Of a stretch of 64,000 nucleotides of DNA, positions 1 through 64,000 are shown piece by piece. The notes under the pieces are model-generated. The model ran no database searches. It worked only from the letters and a program-made list of their open reading frames with translations, and was not told the DNA's origin. Source of the stretch: Lysobacterales bacterium 15-68-25 (GTDB lineage: Bacteria > Pseudomonadota > Gammaproteobacteria > Xanthomonadales > Rhodanobacteraceae); assembly GCA_002279065.1 (NCBI GenBank), contig NCKB01000004.1, forward strand, positions 62,001 through 126,000, in the 5' to 3' direction. Position 1 is the first letter of the stretch; each line of letters opens with the position of its first letter. The translations under genes were made by a program, and so were the position numbers.

Positions 1-713
1 AGCGCCTCGCGCTCGGCCGGGGTGATCATCGCCATGCCGCGCTCGACCAGGGCCAGCGTCCGCGTGTCGCCCTTGCGCACGCCGCGGCGGAATTCGTCGG
101 TGTAGAAGTCGAACGCCTTCACGAAGCGGGTGTCGCCCTGCAGCCGGTACAGGTAATAGGCGGCGGGCATCTCGTCCATGCAGAAGATGCGGATGTCCAG
201 CCGCTGCGCTGCGCCGATGATGTCGGCGTAGCCCGGGTACTCGTGCAGCGAATCCACCCCGGCCCGGTGCAGCCGGTCCACGCAGGCATCGCCGCGCTCC
301 ACGCCCACGTTGAAGCCCGACAGCGCCTCCGGACCGTCGATGCCGGCGATACCCGCATCGACGTAGACGCCCACGTGCACGGTGGCGAACGGTTCGGTGA
401 AGTCGTAGGTCGCCTCGCGCTCGGGCGTGCGGAAGATCATGTCGATCACGTCGGCCTGGCCGGACTGCAGGCGCTGCTGGGCATCGGCCCAGTCGGTCGC
501 CACCAGCTCCACGTGCACGCCGGTCTTCTTCTCCCACAGCTTCCACTCGTCCACGACGTAGCCGCGCGGCTTGCCGTCGGGACCGAGGAACAGGTACGGG
601 GGATAGTTGTTGTCGCCGACCACGCGCAACACCCCACCCGCTGCCGCCGTCGACGGCAGCAGGAGCATCAGGGCCAAGATCGCGCACCAGAGAACCGGCC
701 TTGCAGTCACCAC
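1..713 (-). CDS. Sensor protein with N-terminal bacterial extracellular solute-binding (SBP_bac_3) domain, 3' end beyond window
   Basis: The frame opens at tandem GTG codons (713-708) just after a GAAGGA ribosome-binding site and runs off the window edge without a stop. Residues 1-25 form a signal peptide or membrane anchor ending in an Ala-rich cleavage-like stretch. The rest reads as a type 2 periplasmic binding domain: VVGDNNYPPYLF near the start, QSGQADVIDMIFRTPER in the middle, and ITPAEREAL where the fold usually ends. Domains of this kind commonly sit in front of a transmembrane helix plus histidine kinase, GGDEF or EAL output. The output module lies outside the window, so a free transporter-binding protein cannot be excluded. 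Confidence 0.75.
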   Translation of the reverse strand, partial: MVTARPVLWCAILALMLLLPSTAAAGGVLRVVGDNNYPPYLFLGPDGKPRGYVVDEWKLWEKKTGVHVELVATDWADAQQRLQSGQADVIDMIFRTPEREATYDFTEPFATVHVGVYVDAGIAGIDGPEALSGFNVGVERGDACVDRLHRAGVDSLHEYPGYADIIGAAQRLDIRIFCMDEMPAAYYLYRLQGDTRFVKAFDFYTDEFRRGVRKGDTRTLALVERGMAMITPAEREA

Positions 714-812
714 GATTCCTTCGTCGGAGATTGCTCCGGGCCCCTCCCCACGCCGGCCCGCCTGGGCGCAGAGCATCCTCCAGCGCCCGCACGCAGGCAA
801 CTGGGAAAACTG

Positions 813-2654
813 TCAGCGCTTCGCGCGGAGGTGGCGGCTTCGCTCACGGGCCTCGCGCAGCCGCTGGCCGTGGGCCGCGAGCAGATCGCTTCGGGTCAAT
901 ATGCCGACCATCCGCATCTCGCCGTCCGCGGCCAGCACGATCAGCCGACCCACGTCGGCGGCCACCATATGATCGGCCGCCTCGCGCAGGCTGTGGTCCT
1001 CGCGCACGGCCAATGGCGGACGCGTGACCAGGCTGCCCACGGTGGCGGTATCGGGCACCGTGGCGTCGAACAGGTTGCGTCGGGTCAGCACGCCGATCGC
1101 ACGTCCTTCACCGTCGAGCACCGGGAAGCCCTGGTGGCGCGACACGTCCTCGCCGCGGGCCAGCCAGGTGCGCAGTTCGGCCATGGTCTGGCCGGCACGC
1201 AGCGACACCACCTCGCGCGTGCACGCCTCGCCCACCGCGATACGGTCCAGCGGATCGGCGCTGTAGTCCGACGGCACCCGCACGCCGCGGCGCACGATCT
1301 TCTCGGTCATGATGGTGTTGCGCATCATCAGCCCGGACACCAGGTAGGCCGCCGCGCACGCACCGAGCAGCGGAAGCAGGCCGTGCGGCTGCAGCGTGGT
1401 CTCGAAGGCAAACACCACCGAGGTGAGGAACGCACGCGAGGCGCCGGCGAAGATCGCCGCCATGCACACCAGCGCGGCCATGCGCGGATCGACATGCAGC
1501 CACGGCATCGCCTGCGCCACCACCAGGCCAATCGCGCCGCCCAGGGTGCTGCCGATGGTGAACAGCGGCGCCAACGTGCCGCCGGAGGTGCCGCTGCCCA
1601 GTGCGATCGACCATGAGGCCAGCTTGGCCAGGCACAGCATCAGCAGGGCCGACACGCCGAGCGTGCCGCCGATCGCGGTGGTGATGTTGGCGTAACCCAC
1701 GCCCAGCGTGAGCGGCTGCACGTAGCCGATCAGGCCCACCGCCAGGCCACCCAGCGCCGGCCACCACATCCAGTGGATCGGCAGCTTCTCGAACGCGTCC
1801 TCGATGCCGTAGCAGAGCCTGGTGATGCCGACGCTGACCACGCCGATCAGCACGCCCAGCAGCACGTAGACCGCCAGCGCACCGGGCGCGGCCGCGGCCA
1901 CGTCGGGCATCGGGAACATCGGTTCGCTGCCCTCCAGCACGAAGCGCACGCCGGTGCCGACGAACGCCGCCAGCGCCACCGGGATCAGCGAGCGGGCACG
2001 GCGTTCGAACAACAGCAGCTCGATCGACAGCAACACCGAGGACACCGGCGCGGCGAACACCGCCGCCATGCCGGCGGCGGCGCCGGCGGCGAGCAGCGTC
2101 TTGCGTTCGTCGGCGGTGACGTGGGCGAGCTGGCCGAGCAGCGAGCCGAGCGCGCCGCCGGTGGCGATGATCGGTCCCTCCGCGCCGAACGGCCCGCCGG
2201 TGCCGATCGCCACCGCCGAGGACACCGGCTTGAGCCAGGTCATCCGCGGCGGGATGCGGCTCTCGTTGAGCAGGATCTGCTCCATCGCCTCGGGGATACC
2301 GTGGCCGCGGATCGCCCGCGAGCCCCAGCGTGCCATCACGCCCACGATCAAGCCGCCGACCACCGGCACCGCGATCACCCATGCGCCGAGGTGATGCCCG
2401 GCCGGGCTGACCAGCGAGGTGCCCCATCGGCCATAGAACGCCAGGTGGGTGATCGCGCCGATCAACGCGGTGAGTCCCCGCGCCACGCCGGCCACCACCG
2501 CACCGAGCGCCATCGCGGCCAGCGCGATGCCGACGACGCGGCGGTCCAGCGGGCGGAAGCGGCGCGGCAGATGCACCTCGGCCAGCGTCGGGTCCAGCGA
2601 AGGCGCAAGCGGAATCGCCGCACGCGAGTGCGGTGCGGGAGCATGGTCGGTCAT
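813..2654 (-). CDS. CLC-family anion channel/antiporter with C-terminal CBS pair
   Basis: A 613-residue inner-membrane protein. CLC signatures are present in order: GHGIPEA (117-123), GPFGAEGP (154-161, keeping the gating-type glutamate) and GTSGGTLAP (355-363). A CBS domain pair follows at about 478-600 and ends in a basic tail. The family moves chloride or related anions, often in exchange for protons, and CBS domains usually sense nucleotides. The first motif has histidine where the classical chloride-binding motif GSGIP has serine, so the anion preference is uncertain. The ATG at 2654 fits the predicted cytosolic N-terminus. The gene is divergent from the sensor kinase gene at 2790. Confidence 0.9.
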   Translation of the reverse strand: MTDHAPAPHSRAAIPLAPSLDPTLAEVHLPRRFRPLDRRVVGIALAAMALGAVVAGVARGLTALIGAITHLAFYGRWGTSLVSPAGHHLGAWVIAVPVVGGLIVGVMARWGSRAIRGHGIPEAMEQILLNESRIPPRMTWLKPVSSAVAIGTGGPFGAEGPIIATGGALGSLLGQLAHVTADERKTLLAAGAAAGMAAVFAAPVSSVLLSIELLLFERRARSLIPVALAAFVGTGVRFVLEGSEPMFPMPDVAAAAPGALAVYVLLGVLIGVVSVGITRLCYGIEDAFEKLPIHWMWWPALGGLAVGLIGYVQPLTLGVGYANITTAIGGTLGVSALLMLCLAKLASWSIALGSGTSGGTLAPLFTIGSTLGGAIGLVVAQAMPWLHVDPRMAALVCMAAIFAGASRAFLTSVVFAFETTLQPHGLLPLLGACAAAYLVSGLMMRNTIMTEKIVRRGVRVPSDYSADPLDRIAVGEACTREVVSLRAGQTMAELRTWLARGEDVSRHQGFPVLDGEGRAIGVLTRRNLFDATVPDTATVGSLVTRPPLAVREDHSLREAADHMVAADVGRLIVLAADGEMRMVGILTRSDLLAAHGQRLREARERSRHLRAKR

Positions 2655-2789
2655 GGGAATTCGCGAAGCAGCGAAGAGGCCGCGCAAGGCTACGCGGATC
2701 GAAGCGTCGTAGCTGGCTGGAAAATGAACGGGGTGGCGGCCGGCGCGACAGCACGCTATCAATAGCCGCCGCCCAGCCGCCGAATCTCC

Positions 2790-3902
2790 ATGTCCGCTGC
2801 TCCCACCGAACGTCCGCTGCGCCTGATCCTGCTGAGCCGGCCGCGCTGGCTGCTGGCCTATTTCGCCGGCTGGACCTTCATCGGCCTGTGGCTGGGCACC
2901 AATGTGTGGATCAGCCAGCGCGACAACCCCGAAGCGGTCGCCTGGCACTACTACACCTGGGAACTGAGCAGCGCGCTGGTGATCGGCGCGCTGGCGCTGG
3001 CGGTGGCGCGGTTCGAGTCGCGCTGGAAGATCACCGGCCCCGGCGCCTGGCGGCGGATGCTGGTGCACCTGCCGGCGGCGGTGGTGTTCTCGCTGGTGCA
3101 CGTGGCCATCATCGTGGCCATCCGCAAGGCGGTATACGCCGCCATGGGCTCGTCCTACGTGTTCGGCGAGGTGTGGATCGGGCTGGTCTACGAGTTCCAG
3201 AAAGACCTGATGACCTACCTGAGCCTGGTCGTCGCCTGCGCCCTGATCCGCACCATCCGCGAGCGCCGCCAGCAGCAGCTGGACGAGCTGGAGCTGCGCC
3301 GGGCGCTCAGCGAGGCGCGGCTGGCGCACCTGTCGGCGCAGATCGAGCCGCACTTCGTGTTCAACACGCTCAACGCCATCTCCAACCGCATCTACGAGGA
3401 CGTGCCGGCCGCCGACCGCATGATCGTGGCGCTGTCCGACCTGCTGCGCGCCGCGATGACCGCCGACGGTTCGGAGTTCGTGCGCATCGCCGACGAGGTG
3501 CACTGGCTGCGCGCCTACACCGCGCTGATGGCCGAGCGGCAACCCGGCCTGCTGCAGGTGGACATCGCCGTGGACGAGGGGCTGGAGGGAGTGCGCCTGC
3601 CGCGCCTGCTGCTGCAGCCTCTGGTGGAAAATGCCTTCCGCCACGGCCTGCGCAACGGCCGCGGCCGGCTCGCCGTCACCCTGCGCCGCGACGGCGGGCA
3701 GCTGCACTGCCGGGTGGAAGACGACGGCGTCGGCTTCGCCGCCGATGCACAACCCGGCGTGGGGCTGGCCAACGTGCGCGAACGCCTCGCCCTGCTCTAC
3801 CCGGATCGCCACCGCTGGCAGATCGGCCCCGGCGCGCAGGGCGGCACCATCGTCGACATCACCCTGCCGCTGGAACGCTGGACGGCGGAGCCGGCCGCAT
3901 GA
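2790..3902 (+). CDS. LytS/YehU-type sensor histidine kinase
   Basis: A 370-residue membrane kinase. About four hydrophobic segments occupy residues 18-155. A His_kinase (PF06580-type) phosphoacceptor follows in IEPHFVFNTLNAISN, with His188, and then a HATPase_c domain with an N box (LLLQPLVENAFRHG) and a G1 box (DDGVGF). Kinases of this class phosphorylate LytTR-domain regulators, and such a regulator is encoded immediately downstream with an ATGA overlap. There is no separate periplasmic sensor domain, so the signal is probably sensed within the membrane. The partner identification is strong; the stimulus and regulon cannot be read from the sequence. Confidence 0.9.
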   Translation: MSAAPTERPLRLILLSRPRWLLAYFAGWTFIGLWLGTNVWISQRDNPEAVAWHYYTWELSSALVIGALALAVARFESRWKITGPGAWRRMLVHLPAAVVFSLVHVAIIVAIRKAVYAAMGSSYVFGEVWIGLVYEFQKDLMTYLSLVVACALIRTIRERRQQQLDELELRRALSEARLAHLSAQIEPHFVFNTLNAISNRIYEDVPAADRMIVALSDLLRAAMTADGSEFVRIADEVHWLRAYTALMAERQPGLLQVDIAVDEGLEGVRLPRLLLQPLVENAFRHGLRNGRGRLAVTLRRDGGQLHCRVEDDGVGFAADAQPGVGLANVRERLALLYPDRHRWQIGPGAQGGTIVDITLPLERWTAEPAA

Positions 3903-4660
3903 CCCTGCGCCTGGCCATCGTGGAAGACGAGGCTCCGGCCCGCACCCGGCTGCGCCGGCTGCTGGCCGAGCACGAAGATGTCGAGGTGGTGCTGGAAGCC
4001 GACACCCTTCCCACCGCCCTGGCCGCCCTGCCCGGCGCCAACGCCGATGCGCTGTTCCTCGACATCGCGCTGGGCGAGTCCACCGGCTTCGACCTGCTGG
4101 ACCAGTTGCCGCCGCCGTGGCCGCTGCTGGTGTTCGCCACCGCCTACCACGAGCACGCGCTGCGCGCGTTCGAGGTCGCCGCCGTCGACTACCTGCTCAA
4201 ACCCTTCGACGCCCCGCGCCTCGCCGCCACGCTCGACCGCCTGCGCGCTCGCCTCGCCGACGCCGACGCGCTGCCCGCCGAAGAGGACCTGCGCCGTCTG
4301 CAGGCCGCCATGCCCGCCCCCGCCTTCGGCGCCCCGCCACTGGTGGTCACCGAACGCGGCCAGCGCGTGGTGGTGCCGCTGGACGAAGTGACCCACCTGG
4401 TCGGCAGCGGCAACTACGTGGAACTGCACACCCCGCAACGCAGCTACCTGATGCGCGCCACCCTCACGCAACTGGCAAGTCGGCTTCACCCCGCGCAATT
4501 CCTGCGCGTGCACCGCAGCTACCTGGTCCGCGCCGACCAGATAGCCGCGCTGGCGCCACGGGGGCACGGGGATGCCGAACTCACCTTGCGCGACGGGACC
4601 ACGGTGATGGTGAGCCGGCGGTACCGGGAGGCGTTGCCGGAGGGGTTGCGGGGGCGCTGA
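3899..4660 (+). CDS. LytTR-family response regulator
   Basis: A 253-residue regulator whose ATG overlaps the kinase stop codon by four bases, so the pair is translationally coupled. The receiver domain (1-120) has the acidic pocket IVEDE near the N-terminus, phospho-acceptor Asp55 in LFLDIALGE and the conserved lysine in LLKPFD (Lys101). The LytTR DNA-binding domain covers about 150-253, with the characteristic LVGSGNYVELHT and FLRVHRSYLV segments. LytTR proteins bind direct repeats in target promoters; none was identified here. It probably acts with the kinase at 2790-3902. Confidence 0.92.
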   Translation: MTLRLAIVEDEAPARTRLRRLLAEHEDVEVVLEADTLPTALAALPGANADALFLDIALGESTGFDLLDQLPPPWPLLVFATAYHEHALRAFEVAAVDYLLKPFDAPRLAATLDRLRARLADADALPAEEDLRRLQAAMPAPAFGAPPLVVTERGQRVVVPLDEVTHLVGSGNYVELHTPQRSYLMRATLTQLASRLHPAQFLRVHRSYLVRADQIAALAPRGHGDAELTLRDGTTVMVSRRYREALPEGLRGR

Positions 4661-4699
4661 GGCGGAGCATCGCCACTGCCCCCTGCTTCTCGGCGCGGC

Positions 4700-5082
4700 C
4701 TAAATCATCGGCAACGCCATCATCAAAAGACCGACCATGCTGGCCAGCCAGACCAGCGATCGCAGCCAGGGGATGCCGCTGACGTAGGTGGGCACATAGA
4801 CGACGCGGGCGACGAGAAAGACCAGGGCGCCCTGAGCCTCGGCCTCCTGGTTGGTATCTCTCGTGAGGGCCAGCAGTGCCAGGGAAATGAAGATCGGCAA
4901 GGCCTCGAGAAGATTGTTCTTCGCCCGATCCAGCCGTGCCGCGATCACTGAGGGTTCGGGCTGAACGTCGCGATTGCCAACAATGCCCTTGAGGTCGAAC
5001 CTGAAGCGCGAGGTCTCCTGCAGGAAGATCTGCGCGACATATAGAGCCAGCACGAGCAGGATGATGGTCGTAAGGTGCACTC
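4700..5082 (-). CDS. MAPEG-family membrane protein
   Basis: A 126-residue protein with four hydrophobic segments and a conserved RAxNNLLEALPIF-type motif after the first helix, which is the MAPEG (membrane-associated eicosanoid and glutathione metabolism) signature. I chose the GTG at 5082 because GGAGG lies six bases upstream, whereas the longer frame from 5113 has no ribosome-binding site. Bacterial members are often annotated as glutathione-S-transferase-like, but substrates are rarely known. No other glutathione gene is adjacent. Confidence 0.8.
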
Positions 5083-5227
5083 GATAGCCTCCAGTAACTT
5101 CGCCCAACAGCAAAAAGCGTCAGAGTGCGGTTTCACCACCATCGCTCATCGAAAAGCCGACTCTGAGCCCTGCTTTTGTCTCCTGAGCTAAGCCTAGCCA
5201 CGAAGCGGCGACGGCTTCGAAGGATTG

Positions 5228-5533
5228 CTAAGCCCCGCTATCGATGATGACGAGCGTGCCATGGCTTCCTTCTGCCACGGCGTGCGGCACACCGGCCGGC
5301 ACGATGTACACCTCGCCGGGGCCTACGCGTGTTACCGCGTCGCCAAACTGCAGATTCATCTGCCCGTCCAGAACCAGAAGCGCCTCATCGAACGGATGGG
5401 ATTCGTTCGGATAAGCCTGGCCGTCCATTCGCACCACCTTGAAGTTGGCACCGGCAGGCCGGCCCACCACATGCGACCGCCAGGCTTCCGGGAGCGAGGA
5501 TGCAAGGGCGACAAGATTTGTGTGTTCGGCCAT
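5228..5533 (-). CDS. Small single-domain cupin protein
   Basis: A 101-residue beta-barrel protein of the cupin superfamily. AAGGAG lies seven bases before its ATG. Cupin motif 1 is visible in SHPFDEALLVLDGQM and motif 2 in GEVYIVPAGVPHAV; together they supply histidine and glutamate metal ligands. The protein is too small to say whether it is an enzyme or a binding protein. It is the last gene of normal base composition before the AT-rich island that starts at about 5577. Confidence 0.8.
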   Translation of the reverse strand: MAEHTNLVALASSLPEAWRSHVVGRPAGANFKVVRMDGQAYPNESHPFDEALLVLDGQMNLQFGDAVTRVGPGEVYIVPAGVPHAVAEGSHGTLVIIDSGA

Positions 5534-5576
5534 GGGGAGACTCCTTGTAGGGCCTGACGCTGGAGAACCAATAACA

Positions 5577-5694
5577 ATAAGGGGACGGCTAATTAATCCA
5601 AGCAGACGCCCGCCCTGCCAGACCGCCCCCCGCACTTAATTAGCCACGCCCCTTTAGTTTGGCATTTAATTAGCCCGCCCCCTTAAATTGGCAA
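5577..5694. repeat. Cluster of TTAATTAGCC-type palindromic repeats at the island edge
   Basis: Three related units are visible. The first (5579-5596) is inverted relative to the second (5636-5654). The third (5666-5684) is a direct copy of the second offset by 30 bases. Each pairs an AT-rich core, TTAATTAGCC, with a C-rich flank, (A)CGCCCCTT. They lie between the cupin start and the stop of the island's last gene. The layout resembles REP/RAYT-type palindromes I associate with Xanthomonadales, but no transposase is in the window, so the class is an inference. Confidence 0.6.
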
Positions 5695-6159
5695 TCAGAA
5701 CCAACCGAAAGGAAGTTTCGTTGAAACTGGGAGCTGCCCTACAATCTCACGAAGCGCCGAAGTTTTTGTCTTTAGGAGCCCTCGCTTGGCAGAATCGGCC
5801 TGCCGGTCTGCCGACTTGAATGCATTACCAAGCGCGTCATCACCAGTCATTAAAGCGTGAAGCTCATCAATGCTCAAATCAAGATGTAGCCGCCCATTAT
5901 TTGACCTCGCATTTCTAAAATAGGCGTCAACCCGAGCACTCAGGCGGTCTTGCCATTGCAGAATATTTCTCTCTTCTGCGGGCAACGAACCACTCTCCCG
6001 CCAATAGTTTTGCCCAGCGATTGAATACTCTTCAAGGGCCACCTCAATAGCCTCAATGCGCTTTTGTTGCGATTGCCTGCGAAAGTTCCAAAAACTCGTA
6101 AACCAAGCCACCACGCCGCTAAAAAGAATATTGATCAGAAAGAGTGAAAATTTTTCCAT
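5695..6159 (-). CDS. Hypothetical one-pass membrane protein of AT-rich island (third gene)
   Basis: A 154-residue protein of unknown function. Residues 4-23 are a single hydrophobic helix (FSLFLINILFSGVVAWF). A basic stop-transfer stretch (RRQSQQKR) and a mostly helical, probably cytosolic domain follow. I preferred the ATG at 6159 (AGGAAG about ten bases upstream) over an in-frame TTG at 6189 that would overlap the preceding gene. It follows the STAS-like gene by 22 bases and shares its AT-rich composition, so it is probably co-transcribed. It could be the membrane effector or sensor of the cassette; that role is inference only. Confidence 0.6.
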   Translation of the reverse strand: MEKFSLFLINILFSGVVAWFTSFWNFRRQSQQKRIEAIEVALEEYSIAGQNYWRESGSLPAEERNILQWQDRLSARVDAYFRNARSNNGRLHLDLSIDELHALMTGDDALGNAFKSADRQADSAKRGLLKTKTSALREIVGQLPVSTKLPFGWF

Positions 6160-6181
6160 GCGCCGAGTGCTTCCTATGCAT

Positions 6182-6553
6182 TTATCCAAGCCGTGTACGC
6201 GGATTTGGCCCTTTAGGCAACTGTCCGCGACGAACTTTTATGGCGTCATCGAGAAATGTTTCAGCAAGGCGCTTGTAGCGCTGCGCTGGCGCTGTATTGG
6301 CTATTAACTTGAGATTCTCACGAAGAAAATCTTCCGAAAAACCATAATGGCGAACCAATCCGCCAAAGGCCTCCTCAAGAAAGGATGAGCCAAATCCTTC
6401 GGTATGATCAAGTATGACGATGACCTCACCTTTCTCAAGAGCCGGGGCCAGCCACTTGTCTCGAAAAGTCTCGCCATTGAACTCTCCATCGCGAGGAAAA
6501 CGCCCACCCGGGATGTCTGAGAAGTCCTTTGCGATATCTATCGTTATGCTCAT
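6182..6553 (-). CDS. STAS-like domain protein (DUF4325 family)
   Basis: A 123-residue protein that I recognise as DUF4325/STAS-like by GGRFPRDGEFNGETFR near the N-terminus and the signature GFGSSFLEEAFGGLVR at 53-68. STAS-type folds act as phosphorylatable switch proteins in anti-sigma partner switching. The two serines at 56-57 sit where such a site could lie, but phosphorylation is an inference. Its ATG overlaps the stop of the upstream ATP-binding protein gene by four bases (ATGA), a strong sign of stoichiometric co-translation. Base composition is much more AT-rich than the flanking chromosome. Confidence 0.8.
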   Translation of the reverse strand: MSITIDIAKDFSDIPGGRFPRDGEFNGETFRDKWLAPALEKGEVIVILDHTEGFGSSFLEEAFGGLVRHYGFSEDFLRENLKLIANTAPAQRYKRLAETFLDDAIKVRRGQLPKGPNPRTRLG

Positions 6554-7656
6554 ATTGTTTCGCTCGTTGCGTAATCTTCAATTACCCATTCGATAAACGT
6601 ACCTCGAAAAGGAACAGGGAGCTTGGTGAGCTCAACCTCATCAGCCTGACTCGATCTCTTTCTGAAAATGTATTGCCCTGAGCCGCTAATAATCCGCATA
6701 CTACCCACCGCCTCATGAAGCTCAACATAACCTTGAATGTCACGCTTCAGACCATTGCCTCGATGCTTTGTTTGTAGTCGTGTCCGATCCACAGAGATTG
6801 CAGCCTCAATCAGCCTTGCATGATCCTTTAGCAGGCCCGACAGAACACCCATGCCACCAATACCCGCACGGATAACCTCCCACAGGTCGCTCTTGGGGAG
6901 AGTTCGTGGAATAGTTAAGCCGTGATCTACAAACATTACAGTCAATTTATTGGAAGTTGAGTTCACTGAAGCCGACATCCACCACCTTTTCACTTGGGCA
7001 TCCACAGGGTAAGCGTGGTGCTCTACGTTAGTCATAGCTTCAATCAGTCCATCGTAAAGAGCATTCGCATCCCGAAGTTTGGCGCCTAACCCTTCGATCG
7101 CTTGCCGCAAATGCTGCGCCTTTGCGCCTTCTGATTTGTGGCCTGTCACAAACTCAAGGAACCGCTCCTCGTCCGGGTCTTCTGGATCCACTAGATCACA
7201 ACTGGCGTTAAGGACTGTGAAGAAACCCATATCCTTCAACCGCTTTCGAACCGATGGCGTCCACTGGGGCAAATCCAAAGACCTGAGCCGTTCGCCCGCC
7301 GTCTTCTCTTTCCAGCGGTCGAACTCAGCGACAAGCAACAAAGCGCCCGCTGGAGTCACATGTTTAATCTTCGTAAAGTCGACCCAAAAGGTTCCTTTCA
7401 GAACACCAGCGGTCGCTCTAACCGCCTCCAAGAATTCGATTGTTTCTTTGTAGTTGCTCGAAAGACTGACCGTCGAAGGGGGCGTGATACAGCGCGAGCG
7501 CTGCGAACTTCCATCGGGAAGTTCACGGAATGGAGCATGCTGGAAAACCCACTGCGCCCTCGTGATATGGAGGAGCCGTCGATGCGACAGCTTCTCTTGC
7601 CGCGCGAGCCTATGTCGTTCTCGCCTACGCTGTAATCGAATTTCCTTCCCGACCAT
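6550..7656 (-). CDS. GHKL-type ATP-binding protein with STAS-like N-terminal region (AT-rich island)
   Basis: A 368-residue protein starting at the ATG at 7656, preceded by AGGAGG at about ten bases. After a very basic N-terminus (1-35), residues 75-155 look like a STAS/MlaB-type fold (FWVDFTKIKHVTPAGALLL). Residues 190-335 carry HATPase_c boxes: N box with Glu206 and Asn210 (LIEAMTNVEHHAY), G1 box VDHGLTIP (243-250) and G2-like HRGNGL (298-303). No histidine phosphoacceptor domain is seen, so it resembles RsbW/RsbT-type protein kinases more than sensor kinases. It overlaps the STAS-like gene, its likely partner. Longer upstream starts lack a ribosome-binding site. Confidence 0.75.
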   Translation of the reverse strand: MVGKEIRLQRRRERHRLARQEKLSHRRLLHITRAQWVFQHAPFRELPDGSSQRSRCITPPSTVSLSSNYKETIEFLEAVRATAGVLKGTFWVDFTKIKHVTPAGALLLVAEFDRWKEKTAGERLRSLDLPQWTPSVRKRLKDMGFFTVLNASCDLVDPEDPDEERFLEFVTGHKSEGAKAQHLRQAIEGLGAKLRDANALYDGLIEAMTNVEHHAYPVDAQVKRWWMSASVNSTSNKLTVMFVDHGLTIPRTLPKSDLWEVIRAGIGGMGVLSGLLKDHARLIEAAISVDRTRLQTKHRGNGLKRDIQGYVELHEAVGSMRIISGSGQYIFRKRSSQADEVELTKLPVPFRGTFIEWVIEDYATSETI

Positions 7657-7895
7657 CCACCCGCTCCCTCCTGTTGGGACATTTTGCCTAGAGTACAGGG
7701 CACGCCACAAATAGCATGCCGTTGAGGGGCGCTGCTCCCCACCGCTCTTGTTAGCCACGACCGAAGTCCGTGGCAGCCACCGCCCCGCCTGCCTCGTCCC
7801 ACCTAACCCACCCCCCATCCCACTCACCCCAAACCGCTTGCCCTACCCCACGCCACCCGCGACCCTGCGCCCACTGTCACAGGGAGTGTTCGCCC

Positions 7896-9863
7896 ATGCG
7901 TGGTTCCACCTTCATCCTCGCCGCCGCCGTCACCGCCCTGCTCGTTGGCTGTTCCCGGCCGGCCCCGGTCAACGTGCCACCGCTGGATGCCGCGGCGCAT
8001 GCGTTCCAGTGGAATGCCTGGGGTGGCGATGCGGGCGGCAGCCGGTTTGCACCGCTCACGCAGATCACCCCGGCCAACGTGGCGGCGCTGAAGCCGGCGT
8101 GGACCTTCCATACCGGGGCGCTGGCCAAGGGCTGGGAAACCGAGGGCAAGCTGACGTTCGAGGCGACGCCGCTGTTCGTGGACGGCACGCTGTACTTCAG
8201 CACCGCCACCGGCGAGGTGTTCGCGCTGGATGCGGCCACCGGCACGCAGCGCTGGAAGTACGACGCGCACGTTGACGGCAGCGAGGACCGCTCCGAACTC
8301 TCCTCGCGCGGCGTCACCTGGTGGCGCGACCCGACGGCGGCGGCCGGCACCGCCTGCGCCACGCGCATCTTCTTCGGCACCGTCGATGCGCGGCTGATCG
8401 CGCTGGATGCCGCCACCGGCAAGCCTTGCGAAAGCTTCGGCGAGCACGGCCAGCTGCAGCTCTCCGCGCACCTGCTGCGCGATTCCTCCAAGGGCGACTA
8501 CGAGTTCACCTCGCCGCCGGCGGTGGACGGCGACACGCTGATCCTGGGCTCGTCGATCGGCGACAACTACTCGGCCGCCAACGCGCTGGGCGTGGTGCGC
8601 GCGTTCGATGCCCGCACCGGCGCGCTGCGCTGGCACTGGGACCCGATCGAGCGCACCGCCGAGGCCGGCGACCCGGAGGCCAAGCCCTACCCCACGTGGG
8701 ACGGCGCGGCGAATGCCTGGGGCGTGTTCTCGGTGGACGCGGCGCGGCACCTGGTGTTCATCCCCACCGGCTCGGCCAGCCCGGATCCTTACGGCGGCGA
8801 GCGCCCTGGCGACAACCACTGGGCCAACTCGCTGGTGGCGCTGGATACCGCCACCGGCAAGCTGGTGTGGGCGCGGCAGTTGATCCACCACGACGTGTGG
8901 GACTACGACCTGGCCGCGCAGCCGATGCTCATTGACCTCAAGCGCGACGGGCAGAGCATCCCGGCGGTGATCCAGCTGACCAAGACCGGCCAGGTGTTCG
9001 TGTTCCGCCGCGACGACGGCACGCCGCTGTTCGACATCACCGAGAAGCCGGTGCCGCAGGACAGCGTGCCGGGCGAGAAGCTGTCGCCGACCCAGCCGTT
9101 CTCCGCCCTGCCATCGCTGGTACGCAACGGACCGGTGACGCCGGCCGATGCGCACGGCCTCACCTTCTGGGATCGCAACCGCTGCCGCGCGTTGATCGGC
9201 TCGCTGAAGAGCGAGGGCATCTTCACCCCGCCCAGCCTGCAGGGAACCATCGAGATGCCCAGCTACGCCGGCGGCGTGAACTGGGGCTCGGGCGCCTGGG
9301 ACCCGGCCACGCAGACCCTGGTGACCAACGTCAACGACCTGCCGATGCAGGTGCAGCTGCTGCCGCGCGAGGAGTGGCTGCGGCAGATCAAGGCGGGCGG
9401 CGCCAAGGGCTGGGAATACGCCCGCATGAAGCACACCCCGTACGGCATGCGCCGCCGCGTGCTGCAGTCGCCGCTGGGCGCGCCGTGCATCGCCCCGCCG
9501 TGGGGCCGGGTGGTGGCGCTGAACCTGTCCACCGGCAAGCTGGACTGGTCGATCCCGCTGGGCACCGGCAAGCACAAGGCGCCGTGGCCGATCTCGATCA
9601 AGGGCATGCCGGGCATGGGCGGGCCGCTGATGACGGCAAGCGGGCTGGTGTTCATCGGCGCGGCCACCGACGGCTACCTGCGCGCGCTGGACCGCGCCAC
9701 CGGCAAGGAGCTGTGGCGCGCCGAACTGCCCGCGCCGGGCATGGCCACGCCGATGACCTACGCGGTGGGCAACCGGCAGTACGTGGTGATCGCGGCGGGC
9801 GGGCACGGGAAGCTGGATACCGGGCGCAGTGATGCGCTGGTGGCGTTCAAGTTGCCGGAGTGA
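7896..9863 (+). CDS. PQQ-dependent dehydrogenase, lipoprotein (quinoprotein glucose dehydrogenase-like)
   Basis: A 655-residue exported protein. Residues 1-19 are a lipoprotein signal with lipobox LVGC, so it should be anchored to a membrane facing the periplasm. The body is an eight-blade PQQ beta-propeller. The family signature near the N-terminus is clear (WGGDAGGSRFAPLTQI), as is the C-terminal GGPLMTASGLVFIGA segment typical of glucose/quinate-type enzymes. The multi-helix quinone-binding membrane domain of classical glucose dehydrogenase is missing, so electrons must leave by another route. Substrate (sugar, polyol or quinate) is not determined. Start supported by GGGAG ten bases upstream. 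No PQQ biosynthesis genes are nearby. Confidence 0.85.
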   Translation: MRGSTFILAAAVTALLVGCSRPAPVNVPPLDAAAHAFQWNAWGGDAGGSRFAPLTQITPANVAALKPAWTFHTGALAKGWETEGKLTFEATPLFVDGTLYFSTATGEVFALDAATGTQRWKYDAHVDGSEDRSELSSRGVTWWRDPTAAAGTACATRIFFGTVDARLIALDAATGKPCESFGEHGQLQLSAHLLRDSSKGDYEFTSPPAVDGDTLILGSSIGDNYSAANALGVVRAFDARTGALRWHWDPIERTAEAGDPEAKPYPTWDGAANAWGVFSVDAARHLVFIPTGSASPDPYGGERPGDNHWANSLVALDTATGKLVWARQLIHHDVWDYDLAAQPMLIDLKRDGQSIPAVIQLTKTGQVFVFRRDDGTPLFDITEKPVPQDSVPGEKLSPTQPFSALPSLVRNGPVTPADAHGLTFWDRNRCRALIGSLKSEGIFTPPSLQGTIEMPSYAGGVNWGSGAWDPATQTLVTNVNDLPMQVQLLPREEWLRQIKAGGAKGWEYARMKHTPYGMRRRVLQSPLGAPCIAPPWGRVVALNLSTGKLDWSIPLGTGKHKAPWPISIKGMPGMGGPLMTASGLVFIGAATDGYLRALDRATGKELWRAELPAPGMATPMTYAVGNRQYVVIAAGGHGKLDTGRSDALVAFKLPE

Positions 9864-9901
9864 GGTGGGCGCGGCTTGCCGCAGAGCCTCGCACTCCCTC
9901 A

Positions 9902-9986
9902 CCGTCATCCCAGCGAAGGCTGGGATCCAGCGACTCACGCGGGATGCAAAAAAGACGCTGGATCCCGGCTTTCGCCGGGATGACGG
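9902..9986. repeat. Paired REP-like palindrome (CGTCATCCC...GGGATGACG)
   Basis: Two palindromic units in opposite orientation form an element beginning CCGTCATCCCAGCGAAGGC and ending GCCGGGATGACGG. The inner sequence GGGATCCAGCGACTCAC recurs at 40971-40987. It occupies the gap after the PQQ dehydrogenase and may act as a transcript-end hairpin. In-frame reading gives the well-known spurious peptide 'PSSQRRLGSSD', so apparent ORFs here should not be annotated. Confidence 0.85.
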
Positions 9987-10213
9987 CGTTGTGGGACGTG
10001 GCATTTGCCTGGGGACTCGCTCCGTGGTGGATGGCGTACCCGATGCTGCGCGGGTGTCTCGGATCCGCATCGCTCCCGCTCGTCATCCCGGCTTTCGCCG
10101 GAATGACGGATCAGGGGAGCCTTGTGACCTGCGGCCAAGGTGGTCGCCCGCGGGTTCGCGGCGCGGGCGAAACCACGTAGCATCGGCATGTTTGCTGCAC
10201 CGGAGCTTGAGGC
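9987..10213. other. Intergenic stretch before nadE; one more single REP unit
   Basis: No coding potential or clear promoter was found between the paired repeat and nadE. The only structure is a single palindrome at 10079-10109 (CGTCATCCCGGCTTTCGCCG and its complement) of the same family as the preceding element. The nadE ribosome-binding site (GGAG, then GAGG) sits just before 10214. Confidence 0.6.
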
Positions 10214-12258
<2,045 letters not shown>

Positions 12259-12262
<4 letters not shown>

Positions 12263-13251
12263 GGCTGCGACCGCTCAGCGCCGACCGGCCGGCGAAGATG
12301 CCCGGCAAGCTGCAGCTGGCCCGCGCCGCCAGGGCCCTGCGCGCCGGCAAGCTGGTGGCCTTCCCTACCGAAACGGTCTACGGCCTCGGTGCGAACGGGC
12401 TGGACCCGCAGGCGGTGGCGCGCATCTTCGAGGTGAAGCGCCGGCCGCGCACCAGCCCGCTGATCCTGCACGTGCCCGACATCGCCGCCGCGCGCGAACT
12501 GGTCACCGAGTGGCCGGAGGCGGCGCAGCGGCTGGCCGAGGCGTTCTGGCCCGGACCGCTCACCCTGGTGCTGCCGCGCCGCGACGTGGTGCCGGACATC
12601 GTCACCGGCGGCGGCACCCATGTCGGCGTGCGCATGCCCAACCATCCGGTCGCACTGGCCCTGCTCTCGGCCGCCGGCGTGCCGGTGGCCGCGCCCAGCG
12701 CCAACCGCTTCACGCAGATCTCGCCGACCACCGCGCAGCACGTGCGCACCGGGCTGGGATCGGACGTGGACGTGATCCTCGACGGCGGCCCCTGCCACGT
12801 GGGCATCGAATCCAGCGTGCTCGCGCTGTACCCCGACGGACCGGTGCTGCTGAGGCCCGGCGGGATCAGCCGCGAGGCGATCGAGGCGGTGATCGGCCAG
12901 CCGGTGGCCCGGCCCGGCCAGGCGCCGGCGAAAGGCGCGGTGCACGCCGCACCGGGCATGCACTTTCGCCATTACAGCCCCCGCACGATGACCCTCACCG
13001 CCCATCCGGCGATGGCGGTGCCGAGCGGCACCGGTGCCCTGCTCACGCACCGTCCCGGCCACTACGAACACCTGCCGGTGACGCACCTGCAGGTGATGCC
13101 CGACCAGCCGGTGGCCTACGCGCAGCGCCTGTACGCGGCACTGCACGAGCTGGACGCCCACGGCTACGACTGGATCGCCATCGACCTGCCACCGGACACG
13201 CCGGAATGGGCCGCGGTGCGCGATCGCCTGAAACGCGCGATCGCCCACTGA
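12259..13251 (+). CDS. sua5: L-threonylcarbamoyladenylate synthase, Sua5 type
   Basis: A 330-residue enzyme that makes threonylcarbamoyl-AMP from threonine, bicarbonate and ATP for t6A37 modification of ANN-decoding tRNAs. Residues 20-205 are the YrdC domain with [13 protein letters not shown], the substrate-binding [13 protein letters not shown] and [14 protein letters not shown] conserved linker with FRHYSPRT leads to a C-terminal Sua5 domain, so this is the long Sua5 form and not the short TsaC. The ATG at 12259 overlaps the nadE stop (ATGA). Confidence 0.93.
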
Positions 13252-13263
13252 CCCCGGGGCGTC

Positions 13264-13635
13264 TCAGCGCCCGTTGATCACCGCCAGCAGCTCGCCGACC
13301 GTGCAGTGGGACTCCACCGCATGGCGCAGCCGCGCGCCCGGGATCACCGCGTAGCGGTTGCGGCGGCCCTCGCGCTGGCGTTGCAGCACGCCCGCCAGCT
13401 CCAGCTCGGCCACGATTCGCAGCACCGCCCGTTCGGTGACGCCGACGCGGGCAGCGATATCCTTCAGCAGCATGGTCGGTTGGGCCGACAGGCAGAACAG
13501 CACGTGCGCGTGATTGCTGAAGAAGGTCCAGGCGGACGCGTGCCTGGGCGCCTGTTTCGCGGTCGCGATGGGCATCCCCGATTCGCCCGCCTGGACGAAG
13601 GACCGCGCGGCCAACGCAGATTCCTGGCTATTCAT
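13264..13635 (-). CDS. Small winged helix-turn-helix regulator (MarR-like)
   Basis: A 123-residue protein with a winged HTH at about 35-95. LKDIAARVGVTERAVLRIVAEL is helix-turn-helix and RQREGRRNRYAVIP is the wing. No ligand-binding domain is recognisable. The ATG at 13635 is preferred because a purine-rich AGGGGGG stretch lies upstream; the alternative at 13668 has none. It converges with the Sua5-type gene and stands alone, so its target is unknown. A MarR- or ArsR-type assignment would both be defensible. Confidence 0.65.
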   Translation of the reverse strand: MNSQESALAARSFVQAGESGMPIATAKQAPRHASAWTFFSNHAHVLFCLSAQPTMLLKDIAARVGVTERAVLRIVAELELAGVLQRQREGRRNRYAVIPGARLRHAVESHCTVGELLAVINGR

Positions 13636-13861
13636 GCCAGCCACCCCCCTGATTTTTCCCTGCCCCATGGTGGGAGAAGACCGCGTGCGCGCGACCTTCT
13701 CCGTTCCCCGTCACCACCCCTTGTCCGCCACTGTAGCCCGATACGCCCTCGCCGTCGCGCCACCGGCCCCGGCAGGGCAGCCGCGACGACCGGCTCCGTC
13801 CGCACGCGGCGATCCCTCGAACCGGATGGGCGGGTAGCCCGCCCGCGGCGCAGGCGACGAC

Positions 13862-14461
13862 TCAAGCCACCTGCAACCCACGCCAGCGGAACACCGGATG
13901 GTGCGCCAGGGCGAGCATTTCCCGGTCCTCCACGGTGTCGCCGTAGGCATGCACCCTGTCGTAATCGTCCAGGCGGAAGCGCGCGAGCACCCGCGCCGCC
14001 TTGGCCGGACCGGCACAGTCGCCACCACGGTACATCCCGGTAAGCCGCTTTCCGTCCGCCTCGAGCTCGCTGCAGATCAGCTCCAGGCCGTGGGCACGGC
14101 ACCAGGGCACGAGATAGGCATCCAGCGAAGCCGACACCACCACGACGCGGTCGCCCTGCTCGCGATGCCAGGCGATGCGCGCCATCGCCTCCGGACGCAG
14201 CACGCGCGGTAGGCGCTCGCGGGCGTAGCGTTCTCCGAGTGCGCGGATATCGGACGCCCGCCTGCCGGTCAACGCGTAGGCGGTGACCCGCCGACGCACG
14301 GCCACGCCGGACACCAGGCCGAGCCTGTAGCCCAGCCATGGCCACAGCAGGCTGCGCCAGGCCCGACGCTTCATGGCGGCGGTACTCACGTACTCGATGA
14401 ACGGCGTGTAGGTGTTGCCGGTGGTGATGGTGCCGTCGAAGTCGAACAGGGCGAGATCCAT
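13862..14461 (-). CDS. HAD-IB family phosphatase
   Basis: A 199-residue haloacid dehalogenase-superfamily hydrolase of the SerB-like IB subfamily. Motif I is LFDFDGTITTGNT near the N-terminus, motif II is VVVVSASLDAYL and motif III/IV is VHAYGDTVEDREML. Relatives dephosphorylate small metabolites or lipid phosphates, but the substrate cannot be read from sequence. I placed the start at the ATG at 14461, which puts motif I at residues 5-12 as in relatives; a start at 14497 would add 12 residues. The gene is divergent from the manganese riboswitch transcript. Confidence 0.8.
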   Translation of the reverse strand: MDLALFDFDGTITTGNTYTPFIEYVSTAAMKRRAWRSLLWPWLGYRLGLVSGVAVRRRVTAYALTGRRASDIRALGERYARERLPRVLRPEAMARIAWHREQGDRVVVVSASLDAYLVPWCRAHGLELICSELEADGKRLTGMYRGGDCAGPAKAARVLARFRLDDYDRVHAYGDTVEDREMLALAHHPVFRWRGLQVA

Positions 14462-14517
14462 GCGCGTCCGGTCGTCCGTGGAGAGGACGCGCAGCATACT
14501 GCGGTCGGCGCCGAGGG

Positions 14518-14546
14518 TTCGCAGCCGCGGAGACCTCGGATATCAT
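14518..14546 (+). promoter_or_regulatory. Candidate sigma-70 promoter of the Mn riboswitch transcript
   Basis: TTCGCA (14518-14523) and TATCAT (14541-14546) are separated by 17 bases. This would place the transcript start near 14552, just where the first riboswitch stem begins. The -35 box is weak, but position and spacing agree with the aptamer boundary. Confidence 0.45.
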
Positions 14547-14551
14547 GCGCA

Positions 14552-14659
14552 GGTCATTGGGGAGTAGCCGCTCTTCGTCTCTCGAAGAGGCCCGCGTCAA
14601 CACACTTGGCCCACCGGCCATGGCGCAGGCAGCCCAACCGCCTGGCAAGACCTTTGACC
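14552..14659 (+). ncRNA. yybP-ykoY manganese riboswitch aptamer
   Basis: The conserved blocks of this class are present in order: ATTGGGGAGTAGCC at 14556-14569, GTCAACACACTTGGCCC at 14596-14612, a CCGGCCATGGCGCAGGCA block, and GGCAAGACCTTTGACC at 14644-14659. GGTCA (14552-14556) can pair with TGACC (14655-14659) to form the closing stem P1. The class binds Mn2+ and typically controls manganese exporters, which matches the UPF0016 gene downstream. The assignment is by consensus recognition, not a covariance model. Confidence 0.9.
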
Positions 14660-14695
14660 ACACGCCTCCGACTGCGGCCGGGGAGGCGTGTGGTC
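14656..14695 (+). promoter_or_regulatory. Riboswitch expression-platform hairpin, mutually exclusive with P1
   Basis: A perfect 14-base inverted repeat pairs GACCACACGCCTCC (14656-14669) with GGAGGCGTGTGGTC (14682-14695) around a 12-base loop. Its first four bases are the 3' half of aptamer stem P1. The transcript can therefore form either the Mn-stabilised P1 or this hairpin, but not both fully. The hairpin lacks a clear U-tract, so the off state could be Rho-aided termination or translational control. Confidence 0.7.
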
Positions 14696-14726
14696 AATCG
14701 TCTTCGTCCGGCCCGGGAAATCATCC

Positions 14727-15305
14727 ATGGAAGCCCTCCTCGTCTCCGCCGGCGTCGTCGCCCTGGCCGAAATCGGCGACAAGACCCAGCTGCTCGCCTT
14801 CATCCTCGCCGCGCGCTTCAAGAAGCCGCTGCCGATCATCGCCGGCATCCTCGCCGCCACCCTGGTCAACCATGGCCTGGCCGGTGCGCTGGGGGCGTGG
14901 ATCACCTCGGTGCTGAGTCCGGGGATCCTGCGCTGGGTGCTCGGCCTGTCGTTCCTGGGCATGGCGGCGTGGACGATGATCCCCGACAAGATCGAGGAAG
15001 AGGAAACCCAGATCGCCAGGCGCGTGGGCGTGTTCACCGCCACCGTGATGACCTTCTTCCTGGCCGAGATGGGCGACAAGACGCAGATCGCCACCGTGGC
15101 GATGGCTGCGCACTTCCAGCAGCCGCTGCTGGTGGTGGCAGGCACCACGATCGGCATGCTGGTCGCCGACGTGCCGGCGGTGTTCATCGGCGACCGGCTC
15201 GCCGCGAAGATCCCGATGAAGCTGGTGCATTCCATCGCCGCGGCGATCTTCGCCGCGCTGGGCCTGGCCACGCTGCTGGGCGCGGGCGCGAAGCTGGGCT
15301 TCTGA
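14727..15305 (+). CDS. UPF0016 (TMEM165/GDT1-type) manganese exporter
   Basis: A 192-residue inner-membrane protein with two homologous halves. Each carries the family motif E-x-G-D-K-T: ALAEIGDKTQLLAF near the N-terminus and FLAEMGDKTQIATV in the second half. About six to seven helices are predicted from hydrophobicity. Bacterial members such as MneA of Vibrio export Mn2+, and yybP-ykoY riboswitch control supports the same role here. The probable effect is protection from manganese excess. The ATG lies 32 bases after the expression-platform hairpin. Confidence 0.9.
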   Translation: MEALLVSAGVVALAEIGDKTQLLAFILAARFKKPLPIIAGILAATLVNHGLAGALGAWITSVLSPGILRWVLGLSFLGMAAWTMIPDKIEEEETQIARRVGVFTATVMTFFLAEMGDKTQIATVAMAAHFQQPLLVVAGTTIGMLVADVPAVFIGDRLAAKIPMKLVHSIAAAIFAALGLATLLGAGAKLGF

Positions 15306-15383
15306 TCGCGCGCCCGTCCGCTGCAGGCGGATTCACCGGCCGCCGGCACGGCACGCCGCGAGGCAGGGTCGTGGCGTGCGGGG

Positions 15384-15737
15384 TCAGCCCTTGCGGGCGG
15401 CCTTGAGGCGGCGTGCGCTGTCGCGCACGTCGACGTCAAAGCGGATCTGCAGGGCTGACCCGGGCGCCTCGCCCTGCAGCTCGAACGTCAAGCCATCGCG
15501 GGTCGGCAACCGACCGGCCAGTTCGCGGACCGGCGCCCCGGGCAGCGCCAGCGTCCAGTGCGCGGCGTCGCCCTCCAGCGTGGCGATCGCGCCATCGTGC
15601 AGGTGCACGACGGCCTGGAGCCGGAAGCGCCCGGCCGCATCGCTGGCCATCGTCACCGTTTCGCGGGCGAGCAGCTGCTGGAGCTCGTCCTCGTCGATGC
15701 GCACGCGCCATTGCTGATCTTCGAGCTGCAGCTTCAT
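15384..15737 (-). CDS. Conserved hypothetical protein, last gene of Moco operon
   Basis: A 117-residue acidic, beta-rich soluble protein that I do not recognise by name. It begins MKLQLEDQQWRVRIDEDELQ and ends in a basic tail (RRLKAARKG). No signal peptide, cysteine cluster or helix-turn-helix is visible. Its ATG overlaps the moeA stop by four bases (ATGA), so it belongs to the molybdenum cofactor operon. The repeating short beta segments suggest a small beta-barrel or sandwich. A role in cofactor handling is suggested only by context. Confidence 0.7.
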   Translation of the reverse strand: MKLQLEDQQWRVRIDEDELQQLLARETVTMASDAAGRFRLQAVVHLHDGAIATLEGDAAHWTLALPGAPVRELAGRLPTRDGLTFELQGEAPGSALQIRFDVDVRDSARRLKAARKG

Positions 15738-17005
15738 CGCATGCCTCCGGAGATGTCGGGAGCCGGACCGATCGCCAGCCCGGTCTGCGGATCGAGCGAG
15801 GCCACCTGCACCACGCGCCCGGGCGCGCAGTCGCCGGCCTCCTCGTCCAGGATCACCCAACCGTCCGCCGCCGCGAACGGTGCAATGCGGAACGGCTGCT
15901 GCTGCGGCATCACCTGCGCGTGCAGACGGCCATCGGCATCCAGGTGGAAGTTCGCCCGCAGGAAGTGCCGCAGGCCGGCCTTGGGCTGCTGCGCCGTGTC
16001 GAGCACCGCGTGCAGCAGCGCCTCCGGCGCGAGCCCGAGCATGGCGCGCAGCACCGGCGCGACAAAAAACCGGAGCCCGGCGGCCACCGCCATCGGCGTG
16101 CCCGGCAACGCCATCACCAGCGGACCGTCCCGCAGCGTGGCGGCCAGCAGTGGCTTGCCCGGGCGCATGGCCACCTTGTGGAACAGCACGTCCGCACCGA
16201 GCCGCCGCAACGCCTCGGGCACGAAATCGTAGCGCCCCATCGACACCGCGCCGGTGCTCACGACCAGGTCGACGCCGGCTGCCTGCGCGCGCCGCAGGGC
16301 GTCGACATAGGTGTCGGTGGTGTCGTCCACCACCTCGCACATCACCACCTCGGCGCCGGCCAGGGCCAGCGCGGCGGCGAGATAAGGCGCGTTGGAGCTG
16401 TAGATCTGGCTGCCCGCCAGCGGTTGTGCGGGGTCGGTGACCAGTTCCTTGCCGGTGCCGATCACCACCACCCGGGGGCGACGCACCACCGACACCTCGC
16501 GCACGCCGGCACCGGCCAGCAGCATCAGCTGGGCGGGACCGATCCGCGTGCCTGCGGGCAGTGCCACCGCGCCCCGCGCGATGTCCACCCCGGCGTGGCG
16601 CACGTTCTGCCCTTCGCTGAGCGCGTCGAGCAGGCGGATCCGCAAAGGACGTCCGTCGGCCGCTGCATCCAGCAGCTCGGTCCGTTCCACTGCCACCACC
16701 GCGTCCAGCCCGTCGGGCAGACGCGCACCGGTCATGATCTCCCAGGCGCCGCTCCCGCCCGATCGCGCATCGTCGCCGGCCGCCTGCGAGCCATGGACCA
16801 GGTGCTCGCTGCCGGGCTCCAGCGGTTCCGGTGCAGCCAGGGCGTATCCGTCCATCGCCGCATGATCGAACGATGGCAGCGCGATCGGACTGATCGCGTC
16901 GCCCGCCAGCACGCGGCCCGAAGCCGCCGCCGGCGCGCAGGATTCGGCCGGCAGCCGCGACGCACACGCCAGCAGGCGGACGATGGCCTCGTCGTAGCGG
17001 ATCAT
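15734..17005 (-). CDS. moeA: Molybdopterin molybdenumtransferase MoeA (copy 1)
   Basis: A 423-residue cytosolic enzyme that inserts molybdate into adenylylated molybdopterin. Visible MoeA features are SFDHAAMDGYAL near residue 45, EIMTGARLPDG around 90, VIGTGKEL and SGSV-like TGAVSMGRYDFVPEAL, then VAMRPGKPLL and ALPGTPMAV. Length matches the family. It is the seventh gene of the Moco operon, 22 bases after the moaE/moeB fusion, and overlaps the next small gene. A second, diverged MoeA is the operon's first gene. In the second motif serine is replaced by threonine (TGAVSMG versus SGGVSVG in copy 2). Confidence 0.93.
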   Translation of the reverse strand: MIRYDEAIVRLLACASRLPAESCAPAAASGRVLAGDAISPIALPSFDHAAMDGYALAAPEPLEPGSEHLVHGSQAAGDDARSGGSGAWEIMTGARLPDGLDAVVAVERTELLDAAADGRPLRIRLLDALSEGQNVRHAGVDIARGAVALPAGTRIGPAQLMLLAGAGVREVSVVRRPRVVVIGTGKELVTDPAQPLAGSQIYSSNAPYLAAALALAGAEVVMCEVVDDTTDTYVDALRRAQAAGVDLVVSTGAVSMGRYDFVPEALRRLGADVLFHKVAMRPGKPLLAATLRDGPLVMALPGTPMAVAAGLRFFVAPVLRAMLGLAPEALLHAVLDTAQQPKAGLRHFLRANFHLDADGRLHAQVMPQQQPFRIAPFAAADGWVILDEEAGDCAPGRVVQVASLDPQTGLAIGPAPDISGGMR

Positions 17006-17027
17006 CGCGTCTCGTCCCGGCCGGTGC

Positions 17028-18587
17028 TCACGAAGCCATCAGCGCGGCGATACCGCCGGCCAGCGACCACGCGTCCACTCCCTGCTCGCGCAGCAGCCTT
17101 GCGGCATGCGCGCTACGCCGGCCGCTGGCACAGACCAGCAGCACCGGACGCTCCAGGTGCACCAGCGCGTAGGCGGAGATCTCGCCCGACGGTACCCGTA
17201 ACGAGGTCACGTGCAGCGGCGTGGCATCGATCTCGTCGGGCTCGCGCACGTCGACGATGGCGTAACCGGCGTGAATCGCCTCCTCGAGCCGCTCGAAGCG
17301 CCGCTCGAGCTCGCCCTCGGCGTGCGCCCGCTCCAGCGACCGGCGCGCCACCGCCACGCAGCCACCGTGTTGTGCGCAGCCCTGGCTGGCGTCGATCGGC
17401 AGTCGCTGGCTGGTGCCGTCGAGCAGGTTGACCAGCTGCAGCGCGTGCTCGGCCGGGCGCGGCAGATCGAGCAGCAGCTTCAGTGCCTCCATCGCCTGCA
17501 TGGTGCCGAGTACCCCGGGCACCGGCCCGAGCACGCCGGATTCGACGCAGCTGCCGGCCAGCGCCGGCGCCGGCGGCTCGGGCCACAGGCAGCGCAGGCA
17601 GGGTTCGCCAGGCTCCGCGGTGACCACCTGCAGCTGGCCCTCGTACTGGTACACGCTGGCCAGCACCAGCGGCGTGCTGGTGAGTACCGCCGCGTCGTTG
17701 GCGAGGTAGCGGCTGGCCAGGTCGTCGGTGCACTCGACCACCAGGTCGTAGCCGGCGAAGACATCGGTGATGTCGCCGGCATGCAGCGGCTGTTCGTAGG
17801 TGATCACCTCGACCGCCGGGTTGAGCTGGGCCACGCGCCGTGCAGCAAGATCGACCTTGCGCTGGCCGACGTCGCGCGCGTCGTACATCACCTGGCGATG
17901 CAGGTTGCTGGCATCGAGCACGTCGCCGTCGACGATGCCCAGCGTGCCGACACCGGCGCCGGCCAGGTAGCTGATCACCGGCACGCCGAGGCCACCGGCG
18001 CCGATCACCAGCACGCGAGCCTCGGCCAGCCTGCGCTGTCCCGCCTCGCCGACCTCGCGCAGGCGGACCTGGCGCGAATAGTCCGGCGCGAACTTGTCGG
18101 CCCGCGAGGGGTGCGGGTGATGGTGATGGCCGTGCGCGTGCGGCGGCTCCAGCTCGTGCGCCCGCTCGGTGTGCGAGCAGGCCACCCAGGCGGTATCGCC
18201 TTCGAGGTAGTGCTCCTTCTTCCAGATCGGCAGGCGGTGCTTGATCTCGTCGATGATGTAGCGGCAGGCGCGGAACGCCTCGTCGCGATGCGGCGCGGAA
18301 ACGCCGATCCACACGGCCAGGTCGCCGATGGCCAGGTTGCCGACCCGGTGCACCGCGCTGGCGGCCAGCACGCCGTAGCGCTCGGCCGCCTCCGCCAGGA
18401 TGCGCTCACCCTCGGCGATCGCCAGCTCGGTGTAGGCCTCGTATTCCAGACCGCTGACTTCGCGGCCCTCGTTGTTGTTGCGCACCCACCCCTCGAACGC
18501 GCAGAAGCCGCCGCTGCCCGGGTGCTTCAGCGCCTCGCGCTGGGCGGCCAGGTCGACCGGGGCGGCAGTGAGCTCGAAGCGGTTCAT
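17028..18587 (-). CDS. moaE: MoaE-MoeB-rhodanese fusion protein
   Basis: A 519-residue three-domain fusion. Residues 1-140 are MoaE, the catalytic subunit of molybdopterin synthase, with GWVRNNNEGREV and the active-site lysines in PIWKKEHY (Lys123/124). A His-rich linker (seven His in 150-159) follows. Residues 165-395 are a MoeB/ThiF adenylyltransferase with GAGGLGVP and CLRC (330-333). Its second metal pair is CAQH plus a later Cys (404, 407, 410), not the usual CxxC. Residues 425-519 are rhodanese-like with Cys486 in VCASGRRS. It could charge MoaD with sulfur and then use it. Start overlaps the moaD stop. Confidence 0.92.
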   Translation of the reverse strand: MNRFELTAAPVDLAAQREALKHPGSGGFCAFEGWVRNNNEGREVSGLEYEAYTELAIAEGERILAEAAERYGVLAASAVHRVGNLAIGDLAVWIGVSAPHRDEAFRACRYIIDEIKHRLPIWKKEHYLEGDTAWVACSHTERAHELEPPHAHGHHHHPHPSRADKFAPDYSRQVRLREVGEAGQRRLAEARVLVIGAGGLGVPVISYLAGAGVGTLGIVDGDVLDASNLHRQVMYDARDVGQRKVDLAARRVAQLNPAVEVITYEQPLHAGDITDVFAGYDLVVECTDDLASRYLANDAAVLTSTPLVLASVYQYEGQLQVVTAEPGEPCLRCLWPEPPAPALAGSCVESGVLGPVPGVLGTMQAMEALKLLLDLPRPAEHALQLVNLLDGTSQRLPIDASQGCAQHGGCVAVARRSLERAHAEGELERRFERLEEAIHAGYAIVDVREPDEIDATPLHVTSLRVPSGEISAYALVHLERPVLLVCASGRRSAHAARLLREQGVDAWSLAGGIAALMAS

Positions 18588-18826
18588 CCGCCGGCCACCG
18601 GCGGGATGAAGACCACGGTGTCGCCCTCGGCGAGCAGACGGTTCCAGTCGGAGAACTGCTTATTCACCGCCACCTTCAGCGCCTCGACAGGCAGCGAGAA
18701 GCCGTGCCGTGCCTGCAGCTCCGCGTAGAGGTCGCGCAGCGTGGACGCGGTGGTGCTCACCTGCTCGCTGCTGGCGCCGGCCTGCTCGCGCAGTTGTGCG
18801 TAGTACTGCAGGGTCACGCGGGTCAC
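18584..18826 (-). CDS. moaD: Molybdopterin synthase sulfur-carrier subunit MoaD
   Basis: An 80-residue ubiquitin-like protein ending in the required Gly-Gly (IPPVAGG), the site of adenylation and thiocarboxylation. I use the GTG at 18826, which overlaps the mobA stop (GTGA). A second in-frame GTG three codons later is also possible. Its stop overlaps the start of the MoaE-MoeB fusion, placing carrier, activator and synthase in direct translational succession. Confidence 0.9.
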   Translation of the reverse strand: MTRVTLQYYAQLREQAGASSEQVSTTASTLRDLYAELQARHGFSLPVEALKVAVNKQFSDWNRLLAEGDTVVFIPPVAGG

Positions 18827-19413
18827 GACTGCGGCTCCAGCTGGCGTTGCATCTGTTCGAATTCCTCGGGGGTGTTGACGTTGTCCAGCGCCTCGCCCGG
18901 CGCCGGCAGCAGCAGGACGTCGCCCTGGATCAGCGCCTTGCGCGGGCAGTAGCTGCCGCTGTCGAAGCGCTGCCTGAGGCGGGCGTGGCTGGACGGCTCC
19001 CAGATCGCGCACAAGGGTTCGGGCAGGCCGTCGAAACGGCTGGTGAAGACGGTGGCTTCCTTCGCCGGATCGCGCTGGGCCAGCAGCGTGCGCAGCGTGG
19101 CCTCGTCCAGCCGCGGCAGGTCGCAGGCGATCACCAGCCAGGCGGCCTCCGGATAGGCGTCCTGGGCGGACAGGATGCCGGCGACCGGACCGACCGCGTC
19201 GTAGCTGTCCACCAGCTGCGGCAGCTGCGCGCGCAGCGGATCGTCGCGCTGCGTCTCGCGCACCGAGACGAAGGCCTTCTCGGTCACCGCGGTGAGCGCG
19301 CGCCAGGCGCGCAGCAGCTGCGGCTCGCCCGCGTAGCTGAGCTGTGCCTTGTCGCGCCGCATGCGCTGGCTGGCGCCGCCGGAAAGCAGCAGGCCGTAGA
19401 CGGGGGCGCTCAT
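18823..19413 (-). CDS. mobA: Molybdenum cofactor guanylyltransferase MobA
   Basis: A 196-residue nucleotidyltransferase that converts Mo-molybdopterin into the bis-MGD form used by DMSO-reductase-family enzymes such as formate dehydrogenases. The N-terminal nucleotide loop is LLLSGGASQRMRRDKAQL, followed by the VGPVAGILSAQ segment and the metal-binding VIACDLPRL. The C-terminus has DNVNTPEEF, typical of MobA. It overlaps moaC upstream and moaD downstream by four bases each. The presence of fdhD next to the operon fits a need for the MGD cofactor. Confidence 0.92.
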   Translation of the reverse strand: MSAPVYGLLLSGGASQRMRRDKAQLSYAGEPQLLRAWRALTAVTEKAFVSVRETQRDDPLRAQLPQLVDSYDAVGPVAGILSAQDAYPEAAWLVIACDLPRLDEATLRTLLAQRDPAKEATVFTSRFDGLPEPLCAIWEPSSHARLRQRFDSGSYCPRKALIQGDVLLLPAPGEALDNVNTPEEFEQMQRQLEPQS

Positions 19414-19901
19414 GCCGGCTCTCCGCGGAAGTCGAGGTCGCTCTTGCCGCCGGCCTTGCGCAGCAGGCGCACCTCGCGGATCACGATGTCGTGCGACATC
19501 GCCTTGCACATGTCGTACAGGGTGAGCGCGGCGACGCTGGCGCCGGTGAGTGCCTCCATCTCCACCCCGGTGCGGCCTTCGCAGGACACGGTGCAGACGA
19601 TGCGCGCCACGGTGCCGTCCATGGCGATGTCGATGTGGCACTTGTCCAGCGCCAGCGGATGGCACAGCGGAATGAGCTGGGAGGTGGCCTTGGCGCCCAT
19701 CACGCCGGCGAGGTTGGCCACCGTGAGCACCGCGCCCTTGGGCGTGACGTAGCCGGCGCCGTGCAACTGCGCGGCAACGTCCGGCGGGAACACCACCTCG
19801 GCCTGTGCCTGGGCGGTGCGCCGGGTCACTGCCTTGCCGCCCACGTCGACCATCTGCGGTCGCTGGGCGTCGTCGAGGTGGGAGAGCTTGCTCGTGGTCA
19901 T
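19410..19901 (-). CDS. moaC: Cyclic pyranopterin monophosphate synthase MoaC
   Basis: A 163-residue hexameric enzyme that acts after MoaA to form cyclic pyranopterin monophosphate. Recognisable family segments are MVDVGGKAVTRRTA, the active-site region LIPLCHPLALDKCHI and CEGRTGVEMEALTGAS, with KAMSHDI near the C-terminus. Length is normal. It starts 18 bases after moaA and overlaps mobA by four bases. Confidence 0.96.
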   Translation of the reverse strand: MTTSKLSHLDDAQRPQMVDVGGKAVTRRTAQAQAEVVFPPDVAAQLHGAGYVTPKGAVLTVANLAGVMGAKATSQLIPLCHPLALDKCHIDIAMDGTVARIVCTVSCEGRTGVEMEALTGASVAALTLYDMCKAMSHDIVIREVRLLRKAGGKSDLDFRGEPA

Positions 19902-19919
19902 GGGATTCCGTGCGGCGGC

Positions 19920-20972
19920 TCAACCGCCGATGTAATGCATTTCGATCTTCGGGCGCGAGCGCTGGCGGCGTTCCTCGCGCTCCTCGCTGTAGCGGTCGGC
20001 GCGCTGCAGCCAGACCTGGCGCAGCCGCTCGCGCAACGCCTCGTCGCTGCTGCCGTCGCGCAGCGGCGTGCGCAGGTCGGTGCCCTGCACCGCGAACAGG
20101 CAGGTGTAGAGGGTGCCCTCCGACGACAGCCGGGCGCGCGAGCAGCCGCCGCAGAACGGCTGGCTGACCGAGGAGATGGTGCCGATCTCGCCCTGCCCGT
20201 CGCGGAAGCGGAAGCGCGTGGCGACCTCGCCCGGGTACTTCGGCGGCAACGCGTCCAGCGGCCAGCGTGCATCGATGGCGGCGATCAGCTCGGCCGAGGG
20301 CACCACCGCCTCGCGGTTCCAGTCGTTGCGGTTGCCGACGTCCATGTATTCGATCAACCGCGGCACGATGCCGGTACCGCGGAAGCGCCCGACGAGGTCG
20401 AGCACGGTGTGTTCGTTGACGCCCCGCTGCACCACGGTGTTGAGCTTGACGCCCTGCGGAAAGCCGGCGGCATGTGCTGCCTCGATGCCGGCCAGCACCT
20501 CGTCCAGCGCGCCGCGGCCGCCGCTCATGCGGTGAAACAGGGCCGGGTCGAGCGTGTCCAGGCTGACCGTCACCCGGTCCAGTCCGGCCTTGCGCAGCTC
20601 GGCCGCGTGACGCGCCAGCAGTACGCCATTGGTGGTCATCGCCAGGTCGGTGATGCCCGGAATGCGGCGCAGCCGCGCGACCAGCTCGGCCAGCTTCGGA
20701 CGCAGCAGCGGCTCGCCGCCGGTCAGGCGCAGCTTGCTCACGCCCAGTTCGGCGGCCAGCCGGGCGATGCGCTCGATCTCGTCGAAGCCCAGCCGCTCGT
20801 CGTTGCCGAGGAAGCGGTAGTGCTCGCCGTAGGTCGATTCCGGCATGCAGTACGGGCAGCGGAAGTTGCAGCGGTCCATAACCGAGATGCGCAGGTCGTG
20901 CAGCGGCCGGCCGCGGGTGTCCCGCGGTGGCGCCTCGGCAGCGATCTGGGTGTTGGCGTGCGGATCGGTCAT
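19920..20972 (-). CDS. moaA: GTP 3',8-cyclase MoaA (radical SAM)
   Basis: A 350-residue radical SAM enzyme for the first committed step of molybdenum cofactor synthesis, converting GTP to 3',8-cyclo-7,8-dihydro-GTP. The N-terminal cluster motif is CNFRCPYC, SAM binding is shown by LTGGEPLLRP, and the C-terminal substrate cluster by CGGCSRARLSSEGTLYTC. The final GG (HYIGG), needed for activation, is intact. It begins one base after the stop of moeA copy 2. Confidence 0.97.
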   Translation of the reverse strand: MTDPHANTQIAAEAPPRDTRGRPLHDLRISVMDRCNFRCPYCMPESTYGEHYRFLGNDERLGFDEIERIARLAAELGVSKLRLTGGEPLLRPKLAELVARLRRIPGITDLAMTTNGVLLARHAAELRKAGLDRVTVSLDTLDPALFHRMSGGRGALDEVLAGIEAAHAAGFPQGVKLNTVVQRGVNEHTVLDLVGRFRGTGIVPRLIEYMDVGNRNDWNREAVVPSAELIAAIDARWPLDALPPKYPGEVATRFRFRDGQGEIGTISSVSQPFCGGCSRARLSSEGTLYTCLFAVQGTDLRTPLRDGSSDEALRERLRQVWLQRADRYSEEREERRQRSRPKIEMHYIGG

Positions 20973-20973
20973 G

Positions 20974-22179
20974 TCACCAGCGATAGAGGTAGGCCACGGT
21001 ACCGGCGGGTGCCCGGCTGTCGGACGGTGCCAGTTCGGCCACGCCGTCGGTACGCGGCAGCGCGGAAAAGTCGCCGGAGGTCGGCATCGGCACCGGTACG
21101 GCGACCGACCGGGCGGCATCGTCATCATGCACCCGGACCGGTACGAAGCACGTCAACGCGGGACTGGTGCCTGCCGCTTCGGCCAAAACCACCCGTTCCG
21201 GCGGTCGCGGCGCGAGTCCCATCGCCTGGTCCAGCGCAGGCAGCAGGTAGCGCACGGCGCAGACCAGGGCCGACACCGGGTTTCCCGGCAGGGCGAATAC
21301 GATCTGGCCCCGCAATCCGATGCCGAACCACATCGGCTTGCCGGGCCGTTGGGCGATCCGGTGCAGCACCTGCTCCACGCCCAGGCTGCGCAGGGCCTCG
21401 GGCACGAAGTCGCGCTGCCCGACCGACACGCCGCCGGACAGTACCAGCACCTGGCGCGAGGCCAGCAAGGATTCGAGCGTTGCGGTGGTGGCAGCGAGGT
21501 CGTCCGGCACCCGCGTGAGATGCACGTCGTCGAAGCCACGACCGCGCAATGCCGCAGCCAGGGCCCGATCGTTCGATCGACGGATCTGTCCCTCGCCCAA
21601 CGATCGCTGTCCCACCTCGGCCAGTTCGTCGCCGGTCGCGACGATGGCGACCGAGGGCACACGGGTGACCTCGACCATGTCGAGGCCGTTGGCGGCAAGC
21701 ACGGCGAGTTCGGGTGCGCGCAAGCGCACGCCCGGCGACAGCAACTCGTCGCCACCGCGGCAATCGGAACCGCGCGGGTGGATGAACTGGCGAGGGGTCG
21801 GCTGCCAGTCGTCGGCGAGCCGCACGCGGCTGCCGTCGCGCCGGATCTGCTCGACCGGCACCACGCAATCACAGCCCGCCGGCAGCATGGCGCCAGTGGT
21901 GACCTCGATGCATTCGGAGACGTCGTCCAGCGCCTGTCCGCTCATGCCGGCCATCTGCCTGCCGGCCACCACGAACTCGCGGCGACTGCCGTCGCCGAGG
22001 GCGATCGCGATACCGTCCATCATCACCCGGTCGAACGGCGGCTGATCGCGCTCGGCATGCACGACCTGGCGCAATACCCGCCCGGCCGCCTCGTCGATGG
22101 AGACCTTCTCGATGCCGAACCGCGGCAGCCTGGCGCGGATACGCCGCTCGGCTTCGGTGACGCTGGGAAGTTCGCTCAT
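20974..22179 (-). CDS. moeA: Molybdopterin molybdenumtransferase MoeA (copy 2, diverged)
   Basis: A 401-residue second MoeA-family protein and the first gene of the Moco operon. Family signatures are PPFDRVMMDGIAI, VTTGAMLPAGCDCVVP, VATGDEL, SGGVSVGQRDFVPEAL, QRPGKPMWFG and ALPGNPVSAL. It differs throughout from copy 1 and lacks any fused domain. It may be specialised for another metal or be a second molybdotransferase; the sequence does not decide. The promoter of the whole operon should lie in 22180-22383, shared with divergent fdhD. Confidence 0.9.
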   Translation of the reverse strand: MSELPSVTEAERRIRARLPRFGIEKVSIDEAAGRVLRQVVHAERDQPPFDRVMMDGIAIALGDGSRREFVVAGRQMAGMSGQALDDVSECIEVTTGAMLPAGCDCVVPVEQIRRDGSRVRLADDWQPTPRQFIHPRGSDCRGGDELLSPGVRLRAPELAVLAANGLDMVEVTRVPSVAIVATGDELAEVGQRSLGEGQIRRSNDRALAAALRGRGFDDVHLTRVPDDLAATTATLESLLASRQVLVLSGGVSVGQRDFVPEALRSLGVEQVLHRIAQRPGKPMWFGIGLRGQIVFALPGNPVSALVCAVRYLLPALDQAMGLAPRPPERVVLAEAAGTSPALTCFVPVRVHDDDAARSVAVPVPMPTSGDFSALPRTDGVAELAPSDSRAPAGTVAYLYRW

Positions 22180-22383
22180 GAAGTTAAGAAAACCTGCCTT
22201 GCACGGCGGCGACGCCGGCCGCGTCATCGCCGGCATCATGAAACCGGGGGTGGGCTTTGACAACCGCGCCCAAAGTCGAAAAGCGCGTCGCGAAGCCTTG
22301 TGGCAAGGGCTTCGTCGGCCACCGTGCAGCGGTTACCCCAACGTCGCGGTGCCGACCTTCCATGCCCTCGCTATGATGGCCCG

Positions 22384-23235
22384 ATGGCCGCTCCAGCCCG
22401 CCCCTCCCCGACCGAAGCCAGCCCGACCGAAACCTGCCCCGGTGTCGTGAGCCGGCACATCGTCCGCTGGCGCGATGGCCACAGTGCTCCCGCCGACGAC
22501 TTCGTGTCCGAGGAACGCCCCATCGCGATGACCTACAACGGCCGCGCGTTCGCCGTGATGATGGCCACGCCGCACGACCTGGAGGACTTCGCGCTGGGCT
22601 TTTCGCTGAGCGAGGGACTGATCCGCGATCCGGTCCAGCTGCAGTCGGTGGAGGTCCGCGAACTGCTCGAGGGCACCCAGCTGGCGATGACCGTCCATGC
22701 GGATGCGCATGGCGCACACCTCGACGACGAAGATGATCGCCTGCTGCCGGGCCGCAGCGGTTGCGGCATCTGCGGGACCCGCCAGCTGGAAAGCGCGGTG
22801 CGCCAGCCCGGCGCCGTGCATGGCGATGTCGGCCTCACCCATACCGCTCTGCAAAGCGCGCTGGCCGAGCTGCAGCAGCGCCAGCCGATGAATGCCGCCA
22901 CCGGCGCGGTCCACGCCGCGGCGTGGGCCCAGGCGGACGGCGGCATCGTGCTGGTGCGCGAGGACGTGGGCAGGCACAACGCGCTGGACAAGCTGATCGG
23001 CGCCCTGCACCGCGCCGGGCTCGACCCGGCCGCCGGCTTCGCCCTGGTCACCAGTCGCGCCAGCTACGAGATGGCGACGAAGGCGGCCAGCGCAGGCATC
23101 ACCGTGCTGGCGGCGATCTCCGCACCGACGGCGCTGGCGATCGAGCTGGCGCGCAGCGCCGGGCTGACCCTGGTCGGCTTCGCCCGCCCCGGCAGCCACA
23201 ACATCTATACCCATCCGGAACGCCTGCACGCATGA
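22384..23235 (+). CDS. fdhD: Formate dehydrogenase accessory sulfurtransferase FdhD
   Basis: A 283-residue cytosolic sulfurtransferase that passes sulfur to the Mo-bisMGD cofactor of formate dehydrogenase. The conserved cysteine pair is in SGCGICGTRQL, and the C-terminal segment has VREDVGRHNALDKLIG and SRASYEMATKA. The ATG at 22384 has no obvious ribosome-binding site, so a leaderless or slightly different start is possible. It is divergent from the Moco operon and overlaps the sirtuin gene by four bases. No formate dehydrogenase gene is in the window. Confidence 0.93.
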   Translation: MAAPARPSPTEASPTETCPGVVSRHIVRWRDGHSAPADDFVSEERPIAMTYNGRAFAVMMATPHDLEDFALGFSLSEGLIRDPVQLQSVEVRELLEGTQLAMTVHADAHGAHLDDEDDRLLPGRSGCGICGTRQLESAVRQPGAVHGDVGLTHTALQSALAELQQRQPMNAATGAVHAAAWAQADGGIVLVREDVGRHNALDKLIGALHRAGLDPAAGFALVTSRASYEMATKAASAGITVLAAISAPTALAIELARSAGLTLVGFARPGSHNIYTHPERLHA

Positions 23236-24059
23236 ATGCCGCGATCCAGCCCGAAGGCGACGCCCGCCTGCGCGACTTCATCGACGCGAACCCGCGGCTG
23301 TTCGTGATCACCGGCGCCGGCATCAGCACCGATTCGGGCATCCCCGACTACCGCGACCGCGCCGGCCAGTGGAAACGCACACCGCCGGTGACCTACCAGG
23401 CCTTCATGCACGAGGCGGCCACCCGCCGGCGCTACTGGGCCCGCAGCCTGGTCGGCTGGCGACGCTTCGGCCGCGCCGAGCCGAACGCCACCCACCATGC
23501 GCTGGTGGCGCTTGAGCGGCGCGGCCAGGTGGAGTTGCTGGTGACGCAGAACGTGGATCGCCTGCACCAGCGCGCCGGCAGCGAGCGCGTGGTCGACCTG
23601 CACGGCCGGCTGGACGAGGTGCGCTGCATGGCCTGCGACTGGCGGCAGGACCGGCACGCGTTCCAGCAGGCGCTGGTGGCGCGCAATCCGGATTTCGCCG
23701 CGCTCGATGCCGCCGACGCGCCGGACGGCGACGCGGACCTGGAGGGCCACGACTTCGGCCGCTTCGACGTGCCGCCCTGCCCGGCATGCGGCGGCATCGT
23801 GAAGCCGGACGTGGTGTTCTTCGGCGAGAACGTGCCGCGCGAACGCGTGGCGGCCGCGATCGAGGCCTGCCAAGCGGCCGATGCCGTGCTGGTGGTCGGC
23901 TCCTCGCTGATGGTGTTCTCCGGCTACCGTTTCGTCGCCGCGGCGGCCAAGGCGGGCAAGCCGATCGCCACGGTGAACCTCGGCGTGACCCGCGCCGATC
24001 CGCTGGTGACGCTGAAGATCGATGCCCCCTGCGCGGAGGCGCTGGCGTTCCTCGCCTGA
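23232..24059 (+). CDS. Sir2-family NAD-dependent protein deacylase
   Basis: A 275-residue sirtuin. NAD-binding GAGISTDSGIPDYRD lies near residue 30, and TQNVDRLHQRAG, catalytic-type VDLHGRL and the zinc cysteines CMAC and CPAC are all present. GSSLMVFSGYR near the end completes the Rossmann fold. It resembles class II (SIRT4-like) bacterial sirtuins. Its ATG overlaps the fdhD stop, suggesting co-expression, although a functional link between the two is not established. The substrate is unknown. Confidence 0.92.
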   Translation: MNAAIQPEGDARLRDFIDANPRLFVITGAGISTDSGIPDYRDRAGQWKRTPPVTYQAFMHEAATRRRYWARSLVGWRRFGRAEPNATHHALVALERRGQVELLVTQNVDRLHQRAGSERVVDLHGRLDEVRCMACDWRQDRHAFQQALVARNPDFAALDAADAPDGDADLEGHDFGRFDVPPCPACGGIVKPDVVFFGENVPRERVAAAIEACQAADAVLVVGSSLMVFSGYRFVAAAAKAGKPIATVNLGVTRADPLVTLKIDAPCAEALAFLA

Positions 24060-24071
24060 GCCGGCGGCGGC

Positions 24072-24941
24072 TCAGAACACGTCGTTGACCAGCCGGCCGA
24101 TGCCCTCGATCTCGATGGCGATCTCGTCGCCGCGCTGCAGGAAACGCGGTGGCCGGAAGCCCACGCCCACACCTTCCGGCGTACCGGTCGCGATGATGTC
24201 GCCCGGCTGCAGCGTGATCCCGGCCGAGATCGTCTCGATCAGCGTCGGGATGTCGAAGATCAGGTCGCGGGTGTTGGCCTGCTGGCGCAGCTCGCCGTTG
24301 ACCCAGCAGCGGATGTCCAGCGCCGACGGGTCCAGCTCGTCGGCGGTCACCAGCACCGGCCCCATCGGACAGAAGGTGTCGAACGACTTGCCGAGGAACC
24401 ATTGGCCATGGCGTTGCTGCCAGTCGCGTGCGGTGACGTCGTTGACGACGGTGTAGCCGAACACGTGCTGCAGCGCCCGGGCTCGCGGGATGCCGCGCCC
24501 GCCGCGGCCGATCACCACGGCCAGCTCGGCCTCGTAGTCGAGCGCCTCGCTGAGCCCTTCCGGGTAGAAGATGCTGTCGCGATCGCCGATCACCGCGCCG
24601 GGCAGCTTGGAGAACACCACCGGATGCGCCGGCACCGCCGTGCAGGAGGCGGTATCGAAGCCGCTCTCGGCAAATTCGTGGGCGTGCTTGCGGTAGTTCT
24701 TGCCCACGCAGAACAGATTGCGCGGCGGTCGCTGGATCGGCGGCAACAAAGTCACCTCGGCCCGGGTCAGCATCGGCCGCATCACGCTGGGCGTGGCCAG
24801 ATCGAGGCCCTCGCGGATGAGCGTGAGCATGTCGGCGATGGGTGTGCCGTCGACCTGGTCCAGCGGACGGATCCGTGTCGCGTTGGCGTCGGTGAGGCCG
24901 ACGCCGGTCATTCCATGGTGCAGATAGGTAACGAGTCGCAT
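24072..24941 (-). CDS. Fumarylacetoacetate hydrolase-family protein
   Basis: A 289-residue FAH-fold enzyme. The metal-binding core is visible in FCVGKNYRKHAHEF, ALDYEAELAVVIGR (the E-x-E pair) and GYTVVNDVTARDWQ, with IATGTPEGVGVGF at the C-terminal end. Members cleave C-C or C-O bonds in aromatic-ring catabolites, isomerise or decarboxylate oxaloacetate-type acids; the substrate is not clear here. GGGAG sits four bases upstream of the chosen ATG. It converges with the sirtuin gene, leaving 12 bases between stops. Confidence 0.88.
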   Translation of the reverse strand: MRLVTYLHHGMTGVGLTDANATRIRPLDQVDGTPIADMLTLIREGLDLATPSVMRPMLTRAEVTLLPPIQRPPRNLFCVGKNYRKHAHEFAESGFDTASCTAVPAHPVVFSKLPGAVIGDRDSIFYPEGLSEALDYEAELAVVIGRGGRGIPRARALQHVFGYTVVNDVTARDWQQRHGQWFLGKSFDTFCPMGPVLVTADELDPSALDIRCWVNGELRQQANTRDLIFDIPTLIETISAGITLQPGDIIATGTPEGVGVGFRPPRFLQRGDEIAIEIEGIGRLVNDVF

Positions 24942-25064
24942 GACGCTCCCGGACGGCAAGGGTGGCGCGCTGCTCGATGGCCGCGGCGCCCGGAAGCGTG
25001 AAGTCGATCACATTTTGCCAGCACTGCGCGAGCCCCTCCGGACCCGACGTCGCGCTGGCGCCGG

Positions 25065-25601
<537 letters not shown>

Positions 25602-25654
25602 TCACGCCAACCGCGACGGGCGTCCCTGTACGATGTCGATCGCGTGCAGCCAAT

Positions 25655-25670
25655 CAATTGAATGGATTCA
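25655..25670. promoter_or_regulatory. Small AT-rich inverted repeat between tadA and guaA
   Basis: ATTGAAT, two bases, ATTCAAT form a perfect 7-base inverted repeat in the 169-base gap between guaA and tadA. It could be an operator or a weak transcript hairpin; no regulator can be named. Confidence 0.3.
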
Positions 25671-25696
25671 ATGGCTTGAGGAAACAACTTGAGAAA

Positions 25697-25716
25697 TGCC
25701 GGGCACATGCCCGGCA
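25697..25716 (-). terminator. Intrinsic terminator of guaA
   Basis: TGCCGGGC (25697-25704) pairs perfectly with GCCCGGCA (25709-25716) around ACAT. On the minus strand the stem is followed by ATTTCTCAAGTTGTTT and starts seven bases after the guaA stop. The U-tract is interrupted but present. Confidence 0.75.
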
Positions 25717-25722
25717 GAAACC

Positions 25723-27303
25723 TCATTCCCACTCGATAGTTGCGGGCGGCTTGCCACTGATGTCATAAACGACACGAGAAACACCACGCAACTCATTGAT
25801 AATTCTATTTGAGCAGCGACCGAGGAAGTCATACGGCAGGTGCGCCCAGTGCGCCGTCATGAAGTCGATGGTTTCCACCGCACGCAGCGCGATCACCCAT
25901 TCGTAGGCCCGGGCGTCGCCCACCACGCCCACCGACTTCACCGGCAGGAACACCGCGAACGCCTGGCTGACCGTGTCGTACAGGTCGGCCTTGCGCAGCT
26001 CGTCGATGAAGATCGCGTCGGCCCGGGCCAGCAACTCGGCGTACTCGCGCTTCACCTCGCCGAGGATGCGCACACCCAGGCCGGGGCCCGGGAACGGGTG
26101 GCGATAGACCATCTCGCGCGGCAGGCCGAGCTCGACGCCGATGCGGCGCACCTCGTCCTTGAACAGCTCGCGCAGCGGTTCGACCAGGCCGAGCTTCATG
26201 TCCTCCGGCAGGCCACCGACGTTGTGGTGGCTCTTGATGACGTGCGCCTTGCCGGTCTTGCTGCCGGCCGACTCGATCACGTCGGGGTAGATCGTGCCCT
26301 GCGCCAGCCACTTCACGTGGCCGTCGCCGGCGGCGGTCACCTTGGCCGACTCCTCGTCGAAGATCTCCACGAACAGGCGGCCGATGATCTTGCGCTTGGC
26401 CTCGGGGTCGGCCACACCTTCCAGCGCCTGGAAGTAGCGGTCGGCCGCGTTCACCCGGATCACCTTCACGCCCATGTGCTCGGCCATGGTGGCCATCACC
26501 TGGTCGCCTTCCTGCCAGCGCAGCAGGCCGGTGTCGACGAACACGCAGGTGAGCTGGTCGCCGATCGCCCGGTGCAGCAGCGCGGCAACCACCGAGGAAT
26601 CCACGCCGCCGGACAGGCCCAGCAGCACGTGGTCGTCGCCGACCTGATCGCGCACGCGGGCGATCTGGTCCTCGATGATGTGGGCGGCAGTCCACAGGGT
26701 CTGGCAACCGCAGATCTCGGTGACGAAGCGCCTGAGCAGCGCGGTGCCCTGCTTGGTGTGGGTCACTTCCGGGTGGAACTGCACGCCGTACCAGCGCTTG
26801 TCCTCGTTCTCCATCACCGCGACCGGGATGCGGTCGGTGGTGCCGGTGATGACGAAGCCCGGCGGCGCCTTGGCGACGTGGTCGCCGTGGCTCATCCACA
26901 CGTCCAGGCGATGGCTGCCGGCGTGGTCGCTCAGGCCGGCGAACAGGCGGCTGGCCGCGGTGATGTCCACCTCGGCATGACCGAATTCGCGGGCATCGGC
27001 CGCCTCGGTGGCACCGCCCAGCTGCGCGGCCAGGGTCTGCATGCCGTAGCAGATGCCGAGGATCGGCAAGCCGGCATCGAACACCTCCTGCGGCGCCTTC
27101 GGCGCGCCTTCCAGCGTGGTCGACTCCGGACCGCCGGAGAGGATGATGCCCTTGGCGCCGAACTTCGCGATCTCGGCCGGATCGTGGTCCCAGGCCCAGA
27201 TCTCGCAGTACACACCGATCTCGCGCACGCGGCGGGCAATCAGCTGGGTGTACTGCGCGCCGAAGTCGAGGATGAGGATCTTGTCGCTATGGATGTCGGT
27301 CAC
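25723..27303 (-). CDS. guaA: GMP synthase (glutamine-hydrolysing)
   Basis: A 526-residue enzyme that aminates XMP to GMP. The N-terminal class I glutamine amidotransferase has the nucleophile in [10 protein letters not shown] and the His-Glu pair in QFHPEVTHT. The ATP-pyrophosphatase domain has the PP-loop [13 protein letters not shown], and the C-terminal dimerisation domain ends PPATIEWE as is standard. The start is a GTG at 27303 with GGAG seven bases upstream. It follows guaB on the same strand but is separated from it by two hairpins. Confidence 0.97.
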
Positions 27304-27361
27304 GGTCCGGCTCCGATGCGCGGCAGGCGTGCCCTGCCCTGCGCCTGAATCGTCGAATGCA

Positions 27362-27390
27362 AAGGCGACGCCCGCGGGAAGCGTCGCCTT
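27362..27390. terminator. Perfect 10-bp hairpin between guaB and guaA
   Basis: AAGGCGACGC (27362-27371) and GCGTCGCCTT (27381-27390) form a perfect stem. Read on the minus strand it lies downstream of the guaB terminator and upstream of guaA and is followed by TGCATT, so the U-tract is poor. It may be a second attenuating hairpin. Confidence 0.5.
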
Positions 27391-27403
27391 GGGGTGGAAA
27401 CAA

Positions 27404-27427
27404 CGCGCCGGCCAACGGGCCGGCGCG
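27404..27427 (-). terminator. Intrinsic terminator immediately after guaB
   Basis: CGCGCCGGCC (27404-27413) pairs with GGCCGGCGCG (27418-27427) around a four-base loop. On the minus strand it is followed by TTGTTTCC. It lies six bases after the guaB stop and would separate guaB and guaA transcripts at least in part. Confidence 0.75.
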
Positions 27428-27433
27428 GGGCGA

Positions 27434-29858
<2,425 letters not shown>

Positions 29859-29929
29859 GCGGGGGTGACCTGTCGGAAAAGGCGCTTATTATCGGTTGCC
29901 GCCGCAGCTGCGCACAAACGGAATTCGCC

Positions 29930-30493
29930 ATGACCCTCCCTCGCGACACGGAAATCGTCGATGGCCCCCTGCTGCTGCGCCCGTGGCGACCGGACGATGC
30001 TCGCGCGCTGGAAGCGGCGGTCGTCGAGTCGATCGACAGCCTCGGTCGCTGGCTGCCCTGGTGCCGTGCCGGCTACGACCTCGCCGCAGCGCAGGACTGG
30101 GTCCGCCGCTGCGAGCAGGGCTGGACGGACGGGGAGCATTTCGCGTTCGGCATCTTCGACCGGGCCAGCCACGAGCTGCTCGGCAGTATTGGGCTGAACC
30201 AGCGCAACCACCTGCACCGCAGTGCCAACCTGGGTTACTGGGTGCGCATGTCCTGCCAGCGGCGAGGGGTGGCGGCGACGGCCGTACGGATGGCCGCGCG
30301 CTTCGGCTTCCGGCAACTGGCCCTGCAGCGCATCGAGATCGTCGCGCTGCCCGACAACCAGGCCAGCCGGCGGACCGCCGAGCGCGCCGGCGCCCGGTTC
30401 GAGGCGGTCGCCCGTCGTCGGATCTGGGATGGCGAGCAGGCGAAGGACGGGGCGGTGTATGCGCTGGTCCCCGAGGATCTCGAGCAGGCGTGA
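29930..30493 (+). CDS. GNAT-family acetyltransferase (RimJ/RimL-like)
   Basis: A 187-residue acetyltransferase of the RimJ/RimL type (Acetyltransf_3). GPLLLRPWRPDDA is the typical start, and acetyl-CoA binding is suggested by CQRRGVAATAVRMAARFGF. NQASRRTAERAGARFEAV is the conserved C-terminal motif. The substrate may be a protein N-terminus or a small molecule. It is divergent from folD and convergent with der; no operon partner is visible. Confidence 0.85.
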   Translation: MTLPRDTEIVDGPLLLRPWRPDDARALEAAVVESIDSLGRWLPWCRAGYDLAAAQDWVRRCEQGWTDGEHFAFGIFDRASHELLGSIGLNQRNHLHRSANLGYWVRMSCQRRGVAATAVRMAARFGFRQLALQRIEIVALPDNQASRRTAERAGARFEAVARRRIWDGEQAKDGAVYALVPEDLEQA

Positions 30494-30673
30494 GCCGCGC
30501 CGGCGTCACCAGGCCGGAGGATCCCGATCAGGCCCCTGCCCCTGCGCCGACGCCCGACCATCGCCGACCCGCCGAGGCGCTACGGCAGATGTAAGGAAGC
30601 GGGCTGAGGAGCGTGCCGGCCTGTCGCGCCATCACGACGCGCCACGATGGGCGGCCCACGGCGGACGCCCGGC

Positions 30674-32071
30674 CTACTTGCGCCGCTTCATCTCGCGGAT
30701 CATGCGCTGGCGCTTGCGCAGCTGGCCCTCGGTGAGGACGTTCTTCTTGCCTGCGTACGGGTTCTCGCCGTCGCGGAACTCAATGCGGATCGGCGTGCCC
30801 TCGATCTTGAAGCGCTTGCGGAAGAAGCCTTCGAGATAGCGGCGATAGGCCGGCGCGATGTGCTTGGTGCGGCTGCCGTGGATGACGATGGTCGGCGGGT
30901 TGCTGCCGCCCGGATGGGCGAAGCGCAGCTTCGGGGCATGGCCGCGCACCAGCGGCGGCTGGTAGCTCTCGTAGGCCTTTTCCAGCGCCCGGGTGAGCTC
31001 GGACGAGCCGAGCTCGCGGGTGGCCCCGGCGTGCGCGCGCACGATGGCGCGCATCAGCTCGCGCAGGCCCGAGCCGTGCAACGCCGAGATGAACACGGTC
31101 TTGGCCCAGTCCACGAACACCAGCCGGCGCTCCAGCGCGCGCTGGCACTGCTCGCGCTGGTACGCATCCATGCCGTCCCACTTGTTGACGGCAATGACCA
31201 GCGCGCGGCCCTCGTCGATGGCATGGCCGATCAGGGTCAGGTCCTGATCGGCGAGGTTTTCGCGCGCGTCGATCATCACCACCACCACCTGGGCGGCGGC
31301 CATCGACTGCAGCGTCTTGATCACGCTGAACTTCTCCACCGCTTCCTCGACGCGTGCCTTGCGGCGCACGCCGGCGGTGTCGATCAGGGTGTAGCGCTTG
31401 CCGTCGCGCTCCAGCGGGACGCGGATGGGGTCGCGCGTGGTGCCCGCCACGTCGGAGACGATCAGGCGGTCCTCGCCGAGCAGCCGGTTGATCAGGGTCG
31501 ACTTGCCGGCGTTGGGCCGGCCGACGATCGCCACGCGGATGCTGCCGTCCTCTTCCGGCGCGACCTCCTCGTCGGCGTCCTCGGGCAGCAGCGGACGGAT
31601 CGCGCCGACCAGGTCCTCGGTGCCGCGGTTGTGCGCGGCCGAGGCCGGCAGCGTGGCGGCCAGGCCGAATACCGAGAACTCGGCCATCGCCGTGGCGAGG
31701 TCCAGCCCGTCGGTCTTGTTGACCACCACGATGATCGGCTTGCCGCTGCGACGCAGTTCGCCGAGGATCACGTGGTCCTGCGCCAGCAGGCCGTCGCGCG
31801 CGTCCACCACGAACACCAGCACCTGCGCTTCCTCGATCGCCAGGCGCACCTGTTTGGCGGTGAGTACGTCCAGCGCTTCCTCGGTACCCGACAGGCCGCC
31901 GGTATCGACCACGACGAACGGCCGGTCGCCGAGGCGACAGACGCCGTAATGACGATCGCGGGTCACCCCGGGCATGTCGGCCACCAGCGCGTCGCGGCTG
32001 CGGGTGAGGACATTGAAGAGGGTCGACTTGCCGACGTTCGGACGGCCGACCAGTGCAACGACGGGAAGCAT
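30674..32071 (-). CDS. der: Ribosome biogenesis GTPase Der (EngA)
   Basis: A 465-residue tandem GTPase for 50S subunit assembly. Two G domains are seen, with P-loops GRPNVGKSTLF (9-19) and GRPNAGKSTLI (about 186-196), switch motifs DTGG and DTAG, and NKTD and NKWD. The C-terminal KH-like domain and basic tail (RQRMIREMKRRK) follow. It is downstream of bamB on the same strand, as in Escherichia coli, but a strong terminator lies between them. Confidence 0.97.
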   Translation of the reverse strand: MLPVVALVGRPNVGKSTLFNVLTRSRDALVADMPGVTRDRHYGVCRLGDRPFVVVDTGGLSGTEEALDVLTAKQVRLAIEEAQVLVFVVDARDGLLAQDHVILGELRRSGKPIIVVVNKTDGLDLATAMAEFSVFGLAATLPASAAHNRGTEDLVGAIRPLLPEDADEEVAPEEDGSIRVAIVGRPNAGKSTLINRLLGEDRLIVSDVAGTTRDPIRVPLERDGKRYTLIDTAGVRRKARVEEAVEKFSVIKTLQSMAAAQVVVVMIDARENLADQDLTLIGHAIDEGRALVIAVNKWDGMDAYQREQCQRALERRLVFVDWAKTVFISALHGSGLRELMRAIVRAHAGATRELGSSELTRALEKAYESYQPPLVRGHAPKLRFAHPGGSNPPTIVIHGSRTKHIAPAYRRYLEGFFRKRFKIEGTPIRIEFRDGENPYAGKKNVLTEGQLRKRQRMIREMKRRK

Positions 32072-32189
32072 GATAGGAAACCAGGAGTTGGGTGACGGCG
32101 CTTACGGCCGGGCGCGCCAGAACGGCGCGAGGCGGTAGCGTCGGCAGTGTAAGGCAAGAAGACCGGCGGCACCGGCCCTCATCGCAAAA

Positions 32190-32217
32190 ACGGGCGTCGC
32201 ACCTAGGCGACGCCCGT
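32190..32217 (-). terminator. Strong intrinsic terminator after bamB
   Basis: ACGGGCGTCGC (32190-32200) pairs perfectly with GCGACGCCCGT (32207-32217). On the minus strand the stem is followed by TTTTTGCG. It lies 39 bases after the bamB stop and before der, so most der mRNA should start from its own promoter in 32072-32189. Confidence 0.85.
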
Positions 32218-32255
32218 CAGGAAAGGAGGCGGGCACCGGCGGTGCCAGACCCGAA

Positions 32256-33467
32256 TCAGTTGGCGGAGAGACGGTAGGCGCCGATGTGGCCCTTGATGTC
32301 TTCCACGTAGACCACGTCGCCCACGACCACCGGCTGGGCGCGGATCGGCTTCCTCGAGAGCCGCTCGCGGGCGGCCAGCGCGCCGTCGCCGCTCTGCAGC
32401 CAATGCACGTAGCCCTCGACGTCGCCGACCACCACGTAATTGCCCTGCACCGCCGGGCTGGTCAGCCAGCGGTACTTCAGCGCGTCGTTCTTCCACTGGT
32501 CGGCGCCGCCGCCGTGATCGAAGGCCCACACCTGCGACTGGTCGTTCACGGCAAACACCATGTTGCCGGAGACCGCGGGCGAGCCGTAGCTGGAGAACTG
32601 CCGGCTCCACAGCGGACGACCGCTCGGACCATCGATGGCCACCAGGTTGCCATGGTAGGCGGTGCCGAACAGGGTGGTGCCGTCGAGTACGACTGCGCCG
32701 TCGGCATCATCCAGCCGCTCGATATCGGTGCGGCCTTCGCCACTGGCCAGCGACTGCTCCCAGAGCTTCTCGCCGTTGTCCATCCGCAGGGCGACCAGCT
32801 TGCCGTCGTCGCTGCCGAAGAACACCACGCCGTTGGCCGCCAGCAGGGGACCATTGCCGCGCACGCTCAGCAGCGGCACGTTGCCCTGGTCGTAGACCCA
32901 GCGATGGTCGCCGCTGGCACGGTCCAGTGCGTAGACCCGGCCGTCCTGGGTGCGGACCAGCACGAGGTCGCCGACGATGACCGGGGGAGTGATCACCTCC
33001 GACTTCAGGTCGGCCACCCAGCGCTGCGACCCGTCCTTGGAGCTCAGCCCGTAGACGTGGCCGTCGAGCGTGCCGACCGCCAGCAGGTCGCCGTCGACCG
33101 CCGGACCACCGGCGTAGAGGGCATCCTTGCGGTGCTTGTCGCCCCAGCCGAACCAGCCGTGGGTGCTCGACTTCTTCGACCACAGGGACTTGCCGGTCGC
33201 AGCGTCGAACGCAGCCACCTCGCCGTCGGTGCTGGCGGCGTAAAGCACGCCATCGACCACCACCGGGCGCATCCGCACGCCGGTCACGCCGGCGCCATCG
33301 CCCACCCGCGCGCTCCACACCTTGGCCACCTTGACGGTGGGGGTGAAATCCTTCGCCAACGGGGTCGGCGGCTCGATGTTGTCCTTCTTCTTGTTATGGC
33401 AACCCGCCAGGGCCACCAACGAGGACATGGCGATCAGCCAAACGCATTTCTTGAAAACCGGTTTCAT
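32256..33467 (-). CDS. bamB: Outer membrane assembly lipoprotein BamB
   Basis: A 403-residue periplasmic lipoprotein of the BAM complex that helps insert beta-barrel proteins. The signal peptide ends at the lipobox ALAGC (about residue 23). The rest is an eight-bladed PQQ-like propeller with repeated blade motifs such as VYALDRASGDHRWVYD and LVAIDGPSGRPLWSRQ. Its ATG overlaps the stop of the yfgM-like gene by four bases. Confidence 0.95.
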   Translation of the reverse strand: MKPVFKKCVWLIAMSSLVALAGCHNKKKDNIEPPTPLAKDFTPTVKVAKVWSARVGDGAGVTGVRMRPVVVDGVLYAASTDGEVAAFDAATGKSLWSKKSSTHGWFGWGDKHRKDALYAGGPAVDGDLLAVGTLDGHVYGLSSKDGSQRWVADLKSEVITPPVIVGDLVLVRTQDGRVYALDRASGDHRWVYDQGNVPLLSVRGNGPLLAANGVVFFGSDDGKLVALRMDNGEKLWEQSLASGEGRTDIERLDDADGAVVLDGTTLFGTAYHGNLVAIDGPSGRPLWSRQFSSYGSPAVSGNMVFAVNDQSQVWAFDHGGGADQWKNDALKYRWLTSPAVQGNYVVVGDVEGYVHWLQSGDGALAARERLSRKPIRAQPVVVGDVVYVEDIKGHIGAYRLSAN

Positions 33468-34114
33468 GCACCCTGCTTCCCGGCCGCAGCCAGATCGTCA
33501 ATTTTCAGCTGCAGGGCATCACGCAACGGCGAGTCCCCACCCATGGCCGACAGCGCCGTCTGGTAGGACTTGCGCGCATCATCGACCCGGCCAAGCTTGA
33601 CCAGCACATCGCCCCGTAGTTCCGAGGCCAGACCGGTGTACTGCTTGTCGGTGAGCTGATCGAGCGTGGCCAGCGCGTCCTTGTCCTTGCCTTGGGCGAA
33701 CTGGACCCGAGCCATGCGCAGGAGCATCAGGGACTTCAGCGCGGGCTCCTCGGCGTGTGCCAGCGCCCAGTCGAGCGACGCGGCGGCCTTGTCGAACTGC
33801 TTGGCCTCCGCGAGGTGGCGGGCCCGCTCGCTGGTGGCGAACACCGCGTAGCTCGACTTGCCGTAATCCTTCTGCAGTTGCTCGGTGAGCTGGTCGGCGA
33901 CCGCCTGGTTGCCCACGGCCTCGGCGGCCTGAACCTGCTGGTAGATCGATGCTGCCGCTGCGCGATTACTTGCCTGGTGGTTGCGCCACTGCTGCCAACC
34001 GAAGATGCCGACCAGGCCGATCGCGATACCTACCGCGATGGATACGCCATTCTCGCGCAGCCATTTCTGTACGCGTTCGCTCTGCTCGTAATCGTCGTAT
34101 GCGTCGAAAGCCAT
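33464..34114 (-). CDS. yfgM: YfgM-like TPR membrane protein (ancillary SecYEG subunit)
   Basis: A 216-residue inner-membrane protein. A single N-terminal helix (about 24-42, VSIAVGIAIGLVGIFGW) follows the typical opening YDDYEQSERVQKWLRENG. The periplasmic part consists of TPR-like helices. In enterobacteria YfgM joins the SecYEG translocon and periplasmic chaperones. Position directly before bamB, with overlap, matches that gene order. Confidence 0.9.
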   Translation of the reverse strand: MAFDAYDDYEQSERVQKWLRENGVSIAVGIAIGLVGIFGWQQWRNHQASNRAAAASIYQQVQAAEAVGNQAVADQLTEQLQKDYGKSSYAVFATSERARHLAEAKQFDKAAASLDWALAHAEEPALKSLMLLRMARVQFAQGKDKDALATLDQLTDKQYTGLASELRGDVLVKLGRVDDARKSYQTALSAMGGDSPLRDALQLKIDDLAAAGKQGA

Positions 34115-34279
34115 GCAATCACCGTTGGAAACGCCGGCCGTGACCCGGACCGGGCTGGCCGCAGCGCGTCTGTTGAGGGACCGGCGCGCCGCGGCGCACT
34201 CGGGTAAAGGGCAAGAATAACCGAAACCGCGACCGCCGCGCCCGGCACGGCAGGCGCGGCTCGCTTGGCGCGCCCGATG

Positions 34280-35263
34280 TCAGACGCCGTCCGGAACCGC
34301 CTTGCCGTCCTGGATCCGTATGCGGAAGTGCGCGACGTTGGCCCTGCGATAGGGATCGAGCGACAAGGGCTTGCCATCCAGGCTCACGGTCGCACCGCCC
34401 GCATTGCCGAGACGGATCTCCAGCGGCGTCGCACTGTGATAGGTACGGTGCGTCCCGGCCGGAAGCAGACCGTACTCGAGCCGGCTGCCGTCTTCCGACG
34501 TGATCTCAACCCAGCTCGCATCGGTCAACGCCAGCGTCAGCACATGCCCACCCTGCGCGATATCGGCAGCAACCGGGGCGGCCGGAGTGGCCGGTTTGAT
34601 CGAGTCGGCGGTGATGTTGGGCACCATCGAGGCCAGCAGCGGCTGCTCGTCGTCGTTCTTCACCGGCGCCACGGACGGAGTGGCCGGGACGGTCGGCTGA
34701 CCTGCCGTCGGGCGGCCCGCCGTCTGCACTTCCTGCTGCGCCACCGGAGCCGCGTCGAGCGGCGCGAGGTGGGCAATGTCCCGGCTCAGGGTGCCACGGA
34801 TGCCCAGCCAGACGACCGGAACCACGATCACTGCGGTCAGCACCACATACGTTGCCGCCGTGGCGTAGCGCTCGAGCAGGTAGCGCGAGTGCGAGATGCC
34901 GCCGGTCGCCACCAGCTCGGGCTCGCTCTTGCGGCGGATGCGGGAGACCTCCGCCTGGATCAGCGTGTCCTCGATCCCCAGGTGGCGACCGTACTTGGTG
35001 ATGTAGCTGCCAAGATAGACCTTGTAGTCGATGCCATCGTAGCGATCGCCCTCCAGTTGCCGCAGCACGCGCGCGGGCAACTTCAGCTGCTGACCGCAGG
35101 TTTCGATGTCCAGCCCGCGGGATTGGCGAGCCGAGCGCAGGCGCTGGCCAAAAGAGATCTCGGCGCCCCGGTCCTGTGCTGCATCGGTGTGGGCGCCGGC
35201 CTGACTGGAAAGATCCATTTCAAGTGAAGTCTGGTCTTGCATCGAGGACGGAACAGAATTCAT
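34280..35263 (-). CDS. rodZ: RodZ-like cell-shape protein (HTH_25 and DUF4115 domains)
   Basis: A 327-residue bitopic membrane protein. A cytosolic helix-turn-helix domain (about 38-105, FGQRLRSARQSRGLDIETC) links to MreB in characterised RodZ proteins. A basic juxtamembrane region, one transmembrane helix (about 135-155), a Pro/Ala/Thr-rich linker and a C-terminal DUF4115 beta domain (WVEITSEDGSRLEYGLLPAG) follow. It overlaps the pilF stop by four bases. Confidence 0.9.
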   Translation of the reverse strand: MNSVPSSMQDQTSLEMDLSSQAGAHTDAAQDRGAEISFGQRLRSARQSRGLDIETCGQQLKLPARVLRQLEGDRYDGIDYKVYLGSYITKYGRHLGIEDTLIQAEVSRIRRKSEPELVATGGISHSRYLLERYATAATYVVLTAVIVVPVVWLGIRGTLSRDIAHLAPLDAAPVAQQEVQTAGRPTAGQPTVPATPSVAPVKNDDEQPLLASMVPNITADSIKPATPAAPVAADIAQGGHVLTLALTDASWVEITSEDGSRLEYGLLPAGTHRTYHSATPLEIRLGNAGGATVSLDGKPLSLDPYRRANVAHFRIRIQDGKAVPDGV

Positions 35264-36054
35264 GGACGGGTGCTTTGATCGAGGCTACGGGCCTGGTCCG
35301 AGTCCGGAAACTGGCTGAGCAGGCGCTGGCGGTACGATTGGGCGGCGTCCGTGTTGCCCAGGCGGGATTCGATCTGGTTGCCAAGCAGGTAGGCGTCCGG
35401 CGTCGGGTGACCGAGCGCGTCGAAGCGTTGCAGGAACGCCCTTGCGTGAAACGCGTCGCCCGACTTGAACAGCGCACTGGCCAGTTGGTAGAGCGCTTCG
35501 CCATTGTTGGGATTGCGCTGCAGCGCGTCCCGGAAATCCTGTTCGGCAGCGGCCTCGCGACTGGCCTTGATCTGGCAGATGCCGGCGTTGGTCAGCGCCA
35601 CGTCGGGAGTCTTGTAGAACGGATCGGTGATCGCCTTGCGGAAATAGGTCTCGGCCTCGACCGGCTTGCCGATGCGGCAGAGAAACGCGCCGAGGTTGTT
35701 GTTCGGGCCACCCCGGTTCGGCTCCAGCTCGACCGCCCGCCGGTAGTGCTGCTCGGCGTGGGTCATGTCGTTGATCTTCTCGTACACCACCGCGATCACG
35801 GTGTGCGCCGGTGCGTAGTTCTCGTCGAACTGCAGCGCCAGGGTCAGCTTCTGCAGCGCGGTCTGCAGGTCGCCGGTTTCCAGGTAGTGCTGGCCCAGCT
35901 CGGTATGGATGCGGGCCGCGTCCTCTGCCTGGTCGGCATTGCTGGTCTTGGGAAGATGGTCGCCGGAGCCGCCGTCGCCGGAATTGCCGCCCACCGTGAC
36001 ACAACCGGCGAGCAACGCGCACAGCAACAACCCACTCCAACGATCAACCCGCAT
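35260..36054 (-). CDS. pilF: Type IV pilus biogenesis lipoprotein PilF (PilW)
   Basis: A 264-residue lipoprotein with lipobox ALLAGC, followed by six or so TPR units (for example [18 protein letters not shown] and [17 protein letters not shown]). PilF localises and multimerises the PilQ secretin in the outer membrane. The start lies inside the end of rlmN, an 11-base overlap, and the stop overlaps the rodZ start. This is the classic rlmN-pilF-rodZ order of gammaproteobacteria. Confidence 0.92.
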
Positions 36055-37201
36055 GGACAGCCCCCTGATCCAGACGTTTGAGAAATTCGGCCTGGCGCCG
36101 CGTTCGATCCAGCACCTGTCCCTTCAGCTGCCCGCATGCGGCATCGATGTCGTCGCCGCGGGTCCGTCGCAGCATCGTCAGGATGCCGGCATTAAGCAAC
36201 TGCGTCTGGAAGGCCCTGATCGTATCGGCGTCCGACCGCTCAAAACGTGTTCCAGGAAACGGATTGAACGGGATCAGGTTCACTTTGCAGGTGGGCAGCT
36301 TGCGCATGAACCGGATCAGCTGGCGCGCATGCTCCGGCTGATCGTTCACGCCCTTCATCAGGGTGTACTCGAAGGTGATCGAGGTACGCGGCTTGCGCGC
36401 GATCCAGCGCTGGCAGGCCTCGGTGAGCTCGGCGATCGGGTAGCGCTTGTTCAGCGGCACCAGCTCGGTGCGCAGCTCGTCGTTGGCCGCATGCAGCGAC
36501 ACCGCCAGCGACACGTCGATGGCCTCGGACAGCTTGTCGATCATCGGCACGAGGCCGGCGGTGGACAGCGTCACGCGCTTGGACGCCAGGCCAAAGCCCA
36601 GGTCATCGCGCATCAGGCTCATCGCCTTGACCACGTTGTCGAAGTTCAGCAGGGGTTCGCCCATGCCCATCATCACCACGTTGGTGATGCGGCGGTTCTG
36701 GTGGGTGATGTTGCCCAGGTACTTGGCCGCCACCCACATCTGGCCGATCACCTCGGCGGTGGACAGGTTGCGGTTGAAGCCCTGCGTGGCGGTGGAGCAG
36801 AACTGACAGTTCAGGCCGCAGCCGACCTGCGAAGACACGCACAGCGTGCCGCGGGTCGGCTCCGGGATGTACACCGCCTCGATGGCGTTGCCGCCATCCA
36901 TGCCGAGCAGCCACTTGTGCGTGCCGTCGGCAGCGCCCTTGTCGAACAGGGTCTTGGGCGGACCGACGTAGCACGTGGCCTCGAGCTTGGCGCGAAGCGC
37001 CTTGCCCACGTCGGTCATCTTGCCGAAGTCGCTCTCCAGGTGGTGGTAGATCCACTTCATCACCTGCTCGGCGCGATACGGCTTCTCGCCGATCTGCGTG
37101 AAGAAATCACGCAGACCCTGGCGATCGAAATCGAGCAGGTTGACCTTGTCCACGGCGTCGGCCGGGGCGGTCGGGATGGACACCACCTGGTTCACGGTCA
37201 T
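36044..37201 (-). CDS. rlmN: Dual-specificity 23S rRNA/tRNA A2503/A37 methyltransferase RlmN
   Basis: A 385-residue radical SAM methyltransferase that makes m2A2503 in 23S rRNA and m2A37 in some tRNAs. The cluster motif is [20 protein letters not shown] and the second catalytic cysteine near the C-terminus ([10 protein letters not shown]) are present. The N-terminal accessory domain is intact ([23 protein letters not shown], cut here in two parts by eye). It follows ndk after three bases. Confidence 0.95.
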
Positions 37202-37204
37202 GCC

Positions 37205-37630
37205 TCAGCGCGGAAAGACTTCCGTCTCGGCGAAGAAGTAGGCGATTTCGGCCTTGGCGGTTTCCGTCGCATCCGAACCGTGCACGGCGTTGGCGTCGAT
37301 CGACTCGGCGAAGTCGGCGCGGATCGTGCCCGGCTTGGCTTCCTTCGGGTTGGTCGCACCCATCAGCTCGCGATGCGCCAGCACGGCGTTCTCGCCCTGC
37401 AGCACGCTGATGACCACCGGACCGGAAATCATGAACTCGACCAGTGCATTGAAGAACGGACGCTCCTTGTGCACGGCGTAGAAGCCTTCGGCCTCCTTGC
37501 GCGACAGGTGCTTCATCTTGGCGGCGACGATCTTCAGGCCGGCCTTTTCAAAGCGGGCGTAAATCTCGCCGATGACGTTCTTGGCGACGGCGTCGGGCTT
37601 GATGATGGAAAGAGTGCGCTCGAGCGCCAT
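37205..37630 (-). CDS. ndk: Nucleoside diphosphate kinase
   Basis: A 141-residue enzyme that equilibrates nucleoside di- and triphosphates through a phosphohistidine. The active-site histidine is in [25 protein letters not shown] is the standard start. It heads the minus-strand ndk-rlmN-pilF-rodZ-yfgM-bamB run. Its promoter region is shared with the divergent TetR gene and contains the two operator palindromes described at 37782-37836. Confidence 0.97.
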
Positions 37631-37781
37631 ACAGATGTGCTCCGGAAAACTTGGGTAGGAAAGATTCGTATCTAGGCCGGAAAACCTGGCCGAAAGATGC
37701 CAAAACCGTCAAGGAATGAGGATTTAGCACAGGAAAGTTTGACAGATTCTAGCCTAATCGCAAGCCGGCCCGCGCCGGCTG

Positions 37782-37795
37782 CAAACGTTCGTTTG
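37782..37795. promoter_or_regulatory. PsrA-type operator 1
   Basis: CAAACGTTCGTTTG is a perfect palindrome that matches the PsrA/fatty-acid TetR operator form CAAAC-N4-GTTTG. It lies 70 bases before the TetR start codon. Confidence 0.75.
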
Positions 37796-37822
37796 ACGGC
37801 TGGCGAGCCCCGCGCGTATGCT

Positions 37823-37836
37823 CAAACGATCGTTTG
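37823..37836. promoter_or_regulatory. PsrA-type operator 2
   Basis: CAAACGATCGTTTG is a second perfect palindrome of the same form, with its centre 41 bases from the first. That is about four helical turns, suited to cooperative binding on one DNA face. It lies 29 bases before the TetR start codon, where it would block transcription. Confidence 0.8.
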
Positions 37837-37864
37837 ATTCTGCCGTGGACGGTGGCTGTCTGCC

Positions 37865-38479
37865 GTGAACAGTTCGACCTCGACCAAGGAACGCATCCTG
37901 ACCGCCGCCGAGGCGCTGTTCGCCCAGCGCGGCTTCGATGGCGCCTCGCTTCGCCAGCTGACGGCCGCCGCCGGCGTCAACCTTGCCGCGGTGAACTACC
38001 ACTTCGGCTCCAAGGAGAAGCTGGTCGAGCAGGTGTTCAAGCGCCGCCTGGACGCATTGAACCAGCACCGCCTCGCCGAACTGGCCAAGGTCGCCGGCAA
38101 GCCGGGCACGAAGCTCGAAGACGTGCTCGCCGCCTATATCCGTCCGGCACTGGAGCTGTCCCACGAAGGCAACGGCTCGCTGTTCATGCGCGTGCTCGCC
38201 CGCGCATTCGCCGAACACGACGACACCCTGCGCCAGTTCCTGTCCGAGAACTACGGCCACGTCATGAAGCAGTTCACGGCCGAGTTCGCCCGCTTGCTGC
38301 CGCACCTGGACAAGGCCGAGCTCTACTGGCGCATCGATCTGGTCACCGGCGCCCTGACCCACGCGATGTCGGGCTTCGGCATGATCCAGCGCAAGGACAA
38401 CGTCACCGAACAGCAGCACCGCGAGCAGACCGCGGCGCACCTGATCCGCTTTGCCGCCGCGGGCCTCAGCCACCCCTGA
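37865..38479 (+). CDS. psrA: TetR-family regulator, PsrA-like (fatty-acid responsive)
   Basis: A 204-residue regulator starting at GTG. The N-terminal HTH has the classical TetR form (LTAAEALFAQRGFDGASLR, then AAGVNLAAVNYHFGSKEKL). The C-terminal ligand domain (TetR_C-type) is PsrA-like. It is followed after 80 bases by beta-oxidation genes and preceded by two CAAAC-N4-GTTTG palindromes matching the known PsrA site. The likely role is repression of itself and perhaps the fad genes, relieved by long-chain acyl-CoA or fatty acids. The symbol is assigned on context and homology. Confidence 0.8.
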   Translation: MNSSTSTKERILTAAEALFAQRGFDGASLRQLTAAAGVNLAAVNYHFGSKEKLVEQVFKRRLDALNQHRLAELAKVAGKPGTKLEDVLAAYIRPALELSHEGNGSLFMRVLARAFAEHDDTLRQFLSENYGHVMKQFTAEFARLLPHLDKAELYWRIDLVTGALTHAMSGFGMIQRKDNVTEQQHREQTAAHLIRFAAAGLSHP

Positions 38480-38559
38480 TCCCTTTCACCGGACTGCCAC
38501 GGCAATCCGGTCCACTTGCCGTGTCCGAACCCCAATCGTTCGATCGTATGGAGAAGCCA

Positions 38560-40947
38560 ATGACCGCTGCACCAACTTCCCCGACTGCGCTGCGCATCCG
38601 CAAGGCCGCGGTGCTGGGCGCCGGTGTGATGGGCGCACAGATTGCCGCCCACCTCACCAATGCCGGCGTCGAGACCGTGCTGTTCGACCTGCCCGCCAAG
38701 GAAGGTCCAAAGAGCGGCATCGCGCTCAAGGCGATCGAGCACCTGAAGAAGCTCTCGCCTGCCCCGCTGGCCGACAAGAATCTGGCCGGTGCGATCATTC
38801 CGGCCAACTACGACGAGCACCTCGACCTGCTCAAGGACGTCGACCTGGTGATCGAGGCGATCGCCGAGCGGATGGACTGGAAGCTGGACCTGTACCGCAA
38901 GATCGCGCCGCACGTCTCGGCCACCGCGGTGCTGGCGTCCAACACCTCCGGCCTGTCGATCAACGGACTGGCCGAGGCGCTACCGGAAGAGATGCGCCAC
39001 CGCTTCACCGGCGTGCACTTCTTCAATCCGCCGCGCTACATGCACCTGGTGGAAGTGATCCCCACCCGCCTCACCGAGCCGTCCGTGGTCGATGGCCTGG
39101 AAGCCTTCCTGACCACCACGGTCGGCAAGGGCGTGGTGATCGCCAAGGACACCCCGAACTTCATCGGCAACCGCATCGGCGTGTTCTCGATCCTCTCCAC
39201 CATGTACCACACCGAGCAGTTCAAGCTCGGCTTCGACACGGTGGATGCACTGACCGGCCCGGCACTGGGCCGCCCGAAGAGCGCGACCTACCGCACCGCG
39301 GACGTGGTCGGCCTGGACACCATGGCCCATGTCATCAAGACCATGGCCGACACCCTGCCGGAAGATCCCTGGCACCAGTATTTCAAGGCGCCGGTGTGGC
39401 TGACCGCGCTGATCGAGAAGGGCGCGCTGGGCCAGAAGACCGGCGGCGGTTTCTACAGGAAGGCCGGCAAGGAGATCCAGGTGCTGGACCTGGCCAGCCA
39501 GGGCTTCCGCACCTCCGAGCAGAAGCCATCCGACGAAGTCGCCGCGATCCTGGCAATCAAGGATCCGGCAGAGAAGTTCGGCAAGCTGCGCGCCTCGTCC
39601 GACCCGCAGGCGCAGTTCCTGTGGGCGATCTTCCGCGACCTGTTCCATTACACCGCCTACCACCTGGCCGACATCGCCGACACCGCGCGTGACGTCGACT
39701 TCGCGATCCGCTGGGGCTACGGCTGGAAGCTCGGTCCGTTCGAGACCTGGCAGGCCGCCGGCTGGCAGCAGGTGGCCGGCTGGATCGCCGAGGACATCGC
39801 CGCCGGCAAGACCATGAGCAACGCGCCCCTGCCCGCCTGGGTCACCGACGGCCGCGCCGGCGTGCACGGCAAGGATGGCTCGTGGTCGGCCAGCGCCGGC
39901 CAGTACAAGCCGCGTTCGACCCACCCGGTCTACGCCCGCCAGCTGTTCCCCGATCCGATCCTGGGCGAGAAGTTCGACCAGGGCACCACGGTGTGGGAGA
40001 ACGAAGGCGTCCGTCTGTGGACTCTGGGCGACGACGGCGTCGGCATCATCTCGTTCAAGACCAAGATGAACACGGTCAACGACTTCGTGCTCGACGGCGT
40101 GCAGCAGGCCATCAGGATCGCCGAAGAGAAGCTCAAGGCGGTGGTGATCTGGCAGACCGGCGAGCCGTTCTCGGCCGGTGCCGACCTCAAGGGTGCGCTG
40201 GGCCTGCTGCAGGCAGGCAAGTTCGACGACTTCGAGAAGATGGTCGCCAACTTCCAGGCCACCAGCATGGCGATCAAGTACGCGCTGGTGCCGGTGGTCT
40301 CGGCCGTGCGCGGCATGGCCTTCGGCGGCGGCTGCGAGTTCCAGATGCACTCGGCCCGCACCGTGGCGGCGCTGGAAAGCTACATCGGCCTCGTTGAGGC
40401 GGGCGTCGGCCTGCTGCCGGCCGGCGGCGGCCTGCACGAGCTGGCGGTGCGCGCGGCCAAGGCCAATCCGGCCGATCCGTTCGAGGAGCTGAAGAAGGTG
40501 TTCGAGACCGTGGCGATGGCCAAGGTCTCCTCCAGCGCGCTGGAAGCGAAGGCGATGGGCCTGTTGCGCGACAGCGACGTGGTGGTGTTCAACGCCTACG
40601 AGCTGCTCTACGTGGCGAAGAAGGTCGCGCTGGGCATGGCCGAGACCGGCTACCGCCCGTCGCTGCCGGCACGCGCCGTGCCGGTGGCCGGCGATACCGG
40701 CACCGCCACCTTCAAGGCCTCGCTGGCCAACCTGCAGGAGGGCTACTTCGCCTCGCCGCACGACATCGAGATCTCCAGCCGTATCGCCGACTGCCTGTGC
40801 GGCGGCGCGATCGAGCGCGGCTCGCAGGTCGACGAGGCCTGGCTGCTGGCGCTGGAGCGCAAGCACTTCGTGGCGCTGGCCAAGATGGAGAAGACCCAGG
40901 CGCGCATCGCCCACACGATGAGCACCGGCAAGCCGCTGCGCAACTGA
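38560..40947 (+). CDS. 3-hydroxyacyl-CoA dehydrogenase/enoyl-CoA hydratase, FadN-type domain order
   Basis: A 795-residue multifunctional beta-oxidation enzyme. The NAD-binding 3-hydroxyacyl-CoA dehydrogenase comes first: VLGAGVMGAQIAAHL at about 18-32, FTGVHFFNPPRYMHLVE for the catalytic-type His, and FIGNRIGVF. The enoyl-CoA hydratase/isomerase domain follows at about 480-700 (SAGADLKGALGLL, GMAFGGGCEF). This order is opposite to Escherichia coli FadB and matches Bacillus FadN. GGAGAA lies five bases before the ATG. A thiolase gene follows, so the two complete the cycle. Confidence 0.93.
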   Translation: MTAAPTSPTALRIRKAAVLGAGVMGAQIAAHLTNAGVETVLFDLPAKEGPKSGIALKAIEHLKKLSPAPLADKNLAGAIIPANYDEHLDLLKDVDLVIEAIAERMDWKLDLYRKIAPHVSATAVLASNTSGLSINGLAEALPEEMRHRFTGVHFFNPPRYMHLVEVIPTRLTEPSVVDGLEAFLTTTVGKGVVIAKDTPNFIGNRIGVFSILSTMYHTEQFKLGFDTVDALTGPALGRPKSATYRTADVVGLDTMAHVIKTMADTLPEDPWHQYFKAPVWLTALIEKGALGQKTGGGFYRKAGKEIQVLDLASQGFRTSEQKPSDEVAAILAIKDPAEKFGKLRASSDPQAQFLWAIFRDLFHYTAYHLADIADTARDVDFAIRWGYGWKLGPFETWQAAGWQQVAGWIAEDIAAGKTMSNAPLPAWVTDGRAGVHGKDGSWSASAGQYKPRSTHPVYARQLFPDPILGEKFDQGTTVWENEGVRLWTLGDDGVGIISFKTKMNTVNDFVLDGVQQAIRIAEEKLKAVVIWQTGEPFSAGADLKGALGLLQAGKFDDFEKMVANFQATSMAIKYALVPVVSAVRGMAFGGGCEFQMHSARTVAALESYIGLVEAGVGLLPAGGGLHELAVRAAKANPADPFEELKKVFETVAMAKVSSSALEAKAMGLLRDSDVVVFNAYELLYVAKKVALGMAETGYRPSLPARAVPVAGDTGTATFKASLANLQEGYFASPHDIEISSRIADCLCGGAIERGSQVDEAWLLALERKHFVALAKMEKTQARIAHTMSTGKPLRN

Positions 40948-40951
40948 CGAG

Positions 40952-41031
40952 CCGTCATCCCGGCGAGAGCCGGGATCCAGCGACTCACCACCGTTTGAAG
41001 GCACTGGATTCCGGCTTTCGCCGGAATGACG
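40952..41031. repeat. Paired REP-like palindrome between the fad genes
   Basis: The same element family as at 9902-9986: an outer GCCGTCATCCCGGCGAGAG, the inner GGGATCCAGCGACTCAC and a closing CGGCTTTCGCCGGAATGACG. It lies within the likely fad operon, between dehydrogenase and thiolase genes, where it could form a large mRNA hairpin that tunes downstream expression. Confidence 0.85.
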
Positions 41032-41083
41032 ATCAAAACCTTGGGCGTCGCCGCGCTACGCGCGACGCCACGGAGCAAGCACC

Positions 41084-42292
41084 ATGACCAAGCAAGTACA
41101 GGACGCCTACATCGTCGCCGCTACCCGCACGCCGGTCGGCAAGGCGCCGCGCGGCGTATTCCGCAACACCCGTCCGGACGACATGCTCGCCCACGTGATC
41201 CGCGCCGTGATGGCGCAGGCGCCGGGCGTCGATCCGCATCGCATCGAGGACGTCATCGTCGGCTGCGCCATGCCCGAGGCCGAGCAGGGCATGAACGTGG
41301 CGCGCATCGGCGCCCTGCTCGCCGGCCTGCCCTACACCGTGCCCGGCGTGACCATCAACCGCTTCTGCTCGTCCGGCGTGCAGGCCATCGCGATGGCCGC
41401 CGACCGCATCCAGCTCGGCGTGGCCGACCTGATGATCGCCGCCGGCACCGAGAGCATGAGCATGGTGCCGATGATGGGCCACAAGGTGGCGATGAACCCG
41501 GCCATCTTCGCCAACGACGAAGACCGCGCCATCGCCTACGGCATGGGCATCACCGCCGAGAAGGTGGCCGAGCAGTGGAAGGTCACCCGCGAGCAGCAGG
41601 ACGCCTTCGCGGTGGAGAGCCATCGCCGCGCGCTGGCCGCGATCGCCGCTGGCGAGTTCAAGGACGAGATCACCCCGTTCCAGCTCGACGACCATTACCC
41701 GAACCTGGCCACCGGCGGCATCGTCACGGACAGCCGCGTGATCGACACCGACGAGGGCCCGCGCGCGGGCACCACGATGGAGGTGCTGGCCAAGCTGCGC
41801 ACGGTGTTCCGCAATGACCGCTTCGGCGGCTCGGTCACCGCCGGTAACTCCTCGCAGATGTCCGACGGCGCCGGCGCCCTGCTGCTGGCCAGCGAGAAGG
41901 CGATCAAGGAGTTCAACCTGACCCCGATCGGCCGCTTCGTCGGCTACTCGGTGGCCGGCGTGAAGCCGGAGATCATGGGCATCGGCCCGAAGGAAGCGAT
42001 TCCGAAGGCGCTCAAGCAGGTGGGCCTCAGCCAGGACCAGCTGGACTGGATCGAACTCAACGAGGCCTTCGCCGCGCAGGCGCTGGCCGTGATCGGCGAT
42101 CTCGGCCTGGACCCGGCCAAGGTCAACCCGCTGGGCGGCGCCATCGCGCTGGGCCACCCGCTCGGCGCCACCGGTGCGGTGCGTGCCGCCACCCTGCTGC
42201 ACGGCATGCGCCGCCGCAAGCAGAAGTACGGCATGGTGACCATGTGCATCGGCACCGGCATGGGTGCGGCAGGCGTGTTCGAATCGCTTTGA
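41084..42292 (+). CDS. fadA: Acetyl-CoA C-acyltransferase (thiolase)
   Basis: A 402-residue thiolase that cleaves 3-ketoacyl-CoA in the last beta-oxidation step. The nucleophilic cysteine is in TINRFCSSGVQAIAM, the active histidine in GGAIALGHPLGATGA and the second cysteine in MCIGTGMGAAG. Length fits the FadA/FadI family. It follows the FadN-type gene by 136 bases that contain a REP pair, and it is followed by a strong terminator. Confidence 0.94.
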   Translation: MTKQVQDAYIVAATRTPVGKAPRGVFRNTRPDDMLAHVIRAVMAQAPGVDPHRIEDVIVGCAMPEAEQGMNVARIGALLAGLPYTVPGVTINRFCSSGVQAIAMAADRIQLGVADLMIAAGTESMSMVPMMGHKVAMNPAIFANDEDRAIAYGMGITAEKVAEQWKVTREQQDAFAVESHRRALAAIAAGEFKDEITPFQLDDHYPNLATGGIVTDSRVIDTDEGPRAGTTMEVLAKLRTVFRNDRFGGSVTAGNSSQMSDGAGALLLASEKAIKEFNLTPIGRFVGYSVAGVKPEIMGIGPKEAIPKALKQVGLSQDQLDWIELNEAFAAQALAVIGDLGLDPAKVNPLGGAIALGHPLGATGAVRAATLLHGMRRRKQKYGMVTMCIGTGMGAAGVFESL

Positions 42293-42312
42293 TCCGCGAT
42301 CCGGCTCGAACG

Positions 42313-42347
42313 AAAAAGCGCCGCAGCGATGCGGCGCTTTTTCTTTT
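42313..42347 (+). terminator. Strong bidirectional intrinsic terminator after fadA
   Basis: AAAAAGCGCCGCA (42313-42325) pairs perfectly with TGCGGCGCTTTTT (42330-42342) around a GCGA tetraloop and runs into TTTTTCTTTT on the plus strand. The A-tract on the other side also allows termination of the convergent ABC transporter operon on the minus strand. Confidence 0.92.
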
Positions 42348-42363
42348 GGGGCAATCACCTCAC

Positions 42364-43125
42364 TCAGCCGGCCTCGCTCCGGTCGAAGTGCCATAGCCCC
42401 AGGCCCGCCATCAGCAGGCCACCGAGCGATCCCACGACGACCACCTGCATCAGGTGGTTGGATTGACGCGCGAGGACCTGCACCGGCATCGACCAGGGAA
42501 ACCACGGACCGAACCGCGCCGACTGCCCGATCAGGAACCCGGCCACCGTACCGGCCACGCCGACGAACACCGACGTGGTGAAGCTCTGCCAGCGTATGGC
42601 CACCCAGGCCTGCAGCGCGATCATCAAGCCGGCGGCCGCCACGCACGCGCTCGCGTGGACTGCCAGCCAACGCCACGGCGCCGGACCGGCGATGCCGAAC
42701 GCCGGCTGCGTATGCATGATCACCCAGCCCGCCAGCGGCGTAGCGAGGGCAAGCAAGGCGGTCGCCATCACCACCATCGCCGCCAGCACGAACAGCTTGG
42801 CCGCGTAGTGGCTCCAGCGCGGCAGCGGCAGGGCCAGCAGATGCTTCCAGGTCTGCGGGCCGTGTTCCATGTTCGCCAGCAAGGCCGCCTGCAGGGTCAC
42901 GAACAGCGGCAGCATCAGGAACACCCACAGCACGAACAATCCACTGGCAAAGCGCAGCCAGGCCTCCTGCCCGCTCAGCGACGAGGGCCCATGCAGCCGG
43001 CTCAGGCTGATCTGCAGCACGCTCAGCAGCACCACCAGCATCGGCGCCAGCACCACCATCCAGGCCGCCAGGCTATGCCGCAGCTTCACCTGCTCGGCGG
43101 CCAGCGCCCGTCCCAGTGCACTCAT
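42364..43125 (-). CDS. ABC-2 type transporter permease
   Basis: A 253-residue inner-membrane protein with six hydrophobic segments. It has the layout of lantibiotic-immunity-type (BcrB/MutG-like) permeases. WKHLLALPLPRWSHYAAKL in the first cytosolic loop is a typical coupling-helix region for this class. The ATG overlaps the ATPase gene stop by four bases. Export of peptides, lipids or antibiotics is plausible; the substrate is unknown. Confidence 0.82.
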   Translation of the reverse strand: MSALGRALAAEQVKLRHSLAAWMVVLAPMLVVLLSVLQISLSRLHGPSSLSGQEAWLRFASGLFVLWVFLMLPLFVTLQAALLANMEHGPQTWKHLLALPLPRWSHYAAKLFVLAAMVVMATALLALATPLAGWVIMHTQPAFGIAGPAPWRWLAVHASACVAAAGLMIALQAWVAIRWQSFTTSVFVGVAGTVAGFLIGQSARFGPWFPWSMPVQVLARQSNHLMQVVVVGSLGGLLMAGLGLWHFDRSEAG

Positions 43126-44027
43126 GCGGCATCCCTCCCGGTCATCTCGAAGAACAGCGTCTCCAGGGATCGCGGGCTGCGGCCCAGCGCGTGCACCTCA
43201 TGGCCCTGCGTCACCAGCCAGCGGTTGATCTCGTGGTCGGGCCGCTGCGGCATCGGCACGCGCACGGTGGTCGGGTCGACCCGTTGTGCCAGCTCGCCCA
43301 GCTCCGCAAGCCCGGTGCAGACGGCATCGCCATCGGTGCAGCGGATCACCAGTGGATCGCCATAGCGGTCGCGCAGCTCGCCCGGCGTGCCCTGGAACCG
43401 CAAGCGCCCCTGGTGCAGTACGCCGACATGCGAGGCCATCTGTTCGACCTCGGCCAGCAGATGGCTGGAAACGAACACCGTGATACCCAGTTCGCCGGCC
43501 ATGCGTCGCAGCAGCGCGCGCAACTCGACGATGCCGGCCGGATCCAGGCCGTTGCTGGGCTCGTCCAGGATCAGCAGGCGCGGGTCGCCGAGCAGGGCCA
43601 ACGCGATGCCCAGGCGCTGGCGCATGCCCAGCGAATACACGCGCACGCGCCGATGCGCATCGCGCTCCAGATCCACGATGCGCAACACCTCGTCGATGCG
43701 CCGGGGCGGCAGATCGAGCAGGCGGCGCGTGACTTCCAGGTTCTCGTAGCCGGATAGATGCGGATACAGCGAAGGCGATTCGACCATCGAACCGACCGCA
43801 CGCAACGGCTCGCGCGCCTGCCGCGTCAGCGGCTGGCCGAACAGGCGGATCTGGCCGCCATCCGGGCGCAGCAGGCCCAGCAGCAGGCGGATGGTGGTGG
43901 TCTTGCCGGCCCCGTTCGGGCCGAGAAAGCCGTACACGCTGCCTGCGGGCACAGCCAGATCGAGTGCTTCCACGCCGTGCCCGGTGGCAAAGCGGCGCGT
44001 CAGCGCGTGGGTTTCGATCGCCAGCAT
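43122..44027 (-). CDS. ABC transporter ATP-binding protein (BcrA/CcmA-like)
   Basis: A 301-residue ATPase with Walker A GPNGAGKTTTIR, signature LGMRQRLGIALAL, Walker B LLILDEPSNGLDP and a C-terminal extension typical of ABC-2 drug-export ATPases. It pairs with the permease at 42364. The start at 44027 has AGAGG eight bases upstream. The decayed BaeR-like fragment lies just upstream on the same strand and may once have encoded its regulator. Confidence 0.9.
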   Translation of the reverse strand: MLAIETHALTRRFATGHGVEALDLAVPAGSVYGFLGPNGAGKTTTIRLLLGLLRPDGGQIRLFGQPLTRQAREPLRAVGSMVESPSLYPHLSGYENLEVTRRLLDLPPRRIDEVLRIVDLERDAHRRVRVYSLGMRQRLGIALALLGDPRLLILDEPSNGLDPAGIVELRALLRRMAGELGITVFVSSHLLAEVEQMASHVGVLHQGRLRFQGTPGELRDRYGDPLVIRCTDGDAVCTGLAELGELAQRVDPTTVRVPMPQRPDHEINRWLVTQGHEVHALGRSPRSLETLFFEMTGRDAA

Positions 44028-44140
44028 GGTGCATGCCTCTCCCTGCGTTGTCCGTCCCTTCCATCAAGCCAGACCGGGCGCGCCCGGGCCATAGGCCTAA
44101 GCTCACAGTGACTAGTGGCCGGCAAGGTCCGGCCTCGACC

Positions 44141-44381
44141 GTCGACCACCTCGAAGCGGTAACCGGCACCAGTGCGAATGGATGAAGGACTGCCCCGGTG
44201 CGACGTCCTCCAGACTGTGGCGCAGGTTGCGCACGTGACTGTCGACCGTGCGGTCGGTCACGTCGCGCAGGTCGGCGTGCATCAGGTCGAGCAGCCGCTC
44301 GCGCGAGGAGATCCGCTCGGGTTGCGCCGACGCTGCCTGCAGCAGGCGGCGCCGCGGGACGGTCAGTGCCTCTCCGCCGAT
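44141..44381 (-). pseudogene. Remnant of BaeR-like response regulator (DNA-binding domain, frameshifted)
   Basis: The minus strand encodes an OmpR-type winged helix without its receiver. It reads ALTVPRRRLLQAAS, then SSRERLLDLMHADLRDVTDR, then TVDSHVRNLRHSLEDV and GQSFI. This closely follows the C-terminus of BaeR as I recall it (VTDRTIDSHIKNLRRKLES, EQSFI). The expected ending GAGYRFEV is present only after a one- or two-base frameshift near 44171. A stop codon at 44382-44384 closes the frame upstream, where the receiver should be. No ATG is available, so it is non-coding debris. Confidence 0.8.
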
Positions 44382-44382
44382 C

Positions 44383-44388
44383 TATAAT
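44383..44388 (+). promoter_or_regulatory. Consensus -10 box upstream of MFS gene
   Basis: A perfect TATAAT sits 89 bases before the GTG of the MFS gene and exactly at the upstream edge of the BaeR-like remnant. No good -35 box is seen at the usual distance, so it is a candidate only. Confidence 0.4.
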
Positions 44389-44476
44389 CCGCCGCGCGCC
44401 GCTCCCCGGCGCGAGCGCCACCGAGGTCGTCCCCACGGCCGCCGCTGGCTTCCCCACGCCCGCATCGAGTCGCCCC

Positions 44477-45916
44477 GTGAGCCAGTCGACTGCGGAAACC
44501 CTTGCGTCCGATGTCGAGGCGCCGGCGTTTCCCGACTACCGCGTCATCTCGCTGATCATCGCCTGCGCGATTTTCATGGAGCAGCTGGACGCGACGGTGC
44601 TGGCCACCGCCCTGCCCACCATGGCGCGCGACTTCCACGTCGGAGCGCCCGCCATGAGCATCGCGATCACCAGCTATCTGCTGGCCCTGGCGGTCCTGAT
44701 TCCGGTCAGTGGCAAGGTCGCCGACCGCTTCGGCGCCACCCGCGTGTTCGCCGCGTCCATCGGGGTGTTCCTGCTCGGTTCGGTCGCCTGCTCGCTGGCG
44801 CCCAACCTGCCGGCGATGGTGGCCGCGCGGCTGCTGCAAGGGGCCGGTGGCGCGATGATGGCGCCGATCGGACGCCTGATCCTGCTGTCGGCGGTGCCGC
44901 GCCGGCATCTGGTCTCGGCGATGTCCTGGTCGCTGGTGCCGGCGTTCCTCGGGCCGCTCGCCGGTCCGCCGCTGGGCGGCCTGATCGTGACGTACCTGAC
45001 CTGGCGCTGGATCTTCTACATCAACCTGCCGATCGGCCTGCTCGGCTTCTGGCTGGTGCGGCGCTTCATCCCGCCAATCGCGCCACATGCGAAACACAGC
45101 CCACTGGACCTGGGCGGATTCGCGCTGTGCGGTGCGGGACTCGGCGGCCTGCTGTTCGGGCTGGAGATGGTCGGCCAGAGCGCGGACCTGGCGATGGCGT
45201 CGGCGCTGCTGGCGGTCGGCATCGCCGGCTGCCTGGGCTATCTGTGGCATGCCCGCCATCGCGCGAACCCGCTGCTCGATCTGTCGCTGATGCGCATCGA
45301 CTCGTTCCGGCTGTCGGTGATCGGCGGCTCGCTGATGCGCATCACCCAGGGGGCGCAACCGTTCCTGCTGCCGCTGATGTTCCAGATCGGCTTCGGCTTC
45401 TCCGCCGTGCGCAGTGGCCAGTTGATCCTTGCCACCGCCCTGGGCGCCCTGCTCACCCGTTCGTTCACGCCGCGCCTGCTGCAGCTGGTCGGCTTCCGCA
45501 ACGGCATGCTCTACAACGGCGTGCTGAGCAGCCTCGCCTATGCCGTGTGCGCGCTGTTCCGGCCGGACTGGCCGTTCGCGGCGATGTTCGGACTGCTGAT
45601 GGGCTGCGGCGCGGTGATGTCGTTCCAGTTCGCCGCCTACAACACCGTGGCCTACGAGGGCGTGCCGCGCGAACGGCTGGGCGCGGCCAATGCGCTGTAC
45701 ACCACGTTGCAGCAACTGATGCTCTCGTTCGGCGTCTGTGCCGGCGCGCTGCTGCTGAAGTTGGCGATGGGCGTGCGCGGCCATGCGCACCCGCAGGCCG
45801 GCGACTTTTCCTTCGCCTTCGTCGCGGTGAGCCTGGTCTCGCTCAGCTCGACGGTGTGGCACCTGCGCTTCGCGCACGATGCCGGCCACGAACTGAGCGG
45901 GCACCGGCCGCGCTAG
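44477..45916 (+). CDS. MFS transporter, DHA2 (EmrB/QacA) family
   Basis: A 479-residue drug:H+ antiporter-type membrane protein. It shows DHA2 features: FMEQLDATVLATALPTMARD at the first helix, motif A-like GKVADRFGATRVF, and motif C-like FLGPLAGPPLGGLIVTYLTW. About 14 helices are expected. I use the GTG at 44477; the long upstream frame in the region is not coding. Its stop overlaps the stop of the convergent AhpD-like gene. The substrate is unknown. Confidence 0.88.
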   Translation: MSQSTAETLASDVEAPAFPDYRVISLIIACAIFMEQLDATVLATALPTMARDFHVGAPAMSIAITSYLLALAVLIPVSGKVADRFGATRVFAASIGVFLLGSVACSLAPNLPAMVAARLLQGAGGAMMAPIGRLILLSAVPRRHLVSAMSWSLVPAFLGPLAGPPLGGLIVTYLTWRWIFYINLPIGLLGFWLVRRFIPPIAPHAKHSPLDLGGFALCGAGLGGLLFGLEMVGQSADLAMASALLAVGIAGCLGYLWHARHRANPLLDLSLMRIDSFRLSVIGGSLMRITQGAQPFLLPLMFQIGFGFSAVRSGQLILATALGALLTRSFTPRLLQLVGFRNGMLYNGVLSSLAYAVCALFRPDWPFAAMFGLLMGCGAVMSFQFAAYNTVAYEGVPRERLGAANALYTTLQQLMLSFGVCAGALLLKLAMGVRGHAHPQAGDFSFAFVAVSLVSLSSTVWHLRFAHDAGHELSGHRPR

Positions 45917-46284
45917 ACCTCGCTCGCGGTGGGCTGGCAGGCTTCGCCGAACTCCTCCAGCGCACGCACCGCCTCGGCCGCATACATCAGCGACGGGCCA
46001 CCGCCCATGTAGACCGCCACCGCCAGCGTCTCCATGAACTTCTCGCGCTCCACGCCCAGGCGCACCAGCGCCTTCACGTGGAAGCCGATGCAGCCGTCGC
46101 AATGCCCGGCAACGCCGATGGCCAGCGCGATCAGTTCCTTGTCGATGGCCGACAGCGCGCCCGGCTCGAGCGCCGCCTTGGCCATGGCGGAAAATCCGCC
46201 CATCGTGCCCGGCGCCGCAGCGCGGAAGGTGGCGATGGCGCGGTTGAGATCCTGGGTGATCTCGACGAAGGACTTGCTCGACAT
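45913..46284 (-). CDS. Carboxymuconolactone decarboxylase-family protein (AhpD-like)
   Basis: A 123-residue all-helical protein. The redox motif C-x-x-C with following His is present (GHCDGCIGFHVKAL), which is the peroxidase-type AhpD signature and not the decarboxylase one. KELIALAIGVAG and MGGGPSLMYAAEA are also family-typical. It probably detoxifies peroxides or recycles a thiol reductant. It is convergent and overlapping with the MFS gene. Confidence 0.88.
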   Translation of the reverse strand: MSSKSFVEITQDLNRAIATFRAAAPGTMGGFSAMAKAALEPGALSAIDKELIALAIGVAGHCDGCIGFHVKALVRLGVEREKFMETLAVAVYMGGGPSLMYAAEAVRALEEFGEACQPTASEV

Positions 46285-46414
46285 GACGGTCTCCATGGCA
46301 TCGATCGGATGCCGCCCATCTTGGCCGTCAACGTGGTTCCGCCCGATGACGCACGTCAATCGGCGAACCGCGCCACTGCTCTCGCCGAGCCGCTGCGGCA
46401 CCCTGTCGCGCCCG

Positions 46415-47011
46415 TCAATCGTGCGACTGTGCCACCACCCGCTCGATCCGCCGGTCGGGCACCAGCCACAGCAGGGCCGCACCGGCGTAGAACGCCATGC
46501 CCAGGCCCGGCGCGCAGACCGAGAAGACGATGCCGGCCACGTAGATCAGCGGCGACAGCTTGCCCTTCCAGTCTCGCCCGAGCGCGCTTGCCAGTGCCGA
46601 TCCCGGTCCCTGCACGCGGATGATCGCCCGCTGCAGGATCCAGTACGCCACGGCCGCCATCAGCAGCACCGCGCCGTAGAGCGCCGAGGGTACGGCGGCA
46701 AAGTGGTTCTCGCCCATCCAGCCGGTGGCAAACGGCAGCAGCGACAGCCAGAACAGCAGGTGCAGGTTGGCCCACAGGACGCCACCGCTGACGCTGCGTA
46801 CCAGGTGCAGCGTGTGGTGGTGGTTGTTCCAGTAGATGCCCACGTAGACGAAGCTCAGCACGTAGCTGAGGAAAACCGGCAGCACCGGCCACAGCGCATC
46901 CAGCGTCGGGCCATGCGGCACCTTCATCTCCAGCACCATGATGGTGATGATGATGGCGAGCACGCCATCGCTGAACGCTTCGAGCCGGGTCTTGCCCATG
47001 GGTGCCTGCAT
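46415..47011 (-). CDS. TMEM175-family potassium channel-like protein
   Basis: A 198-residue membrane protein of the DUF1211/TMEM175 family. The hallmark FSDGVLAIIITIMVLE sits at residues 13-28 and forms the pore-lining first helix. Further helices include SYVLSFVYVGIYWNNHHH. Bacterial members form potassium-permeable tetramers. It lies alone between the AhpD-like gene and the MacB-like permease. Confidence 0.9.
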   Translation of the reverse strand: MQAPMGKTRLEAFSDGVLAIIITIMVLEMKVPHGPTLDALWPVLPVFLSYVLSFVYVGIYWNNHHHTLHLVRSVSGGVLWANLHLLFWLSLLPFATGWMGENHFAAVPSALYGAVLLMAAVAYWILQRAIIRVQGPGSALASALGRDWKGKLSPLIYVAGIVFSVCAPGLGMAFYAGAALLWLVPDRRIERVVAQSHD

Positions 47012-47078
47012 CGGTGGACGGGAGATGGCCAGAGTATCTCCGGTGCCACGACCTTCCGCATCCGATACGAGGCCTCGC

Positions 47079-48287
47079 CTACTCGTGCCGCAGCGCCTCG
47101 ATAGGATCGAGCCTTGCCGCCCGGCGCGCCGGGAAGTAGCCGAACACCACGCCGATCACCGCCGAGAAGGCGAACGCGAGCAGGTTGATCGCCGGACCGA
47201 ACACATAGGGCACTTCGAGCACCCGTGCCAGGACGATCGAGCCGACCGTCGCCAGCAGCACACCCAGCAACCCGCCGATCGAGGACAGCACCACCGCCTC
47301 GATCAGGAACTGCAGCAGCACCTCGCGTTCCAGCGCACCCACCGCCAGGCGGATGCCGATCTCGCGGGTGCGTTCGGTGACCGACACCAGCATGATGTTC
47401 ATGATCCCCACGCCGCCCACCAGCAGGCTCACCGCCGCCACCGCGCCGAGCAACAGGGTGAGCACGCGCGTGGTGCTGGAGAGCATGTCGGCGATCTCGC
47501 GCGTGTCGAGCACGTTGAAATCGTCCTCCTGGCCATCGGCGATATGCCGGCGCTCGCGCAGCAGGGCCTCGATGCGTTGCTTGGCCTGCGCGGTCGGCAC
47601 GCCGGGCTGCACCGAGACCAGCACCATGCCCACGTCCTGGTTGCCGGCCAGCCGCCGCTGCACCGTGCGCAGCGGCATCACCACCGTGTCGTCCTGGTCG
47701 CGCCCCATCGATGACTGGCCCTTGGCCGCAAGCAGGCCGACCACCTCGCAGGAAAACTGCTTGACGCGGATCGCACCGCCCACCGGATTCTCGCTGCCGA
47801 ACAGCTTGTTGCGCGCGGTCTCGCCCAGCACGCACACCGCCTTGCCAGCCTGCAGCTCGGCGTCCAGGAAGGGACGCCCCGCGGCAAACTTCCAGTTGCC
47901 GGCGGTGAAGTAGTCGTTGGTGGTGCCCACCACGCTGGTCGACCAGTTGCTGGCCAGGTGCACCACGGTCACCGTGCGCGAGACCACCGGCGCCACGCCG
48001 GCCAGGCCGCTCACCTGGCTCTGGATGGCGCTGGCATCGGCCAGCCGGAAGGCCGCCGCGCCGGCGGTGTCGCGGGTCGGCCCCAGCCGCTGGCCGGGAC
48101 GCACCATCAGCAGGTTGCTGCCGAGGCTGGCGATCTGCGCGGACACCGACGCGGTGGCGCCGTTGCCGAGCGTGACCATGGTGATCACCGCGGCCACGCC
48201 GATCAGGATGCCGAGCACGGTGAGGAAGCTTCGCGTGAGATTGCGGCGGATCTCCTTCAGCGCCAGCAGCAGCGTGTTCCAGAACAT
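47079..48287 (-). CDS. MacB-type ABC transporter permease (FtsX-like)
   Basis: A 402-residue inner-membrane protein. After the amphipathic KEIRRNLTRSFLTVLGILIG start there is one transmembrane helix, a large periplasmic MacB_PCD domain (about 45-245) and three more helices with GGVGIMNIMLVSVTERTREI, followed by the FtsX C-terminal coupling region. It works with a separate ATPase here; in MacB the two are fused. Its ATG overlaps the ATPase stop by one base. Confidence 0.92.
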   Translation of the reverse strand: MFWNTLLLALKEIRRNLTRSFLTVLGILIGVAAVITMVTLGNGATASVSAQIASLGSNLLMVRPGQRLGPTRDTAGAAAFRLADASAIQSQVSGLAGVAPVVSRTVTVVHLASNWSTSVVGTTNDYFTAGNWKFAAGRPFLDAELQAGKAVCVLGETARNKLFGSENPVGGAIRVKQFSCEVVGLLAAKGQSSMGRDQDDTVVMPLRTVQRRLAGNQDVGMVLVSVQPGVPTAQAKQRIEALLRERRHIADGQEDDFNVLDTREIADMLSSTTRVLTLLLGAVAAVSLLVGGVGIMNIMLVSVTERTREIGIRLAVGALEREVLLQFLIEAVVLSSIGGLLGVLLATVGSIVLARVLEVPYVFGPAINLLAFAFSAVIGVVFGYFPARRAARLDPIEALRHE

Positions 48288-49006
48288 CAGGCCACCCCCG
48301 TCTGACGCGTGTCGCTCTCCACCTGGCCGTCAACGAAGTGCACCACGCGCCGGGCATAGGCAGCCATGTCCGGCTCGTGCGTGACCATCAGCACGGTGAT
48401 GCCGCGGTCGCGATTGAGCGCGGCGATCAGGTCCATGATCTCGCGGCTGCGCTGGGTGTCGAGATTGCCGGTGGGCTCGTCCGCGAGCAGCACCGCGGGA
48501 TGCGTGACGATGGCGCGGGCGATCGCGGCCCGCTGCTGCTGGCCGCCGGAAAGCGCGGCCGGCACGTGGTGCTCCCAACCGGCCAGACCCACGGCCGCCA
48601 GTGCTTCGCGCGCCGCGGCATGGCGCGTGGCCGGCGGCTCGCCGCGATACAGCAACGGCAGCTCCACGTTCTCCAGCGCCGTAGTGCGCCCGAGCAGGTT
48701 GTAGCCCTGGAACACGAAGCCCAGGTAATGCCGGCGCAGCAGCGCCCGCTGGTTGCGCGACAGCCGCTCCACGGCGGTACCGCGGAAGCGGTAGCTGCCG
48801 GTGGTCGGCACATCGAGGCAACCGAGAATGTTCATCGCCGTGGACTTGCCCGAGCCGCTCGGCCCCATGATCGCCACGAACTCGCCCTCCTCCACGACCA
48901 GATCCACTCCGCGCAAGGCCTGGAACGCCACCGCGCCCTGGCCGTAGGTCTTGGTGACGCCGGCCAGTTCGATCAGCGGCGCCGCGGCGCCATCGCCCTG
49001 GCTCAC
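48287..49006 (-). CDS. MacB/LolD-type ABC transporter ATPase
   Basis: A 239-residue ATPase with Walker [19 protein letters not shown], signature [14 protein letters not shown], Walker [13 protein letters not shown] and H-loop VTHEPDMA. These are typical of mechanotransmission (type VII) ABC exporters. The start is a GTG overlapping the adaptor gene stop (GTGA). Together with 47079 and 49003 it forms a three-gene adaptor-ATPase-permease operon. Confidence 0.93.
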
Positions 49007-50316
49007 TGGGCACCGCCCAGGCTTTCGGTGATCACCCGCGCGCCGGGCTGCAGCTCGCCACCGGTCACTTCCGTCAGTTGCCCATTGCTGGCCCCGACCG
49101 TGACCGGCACCGCGACCGGCTCGCCGTTGCGCAGCACCCACATCCGGCGGGACTTGCCGTTGCCTGTGCCCTGGGCGCGGCTCGTGCCATGCGGTGGCCG
49201 CGGCATCAGCCGGCTGACCAGGCTGCCGGAGGTCTGGCCGGACGTCGCGGATGGCGGCGTGAAGCGCAGCGCGGCACTCGGTACCAGCAGCACCTGGTGG
49301 CGCTCGTTGACCACGATCGCGGCCGTGGCGGTCATGCCCGGGCGCAGGCTGAGGTCATCGTTGTTCACGGTGAGTACGGTGAGGTAGGACACCACGCCGT
49401 CCTTGGTCTGCGAGCCAAAGCCCACCCGGCGCACCTTCGCCGGATATTCGCGACCGGGGTAGGCGTCCACGGTGAAGGTCGCCTCTTGGCCATCGTGCAC
49501 CAGCCCCACGTCGGCCTCGTCCACGTCGACCTGCAGCTCCATCTTCGAGAGATCCTCGGCCAGGGTGAACAGCACCGGCGCCTGCAGCGAGGCGGCCACG
49601 GTCTGCCCCGGCTCGATCGAGCGGCTCAGCACCACACCGTCGATCGGCGAGCGGATCGACGCCTTGGCGAGATTGGTTTCGCCGGTGCTGAGCGACGCCT
49701 GCGCCTGCACCACGGCCGCCCGCGCATTCGCCTCGGCGCCCTCGGCACGTTGCAGGGCCGCCCGTGCGGTGTCGATGTCCACCTGGGCCGGCACCGTGCC
49801 ACCGCTGGTGGCGAACATGCGCTGAAGCCGGCTCAGCTGCAGCCGCGTCTCGGTGACCGTGGCCACGGTCTGTGCCACCTGGGCGCGGGCCGCGGCAAGT
49901 GCACCGCGTGCGTTGGCGATCTGGTCCTTGAGCCGCGACACATCGAGCTGGGCCAGCACCTGACCGCGCTTGACCGTGTCGTTCACGTCGACCTTGACCG
50001 ACTCCATGATGCCGGACAGTTCGCTGCCCACGTCCACTTGGTTGGTCGGCTGCAGGTTGCCGGTGGCCGCAACCGTCACCACCAGATTGCCGCGCGTGAC
50101 CTCGGCCGTCTGGTAGCGCGGCTTGGCCGCCTCGCGGCCACGCAGGAACCAGCCGTAGCCGGCCACGACCACGACCAGCAGCGCGAGGACAATCAGTATC
50201 CAGCGCAGGACCCGGCGACCGCGCCCGCCACCCGGACCGCCGCCCAGCACCGCTGCGACCGTCGCGGCATCGGACCGCCCACCACCGCTGGCCCCGGAAT
50301 CGTCGGGCGCCTTCAT
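49003..50316 (-). CDS. MacA-like periplasmic adaptor (RND/HlyD-type membrane fusion protein)
   Basis: A 437-residue adaptor with a Gly-rich cytosolic N-terminus, one transmembrane helix (about 38-57), a lipoyl half-motif VTVAATGNLQPTNQVDVGS, a coiled-coil hairpin (about 115-205) and IRSPIDGVVLSR closing the lipoyl domain. A beta-barrel with LRPGMTATAAIV follows. It links the permease to an outer-membrane factor, which is not encoded nearby. GGAG sits eight bases before the ATG at 50316. Confidence 0.92.
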   Translation of the reverse strand: MKAPDDSGASGGGRSDAATVAAVLGGGPGGGRGRRVLRWILIVLALLVVVVAGYGWFLRGREAAKPRYQTAEVTRGNLVVTVAATGNLQPTNQVDVGSELSGIMESVKVDVNDTVKRGQVLAQLDVSRLKDQIANARGALAAARAQVAQTVATVTETRLQLSRLQRMFATSGGTVPAQVDIDTARAALQRAEGAEANARAAVVQAQASLSTGETNLAKASIRSPIDGVVLSRSIEPGQTVAASLQAPVLFTLAEDLSKMELQVDVDEADVGLVHDGQEATFTVDAYPGREYPAKVRRVGFGSQTKDGVVSYLTVLTVNNDDLSLRPGMTATAAIVVNERHQVLLVPSAALRFTPPSATSGQTSGSLVSRLMPRPPHGTSRAQGTGNGKSRRMWVLRNGEPVAVPVTVGASNGQLTEVTGGELQPGARVITESLGGAQ

Positions 50317-50434
50317 CGCGATCGCTCCACGCTCTCGCGACCGCGCCCTACCGTGCAAGCCTTCATCGCGATACCCGTGCGCACGTGGCCGATCACCACG
50401 CCCGACACCCTAGGCCAGCGCATGCGCATGCGTA

Positions 50435-50448
50435 TTGACCCCCATCAA
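50435..50448. promoter_or_regulatory. FNR/ANR-like box upstream of MacAB-like operon
   Basis: TTGAC-CCCC-ATCAA differs from the FNR-type consensus TTGAT-N4-ATCAA by one base. It lies 119 bases before the adaptor start in the gap 50317-50493, beside a CGCATGCGCATGCG palindrome (50419-50432). It could be an oxygen- or CRP-type control site. Confidence 0.4.
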
Positions 50449-50493
50449 TCACGGCAGCGTGCGTCGCTGCGAGGCCCCTCCGAAGACCGCCTC

Positions 50494-50886
50494 CTACCGA
50501 GGGGAATAGAACTGGAGAACGTTCCGGGCGGGGTCGTGGAGATGGAACTCGCGGGTTCCCCAGGGCGTCTGCGAAGGTCTCGCCCAGGGACTTTCCAGGC
50601 TGTGCGCCTCGCCAATGCTGCCGCTCGCGACGAACTCCTCGTAGAGCGCGTCCACGTCGTTCACCTGGAAGCGGCAGGCCGGACGATCGGCGGGATAAGC
50701 CCACTGCCCCGCGTCCGCCCATTGCAGGTGGATCTCTACCCCGTCCCGCCCCACGGCTGCGTACTTCGGCGCCTCGGGTGCGTCCTGGAACAACAGCGCG
50801 AAACCCAGATCACGGTAGAAGCGCACCGACTCACCCACCTCGCGACAGGGGAGCACGGGATGCACGGCATGAAGGTTCGCTTTCAT
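50494..50886 (-). CDS. VOC (glyoxalase/bleomycin resistance) family protein
   Basis: A 130-residue protein with the two beta-alpha-beta-beta-beta repeats of the VOC fold (HPVLPCREVGESVRFYRDLGF, split by eye, and FQVNDVDALYEEF). Metal ligands are possible in VEIHLQW and REFHLHDP. The family includes dioxygenases, isomerases and antibiotic-binding proteins, so no substrate is assigned. It lies between the MacAB-like operon and a small ATPase gene. Confidence 0.82.
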   Translation of the reverse strand: MKANLHAVHPVLPCREVGESVRFYRDLGFALLFQDAPEAPKYAAVGRDGVEIHLQWADAGQWAYPADRPACRFQVNDVDALYEEFVASGSIGEAHSLESPWARPSQTPWGTREFHLHDPARNVLQFYSPR

Positions 50887-50919
50887 GGGCCGCTCCGCGG
50901 AATCGGGAAACATGTCGGG

Positions 50920-51438
50920 TTACCTGCCGGAAGGCTCGTGAAGCGCCCATCCGCCGCGAGCCCCGGTGTCATTGAGACGCTCGCTCTTGTGGCCTGCAAA
51001 GGCATCGTAGATGCGCCGATGCGCCTGGTACGACCACTGATCCTCACGTTCGTAGTAGCCGGCCACCCAGGCCTGCAGATGCTCGAGCATGGCGTCCTGC
51101 GCTTCTTTCGAGGCGTACTTGTGCGGCTCCCAGGGACGCCGGCGATTGTGTTCGAGGCAGGTTTCCAGTCCGGGGTTGAGGAACACCAGTTCCGTGCAGT
51201 GGGTGGACGCGGCCTGGATCAGCTCGCCGTAGCAACCCTCGATCACCCAGCGATCATGCCCGGCAAGAAACGCCGCGAGGGACGCGGCAATGGCCTCGGT
51301 TGATCGCTGCACGGCGATCCTCCCCGGCTCCCAGACGATGGAGTCCAGATCGAGATGCGCCAGTCCATGCTCCGCAGCCAGCCGTTTGGCCAACGTGCTC
51401 TTGCCGGACCCGGAATTGCCGAAGAGGAGAATTTTCAT
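50920..51438 (-). CDS. Small P-loop NTPase (AAA/shikimate kinase-like)
   Basis: A 172-residue kinase-like protein with Walker A FGNSGSGKSTLAKRLA at residues 6-21, and DLDSIVWEP followed by WVIEGCYGEL resembling topology-modulation and adenylate-kinase-like ATPases. The start at 51438 places the P-loop at the usual distance. The substrate is unknown. Upstream reading frame to 51552 is non-coding. Confidence 0.75.
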   Translation of the reverse strand: MKILLFGNSGSGKSTLAKRLAAEHGLAHLDLDSIVWEPGRIAVQRSTEAIAASLAAFLAGHDRWVIEGCYGELIQAASTHCTELVFLNPGLETCLEHNRRRPWEPHKYASKEAQDAMLEHLQAWVAGYYEREDQWSYQAHRRIYDAFAGHKSERLNDTGARGGWALHEPSGR

Positions 51439-51554
51439 CGCAAGACGGGACCTATGCATGGCGCCTCCCGCCATGGTGCGCTGCTTCGCGGCCGGATCCG
51501 GTGCAGGTCCTGTCGAGGGTCGCAGCGACTCGACCGAAAGAGGAATCTCCACCC

Positions 51555-52166
51555 TTATTCATCGTCCGCGAACCGCTCTTCGCGCCAGGGATCCCCGCGC
51601 ATGTGATACCCGCGCAACTCCCAGAACCCCGCTTCGTCACGCGCGGTGAACTGCAGGCCGGTGAGCCATTTGGCGGACTTCCAGAAATACAGGTGCGGCA
51701 CCAGAAGGCGGGCTGGGCCGCCGTGGTCCGGCGGCAGCGGCTGGCCATCGTAGTGGGTGGCGATCATCGCGCGTCCGCCGAGCAGGTCGTCGCTCCGCAG
51801 GTTGGTGGAATAGCCATCGGCACTGTGCGCCAGCACGAAGCCGCAGGGTGGGGTGATGCCCACGTTGGCGAACAGGTCGTCCAGCGTCACGCCTTCCCAT
51901 ACCGTGTCGAGCTTCGACCAGCGGGTGACGCAATGGATGTCGCGCACGATGCGCTGCCGGGGTAGCGCGCAGAACCCTGCCCAGTCCCAGCGCTTGATAG
52001 GCCGCACGCCGTGCCTGAGGGTCAGGCTCCAGTCCGACGTGTCCAGCCGCGGCGTAGGCGCCATCGACATCACCGGAAACTTGCGCGTGGACACCTGCCG
52101 CGGCGGCAGGCGCTCCGCGTTCGCATCGGCATCATCGGCGCGACCGGAACTGGACATATTCGGCAT
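51555..52166 (-). CDS. Molybdopterin-dependent oxidoreductase (sulfite oxidase-like, YuiH type)
   Basis: A 203-residue protein with the Moco-binding domain of the sulfite oxidase superfamily. The presumed molybdenum-ligand cysteine is in RDIHCVTRWSKLD, and DDLFANVGI and PHLYFWKSAKW are also characteristic. No signal peptide is present, so it should be cytosolic, unlike YedY/MsrP. GAGGA lies eight bases before the ATG at 52166. It would need mononuclear Mo-MPT, which the Moco operon in this window can supply. Substrate unknown. Confidence 0.87.
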   Translation of the reverse strand: MPNMSSSGRADDADANAERLPPRQVSTRKFPVMSMAPTPRLDTSDWSLTLRHGVRPIKRWDWAGFCALPRQRIVRDIHCVTRWSKLDTVWEGVTLDDLFANVGITPPCGFVLAHSADGYSTNLRSDDLLGGRAMIATHYDGQPLPPDHGGPARLLVPHLYFWKSAKWLTGLQFTARDEAGFWELRGYHMRGDPWREERFADDE

Positions 52167-52314
52167 ATCCCGGGTCCTCAACACGCGCGACCTTAGCACC
52201 GCCCACCCCCGCTACGTCGCCTGAACCCACCACGCACCGGCCACGCCGCCTTCACCGCCCGCTGATCCAGCCCTGCCAAGACTCGGGACTCCCTTCCCCA
52301 CAGGAGACGAGGCG

Positions 52315-52746
52315 ATGAAAACGATCGTGCTTTCCGCCGCCCTTGCGCTGGGCCTGGCCGGTGCGGCGATGGCGCAGTCGCCGGACCAAGGCGTGATGAC
52401 CAAGGCACAGATCCGGGCGCAGTTGCAGCAGCAGGGCTACAGCGACGTCGATGATCTGGAATTCGGTCACGGCATGTGGCGCGCCAAGGCCGAGAGCGGC
52501 AATGGCCACCACGTGCACCTGCGCATCGACGCCCGCACCGGCAAGGCCTATCCGGACGACCAGAAGCTTGCCCGCCTGGACGAGGACGACATCCGTGCCG
52601 CCCTCTCCAGCGCCGGCTACACCGACGTGCACGACGTGGATTTCGATGACGGGCTGTGGACCGCCAAGGCCGAGAACAGCGCCGGCAAGCACGTGAAGCT
52701 GGACATCGACCCGGATACCGGCAAGGTCGTCGGCACCGACGACTGA
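52315..52746 (+). CDS. Exported PepSY-domain protein
   Basis: A 143-residue secreted protein with a signal peptide cleaved after AGAAMAQ (about residue 21). Two PepSY-like repeats follow, each with a YSDVDDLEFGHGMWRAKA- or YTDVHDVDFDDGLWTAKA-type core. PepSY domains are often peptidase inhibitors or regulators of envelope enzymes. AGGAG lies ten bases before the ATG. It is divergent from the molybdopterin oxidoreductase gene. Confidence 0.85.
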   Translation: MKTIVLSAALALGLAGAAMAQSPDQGVMTKAQIRAQLQQQGYSDVDDLEFGHGMWRAKAESGNGHHVHLRIDARTGKAYPDDQKLARLDEDDIRAALSSAGYTDVHDVDFDDGLWTAKAENSAGKHVKLDIDPDTGKVVGTDD

Positions 52747-52945
52747 GCCCGGCTCGTGGTCGGCACAGGGAGCGTGCCGGCCACGATGCGACCCGGCGAA
52801 CCAGGGGATGGCTACCTTCTGCGACTCGACCGCCATGTCGTCAGCGCGAAGCGCAGCGGCGCGGTGAGGCTTCGCGTCGACATGCCGGTCCCTCTCCCTG
52901 ATCGACGTAAACGGCCGAACTTGTGCCGGTGGAACATGCGCCGCG

Positions 52946-54922
52946 TCAGTGCGACGCGGCCGTGACCGCCGGCACTACGGCATCCCCGGGCGGCAGGCCG
53001 GCGTGCTCGCGCAGGATGCGGCGGATCTCCAGGATCGCCTGCGGCGTCTCCTGCACGCTGTGGCCGGAGACGATCACCTTCTCGCTCGCCGCACCTGCCA
53101 GGTGTGCGCTGGCATAAGGCACGAAGCCGTCGGTGGAGAGCTCCAGCGGCCCCTCCGCGCTGCGCCGGGCAATGATCGAGTGATAGCGCACGCTGGGCAC
53201 GATCGGCAGCGTGGCCGTAGCCCGCAGGTAGGGGCTGGTGTCGCGCAGTACGTTGACACCGGTCGGCGCGGCGCGGAACAACGCCGCCTGCTCCGGCAGT
53301 TCCCCGGCCAGCGCATCGGCGATGCGGGCGGTGGCATCCAGCAGGGTCTTCGGCAGGCGGATCAGCCTGGTGACCATGCGTGCCAGCCAGTGCCCGGCCA
53401 CTGGCGTGCCAGCATGCGGGGCGGCGAGAAAGATCGCCTCGTCCACGCCGGGCAGCGGCTTGATGGTGAGATAGGGCGCCAACGCGGCAAGCCGCTTGCG
53501 CCGCGGCGAATCCGGCGGCGCGTGGAAGATGCGCTGCCACAGCACATCGCCACTGTCGACCACCAGCAGCCGCGCGATCACGCCGCCCATGCTGTGGCCG
53601 ATCAGCGTGACGTGCTGACTGGCCGGCGCGGTGCCGGCCGGATCGAGCGCGGCGAAGGTCTGCTCCAGCGCCGCCCGGATCTGCACCAGGTTCACCGGGA
53701 TCGGCGCGTTGGTCGGGTAATAGACCTCCCAGATCTGGTAGCGCTTGCGCAGCGCTTCATCGCCCATCACCTCGTTGGCGAGGTTCACCCAGGCCTCGGG
53801 GCTGGAGGCCAGGCCATGGATCATCACCACCGTGAGGCGGTGGGGATCGTACGGCTGCATCAGGATCACCCGCGGATGATCGAGCGCGTTGTCGCGCCCG
53901 AGCAGGTTGTCGATCGCCTTGCGGTTGAAGCCGGACTCGGCCAGCCACAGCGCATACGGTGCGCTGAAATTGGCCGCCAGCGGTACGGTCTGGCCGTCCA
54001 GTCGCGCGGTGTCCTGGCGATACGGGTCGAGCGCGTCGACCACGGCCTCACGGGTATCGAGCACCTGCGCCAGGGTGTCACCCGGGAAATGCAGCAACAC
54101 GGTCGCCGGCAGGTAGCCGGTTTCGGCGAACGGCCGCGTCGGTTCCCGCCGGGCGGCCTGGGTCGGACGCGCCACCATCACCACCTCGGCACCGAGACCG
54201 TCCCGGCGATAGACGCTCTCGAGCCCATCGATGCGCAGGCGGGAAGCCGGCACCATGGCCTCGAGTTTCGGCGCGCCGCGCGGCAGGGTCAGCTGGATCT
54301 CGCCGTAGCGAAGGCGCCAGCCATCGACCGCCTCGGCGCTGCCCTGCGACGGTGGATGAACATGCCCGGCCCGCTGCCCCCGCGCGAACAGCAGTGCCGC
54401 GACGCGCTCGGCGGCGTAGTTGTAGCTGTCGCGCATCTGCGTCTGCCGGTCCTCGAAAGCGCGTTCGCGCGGCGTGCGCTCGCCGAAGAACAGGTAGGCG
54501 TAGGCATAGCGTGCGGCATCGAGGTAGTCGGCGATCGGACCTGCGGTGTCGCGCTCCGCGGCGCGGTCGGCCTTGAGCGCACCGTCCAGGGCGAGCTCGG
54601 CCAACGCCGAGAGGCGCGCGTCATTGCCCAGGATGGTCGCCTCGCGCAACGCCGCCACGCATGGCGACGGCTCGGCCGCGCAGCGATCGGGGTCGAGCCC
54701 CAGCCGCGACATCGCGTTGCGGCTGGCATAGCTGAGATGGCCAGTGCTGAGGACGTCGCCCCGACGGCCTTCGTCGTAGTCACGCGGGTCGCCCTGTTTC
54801 ACATGCACCAGCGCGCAACCGGTCAACTGCAGGAGCAACAGCACACCGGCGATCCAGCGCGCCGACGCGGGCCCACTGCGCCCGCCAGATCGAATCGGTG
54901 CCGTCGTATCCCCTTCCCGCAT
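52946..54922 (-). CDS. Lipoprotein alpha/beta hydrolase (large, two-domain)
   Basis: A 658-residue lipoprotein with lipobox LTGC at about residue 36 and GGGGAGG five bases before its ATG. Residues 40-340 are an uncharacterised helical and beta domain. The hydrolase domain (about 360-640) has VVMIHGLASSPEAW for the oxyanion region and nucleophile elbow GHSMGG. The late GHSVQETP is where the catalytic His would lie. It resembles surface-attached lipases or acyl hydrolases. The N-terminal domain may bind the substrate or a partner. Confidence 0.85.
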   Translation of the reverse strand: MREGDTTAPIRSGGRSGPASARWIAGVLLLLQLTGCALVHVKQGDPRDYDEGRRGDVLSTGHLSYASRNAMSRLGLDPDRCAAEPSPCVAALREATILGNDARLSALAELALDGALKADRAAERDTAGPIADYLDAARYAYAYLFFGERTPRERAFEDRQTQMRDSYNYAAERVAALLFARGQRAGHVHPPSQGSAEAVDGWRLRYGEIQLTLPRGAPKLEAMVPASRLRIDGLESVYRRDGLGAEVVMVARPTQAARREPTRPFAETGYLPATVLLHFPGDTLAQVLDTREAVVDALDPYRQDTARLDGQTVPLAANFSAPYALWLAESGFNRKAIDNLLGRDNALDHPRVILMQPYDPHRLTVVMIHGLASSPEAWVNLANEVMGDEALRKRYQIWEVYYPTNAPIPVNLVQIRAALEQTFAALDPAGTAPASQHVTLIGHSMGGVIARLLVVDSGDVLWQRIFHAPPDSPRRKRLAALAPYLTIKPLPGVDEAIFLAAPHAGTPVAGHWLARMVTRLIRLPKTLLDATARIADALAGELPEQAALFRAAPTGVNVLRDTSPYLRATATLPIVPSVRYHSIIARRSAEGPLELSTDGFVPYASAHLAGAASEKVIVSGHSVQETPQAILEIRRILREHAGLPPGDAVVPAVTAASH

Positions 54923-55017
54923 GCATGCCTCCCCGCCTGGAACCAAGGGTACATCGCGCGCCCTGCACTGCCGTTGCGCGATCATCGACACCTGCATCCT
55001 CAGATCGGGAGCCTGCG

Positions 55018-56031
55018 ATGACCACCATGCGCGCCATCGCCATTCGCGAACCGGGCGGACCGGAGGTTCTGGTGCCATGCGAGCGCCCACGCCCGATACC
55101 GGGCCCCGGCGAGGTGCTGATCCACGTGGCCGCGTCCGGGGTGAACCGGCCCGACGTGTTCCAGCGCCTCGGTCGCTACCCACCACCGCCAGGCGCCTCC
55201 GACCTGCCTGGGCTTGAGGTGGCGGGTCAGCTGATCGAGGGCGATCTCAGCGGCGACAACCCGTTTGGCCTGCGCGCCGGGGATGCCGTTTGTGCCCTGC
55301 TTGCCGGCGGCGGCTACGCCGAGTACGCGGTGGCGCCGCTGGGCCAGTGCCTGCCGGTGCCCGATCGCCTGGGGCTGGTCGAGGCTGCGGCGCTGCCGGA
55401 GAACTTTTTCACGGTGTGGAGCAACGTGTTCGATCGCGGCCGGCTCGGCCGGGGCGAAGGCGGTGCCGGGGAAACCCTGCTGGTTCAGGGTGGCTCCAGC
55501 GGCATCGGCGTCACCGCGATCCAGTTGGCGCACGCGCGCGGCCACCGGGTGTTCGCCACCGCCGGCAGCGAAGAGAAATGCCGTGCCTGTGCCGCGCTGG
55601 GCGCCGAGGCCATCAACTATCGCGAAGAGGATTTCGTGGCACGGATCAAGGCGCTGACGGACGGCCGCGGCGTGGACGTCGTGCTGGACATGGTGGCCGG
55701 CGACTACGTGCCCCGTGAGCTCGATGCCATGGCCGAGGGCGGTCGGCTGGTGATCATCGCCACCCTGGACGGCAGTGCCGCCACCATCGATGCCGGCTTG
55801 CTGATGCGCCGGCGCCACACGATCACCGGCTCCACCCTGCGCAACCGGCCGGTGGCGTTCAAGGCGGCCATCGCCCGGGAGCTTTACGAGCATGTCTGGC
55901 CGTTGCTGGCCGCGGGAACCATCCGGCCGATCGTGCACGAAGTGTTTCCGGCAGCCGAAGCTACCCGCGCCCATGCGCTGATGGAAAGCTCCCGGCACAT
56001 TGGCAAGCTGGTCCTGACCTGGGATGCGTGA
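55018..56031 (+). CDS. NAD(P)H:quinone oxidoreductase, PIG3/TP53I3-like (MDR family)
   Basis: A 337-residue medium-chain dehydrogenase without structural zinc. The N-terminal GroES-like fold has ASGVNRPDVFQRLGRYPPPPG, typical of PIG3-type quinone reductases. The nucleotide fold has VQGGSSGIGVTAIQLA. These enzymes reduce quinones with NADPH. It is divergent from the lipoprotein hydrolase gene, with GGGAG six bases before the ATG. Confidence 0.9.
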   Translation: MTTMRAIAIREPGGPEVLVPCERPRPIPGPGEVLIHVAASGVNRPDVFQRLGRYPPPPGASDLPGLEVAGQLIEGDLSGDNPFGLRAGDAVCALLAGGGYAEYAVAPLGQCLPVPDRLGLVEAAALPENFFTVWSNVFDRGRLGRGEGGAGETLLVQGGSSGIGVTAIQLAHARGHRVFATAGSEEKCRACAALGAEAINYREEDFVARIKALTDGRGVDVVLDMVAGDYVPRELDAMAEGGRLVIIATLDGSAATIDAGLLMRRRHTITGSTLRNRPVAFKAAIARELYEHVWPLLAAGTIRPIVHEVFPAAEATRAHALMESSRHIGKLVLTWDA

Positions 56032-56041
56032 TCGTTTCCCA

Positions 56042-56054
56042 TATTGATCCAATA
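56042..56054. promoter_or_regulatory. Palindrome upstream of pirin gene
   Basis: TATTG-ATC-CAATA is a perfect 5-base inverted repeat in the 124-base gap before pirin. Its AT-rich T-N11-A form is like LysR-type operators that often control pirin genes, but no LysR gene is in the window. Confidence 0.4.
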
Positions 56055-56155
56055 CAGCAACAATCCGTTTCATTGACGCATCTATGCATACCTAAGGAAG
56101 GCGCCTATCGTTCGTCCCAGGGCGCCGACCGGCGTCAACAGCATGGGAGAAGGTC

Positions 56156-56857
56156 ATGATCGAACGCCGTCCATTCAACACCCTCGGCGGTGCGGACCAC
56201 GGCTGGCTCAACGCCAAGCATCACTTCTCGTTCGCGGGCTACCACGATCCGCGCCGGATGGGATGGGGCGCGCTGCGCGTATGGAACGACGACACCATCG
56301 CCCCGGGCACCGGCTTCCCGCCGCATCCGCACGCGGAGATGGAGATCATCACCTACGTGCGTGAGGGCGCCATCACCCACCGCGACAGCCTCGGCAACGA
56401 GGGGCGTACCGAGGCGGGCGACGTGCAGGTGATGAGCGCGGGCAGCGGCATCACCCACAGCGAGTACAACCTCGAGCCGGGCACCACACGGATTTTCCAG
56501 ATATGGATCATCCCGGACGAGCACGGTCGCCCGCCGTCCTGGGGCGCCAAGCCGTTTCCGCGCGGCGACCGTGCCGGGCGCTTCGTCACCCTGGCCAGCG
56601 GCTTCGAGGAAGATACCGATGCCCTGCCCCTGCGTACCCATGCGCGCGTGCTGGGCGCCACGCTGAAGGCCGGTGAGAGCGCCACCTATGCGCTGGCCGA
56701 TGGTCGTCACGGTTACCTGGTTCCGGCCATGGGCAAGGTGGAGGTCAATGGCGTGTCGCTGGATGCCCGGGATGGGGCGGCCATCCGCAACGAGCCGGCC
56801 CTGCGTGTCACCGCGCTGGAAGACGCCGAACTGGTGCTGGTGGACGCAGCGGCCTGA
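56156..56857 (+). CDS. Pirin family protein
   Basis: A 233-residue bicupin protein. Metal ligands are seen in FPPHPHAEMEIITYV and GITHSEYNLE. Pirins may act as quercetin 2,3-dioxygenases or redox-sensitive regulators. Single-gene unit, close in position to the quinone reductase (124 bases) and on the same strand. The GGCGTC leader carries no other feature except the palindrome at 56042. A hairpin terminator follows. Confidence 0.93.
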   Translation: MIERRPFNTLGGADHGWLNAKHHFSFAGYHDPRRMGWGALRVWNDDTIAPGTGFPPHPHAEMEIITYVREGAITHRDSLGNEGRTEAGDVQVMSAGSGITHSEYNLEPGTTRIFQIWIIPDEHGRPPSWGAKPFPRGDRAGRFVTLASGFEEDTDALPLRTHARVLGATLKAGESATYALADGRHGYLVPAMGKVEVNGVSLDARDGAAIRNEPALRVTALEDAELVLVDAAA

Positions 56858-56879
56858 GGTTCTGTTCGTCCGTACTCCG

Positions 56880-56905
56880 GACCACCCGTCGCGGCACGGG
56901 TGGTC
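56880..56905. terminator. Hairpin between convergent pirin and unknown gene
   Basis: GACCACCCGT (56880-56889) pairs with ACGGGTGGTC (56896-56905) around CGCGGC. It lies between two convergent genes and lacks U-tracts on both sides, so it is a probable but weak bidirectional terminator. Confidence 0.55.
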
Positions 56906-56911
56906 ACGGCC

Positions 56912-57400
56912 TCATGGGCACAGCCAACGTTTCATCGCCGGATAGCGCGTGGCGCTGTGTTGCGCCGAGGGTTGCTGCCAGTCGGTCATGCCTCGCCACT
57001 CGAGCAACGGTACGCCGATGTAGCGCCCTTGCCGGAAGTTCTCGATCAAGGCGTCCGAGCCCCCCTTGTAGCCGTCGGCGTGGAACAGGGTCTCCGGTGC
57101 CAAGCCAAGGTCCTGCGCGGCAGCCCAGGACCAGGCAATGGCCGCCATTTCCTCCCCCGGGTCGGCGTCGATCGCGCCGTCCATCGCGGCGCGCTGCCCG
57201 GGCGGAACCACCGCAAGGTGACCGGCCTCGTGCAGCAGATCGCCCGGATGCGCGAGCCGGTACGGATCGAAGACCAGCCCGCCACGTTCCACCCGGATAC
57301 CGGGCAGAAAGGTCGGCCCGGCCAGCGTGCGCTCATCCACGACCAGCCCGATGCGGCGCAGAAAACCGACGATGAGCGGCAGCGAGGCAGGTTCGGTCAT
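56912..57400 (-). CDS. Conserved hypothetical protein with HEAGH zinc-binding-like motif
   Basis: A 162-residue soluble protein of unknown function. LLHEAGHLAVVP at about residue 56 resembles a gluzincin-type HExxH zinc site, and the acidic GEEMAAIAWSWAAA about 30 residues later could supply the third ligand. FHADGYKGGSDALIENF and GVPLLEWRGMT are further distinctive segments. The start is the ATG at 57400. A minimal metallopeptidase is possible but unproven. Confidence 0.7.
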   Translation of the reverse strand: MTEPASLPLIVGFLRRIGLVVDERTLAGPTFLPGIRVERGGLVFDPYRLAHPGDLLHEAGHLAVVPPGQRAAMDGAIDADPGEEMAAIAWSWAAAQDLGLAPETLFHADGYKGGSDALIENFRQGRYIGVPLLEWRGMTDWQQPSAQHSATRYPAMKRWLCP

Positions 57401-57516
57401 ATCGCATCCTTGCGTGCAGGTGGGCCGCGGAGCGTAGGTCGCGACGCGACCAAGGTTCAACTGTCCGTCACGGGGTGGCTTGCTACCCTGAGGACTGTTC
57501 CTGGACGGAGGCGATC

Positions 57517-58461
57517 ATGAGCGTTCCCTACGGCATCCACACCATCGACACCGGTTTCGTGCGCCCGCAGTTCGACGCGGCCTATCTGGTGGTGGAAGGC
57601 GACCGCGCGGCGTTCATCGACTGCGGCACCAACTACGCGGTGCCGCGCATGCTCGCCGCGCTCGATGCCGCCGAACTGACACCGGCCCACGTGGACTGGC
57701 TGATCCTCACCCATGTGCACCTGGACCATGCCGGTGGCGCCGGCGAGCTGATGGCCGAGCTGCCGAACGCCAGACTGGTGGTGCACCCGCGCGGGGCACG
57801 CCACATGATCGATCCCTCGCAGCTTTGGGCCGGTGCCACCGCGGTATACGGCCAGACAGTGATGGATGAAACCTATGGCCGGTTGCGCCCGGTGCCAGCC
57901 GAGCGCGTGATCGAGGCGGCCGACGGGCACATCGTGCACCTTCACGACCGGCAGTTGCTGTGCGTCCACACGCCGGGCCACGCCAAGCACCACATGGCGA
58001 TCTACGACCGCCAGTCGAACGCCTGCTTCACCGGCGACACCTTCGGCCTGTCCTACCGCGACCTGGACACTGACCAGGGGCCCTTCATCATCCCGACCAC
58101 CTCACCGGTGCAGTTCGATCCGGAAGCGCTGCACGATTCGATCGACCGTCTGCTCGCACTGCAGCCGGAGGCGATGTACCTGACCCACTACGGCCGGGTG
58201 GAACCGGTGGAGAGGCTGGCAGCCGATCTGCACGCGCAAATCGATGCGATGGTGGAACTCGCGCTCGAGGTCGACGGCCAGCCGGACCGCCACCAGCGCC
58301 TGCGCGCGTCGCTGGCCGACCTCTACTTCGCCCGCGCGCAGGCGCACGGCTGGACCAAGGGTCGCGATGCGCTGGAGGCGCTGGCGCTGGACATGGACAT
58401 CACCCTCAACGCGCAGGGGCTGGAAGTCTGGCTCGACAACCGCAGGCGCCAGCGCGATTGA
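57517..58461 (+). CDS. Metallo-beta-lactamase-fold hydrolase
   Basis: A 314-residue protein with the binuclear zinc motif HVHLDHAGG (HxHxDH), the downstream His in VHTPGHAKHH and Asp in FTGDTFGLSY. The fold usually catalyses hydrolysis of thioesters, lactones or sulfur species. A C-terminal helical extension is present. GGAGG is nearby upstream of the ATG at 57517. It stands alone and divergent from 56912. Substrate unknown. Confidence 0.88.
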   Translation: MSVPYGIHTIDTGFVRPQFDAAYLVVEGDRAAFIDCGTNYAVPRMLAALDAAELTPAHVDWLILTHVHLDHAGGAGELMAELPNARLVVHPRGARHMIDPSQLWAGATAVYGQTVMDETYGRLRPVPAERVIEAADGHIVHLHDRQLLCVHTPGHAKHHMAIYDRQSNACFTGDTFGLSYRDLDTDQGPFIIPTTSPVQFDPEALHDSIDRLLALQPEAMYLTHYGRVEPVERLAADLHAQIDAMVELALEVDGQPDRHQRLRASLADLYFARAQAHGWTKGRDALEALALDMDITLNAQGLEVWLDNRRRQRD

Positions 58462-58482
58462 CGGTGCTTGCACGCCCGGTGA

Positions 58483-58501
58483 CCCGGCGAGGCTCGCCGG
58501 G
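58483..58501 (+). terminator. GC-rich hairpin after MBL-fold gene
   Basis: CCCGGCGA (58483-58490) pairs with TCGCCGGG (58494-58501). It lies 22 bases after the stop of the 57517 gene. There is no U-tract, so it would be a Rho-independent terminator of the weak GC-rich kind, if at all. Confidence 0.4.
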
Positions 58502-58653
58502 CGCCCGGCGTGTCCCGTCCGTTCAGTCCGGCAGGCGGCTGTAATCCGGCGGCGGAGGTTGAAGGTCGAGCATGCGCGCACGCGGATTTCGCGGCCGCCG
58601 CCGCGCCTGCCCGCAACTTCATGCACGCCGCGCAGATTACGCGATACGGGCGA

Positions 58654-59004
58654 TCAGGACAGCCGCGCGCCGTTGGGCACCGGGCGCTCGACGGTGGTGA
58701 TGACCACGCCTTCGTCGGTGTGGAATCCGGTGAGCAGGAACTGCGAGCGGAACGGCCCGATCTGCTTCTCGGGGAAATTGATCACCCCCACGATCTGCCG
58801 TCCGAGCAGATCCTCGGGCCGGTACAGCGCCACGATCTGCGCGCTGGTCTTGCGCTCGCCGTACGGACCGAAATCGGCCCACACCTTCCACGCCGGGCGA
58901 CGGGCTTCGGGGAAAGGCTCGACTCGGGTCACGGTGCCGGCAACCACGAGCACTCGTTCGAAGTCGGCCCAGCTGATCTCTGCGGGAAGGGTGGCGTCGC
59001 TCAT
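58654..59004 (-). CDS. tRNA-binding domain protein (CsaA/YgjH-like)
   Basis: A 116-residue single OB-fold (EMAP/Myf-type) protein. [20 protein letters not shown] is the standard start of this fold, and [20 protein letters not shown] is the core. CsaA-type members bind tRNA or act as chaperones for export. The ATG at 59004 is chosen over an upstream one at 59019. No operon partner. Confidence 0.88.
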
Positions 59005-59078
59005 GGACCCGGAGTGCACGGTGGAAGAGTCCTAGGGTAGCCGCCGTCAGCCGGCCCGGCACGCCCCGATCGCTGCGC

Positions 59079-60368
59079 TCAGCCCTCCAGGCGGACCTTC
59101 AGCCAGTCGTTGAACTCGTGCCACCAGTAGGTGGCCTGGGCTCCCGCGAAGCCGAATGGCCGCCAGGTGCTGGGCAGGCCGTAATCGGCGAACTGCTTCC
59201 AGCCTTCATCGCCCTGGGCGATCGCGGCGGCGACCAGCTCGCCAGCCGCACAGGTCGGTCCCACTCCGTGACCGCCGAACGCCTGCGCCCACCACAGGCC
59301 GTTGCCATCGCTGCCGATCTGGGGCATCTGGTGACGTGCATAGCTCATCAGGCCGGACCAGGCATGGTCGATGCGCACGCCCTTGAGCTGCGGGAAGACC
59401 CGCAGCAGGTCCCGCGTAAGCAGCCGCTGAACGGCTTGGGGCGAACGGTTGAGCACCGAGATCCGTCCGCCCCACAGCAGCCGGCGATCGGGCAGCGGGC
59501 GGTAGTAGTCGAAAGCGAAGCGGCTGTCGTAGATCGCCGCACGCGTGCGCAGGCAATCGTCCAGGCGGTCCCCGAGCGGCTCGGTCACCATCACATAGGT
59601 GGCGATCGGCAGGATCGCGCGATCGATCGGTTTCTGCAGCCCGGCGAGGTATCCACCGCAGGCGAGCACCACCTGGTCGGCGAAGATCTCGCCCTGCGCA
59701 GTGACGATCCTCCAGCGCAGGCCCGCCCGCTCCATGCGCTTCGCTGCCGTTCCTTCATGGATCGATACACCCTGCCCCGCCGCCGCCGTGGCCAGGCCGA
59801 TGGCGTAGTTCAGTGGATGCAGGTGCAGCGCATCGCGCTCGTAAAGCCCATCAAAATAGCGCTCGCTGCGCACGCGCTCGCGCAACTCGGCCTGCTCGAG
59901 CCATTCCCAGTGCACGCCGTAGCGCTCGGCCAGCAGGGTCTGGCGATCGCGCAATACGGCCGGGTCGCGGAACCAGTTGGCCCAGATCACCCCCTCGTCC
60001 ACGGCATCGCAGGCGATACCGTAACGGGTGACGCGGTCGCGGATGCGATCGACGGCCGCCGTGGTCAGTCCGAACAGCGCCCGTGCACGCTCGGCACCGA
60101 GCTGATCCAGCAGCGACTGCTCCCCGAGCGAATAGCCGGCAAATACAAATCCACCATTGCGCCCGGAGGCACCAAAGCCCACCTGCTCGCGCTCGATCAG
60201 CACCACGTCGGTAACACCGCGCTCAGCCAGGCCAAGCGCGGTGTTGAGGCCGGCGTAACCGCCGCCGATGATCGCCACGCAGGCCTCGCGCCGGCCCTGT
60301 AGCGGTTCGAAGGGCGCGTAGGTGTTCGCAGTGGCGCGGTAGTAGGAGACGGCCGGAAGAGATGGCAT
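59079..60368 (-). CDS. FAD-dependent oxidoreductase (DAO family, PuuB-like)
   Basis: A 429-residue flavoprotein with ACVAIIGGGYAGLNTALGLA for FAD binding, VGFGASGRNGGFVFAG as in gamma-glutamylputrescine oxidase, and a C-terminal GGHGVGPTCAAGELVA. It probably oxidises a small amine or amino acid and releases peroxide. No polyamine pathway genes are adjacent. ATG at 60368; a GTG precedes it by one codon. Confidence 0.88.
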   Translation of the reverse strand: MPSLPAVSYYRATANTYAPFEPLQGRREACVAIIGGGYAGLNTALGLAERGVTDVVLIEREQVGFGASGRNGGFVFAGYSLGEQSLLDQLGAERARALFGLTTAAVDRIRDRVTRYGIACDAVDEGVIWANWFRDPAVLRDRQTLLAERYGVHWEWLEQAELRERVRSERYFDGLYERDALHLHPLNYAIGLATAAAGQGVSIHEGTAAKRMERAGLRWRIVTAQGEIFADQVVLACGGYLAGLQKPIDRAILPIATYVMVTEPLGDRLDDCLRTRAAIYDSRFAFDYYRPLPDRRLLWGGRISVLNRSPQAVQRLLTRDLLRVFPQLKGVRIDHAWSGLMSYARHQMPQIGSDGNGLWWAQAFGGHGVGPTCAAGELVAAAIAQGDEGWKQFADYGLPSTWRPFGFAGAQATYWWHEFNDWLKVRLEG

Positions 60369-60494
60369 CACAGGAAGGGCGGTCCGGCTATCGACGAAGC
60401 CCGGAGGATAACCGCATCCCGCTTTCTGCGGGGCTGACGAGGTCCGGCCTAGGTCGAGTGCAGGGCCGGACTCCGCGTGAGACAGGCAATATCG

Positions 60495-61370
60495 TCAGTG
60501 GGTGGCGACGAATTCGCGCACTACGGCAGCCAGCTTCGGATCCTGCATGGCCATATGCATGGTGGCGCGCACCAGGCCCGCCTTGTTGCCGCAATCGAAG
60601 CGGGTGCCATGGAAACGGTAGGCCAGCACCTTGCCCTGCTCCTTCAGCAAAGCCTCGATGGCGTCGGTGAGCTGGATCTCGCCACCCGCTCCGGGCGTGG
60701 TGCGCTCGAGCAGTTCGAAGATGCGCCCGGGCAGCACGTAACGACCGACCACGGCGAGGTTGGAGGGCGCGTCGGCCGGCTTCGGCTTCTCCACCATGTG
60801 GTGGATCGCGGCACTCCGCTCGTCCACCGGCGTAGCGGCGACGATGCCGTACTTGTCGGTCTCGTCGTGCGGCACTTCCTCCACCGCGATCACGCCAGCG
60901 CCGCCCTGGGCCTGGGAGAGCTCGGCCATCTGTCCGAGTGCGCCGCGGCCGGCGTTCCAGATCAGGTCATCCGGGAGAATCACGCCGAACGGCTCGTCGC
61001 CGACGACAGGTTTCGCGCACAGCACCGCATGACCGAGGCCGAGCGCCTCCGGCTGGGTGACGAAGATCGCCCGCACATGCTTGGGCAGCGTGCCTTGAAC
61101 CATCGCCAGCAGGTCGGACTTGCCCTTTTCCTGCAGCTTGGCCTCCAGCTCGTAGGCCTTGTCGAAATAGTCGGCGATGGCGTGCTTGTAGCGGTTGGTG
61201 ACGAACACCAGGGTGTCGGCCCCCGCGTCGACCGCCTCGTCCACCGCGTACTGGATCAGCGGACGATCCAGCACCGGCAGCATCTCTTTCGCCACCACCT
61301 TGGTGGCCGGGAGAAACCGGGTGCCGAGTCCGGCGACGGGAAACACCACCTTGCGCAACGGCTTGCTCAC
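60495..61370 (-). CDS. galU: UTP-glucose-1-phosphate uridylyltransferase
   Basis: A 291-residue nucleotidyltransferase that makes UDP-glucose for polysaccharide synthesis. The nucleotide loop is VAGLGTRFLPATKVVAKEML, with GVILPDDLIW and GLGHAVLCAKPV also standard. The start is a GTG at 61370, immediately next to the stop of the WbpM-like gene. Location in a polysaccharide locus fits. Confidence 0.95.
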   Translation of the reverse strand: MSKPLRKVVFPVAGLGTRFLPATKVVAKEMLPVLDRPLIQYAVDEAVDAGADTLVFVTNRYKHAIADYFDKAYELEAKLQEKGKSDLLAMVQGTLPKHVRAIFVTQPEALGLGHAVLCAKPVVGDEPFGVILPDDLIWNAGRGALGQMAELSQAQGGAGVIAVEEVPHDETDKYGIVAATPVDERSAAIHHMVEKPKPADAPSNLAVVGRYVLPGRIFELLERTTPGAGGEIQLTDAIEALLKEQGKVLAYRFHGTRFDCGNKAGLVRATMHMAMQDPKLAAVVREFVATH

Positions 61371-63266
61371 TTACCTTTCTCCAGTCTCTTGACGACGGAT
61401 GGACACGACATTGGCCGGCTGCGCCGTCTCGCTCCAGCGGAACGAGGGCAACAGGCTGGAAACGCAGCGCCGCAGTTCTTCCTCGTCGAATCGATCGACG
61501 GCTTCGGCCGCCTTGTTGATGGCTGCCACGAGAAGCTCCCAGATCACCTCGCGATGCTGCGCCAGGAAGATCTTCGCGTGGGTGGTTTCGCTGTAGTTTT
61601 CCTGCGCGTGGAACAGTTCCTCGAACAGCTTCTCGCCCGCCCGCAGGCCGGTGTAGACAATCGGAATCTCGGTGCCCGGCTTCTTTCCGGCCAACCGGAT
61701 CATCTGCTCGGCCAGGTCGCGGATTTTCACCGGCTCGCCCATGTCCAGGGCGAAGATCTCGCCGCCACGACCGAGGGTGGATGCCTGCAGGATCAGCTGG
61801 CACGCCTCCGGGATCGTCATGAAGTAACGCGACATCTCGGGATGGGTCACGGTAACCGGACCACCGTCACGGATCTGTTGACGGAACAGGGGCACCACCG
61901 AGCCGGCCGAATCGAGCACGTTGCCGAAGCGCACGGTGATGAACCGGGTGGACGAACGGGCACTGAGGTTCTGGCACCAGATCTCGGCGATGCGCTTGCA
62001 GGCACCCATCACGCTGGTGGGGTTGACCGCCTTGTCGGTAGAGATCAGCACGAAGCAGCCGACGCCATGCTCATGCGCCAGCTCGGCGACCTGGCGCGTG
62101 GCGAGCACGTTGTTGCGGAATGCCGTGCGCAGCTGGCCCTGCAGCAGCGGAACGTGCTTGTAGGCTGCGGCGTGGAAGACCACCTGCGGCTTGTGGTCGA
62201 CGAAGACCTGGGCCATGGCCACCCGATCGCCGCAGTCGGCCAGCACGCCATCCAGGATCAGCTCGGGAAAATCCGCGGCCAGTTCCTTGGTGACGCGATA
62301 CAGGTTGTACTCGCTGTTGTCGACCACCGTCAGCGCCGATGCTCCCAGCCGCGCCACCTGGCGGCACAGCTCGGAACCGATCGAGCCACCACCGCCAGTC
62401 ACCATCACGCGCTGGCCGGTCAGGTTCTCGCGGATGGCCGTCCAGTCGAGCTCGACTGCATCACGACCGAGCAGGTCCTCGATGGCGACCTCCTTGATCT
62501 CGTTGAAATGGGCGCGTCCGGCAACGACGTCCTCCAGGCGCGGAACGGTCCGATAGGGCAGCCCGGTGGAGTCGCACAATTCGACGACCTTGCGCATCTG
62601 CGCCGTGGTGGCGCCCGGCAAGGCGATCAACAGCATTTCCACGCCCGTCTCGCGTGCCACGTCGGGCAGGTCATCAAGCCTGCCAAGCACCGGGCAGCCG
62701 CTGATCTTGGCACCGCGCAGGCTGCCCAGATCGTCGACGAACCCCACGACGCTGAAGCGGCTGTCCCGGCGCAGGTCACGCAGCAGCGCCTCGCCGGCCC
62801 GGTCCGCGCCGACGATGAGTACGCGCTTGGCCGGCTTCGACTCGAACAGGTCGATGCGGCTGTCCTTCCAGAACCGATAGAGCAGCCGCGGAGCACCCAA
62901 CAACGTGGCGAGAATCACCGGGTATAGCAGCAGGACCGAGCGGGGAACTCCGGCAAGCCGGTTGTACAGGAACAGCACCACGCCGATCACCAGGCTACCG
63001 GCCACGGCGGCGCGAAGAATGTTCCAGAGATCGGGCAGGCTGGCGAAACGCCACACGCCCTTGTAGAGACCGGTCCAGGCAAAGAGCAGGCCCTGAACGG
63101 CCAGTACCAGCGGAAACTCAAGGGCAAAAAAGCTGACCACTTCATCCGGCTTCATCGCATAACGGAGCGCCTTGGCGAGCCACCAGGCGATGGCGGCCAC
63201 GGCCAGGTCATGCACCACGACTGCCACTCGCGGATGAATCGCTGCGATGAATTTGCGAACCGACAT
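61371..63266 (-). CDS. Membrane nucleotide-sugar 4,6-dehydratase, WbpM/CapD-like
   Basis: A 631-residue protein. Four helices (about 15-130) precede a CoA-binding-like Rossmann domain (LIVGADRAGEALLRDL) and a C-terminal SDR dehydratase with GGGGSIGSELCRQV and TDKAVNPTSVMGACKR. The latter has Met in place of the usual catalytic Tyr of YxxxK, as in WbpM. WbpM converts UDP-GlcNAc to the 4-keto-6-deoxy sugar for O-antigen. Its ATG overlaps the next gene by one base. Confidence 0.92.
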   Translation of the reverse strand: MSVRKFIAAIHPRVAVVVHDLAVAAIAWWLAKALRYAMKPDEVVSFFALEFPLVLAVQGLLFAWTGLYKGVWRFASLPDLWNILRAAVAGSLVIGVVLFLYNRLAGVPRSVLLLYPVILATLLGAPRLLYRFWKDSRIDLFESKPAKRVLIVGADRAGEALLRDLRRDSRFSVVGFVDDLGSLRGAKISGCPVLGRLDDLPDVARETGVEMLLIALPGATTAQMRKVVELCDSTGLPYRTVPRLEDVVAGRAHFNEIKEVAIEDLLGRDAVELDWTAIRENLTGQRVMVTGGGGSIGSELCRQVARLGASALTVVDNSEYNLYRVTKELAADFPELILDGVLADCGDRVAMAQVFVDHKPQVVFHAAAYKHVPLLQGQLRTAFRNNVLATRQVAELAHEHGVGCFVLISTDKAVNPTSVMGACKRIAEIWCQNLSARSSTRFITVRFGNVLDSAGSVVPLFRQQIRDGGPVTVTHPEMSRYFMTIPEACQLILQASTLGRGGEIFALDMGEPVKIRDLAEQMIRLAGKKPGTEIPIVYTGLRAGEKLFEELFHAQENYSETTHAKIFLAQHREVIWELLVAAINKAAEAVDRFDEEELRRCVSSLLPSFRWSETAQPANVVSIRRQETGER

Positions 63267-64000
63267 CAGGACATCCGCTCCCTTGCACGCTGAAGGCAAG
63301 CCCGCTTCAGCGCTATCCAGACCACTACCGACACGCCGAACACGAGGGCGAACACGACCCATCCATTCTTTCCCATGCGCCAGGCCGCATAGGATGCCGG
63401 GGCACACACGATCAGGTTCCAGGCCGCATAACGCCCGGACACCATTCCATGGGTTCTCCCACCGCGAACCAACCACTGATACAGGTGCTCGCGATGCGCA
63501 CTGTACCAGCGCCGACCTCGCCAGACCCTGACCAGCAGCGTCATGCCGGCGTCGGTAAGAAAGGCGGAACAAACGGTCGCCGTTGGCCAGAAAGTTGCCG
63601 CATCGACCCGCCATAGCGCCGCACCGAGGGCGAACACCAGGAATCCCAGCGCCCCGCTGCCGACATCGCCCATGAAGATGCGCGCCGGCGGACGGTTGTA
63701 CACCCAGAAGCCTGCCGTGGCCGACCCGACCATCAGCGCGACAGCTGCCAGCGTCACCTCGTCCAACGCCAACGCCATGGCTGCCAGTCCCGCCATCACG
63801 AACACCGCCTGCTGCGCGAGCAGGCCATCGATCCCGTCCATGAAGTTGTGCAGGTTGATGCTGCCTATCCCGGCCAGCAACAGGAGCGGCAGCCACCAGC
63901 CCCCCTCACCGGAAGCCCACATGGCCAGGACCACCAGTCCCGTCCCGGCAGCCTGGGCGACCAGCCGTGGAGCCACCGGGAGCGGACGGTGATCGTCCCA
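63266..64000 (-). CDS. WecA/WbpL-like polyprenyl-phosphate glycosyltransferase (GT4), 5' end beyond window
   Basis: The frame is open at 64000 and ends at a TGA at 63266. The visible part has several hydrophobic helices, the MraY/WecA-family motifs WDDHRPLP, NLHNFMDGIDGLLAQQ and ARIFMGDVGSGALGFL, and a cytosolic His-rich YSAHREHLYQWLV. It starts O-antigen or other surface glycan by moving a sugar-phosphate onto undecaprenyl phosphate. The neighbouring WbpM-like gene supports a WbpL-type role. Confidence 0.9.
   Translation of the reverse strand, partial: WDDHRPLPVAPRLVAQAAGTGLVVLAMWASGEGGWWLPLLLLAGIGSINLHNFMDGIDGLLAQQAVFVMAGLAAMALALDEVTLAAVALMVGSATAGFWVYNRPPARIFMGDVGSGALGFLVFALGAALWRVDAATFWPTATVCSAFLTDAGMTLLVRVWRGRRWYSAHREHLYQWLVRGGRTHGMVSGRYAAWNLIVCAPASYAAWRMGKNGWVVFALVFGVSVVVWIALKRACLQRARERMS

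What the first reader, a model, noticed from the sequence alone, without database searches (positions are those of the whole stretch)
5695..7656. AT-rich cassette: GHKL ATPase, STAS-like DUF4325 protein and one-pass membrane protein
Three same-strand genes are packed as one unit (ATGA overlap, then 22 bases) and are visibly AT-richer than the chromosome on both sides. The first has HATPase boxes (Glu206/Asn210, G1 at 243-250, G2 at 298-303) but no phosphoacceptor domain, and appears to carry its own STAS-like N-terminal part. The second is a free STAS-like switch protein. The third is a single-helix membrane protein. This layout looks like a partner-switching module (as in RsbW/RsbV) rewired to a membrane output and carried as a mobile trait. 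A role in phage defence or stress signalling is inference; I know of no described system with this exact set.
Basis: partly seen in the sequence, partly recalled or inferred. Interest (0 to 1): 0.8.

Follow-up and report, generated by a model that had tools for sequence, protein, structure and literature searches.

The report
Mobile three-gene kinase-switch-membrane defence cassette
A small gene cassette, carried mainly by prophages and plasmids and here sitting in a genomic slot where related bacteria keep other defence-like genes, encodes an ATP-dependent kinase, its probable switch protein and a one-helix membrane protein, and looks like a membrane-acting cousin of a newly described anti-phage kinase-toxin system.

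Summary
Three minus-strand genes (G 7656-6550, D 6553-6182, M 6159-5695) form a tight AT-rich unit (50.5% G+C against 68.8%, sd 2.2). G is modelled as a basic helix, a STAS-like part and a GHKL kinase domain nearest to SpoIIAB/RsbW. D is a DUF4325/STAS protein with a conserved Ser pair. M is one transmembrane helix running into a probably cytoplasmic helical bundle. The set is conserved: 61 of 64 unique viral loci with room for all three genes carry it, as do plasmids and chromosomes across phyla, sporadically and often near phage repressors. At this site three same-genus genomes carry other cassettes matching defence or candidate-defence models (PDC-S33; TIR effector; PDC-M34A). The closest known system is VapKSC (EMBO J 2026): same kinase and STAS partner, but a PIN nuclease third; I also found PIN-type operons, whose kinases form a separate clade. 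Best reading: a kinase-triggered abortive-infection module in which phosphorylation of D frees a membrane effector, M. M as effector, the ssDNA trigger and phage defence are inferred. New variant of a very recently described kind.

The parts
6550..7656 (-). Gene G: STAS-like + GHKL kinase, 368 aa
   Evidence: phrog_3364 E 5.6e-44; AlphaFold2 pLDDT 89.7, pTM 0.87; SpoIIAB Z 9.8
7540..7653 (-). Predicted N-terminal basic helix of G (residues 2-39)
   Evidence: 60 of 69 aligned sequences have an N-terminal extension of 15 or more residues, and 55 of those 60 carry net charge above +0.15 per residue; starts were taken mostly as the longest ORF and some loci are cut by contig ends
7207..7479 (-). 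STAS-like part of G (about residues 60-150)
   Evidence: strand-helix alternation in the model; STAS_2 E 0.0046 in the related PIN-type kinase of L119, below the curated cut-off
6562..7170 (-). GHKL domain of G (about residues 163-365)
   Evidence: model range matched by SpoIIAB/RsbW; motifs invariant in 69 of 69
7027..7041 (-). N-box E206-x3-N210
   Evidence: 69 of 69 identical
6182..6553 (-). Gene D: DUF4325 STAS-like protein, 123 aa
   Evidence: PF14213 E 3.8e-13; A2 profile against VapS 9z7o E 0.16
6383..6388 (-). Ser56-Ser57 of D, candidate phosphoacceptors
   Evidence: by a motif script 93 of 98 D relatives have Ser at the second position and 77 of 98 at the first; the first is in register with VapS Ser48 (alignment; numbering worked out by hand, taking an 18-residue tag on the crystal chain)
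5695..6159 (-). Gene M: one-pass membrane protein, 154 aa (alternative TTG start at 6189)
   Evidence: hydrophobic segment from residue 6, Kyte-Doolittle 1.78; AlphaFold2 pLDDT 92.7, helices 2-52, 60-82, 88-105, 123-141
6088..6144 (-). Predicted transmembrane segment of M (residues 6-24)
   Evidence: 53 of 55 aligned M proteins with an N-terminal segment have more Lys/Arg after than before it, which suggests N-out/C-in
5656..7796 (.). Variable site: stretch not shared with two same-genus genomes (G066, G064) that keep both flanks
   Evidence: blastn edges at window 5655 and 7797 (G066) and 5652 and 7808 (G064); in the third genome (G065) the left flank is rearranged and the non-shared stretch runs from 4664 to 7798

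Best explanation
The cassette is a mobile anti-phage (abortive-infection type) partner-switching module, a membrane-output sister of VapKSC. At rest D (STAS/DUF4325) binds the cytoplasmic helical bundle of M and holds this one-pass membrane protein inactive. Infection or DNA damage activates the kinase G, probably through ssDNA bound between its STAS-like and GHKL parts with help from the basic N-terminal helix. G phosphorylates D at Ser56 or Ser57, D lets go, and M acts at the inner membrane (permeabilisation or depolarisation), stopping the cell before phage release. Shown here: gene set and its conservation, modelled folds, catalytic and Ser conservation, topology prediction, mobility, swapped site with defence-like occupants, separate sister clade with PIN effectors. 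Shown by others for the sister systems: VapS as antitoxin, loss of VapS-VapC binding with the phosphomimic, ssDNA activation of the related CapK, phage protection by VapKSC. Inferred: D-M binding, M as effector, trigger, defence.
For: 61 of 64 unique viral loci with room carry G, D and a hydrophobic M. Control: an ORF of M's size with a hydrophobic segment follows D in 65 of 69 but other called genes of the same loci in 35 of 190; with a strict N-terminal segment 52 of 69 against 11 of 190. All 69 aligned kinases keep the GHKL residues. Best solved relatives are SpoIIAB and RsbW, several of these entries being complexes with their STAS partners. The same slot behind kinase-STAS holds a PIN domain in L118 (E 7.1e-9) and L121 (5.2e-8), and below cut-off in L119; the L118 STAS protein matches solved VapS at 7.4e-14. 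TM-type kinases are one side of a branch (SH-aLRT 96), PIN-type another (98). VapKSC protects against phage Bas42, and mutations of VapC, VapS Ser48 and the VapK aromatic abolish that (PMC13373217). At the window's site three same-genus genomes carry PDC-S33 (E 2.3e-104), a TIR-effector match (1.3e-8) or PDC-M34A (3.2e-25). A Thoeris operon lies 1.4-3.8 kb from a G-D-M cassette in G151. Upstream neighbours include phage repressors (phrog_4 in 12 of 93 proteins from 51 loci); phages AS1 and KIRK and a phage-like Pasteurella plasmid carry the set next to, or one gene from, CI/XRE genes.
Against: No phenotype, toxicity or phosphorylation data exist for this set. M has no recognisable effector domain: its bundle resembles generic four-helix modules (best Z 11.7, below the tool's guide of about 13 for helical bundles), no Pfam family matches more than 2 of 57 members, and it is poorly conserved (14% mean column identity). 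The kinase fold alone does not single out anti-sigma kinases strongly: CheA P4 is at Z 8.3 and Hsp90 at a Foldseek E close to SpoIIAB's. PADLOC has no model for G, D or M. Around 10 chromosomal loci PADLOC hits were few (15 models at 1e-10 among 110 neighbour proteins, 11 of them from one Thoeris operon, one being QueC), with no matched control. D against VapS by profile is only E 0.16. In VapKSC itself ssDNA activation of VapK could not be tested.
Confidence: 0.62

Rival explanations
1. M is not the effector but a membrane anchor or sensor for the switch: it places G and D at the membrane or reports envelope stress (for example phage DNA entry), and the output is another host protein.
For: M's predicted bundle resembles four-helix sensor modules of chemoreceptors and histidine kinases. 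M diverges fast and lacks an enzyme signature.
Against: Lys/Arg placement puts the bundle in the cytoplasm (53 of 55), not the periplasm where such sensors sit. M occupies the slot that holds a PIN toxin in the sister system. I saw no fourth gene recurring in the annotated cassettes; this was not counted.
Confidence: 0.2
2. A prophage-biology module rather than defence: G senses DNA damage or ssDNA and, through D and M, tunes lysogeny, induction timing or lysis of the carrying phage.
For: Frequent place near CI/Cro-type repressors. The related CapK is activated by ssDNA (PMC13373217). A holin PHROG is a weak match of M (E 0.21), not significant.
Against: Also on plasmids, one of them conjugative with ICE-like genes, whose listed neighbours are not phage genes, and in this window and some other chromosomes among ordinary genes. 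The site here is swapped with defence-like cassettes.
Confidence: 0.12
3. An RsbW/RsbV-type regulator of a host sigma factor that happens to travel with a membrane protein.
For: Kinase fold and motifs closest to SpoIIAB/RsbW.
Against: The nearest characterised relatives act on a toxin or as a repressor (PMC13373217). I recognised no sigma-factor gene when reading the windows; this was not a model search. Wide cross-phylum mobility suits a host-independent target.
Confidence: 0.04

Closest known systems
VapKSC (Chambers et al., EMBO J 2026, PMC13373217)
   Same: Three genes in the same order: STAS-GHKL kinase without HTH, a STAS-domain protein with a conserved Ser (my PIN-type example L118 matches both DUF4325 and solved VapS), then a third gene; sporadic in diverse bacteria.
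   Different: Third gene is a one-pass membrane protein, not a PIN nuclease; the kinase forms its own clade and carries a basic N-terminal helix and a near-invariant Trp-Trp (66 of 69); largely found on phages and plasmids here; not tested for phage protection.
CapK-CapS (same paper)
   Same: STAS-GHKL kinase plus STAS substrate, linked to immune functions.
   Different: No HTH on the kinase and no winged HTH on D; no separate downstream immune operon was seen in the window, M itself ends the unit.
SpoIIAB/SpoIIAA and RsbW/RsbV partner switches
   Same: Kinase fold, N-box E-x3-N, STAS partner with Ser in a matching place.
   Different: G has an extra STAS-like and basic part; no sigma factor recognised nearby; membrane protein as regular third member.
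Lambda RexAB (recalled; a RexAB paper, PMC12894663, was seen only in the listing)
   Same: Often near the phage repressor; soluble sensor plus membrane protein (recalled).
   Different: No sequence relation was tested; kinase and STAS switch are absent from RexAB (recalled).

Membership tests
VapKSC | Kinase with STAS + GHKL domains and no HTH | tested here: met
   AlphaFold2 model and SpoIIAB/RsbW matches; no HTH family in Pfam; the STAS part rests on the model's strand-helix order, not on a fold search of its own
VapKSC | Adjacent STAS protein with a conserved Ser/Thr phosphosite | tested here: met
   DUF4325 E 3.8e-13; Ser at the second position in 93 of 98 and at the first in 77 of 98 D relatives
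VapKSC | VapC-like PIN nuclease as third gene | tested here: not met
   Window M has no PIN match; PIN_4 hit 1 of 57 members only, E 0.03
VapKSC | Conserved aromatic in the STAS part (VapK F54, CapK W68) that contacts ssDNA | not tested
   No VapK/CapK sequence was aligned; the family has its own near-invariant W225-W226 in the GHKL part
VapKSC | Phage protection that depends on kinase, Ser and effector | not testable with these tools
   Needs experiment
CapKS | HTH on the kinase and winged HTH on the STAS protein, controlling a downstream operon | tested here: not met
   D is 123 aa with no HTH match in Pfam; G starts with one long basic helix
SpoIIAB/RsbW anti-sigma kinases | GHKL Ser-kinase fold with E-x3-N N-box | tested here: met
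   Z 9.8 to 1th8, 7.9 to 6m37; profile E 5e-4 to RsbW; E206 and N210 in 69 of 69
SpoIIAB/RsbW anti-sigma kinases | Binds and inhibits a sigma factor | not testable with these tools
   No sigma-factor gene recognised by eye in the contexts
Known defence systems (PADLOC-DB 2023) | Match of a cassette protein to a PADLOC model | tested here: not met
   0 families for G, D and M at E up to 1

The most novel reading that the evidence does not exclude
A widespread, so far unnamed anti-phage system in which a phage-DNA-sensing (probably ssDNA) serine kinase unlocks a one-pass membrane killer by phosphorylating its STAS antitoxin: the membrane-effector branch of a modular kinase-STAS-effector family that also yields PIN-RNase (VapKSC) and transcriptional (CapKS) outputs, used by temperate phages near their repressor to stop competitors.
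Probability: 0.45. Interest if true: 0.82.

Novelty: new variant of a known kind. Interest (0 to 1): 0.7.

Why it matters
It would turn one just-described kinase-toxin pair into a general rule: the same phosphorylation switch driving interchangeable killers, now including a membrane one. The set occurs on about 60 distinct viral loci and several plasmids, yet none of the four protein-family libraries searched (Pfam, PADLOC, NCBIfam, PHROGs) gives its kinase or membrane protein a function. It gives directly testable residues (N210, S56/S57, the M helix) and asks how a prophage carrying a DNA-damage-triggered killer would spare its own induction.

Tried and rejected
Housekeeping or fixed context: rejected (sporadic, 4 of 233 family genomes including the window's own). 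Chance ORFs: rejected by conservation and by the control. Degenerate kinase because of Thr248: rejected, 20 of 69 aligned sequences lack that Gly. Periplasmic sensor for M: disfavoured by charge placement. Holin: not significant (E 0.21). Known fold for M: inconclusive; the sensor-like matches sit in the range that helical bundles reach by arrangement alone. Defence-gene enrichment around chromosomal loci: weak and without control, so not counted as proof. Single-sequence searches were too narrow: 2 relatives in genome contigs, 0 in viral contigs. The search of BFVD listed GHKL-type proteins and unnamed or uncharacterised entries. Promoter/terminator scan: nothing beyond chance. DefensePredictor paper: passages only; 'HATPase' once in a figure legend, no STAS, GHKL or DUF4325 in the main text.

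Rows dropped before counts: 9 near-identical viral loci, judged by eye (L056, L058, L059, L060, L063, L065, L080, L110, L111); the same 9 plus three copies of the window's own locus (L003, L020, L031); 1 of 94 upstream neighbours left out of A6 (L044); 110 of 146 neighbour genes used in A7; the kinase tree used 47 rows, taking every third viral kinase and cutting the fused proteins to their kinase part. Three of the 98 D proteins gave motif readings that are probably out of register.

Full report
What is there. On the minus strand, G (7656-6550), D (6553-6182) and M (6159-5695) follow each other with a 4-base ATGA overlap and a 22-base gap. The stretch has 50.5% G+C, against 68.8% (sd 2.2) for stretches of the same size elsewhere in the window. 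Neighbours are ordinary chromosomal genes: MAPEG and cupin proteins on one side, and on the other what I read, by eye, as a PQQ-dependent dehydrogenase.

The proteins. G matches the phage family phrog_3364 at 5.6e-44, and Pfam HATPase_c_2 only weakly (0.034). Its AlphaFold2 model is confident (pLDDT 89.7, pTM 0.87): a helix over residues 2-39, a strand-helix STAS-like part to about 150, then a GHKL domain. Best solved relatives are SpoIIAB (1th8, Z 9.8, rmsd 2.9, 128 aligned), then CheA P4 (Z 8.3) and, among others, RsbW (6m37, Z 7.9); by sequence the family profile finds RsbW at 5e-4 and SpoIIAB at 8e-4 ahead of everything else. In 69 aligned sequences (window included) E206, N210, A215, D244, G246, G300, G302, G352 and T353 never change, and W225 and W226 are each kept in 66. 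An N-terminal extension of 15 or more residues is present in 60 of 69, and strongly basic in 55 of those 60; starts were mostly taken as the longest ORF. D is DUF4325 (3.8e-13) with a Ser-Ser pair: the second Ser is kept in 93 of 98 relatives, the first in 77 of 98. M is a one-pass protein; 55 of 57 aligned M proteins have an N-terminal hydrophobic segment and 53 of those 55 have more Lys/Arg behind it, so the helical bundle should face the cytoplasm. Its model (pLDDT 92.7) is a long helix plus three more, without a distinctive match.

How general it is. A scan of viral contigs with the D alignment gave 197 pattern matches, 192 confirmed, 80 kept. These held 81 D genes, 72 after removing near-copies. 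G is present in 66 of 67 with at least 900 nt upstream, a 90-260 aa ORF within 150 nt in 66 of 69 with at least 600 nt downstream (65 of the 66 with a hydrophobic segment of 1.0 or more), and all three in 61 of 64 with room for both. The control, other called genes of the same loci, has such a following ORF in 72 of 190, hydrophobic in 35 of 190; with a strict N-terminal segment the figures are 52 of 69 for D and 11 of 190 for the control. The set also sits in Marinobacter phage AS1, Francisella phage KIRK (from a table of PMC7924643, passages only), a Helicobacter prophage, a phage-like Pasteurella plasmid, and plasmids of Novosphingobium, Vibrio, Leptospira and Acinetobacter, behind an integrase-like gene in Stenotrophomonas (read by eye), and in an Oscillospiraceae MAG. 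Whole-genome samples show it as sporadic: 4 of 233 family genomes, 11 of 398 in the phylum, 13 of 369 in the class, each count including the window's own genome and each at its own E-value limit. Of 23 non-own chromosomal loci inspected, 17 have G, D and a following ORF of M's size (one with a weak hydrophobic segment, L025); the other 6 lack D or M, are fused or degraded, or are cut by a contig end. Upstream neighbours of 51 loci are rich in phage repressors (phrog_4 in 12 of 93 proteins, phrog_6201 in 8) and include integrases (phrog_1 in 4); gene calling there was a simple script, and no background rate was measured. Among 110 proteins around 10 chromosomal loci, 5 match an integrase family (phrog_1).

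The site. The dehydrogenase flank is shared with three same-genus genomes (97% identical protein); the cupin flank with two of them (100% identical), while in the third (G065) the left side is rearranged. The content differs in each. G066 has a RelA/SpoT-domain gene that matches PADLOC PDC-S33 at 2.3e-104; G064 has a gene matching a PADLOC TIR effector model at 1.3e-8; G065 has PDC-M34A (3.2e-25) and a Hypoth_Ymh gene matching PD-Lambda-3_B (2.9e-15). Shared DNA ends at window 5655 and resumes at 7797 in G066. So this is a slot for interchangeable defence-like cassettes in the genus: all 4 genomes examined, the window's included, carry an insert of lower G+C there. In another family member (G151) a ThsB-ThsA-ThsB Thoeris operon lies 1.4-3.8 kb from a G-D-M cassette.

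What it works like. While classifying other DUF4325 loci I found kinase-DUF4325 pairs followed by a PIN-domain gene (L118, E 7.1e-9; L121, 5.2e-8; L119, below cut-off). I take these to be VapKSC, described in June 2026 (PMC13373217; abstract and sections 7 and 11-14 read, other passages by search): VapS holds VapC, VapK is thought to phosphorylate VapS Ser48 after activation by ssDNA, and the operon protects against phage Bas42. The L118 STAS protein matches the solved VapS at 7.4e-14; the window family's profile matches it at only 0.16, with Ser56 in register with Ser48 if the crystal chain carries an 18-residue tag. In a quick tree of 47 kinases the membrane type (35 rows) and the PIN type (3 rows) each form one side of a branch (SH-aLRT 96 and 98), and fused STAS-GHKL-DUF4325 and HTH-GHKL-DUF4325 proteins two more; long branches make deeper joins unsure. 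The fused forms also show that G and D belong together. The paper names no membrane protein as third gene in what I read ('membrane' occurs four times, in unrelated passages where shown).

Mechanism. By parallel with VapKSC I take D as the inhibitor of M, G as the kinase that removes it, and M as a membrane effector. The parallel explains gene order, the conserved Ser, cytoplasmic bundle and mobility. It does not prove that M kills. The basic helix and Trp pair of G are candidate nucleic-acid contacts; this is inference.

Novelty. PADLOC has no match for any of the three proteins and NCBIfam only one far below its cut-off; PHROGs lists the kinase family without function. Papers holding 'DUF4325': 2; one is the KIRK paper (passages), the other, on gene transfer into a fungus, was seen only in the listing. 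Among the titles and abstracts listed for STAS, GHKL, VapC and defence terms only the CapKS/VapKSC paper fits. No preprint server as such was searchable and supplements were not read, so an unpublished or table-only description is possible. I file it as a new variant of a known kind, not as VapKSC, because the PIN feature was tested and not met.

Noticed in passing
window 5656-7796; L170, L171, L172: The slot between the cupin and dehydrogenase genes carries four different lower-G+C, defence-like cassettes in four genomes of the genus; a small natural defence hotspot, with no integrase recognised by eye.
   Followed up: partly
window 5587-5596 (-), 5636-5645, 5666-5675: Three copies of TTAATTAGCC lie at the left edge of the variable site; a longer form (one mismatch allowed) occurs at 9 places in the genome, this one included, with none for the reversed control. 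It looks like a dispersed intergenic repeat and lies at the breakpoint.
   Followed up: partly
L016 5480-6004 and L129 866-1426: Short kinases (174-186 aa) that by length seem to lack the STAS-like part but are still followed by D and an M with a TG-x-x-F-like motif: a minimal variant.
   Followed up: no
L123, L130, L131, L138; L114, L116, L122, L124, L127: Single-chain STAS-GHKL-DUF4325 proteins and HTH-GHKL-DUF4325 proteins; in the HTH type the Ser position reads Gln-Ala or similar, so it may not be phosphorylated.
   Followed up: partly
L014 5995-6717 and L019: Vibrio DUF4325 gene followed by a 126 aa membrane protein but with no G match upstream; perhaps a decoy or a remnant.
   Followed up: no
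L084: One viral contig carries two D-M pairs on opposite strands (D at 501-824 + and 2087-2416 -), only the second with a G in the held sequence.
   Followed up: no

Follow-up and report, generated by a model that had tools for sequence, protein, structure and literature searches.

A manganese riboswitch upstream of a GDT1 exporter gene has a candidate third helix adjoining the start site in Lysobacterales bacterium 15-68-25

Results

A yybP-ykoY riboswitch precedes the only GDT1 gene of the genome

The window, a stretch of 64,000 nucleotides from Lysobacterales bacterium 15-68-25 (assembly GCA_002279065.1, contig NCKB01000004.1, positions 62,001 to 126,000), was searched with cmscan. Its sole Rfam match lies at 14544-14715 and belongs to RF00080, the yybP-ykoY Mn2+ riboswitch (model positions 1-177, 97.6 bits, E = 1.9e-24, against a gathering score of 45 bits); the match spans the aptamer and most of the expression platform, and a genome-wide search found no second copy. 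This and all other features are on the forward strand unless stated otherwise. The initial annotation, made from the letters of the sequence, had named the Mn2+ riboswitch family and a complete aptamer consensus, and the covariance-model search agrees with both. All motifs of the L1 and L3 core (GGGGAGUAG at 14559-14567, UCAACA, AUGG and GACC) are present in the cmscan alignment, and this core is near-invariant among 38 relatives. Judged by these matches, the locus is a yybP-ykoY (RF00080) Mn2+ riboswitch, a known kind of locus. The 210 nt from 14551 to 14760 fold better than 200 of 200 shuffled sequences (z = -3.8).

A consensus scan identified a sigma-70-like promoter, TTCGCA-17-TATCAT, at 14518-14546, with a predicted transcription start at about 14553, among the first bases of the P1.1 helix described below. 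A TANNNT box was found 14-24 nt upstream of GGGGAG in 99 of 123 related loci, compared with 13.8 expected in shuffled sequences. On the reverse strand lies a divergent gene for a HAD-family phosphatase (PF12710, 13862-14497), whose start codon is separated by 20 bp from the promoter's -35-like hexamer.

The gene downstream of the riboswitch (14727-15305) encodes a GDT1/UPF0016 (TMEM165-type) cation exporter of 192 amino acids (PF01169, 151.6 bits), a manganese homeostasis protein and, as already proposed, an exporter. It is the only GDT1/UPF0016 gene in the genome. Genes of this type are almost always preceded by a yybP-ykoY riboswitch (328 of 333; PMC7380456). Neither an Nramp/MntH importer nor an MntP exporter was detected in the genome, and because MntP was not detected GDT1 may be the main manganese exporter. 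Elsewhere in the window, on the reverse strand, one frame (17028-18587) looks by eye like a fusion of a MoaE-like molybdopterin synthase part with a MoeB/ThiF-like part and a rhodanese-like tail, and adjoins moeA-like and mobA-like frames.

The GDT1 protein of this genus is approximately 82-84% identical to homologues from Comamonadaceae, Nevskiaceae and Thermomonas, but shares only approximately 50-55% identity with most other GDT1 copies in its own family. A quick, unfinished tree puts the window gene inside a mixed beta/gammaproteobacterial clade with a support of 99, apart from the 13 other members of its own family that were included. Since the gene groups with this clade and not with its own family, exporter and riboswitch were probably acquired together by transfer. 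In many other genera of the family the gene behind the Mn2+ riboswitch encodes a Na/Ca-exchanger-type antiporter (the one relative tested has PF01699), a placement suggestive of manganese export by these antiporters.

P1.1 and a downstream hairpin compete for six bases

The switch helix P1.1 was assigned to GGUCAUUGG (GGUCAuuGG, 14552-14560) and CCUUUGACC (CCuuUGACC, 14651-14659), the last GG of the 5' strand belonging to the GGGGAGUAG core. This register was chosen because of the crystal structure of the X. oryzae riboswitch, in which G8-A94 and G9-G93 form non-canonical pairs stacked on P1.1 (PMC6754395). A first register, pairing AGGUC (14551-14555) with GACCU (14649-14653), was dropped in its favour. 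The aptamer's own GACC, at 14649-14652, is easily confused with the GACC that lies in P1.1.

Downstream, UUGACCACACGCCUCC (14654-14669) and GGAGGCGUGUGGUCAA (14682-14697) form a perfect 16-bp stem, here called S1. The hairpin had been described before as one of 14 bases that shares GACC with the P1 stem. The hairpin is real, and the shared GACC lies within a longer common segment, UUGACC (14654-14659), which is both part of the P1.1 3' strand and the first six bases of the S1 5' arm; the stem length had been understated through omission of the UU/AA pairs. Sharing these six bases, P1.1 and S1 are mutually exclusive.

To look for covariation, 38 related GDT1 leaders were aligned without regard to structure. 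Changes on both sides were seen in four of the seven P1.1 pairs and in 12 of the 16 S1 pairs, so that competition between P1.1 and a downstream structure has support both from the shared bases and from the covariation of the two helices. The minimum free energy fold also lets S1 extend into the aptamer, by pairing of AAGAC (14647-14651) with GUCUU (14700-14704). This extension (EXT) is stronger than the mean of its own shuffles in 90 of 108 loci. Once formed it leaves a linker with a median of 5 nt, and of 3 nt in the window, and this linker is too short for the third helix, S2, described next. Taken together, S1, EXT and S2 have 15 pairs in which both bases have changed (S1 accounts for 12), compared with 9.1 in shuffles.

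In nested energy calculations for the window the S1 state reached -90.7 kcal/mol and the P1.1 state -73.4 kcal/mol, before any term for Mn2+ or tertiary contacts. The S1 state being far more stable, a switch at equilibrium is unlikely, and the choice between S1 and P1.1 is probably made during transcription.

A third helix lies at a constant distance from the start codon

In the window, GGCCGG in the S1 loop (14676-14681) can pair with CCGGCC (14708-14713), which ends 13 nt before the start codon and 1 nt before a Shine-Dalgarno-like GGGAA (14715-14719). This helix, S2, is only 6 bp long here (single-sequence p = 0.06). It is paired in 98% of cells of the GDT1 alignment and is almost invariant inside the GDT1 clade, so that covariation has to be sought in broader comparisons. 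For these, 150 distinct platforms were assembled from Pseudomonadota RF00080 loci together with E. coli mntP and alx. S1 and S2 were located by a joint search in which the S2 5' strand was required to lie in the S1 loop with an overlap of at most 2 nt; a search optimising S1 alone was rejected, having mistaken S2 for S1 in several loci. The joint search picks the best S2 in each locus, so that finding one in 150 of 150 is no evidence in itself, and the evidence comes from shuffles and swaps.

S2 had a median length of 9 contiguous bp, and reached at least 8 bp in 77% of platforms compared with 25% when the downstream segments were shuffled. Although 110 distinct S2 5' strands occur among the 150 platforms, each strand tends to fit its own partner: with kinship between loci ignored, the stacking energy was -22.8 with the own partner and -15.6 with swapped partners (z = -22.4), and the sum over own pairs was -3424, against -2351 +/- 48 in permutations. 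Ahead of the Na/Ca-exchanger-type antiporter genes in other genera of the bacterium's own family S2 is often about 11 bp long, as GCCGGGCGAGC/GCUCGCCCGGC. The 3' end of S2 lies a median of 13 nt before the start codon (interquartile range 11-14, 140 loci), a distance that holds for GDT1, Na/Ca-exchanger-type and MntP genes as classed by short sequence motifs. In 110 of the 150 loci a GGA, GAG or AGG comes after S2, with a median offset of 2 nt.

For the window match, the RF00080 structure line contains no S2 pair. No description of S2 was found in the literature searched, the key 2015 and 2019 family papers excepted, and the helix may already have been drawn; nor, in this partial coverage, was a pseudoknot found described for the Mn2+ riboswitch family. 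The platform of three helices, P1.1, S1 and S2, thus looks undescribed.

Predicted folding places S2 in the state with P1.1 formed

The 150 platforms were folded with a nested (pseudoknot-free) model, either free or with the P1.1 3' strand occupied. In the free platform S1 had a pairing of 0.67 and S2 of 0.24; with the P1.1 strand occupied the values were 0.06 and 0.70. Clean switching from S1 to S2 was predicted in 72 of the 150 loci. In the window P(S2) was 0.01 with P1.1 occupied. Upper S1 can there retain 10 bp above P1.1, and S2 would have to form as a pseudoknot with this remnant. The ribosome-binding site was predicted to be about equally accessible in the two states (0.52 and 0.49). 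The nested folds and the linker left by EXT both point in one direction, and S2 is on these models assigned to the Mn2+ state. A helix adjoining the Shine-Dalgarno sequence in an ON state is unusual.

Neither an intrinsic terminator nor Shine-Dalgarno sequestration is apparent

No terminator-like site was found in the window, and the tail that follows S1, UCGUCUUC, has no U-tract, as the initial annotation had remarked. The trait is not peculiar to this locus: the 8 nt that follow S1 contain fewer than five U in 126 of 150 Pseudomonadota platforms (84%), and at least five in 24. The intrinsic-terminator subtype was rejected for the window on these two grounds. Across 148 loci no segment of the leader or the early coding region was complementary to the ribosome-binding site beyond shuffles. 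Sequestration of the Shine-Dalgarno sequence by the aptamer, S1, the loop, the linker or the coding region was rejected for this reason, as was an anti-sequestor in the coding region, which the nested fold of the window had suggested and which showed no enrichment over the 148 loci. The fixed distance from S2 to the start codon, the missing complement to the ribosome-binding site and the rarity of U-tracts argue for action at translation start or through Rho, and not through an intrinsic terminator. The earlier reading of the switch stands as to family, aptamer, overlap, exporter and missing U-tract, and had overlooked S2 and EXT.

Discussion

At the level of sequence comparison the aptamer family, the overlap of P1.1 with S1, the covariation of S1 and the presence of S2 at its distance from the start codon can be regarded as established. 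By analogy with the family, Mn2+ would turn the exporter on. The mechanism preferred here, to which we give a probability of about 0.5, is a co-transcriptional ON switch in which P1.1, held by Mn2+, blocks S1 and S2 forms beside the start site. Transcription would begin at P1.1. Without Mn2+, S1 would capture the P1.1 3' strand and might zip on into the aptamer through EXT, leaving too short a linker for S2. With Mn2+, P1.1 would be held, lower S1 could not form, and GGCCGG of the S1 loop would pair with the CCGGCC that adjoins the Shine-Dalgarno sequence. The outcome would be fixed during RNA synthesis and take effect, presumably through S2, at translation start or by coupled Rho-dependent termination, with no classical U-tract terminator involved.

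Parts of this scheme have counterparts in known riboswitches. The X. oryzae yybP-ykoY element (PDB 6N2V), upstream of yebN/mntP, shares the aptamer family, the P1.1 switch helix and its Mn2+-stabilised 3' strand; it differs in controlling MntP instead of GDT1 and in being described as acting by antitermination, and a search of the paper found no S2-like helix described (PMC6754395). The L. lactis yoaB Mn2+ riboswitch likewise sets P1.1 against a downstream hairpin sharing its 3' strand (PMC11087558), but that hairpin is a true intrinsic terminator and the switch transcriptional. The assignment of S2 to the Mn2+ state has a parallel in E. coli PRE-alx, of the same family, whose active state contains a helix (C/D) that links the loop of one hairpin to an element further downstream. 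The C/D helix is, however, a loop-loop helix: its partner strand lies in the loop of another hairpin, one that doubles as a terminator, and does not border the Shine-Dalgarno sequence. The PRE-alx switch is kinetic and depends on pausing (PMC3874183). The E. coli mntP riboswitch is under translational, Rho-linked control (PMC11647493). A weak S2 is visible there (GCUGGGG/CCCCGGU ahead of AGGA), although the exporter is of another family and the S1 loop is much longer.

Plasmid rep genes of the ColIb-P9 repZ type are activated by pseudoknots adjoining the Shine-Dalgarno sequence. In repZ, too, a hairpin loop pairs with the strand just before the Shine-Dalgarno sequence; it differs in being regulated by antisense RNA, with no metal ligand.

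At the present locus S1 and S2 might alternatively coexist without Mn2+ as an H-type pseudoknot that blocks the ribosome beside the Shine-Dalgarno sequence, Mn2+ then breaking the base of S1. The geometry of the window (S1 of 16 bp, loop of 6 nt, S2 of 6 bp, junction of 0 nt, linker of 10 nt) and the median loop lengths across platforms (L2 of 4 nt, L3 of 11 nt) permit such a fold, in a topology that the joint search itself imposed; no helix other than S2 touches the start site, and the expected OFF logic follows directly. We nevertheless consider this arrangement rather unlikely, since EXT, which exceeds its shuffles in most loci, would leave the linker too short for S2, and since S2 remains 0.70 paired in nested folds that lack S1, so that loss of S1 need not free the start site. 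Single-strand mutants of S2 are predicted to behave in opposite ways under the pseudoknot and under the preferred ON switch.

The OFF state might instead work through Rho, which could also operate jointly with the preferred mechanism. Formation of S1 would leave the C-rich linker and the S2 3' strand single-stranded; the two would then recruit Rho, and S2 would hide them. These roughly 20 nt contain 39% C and 10% A, the S2 3' strand is unpaired at 0.40 in the free platform and at 0.13 with P1.1 occupied, and at the E. coli mntP riboswitch Rho causes termination, which manganese partly relieves (PMC11647493). The segment is however short and 26% G. Since the OFF state is not predicted to conceal the ribosome-binding site, translation should also shield the RNA; we regard this route through Rho as unlikely. 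S1 could, finally, be a plain if weak intrinsic terminator of the kind known from the transcriptional L. lactis Mn2+ switch, with some other role for S2, but this appears very unlikely. Published accounts treat both the X. oryzae and the L. lactis switch as antitermination systems (PMC6754395, PMC11087558), and at least five U in eight follow S1 in 24 of 150 relatives, but the window has no terminator-like site and 84% of relatives no U-tract, and the fixed distance from S2 to the start codon would be left unexplained. In B. pertussis the related BP3410 Mn riboswitch differs in that control was seen at the RNA level: without manganese RNA stops in the riboswitch region, and a short RNA, roughly 200 nt long, together with manganese-dependent mRNA levels points to transcription, which speaks for termination and against the preferred mechanism (PMC8546581). 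Recent data for V. parahaemolyticus show no premature stop (PMC13274385).

For Pseudomonadota as a whole the proposal is more tentative, and we hold it at somewhat short of even odds: their Mn2+ riboswitches may share a relay from P1.1 through S1 to S2. Binding of the ligand would allow the S1 loop to pair with a strand at a fixed distance from the start codon, with no Shine-Dalgarno sequestration and no terminator, ahead of unrelated exporters. The Mn2+ riboswitch is among the commonest in bacteria, and mechanistic studies have dealt mostly with the terminator version of L. lactis; how the platforms work in Gram-negative members has so far been poorly explained. If true, the relay would represent start-site control without sequestration or terminator, common to unrelated exporter genes. 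S2, at its fixed distance from the start codon, would then be a concrete candidate site of action for many such switches, spanning the leaders of GDT1, Na/Ca-exchanger-type and MntP exporters.
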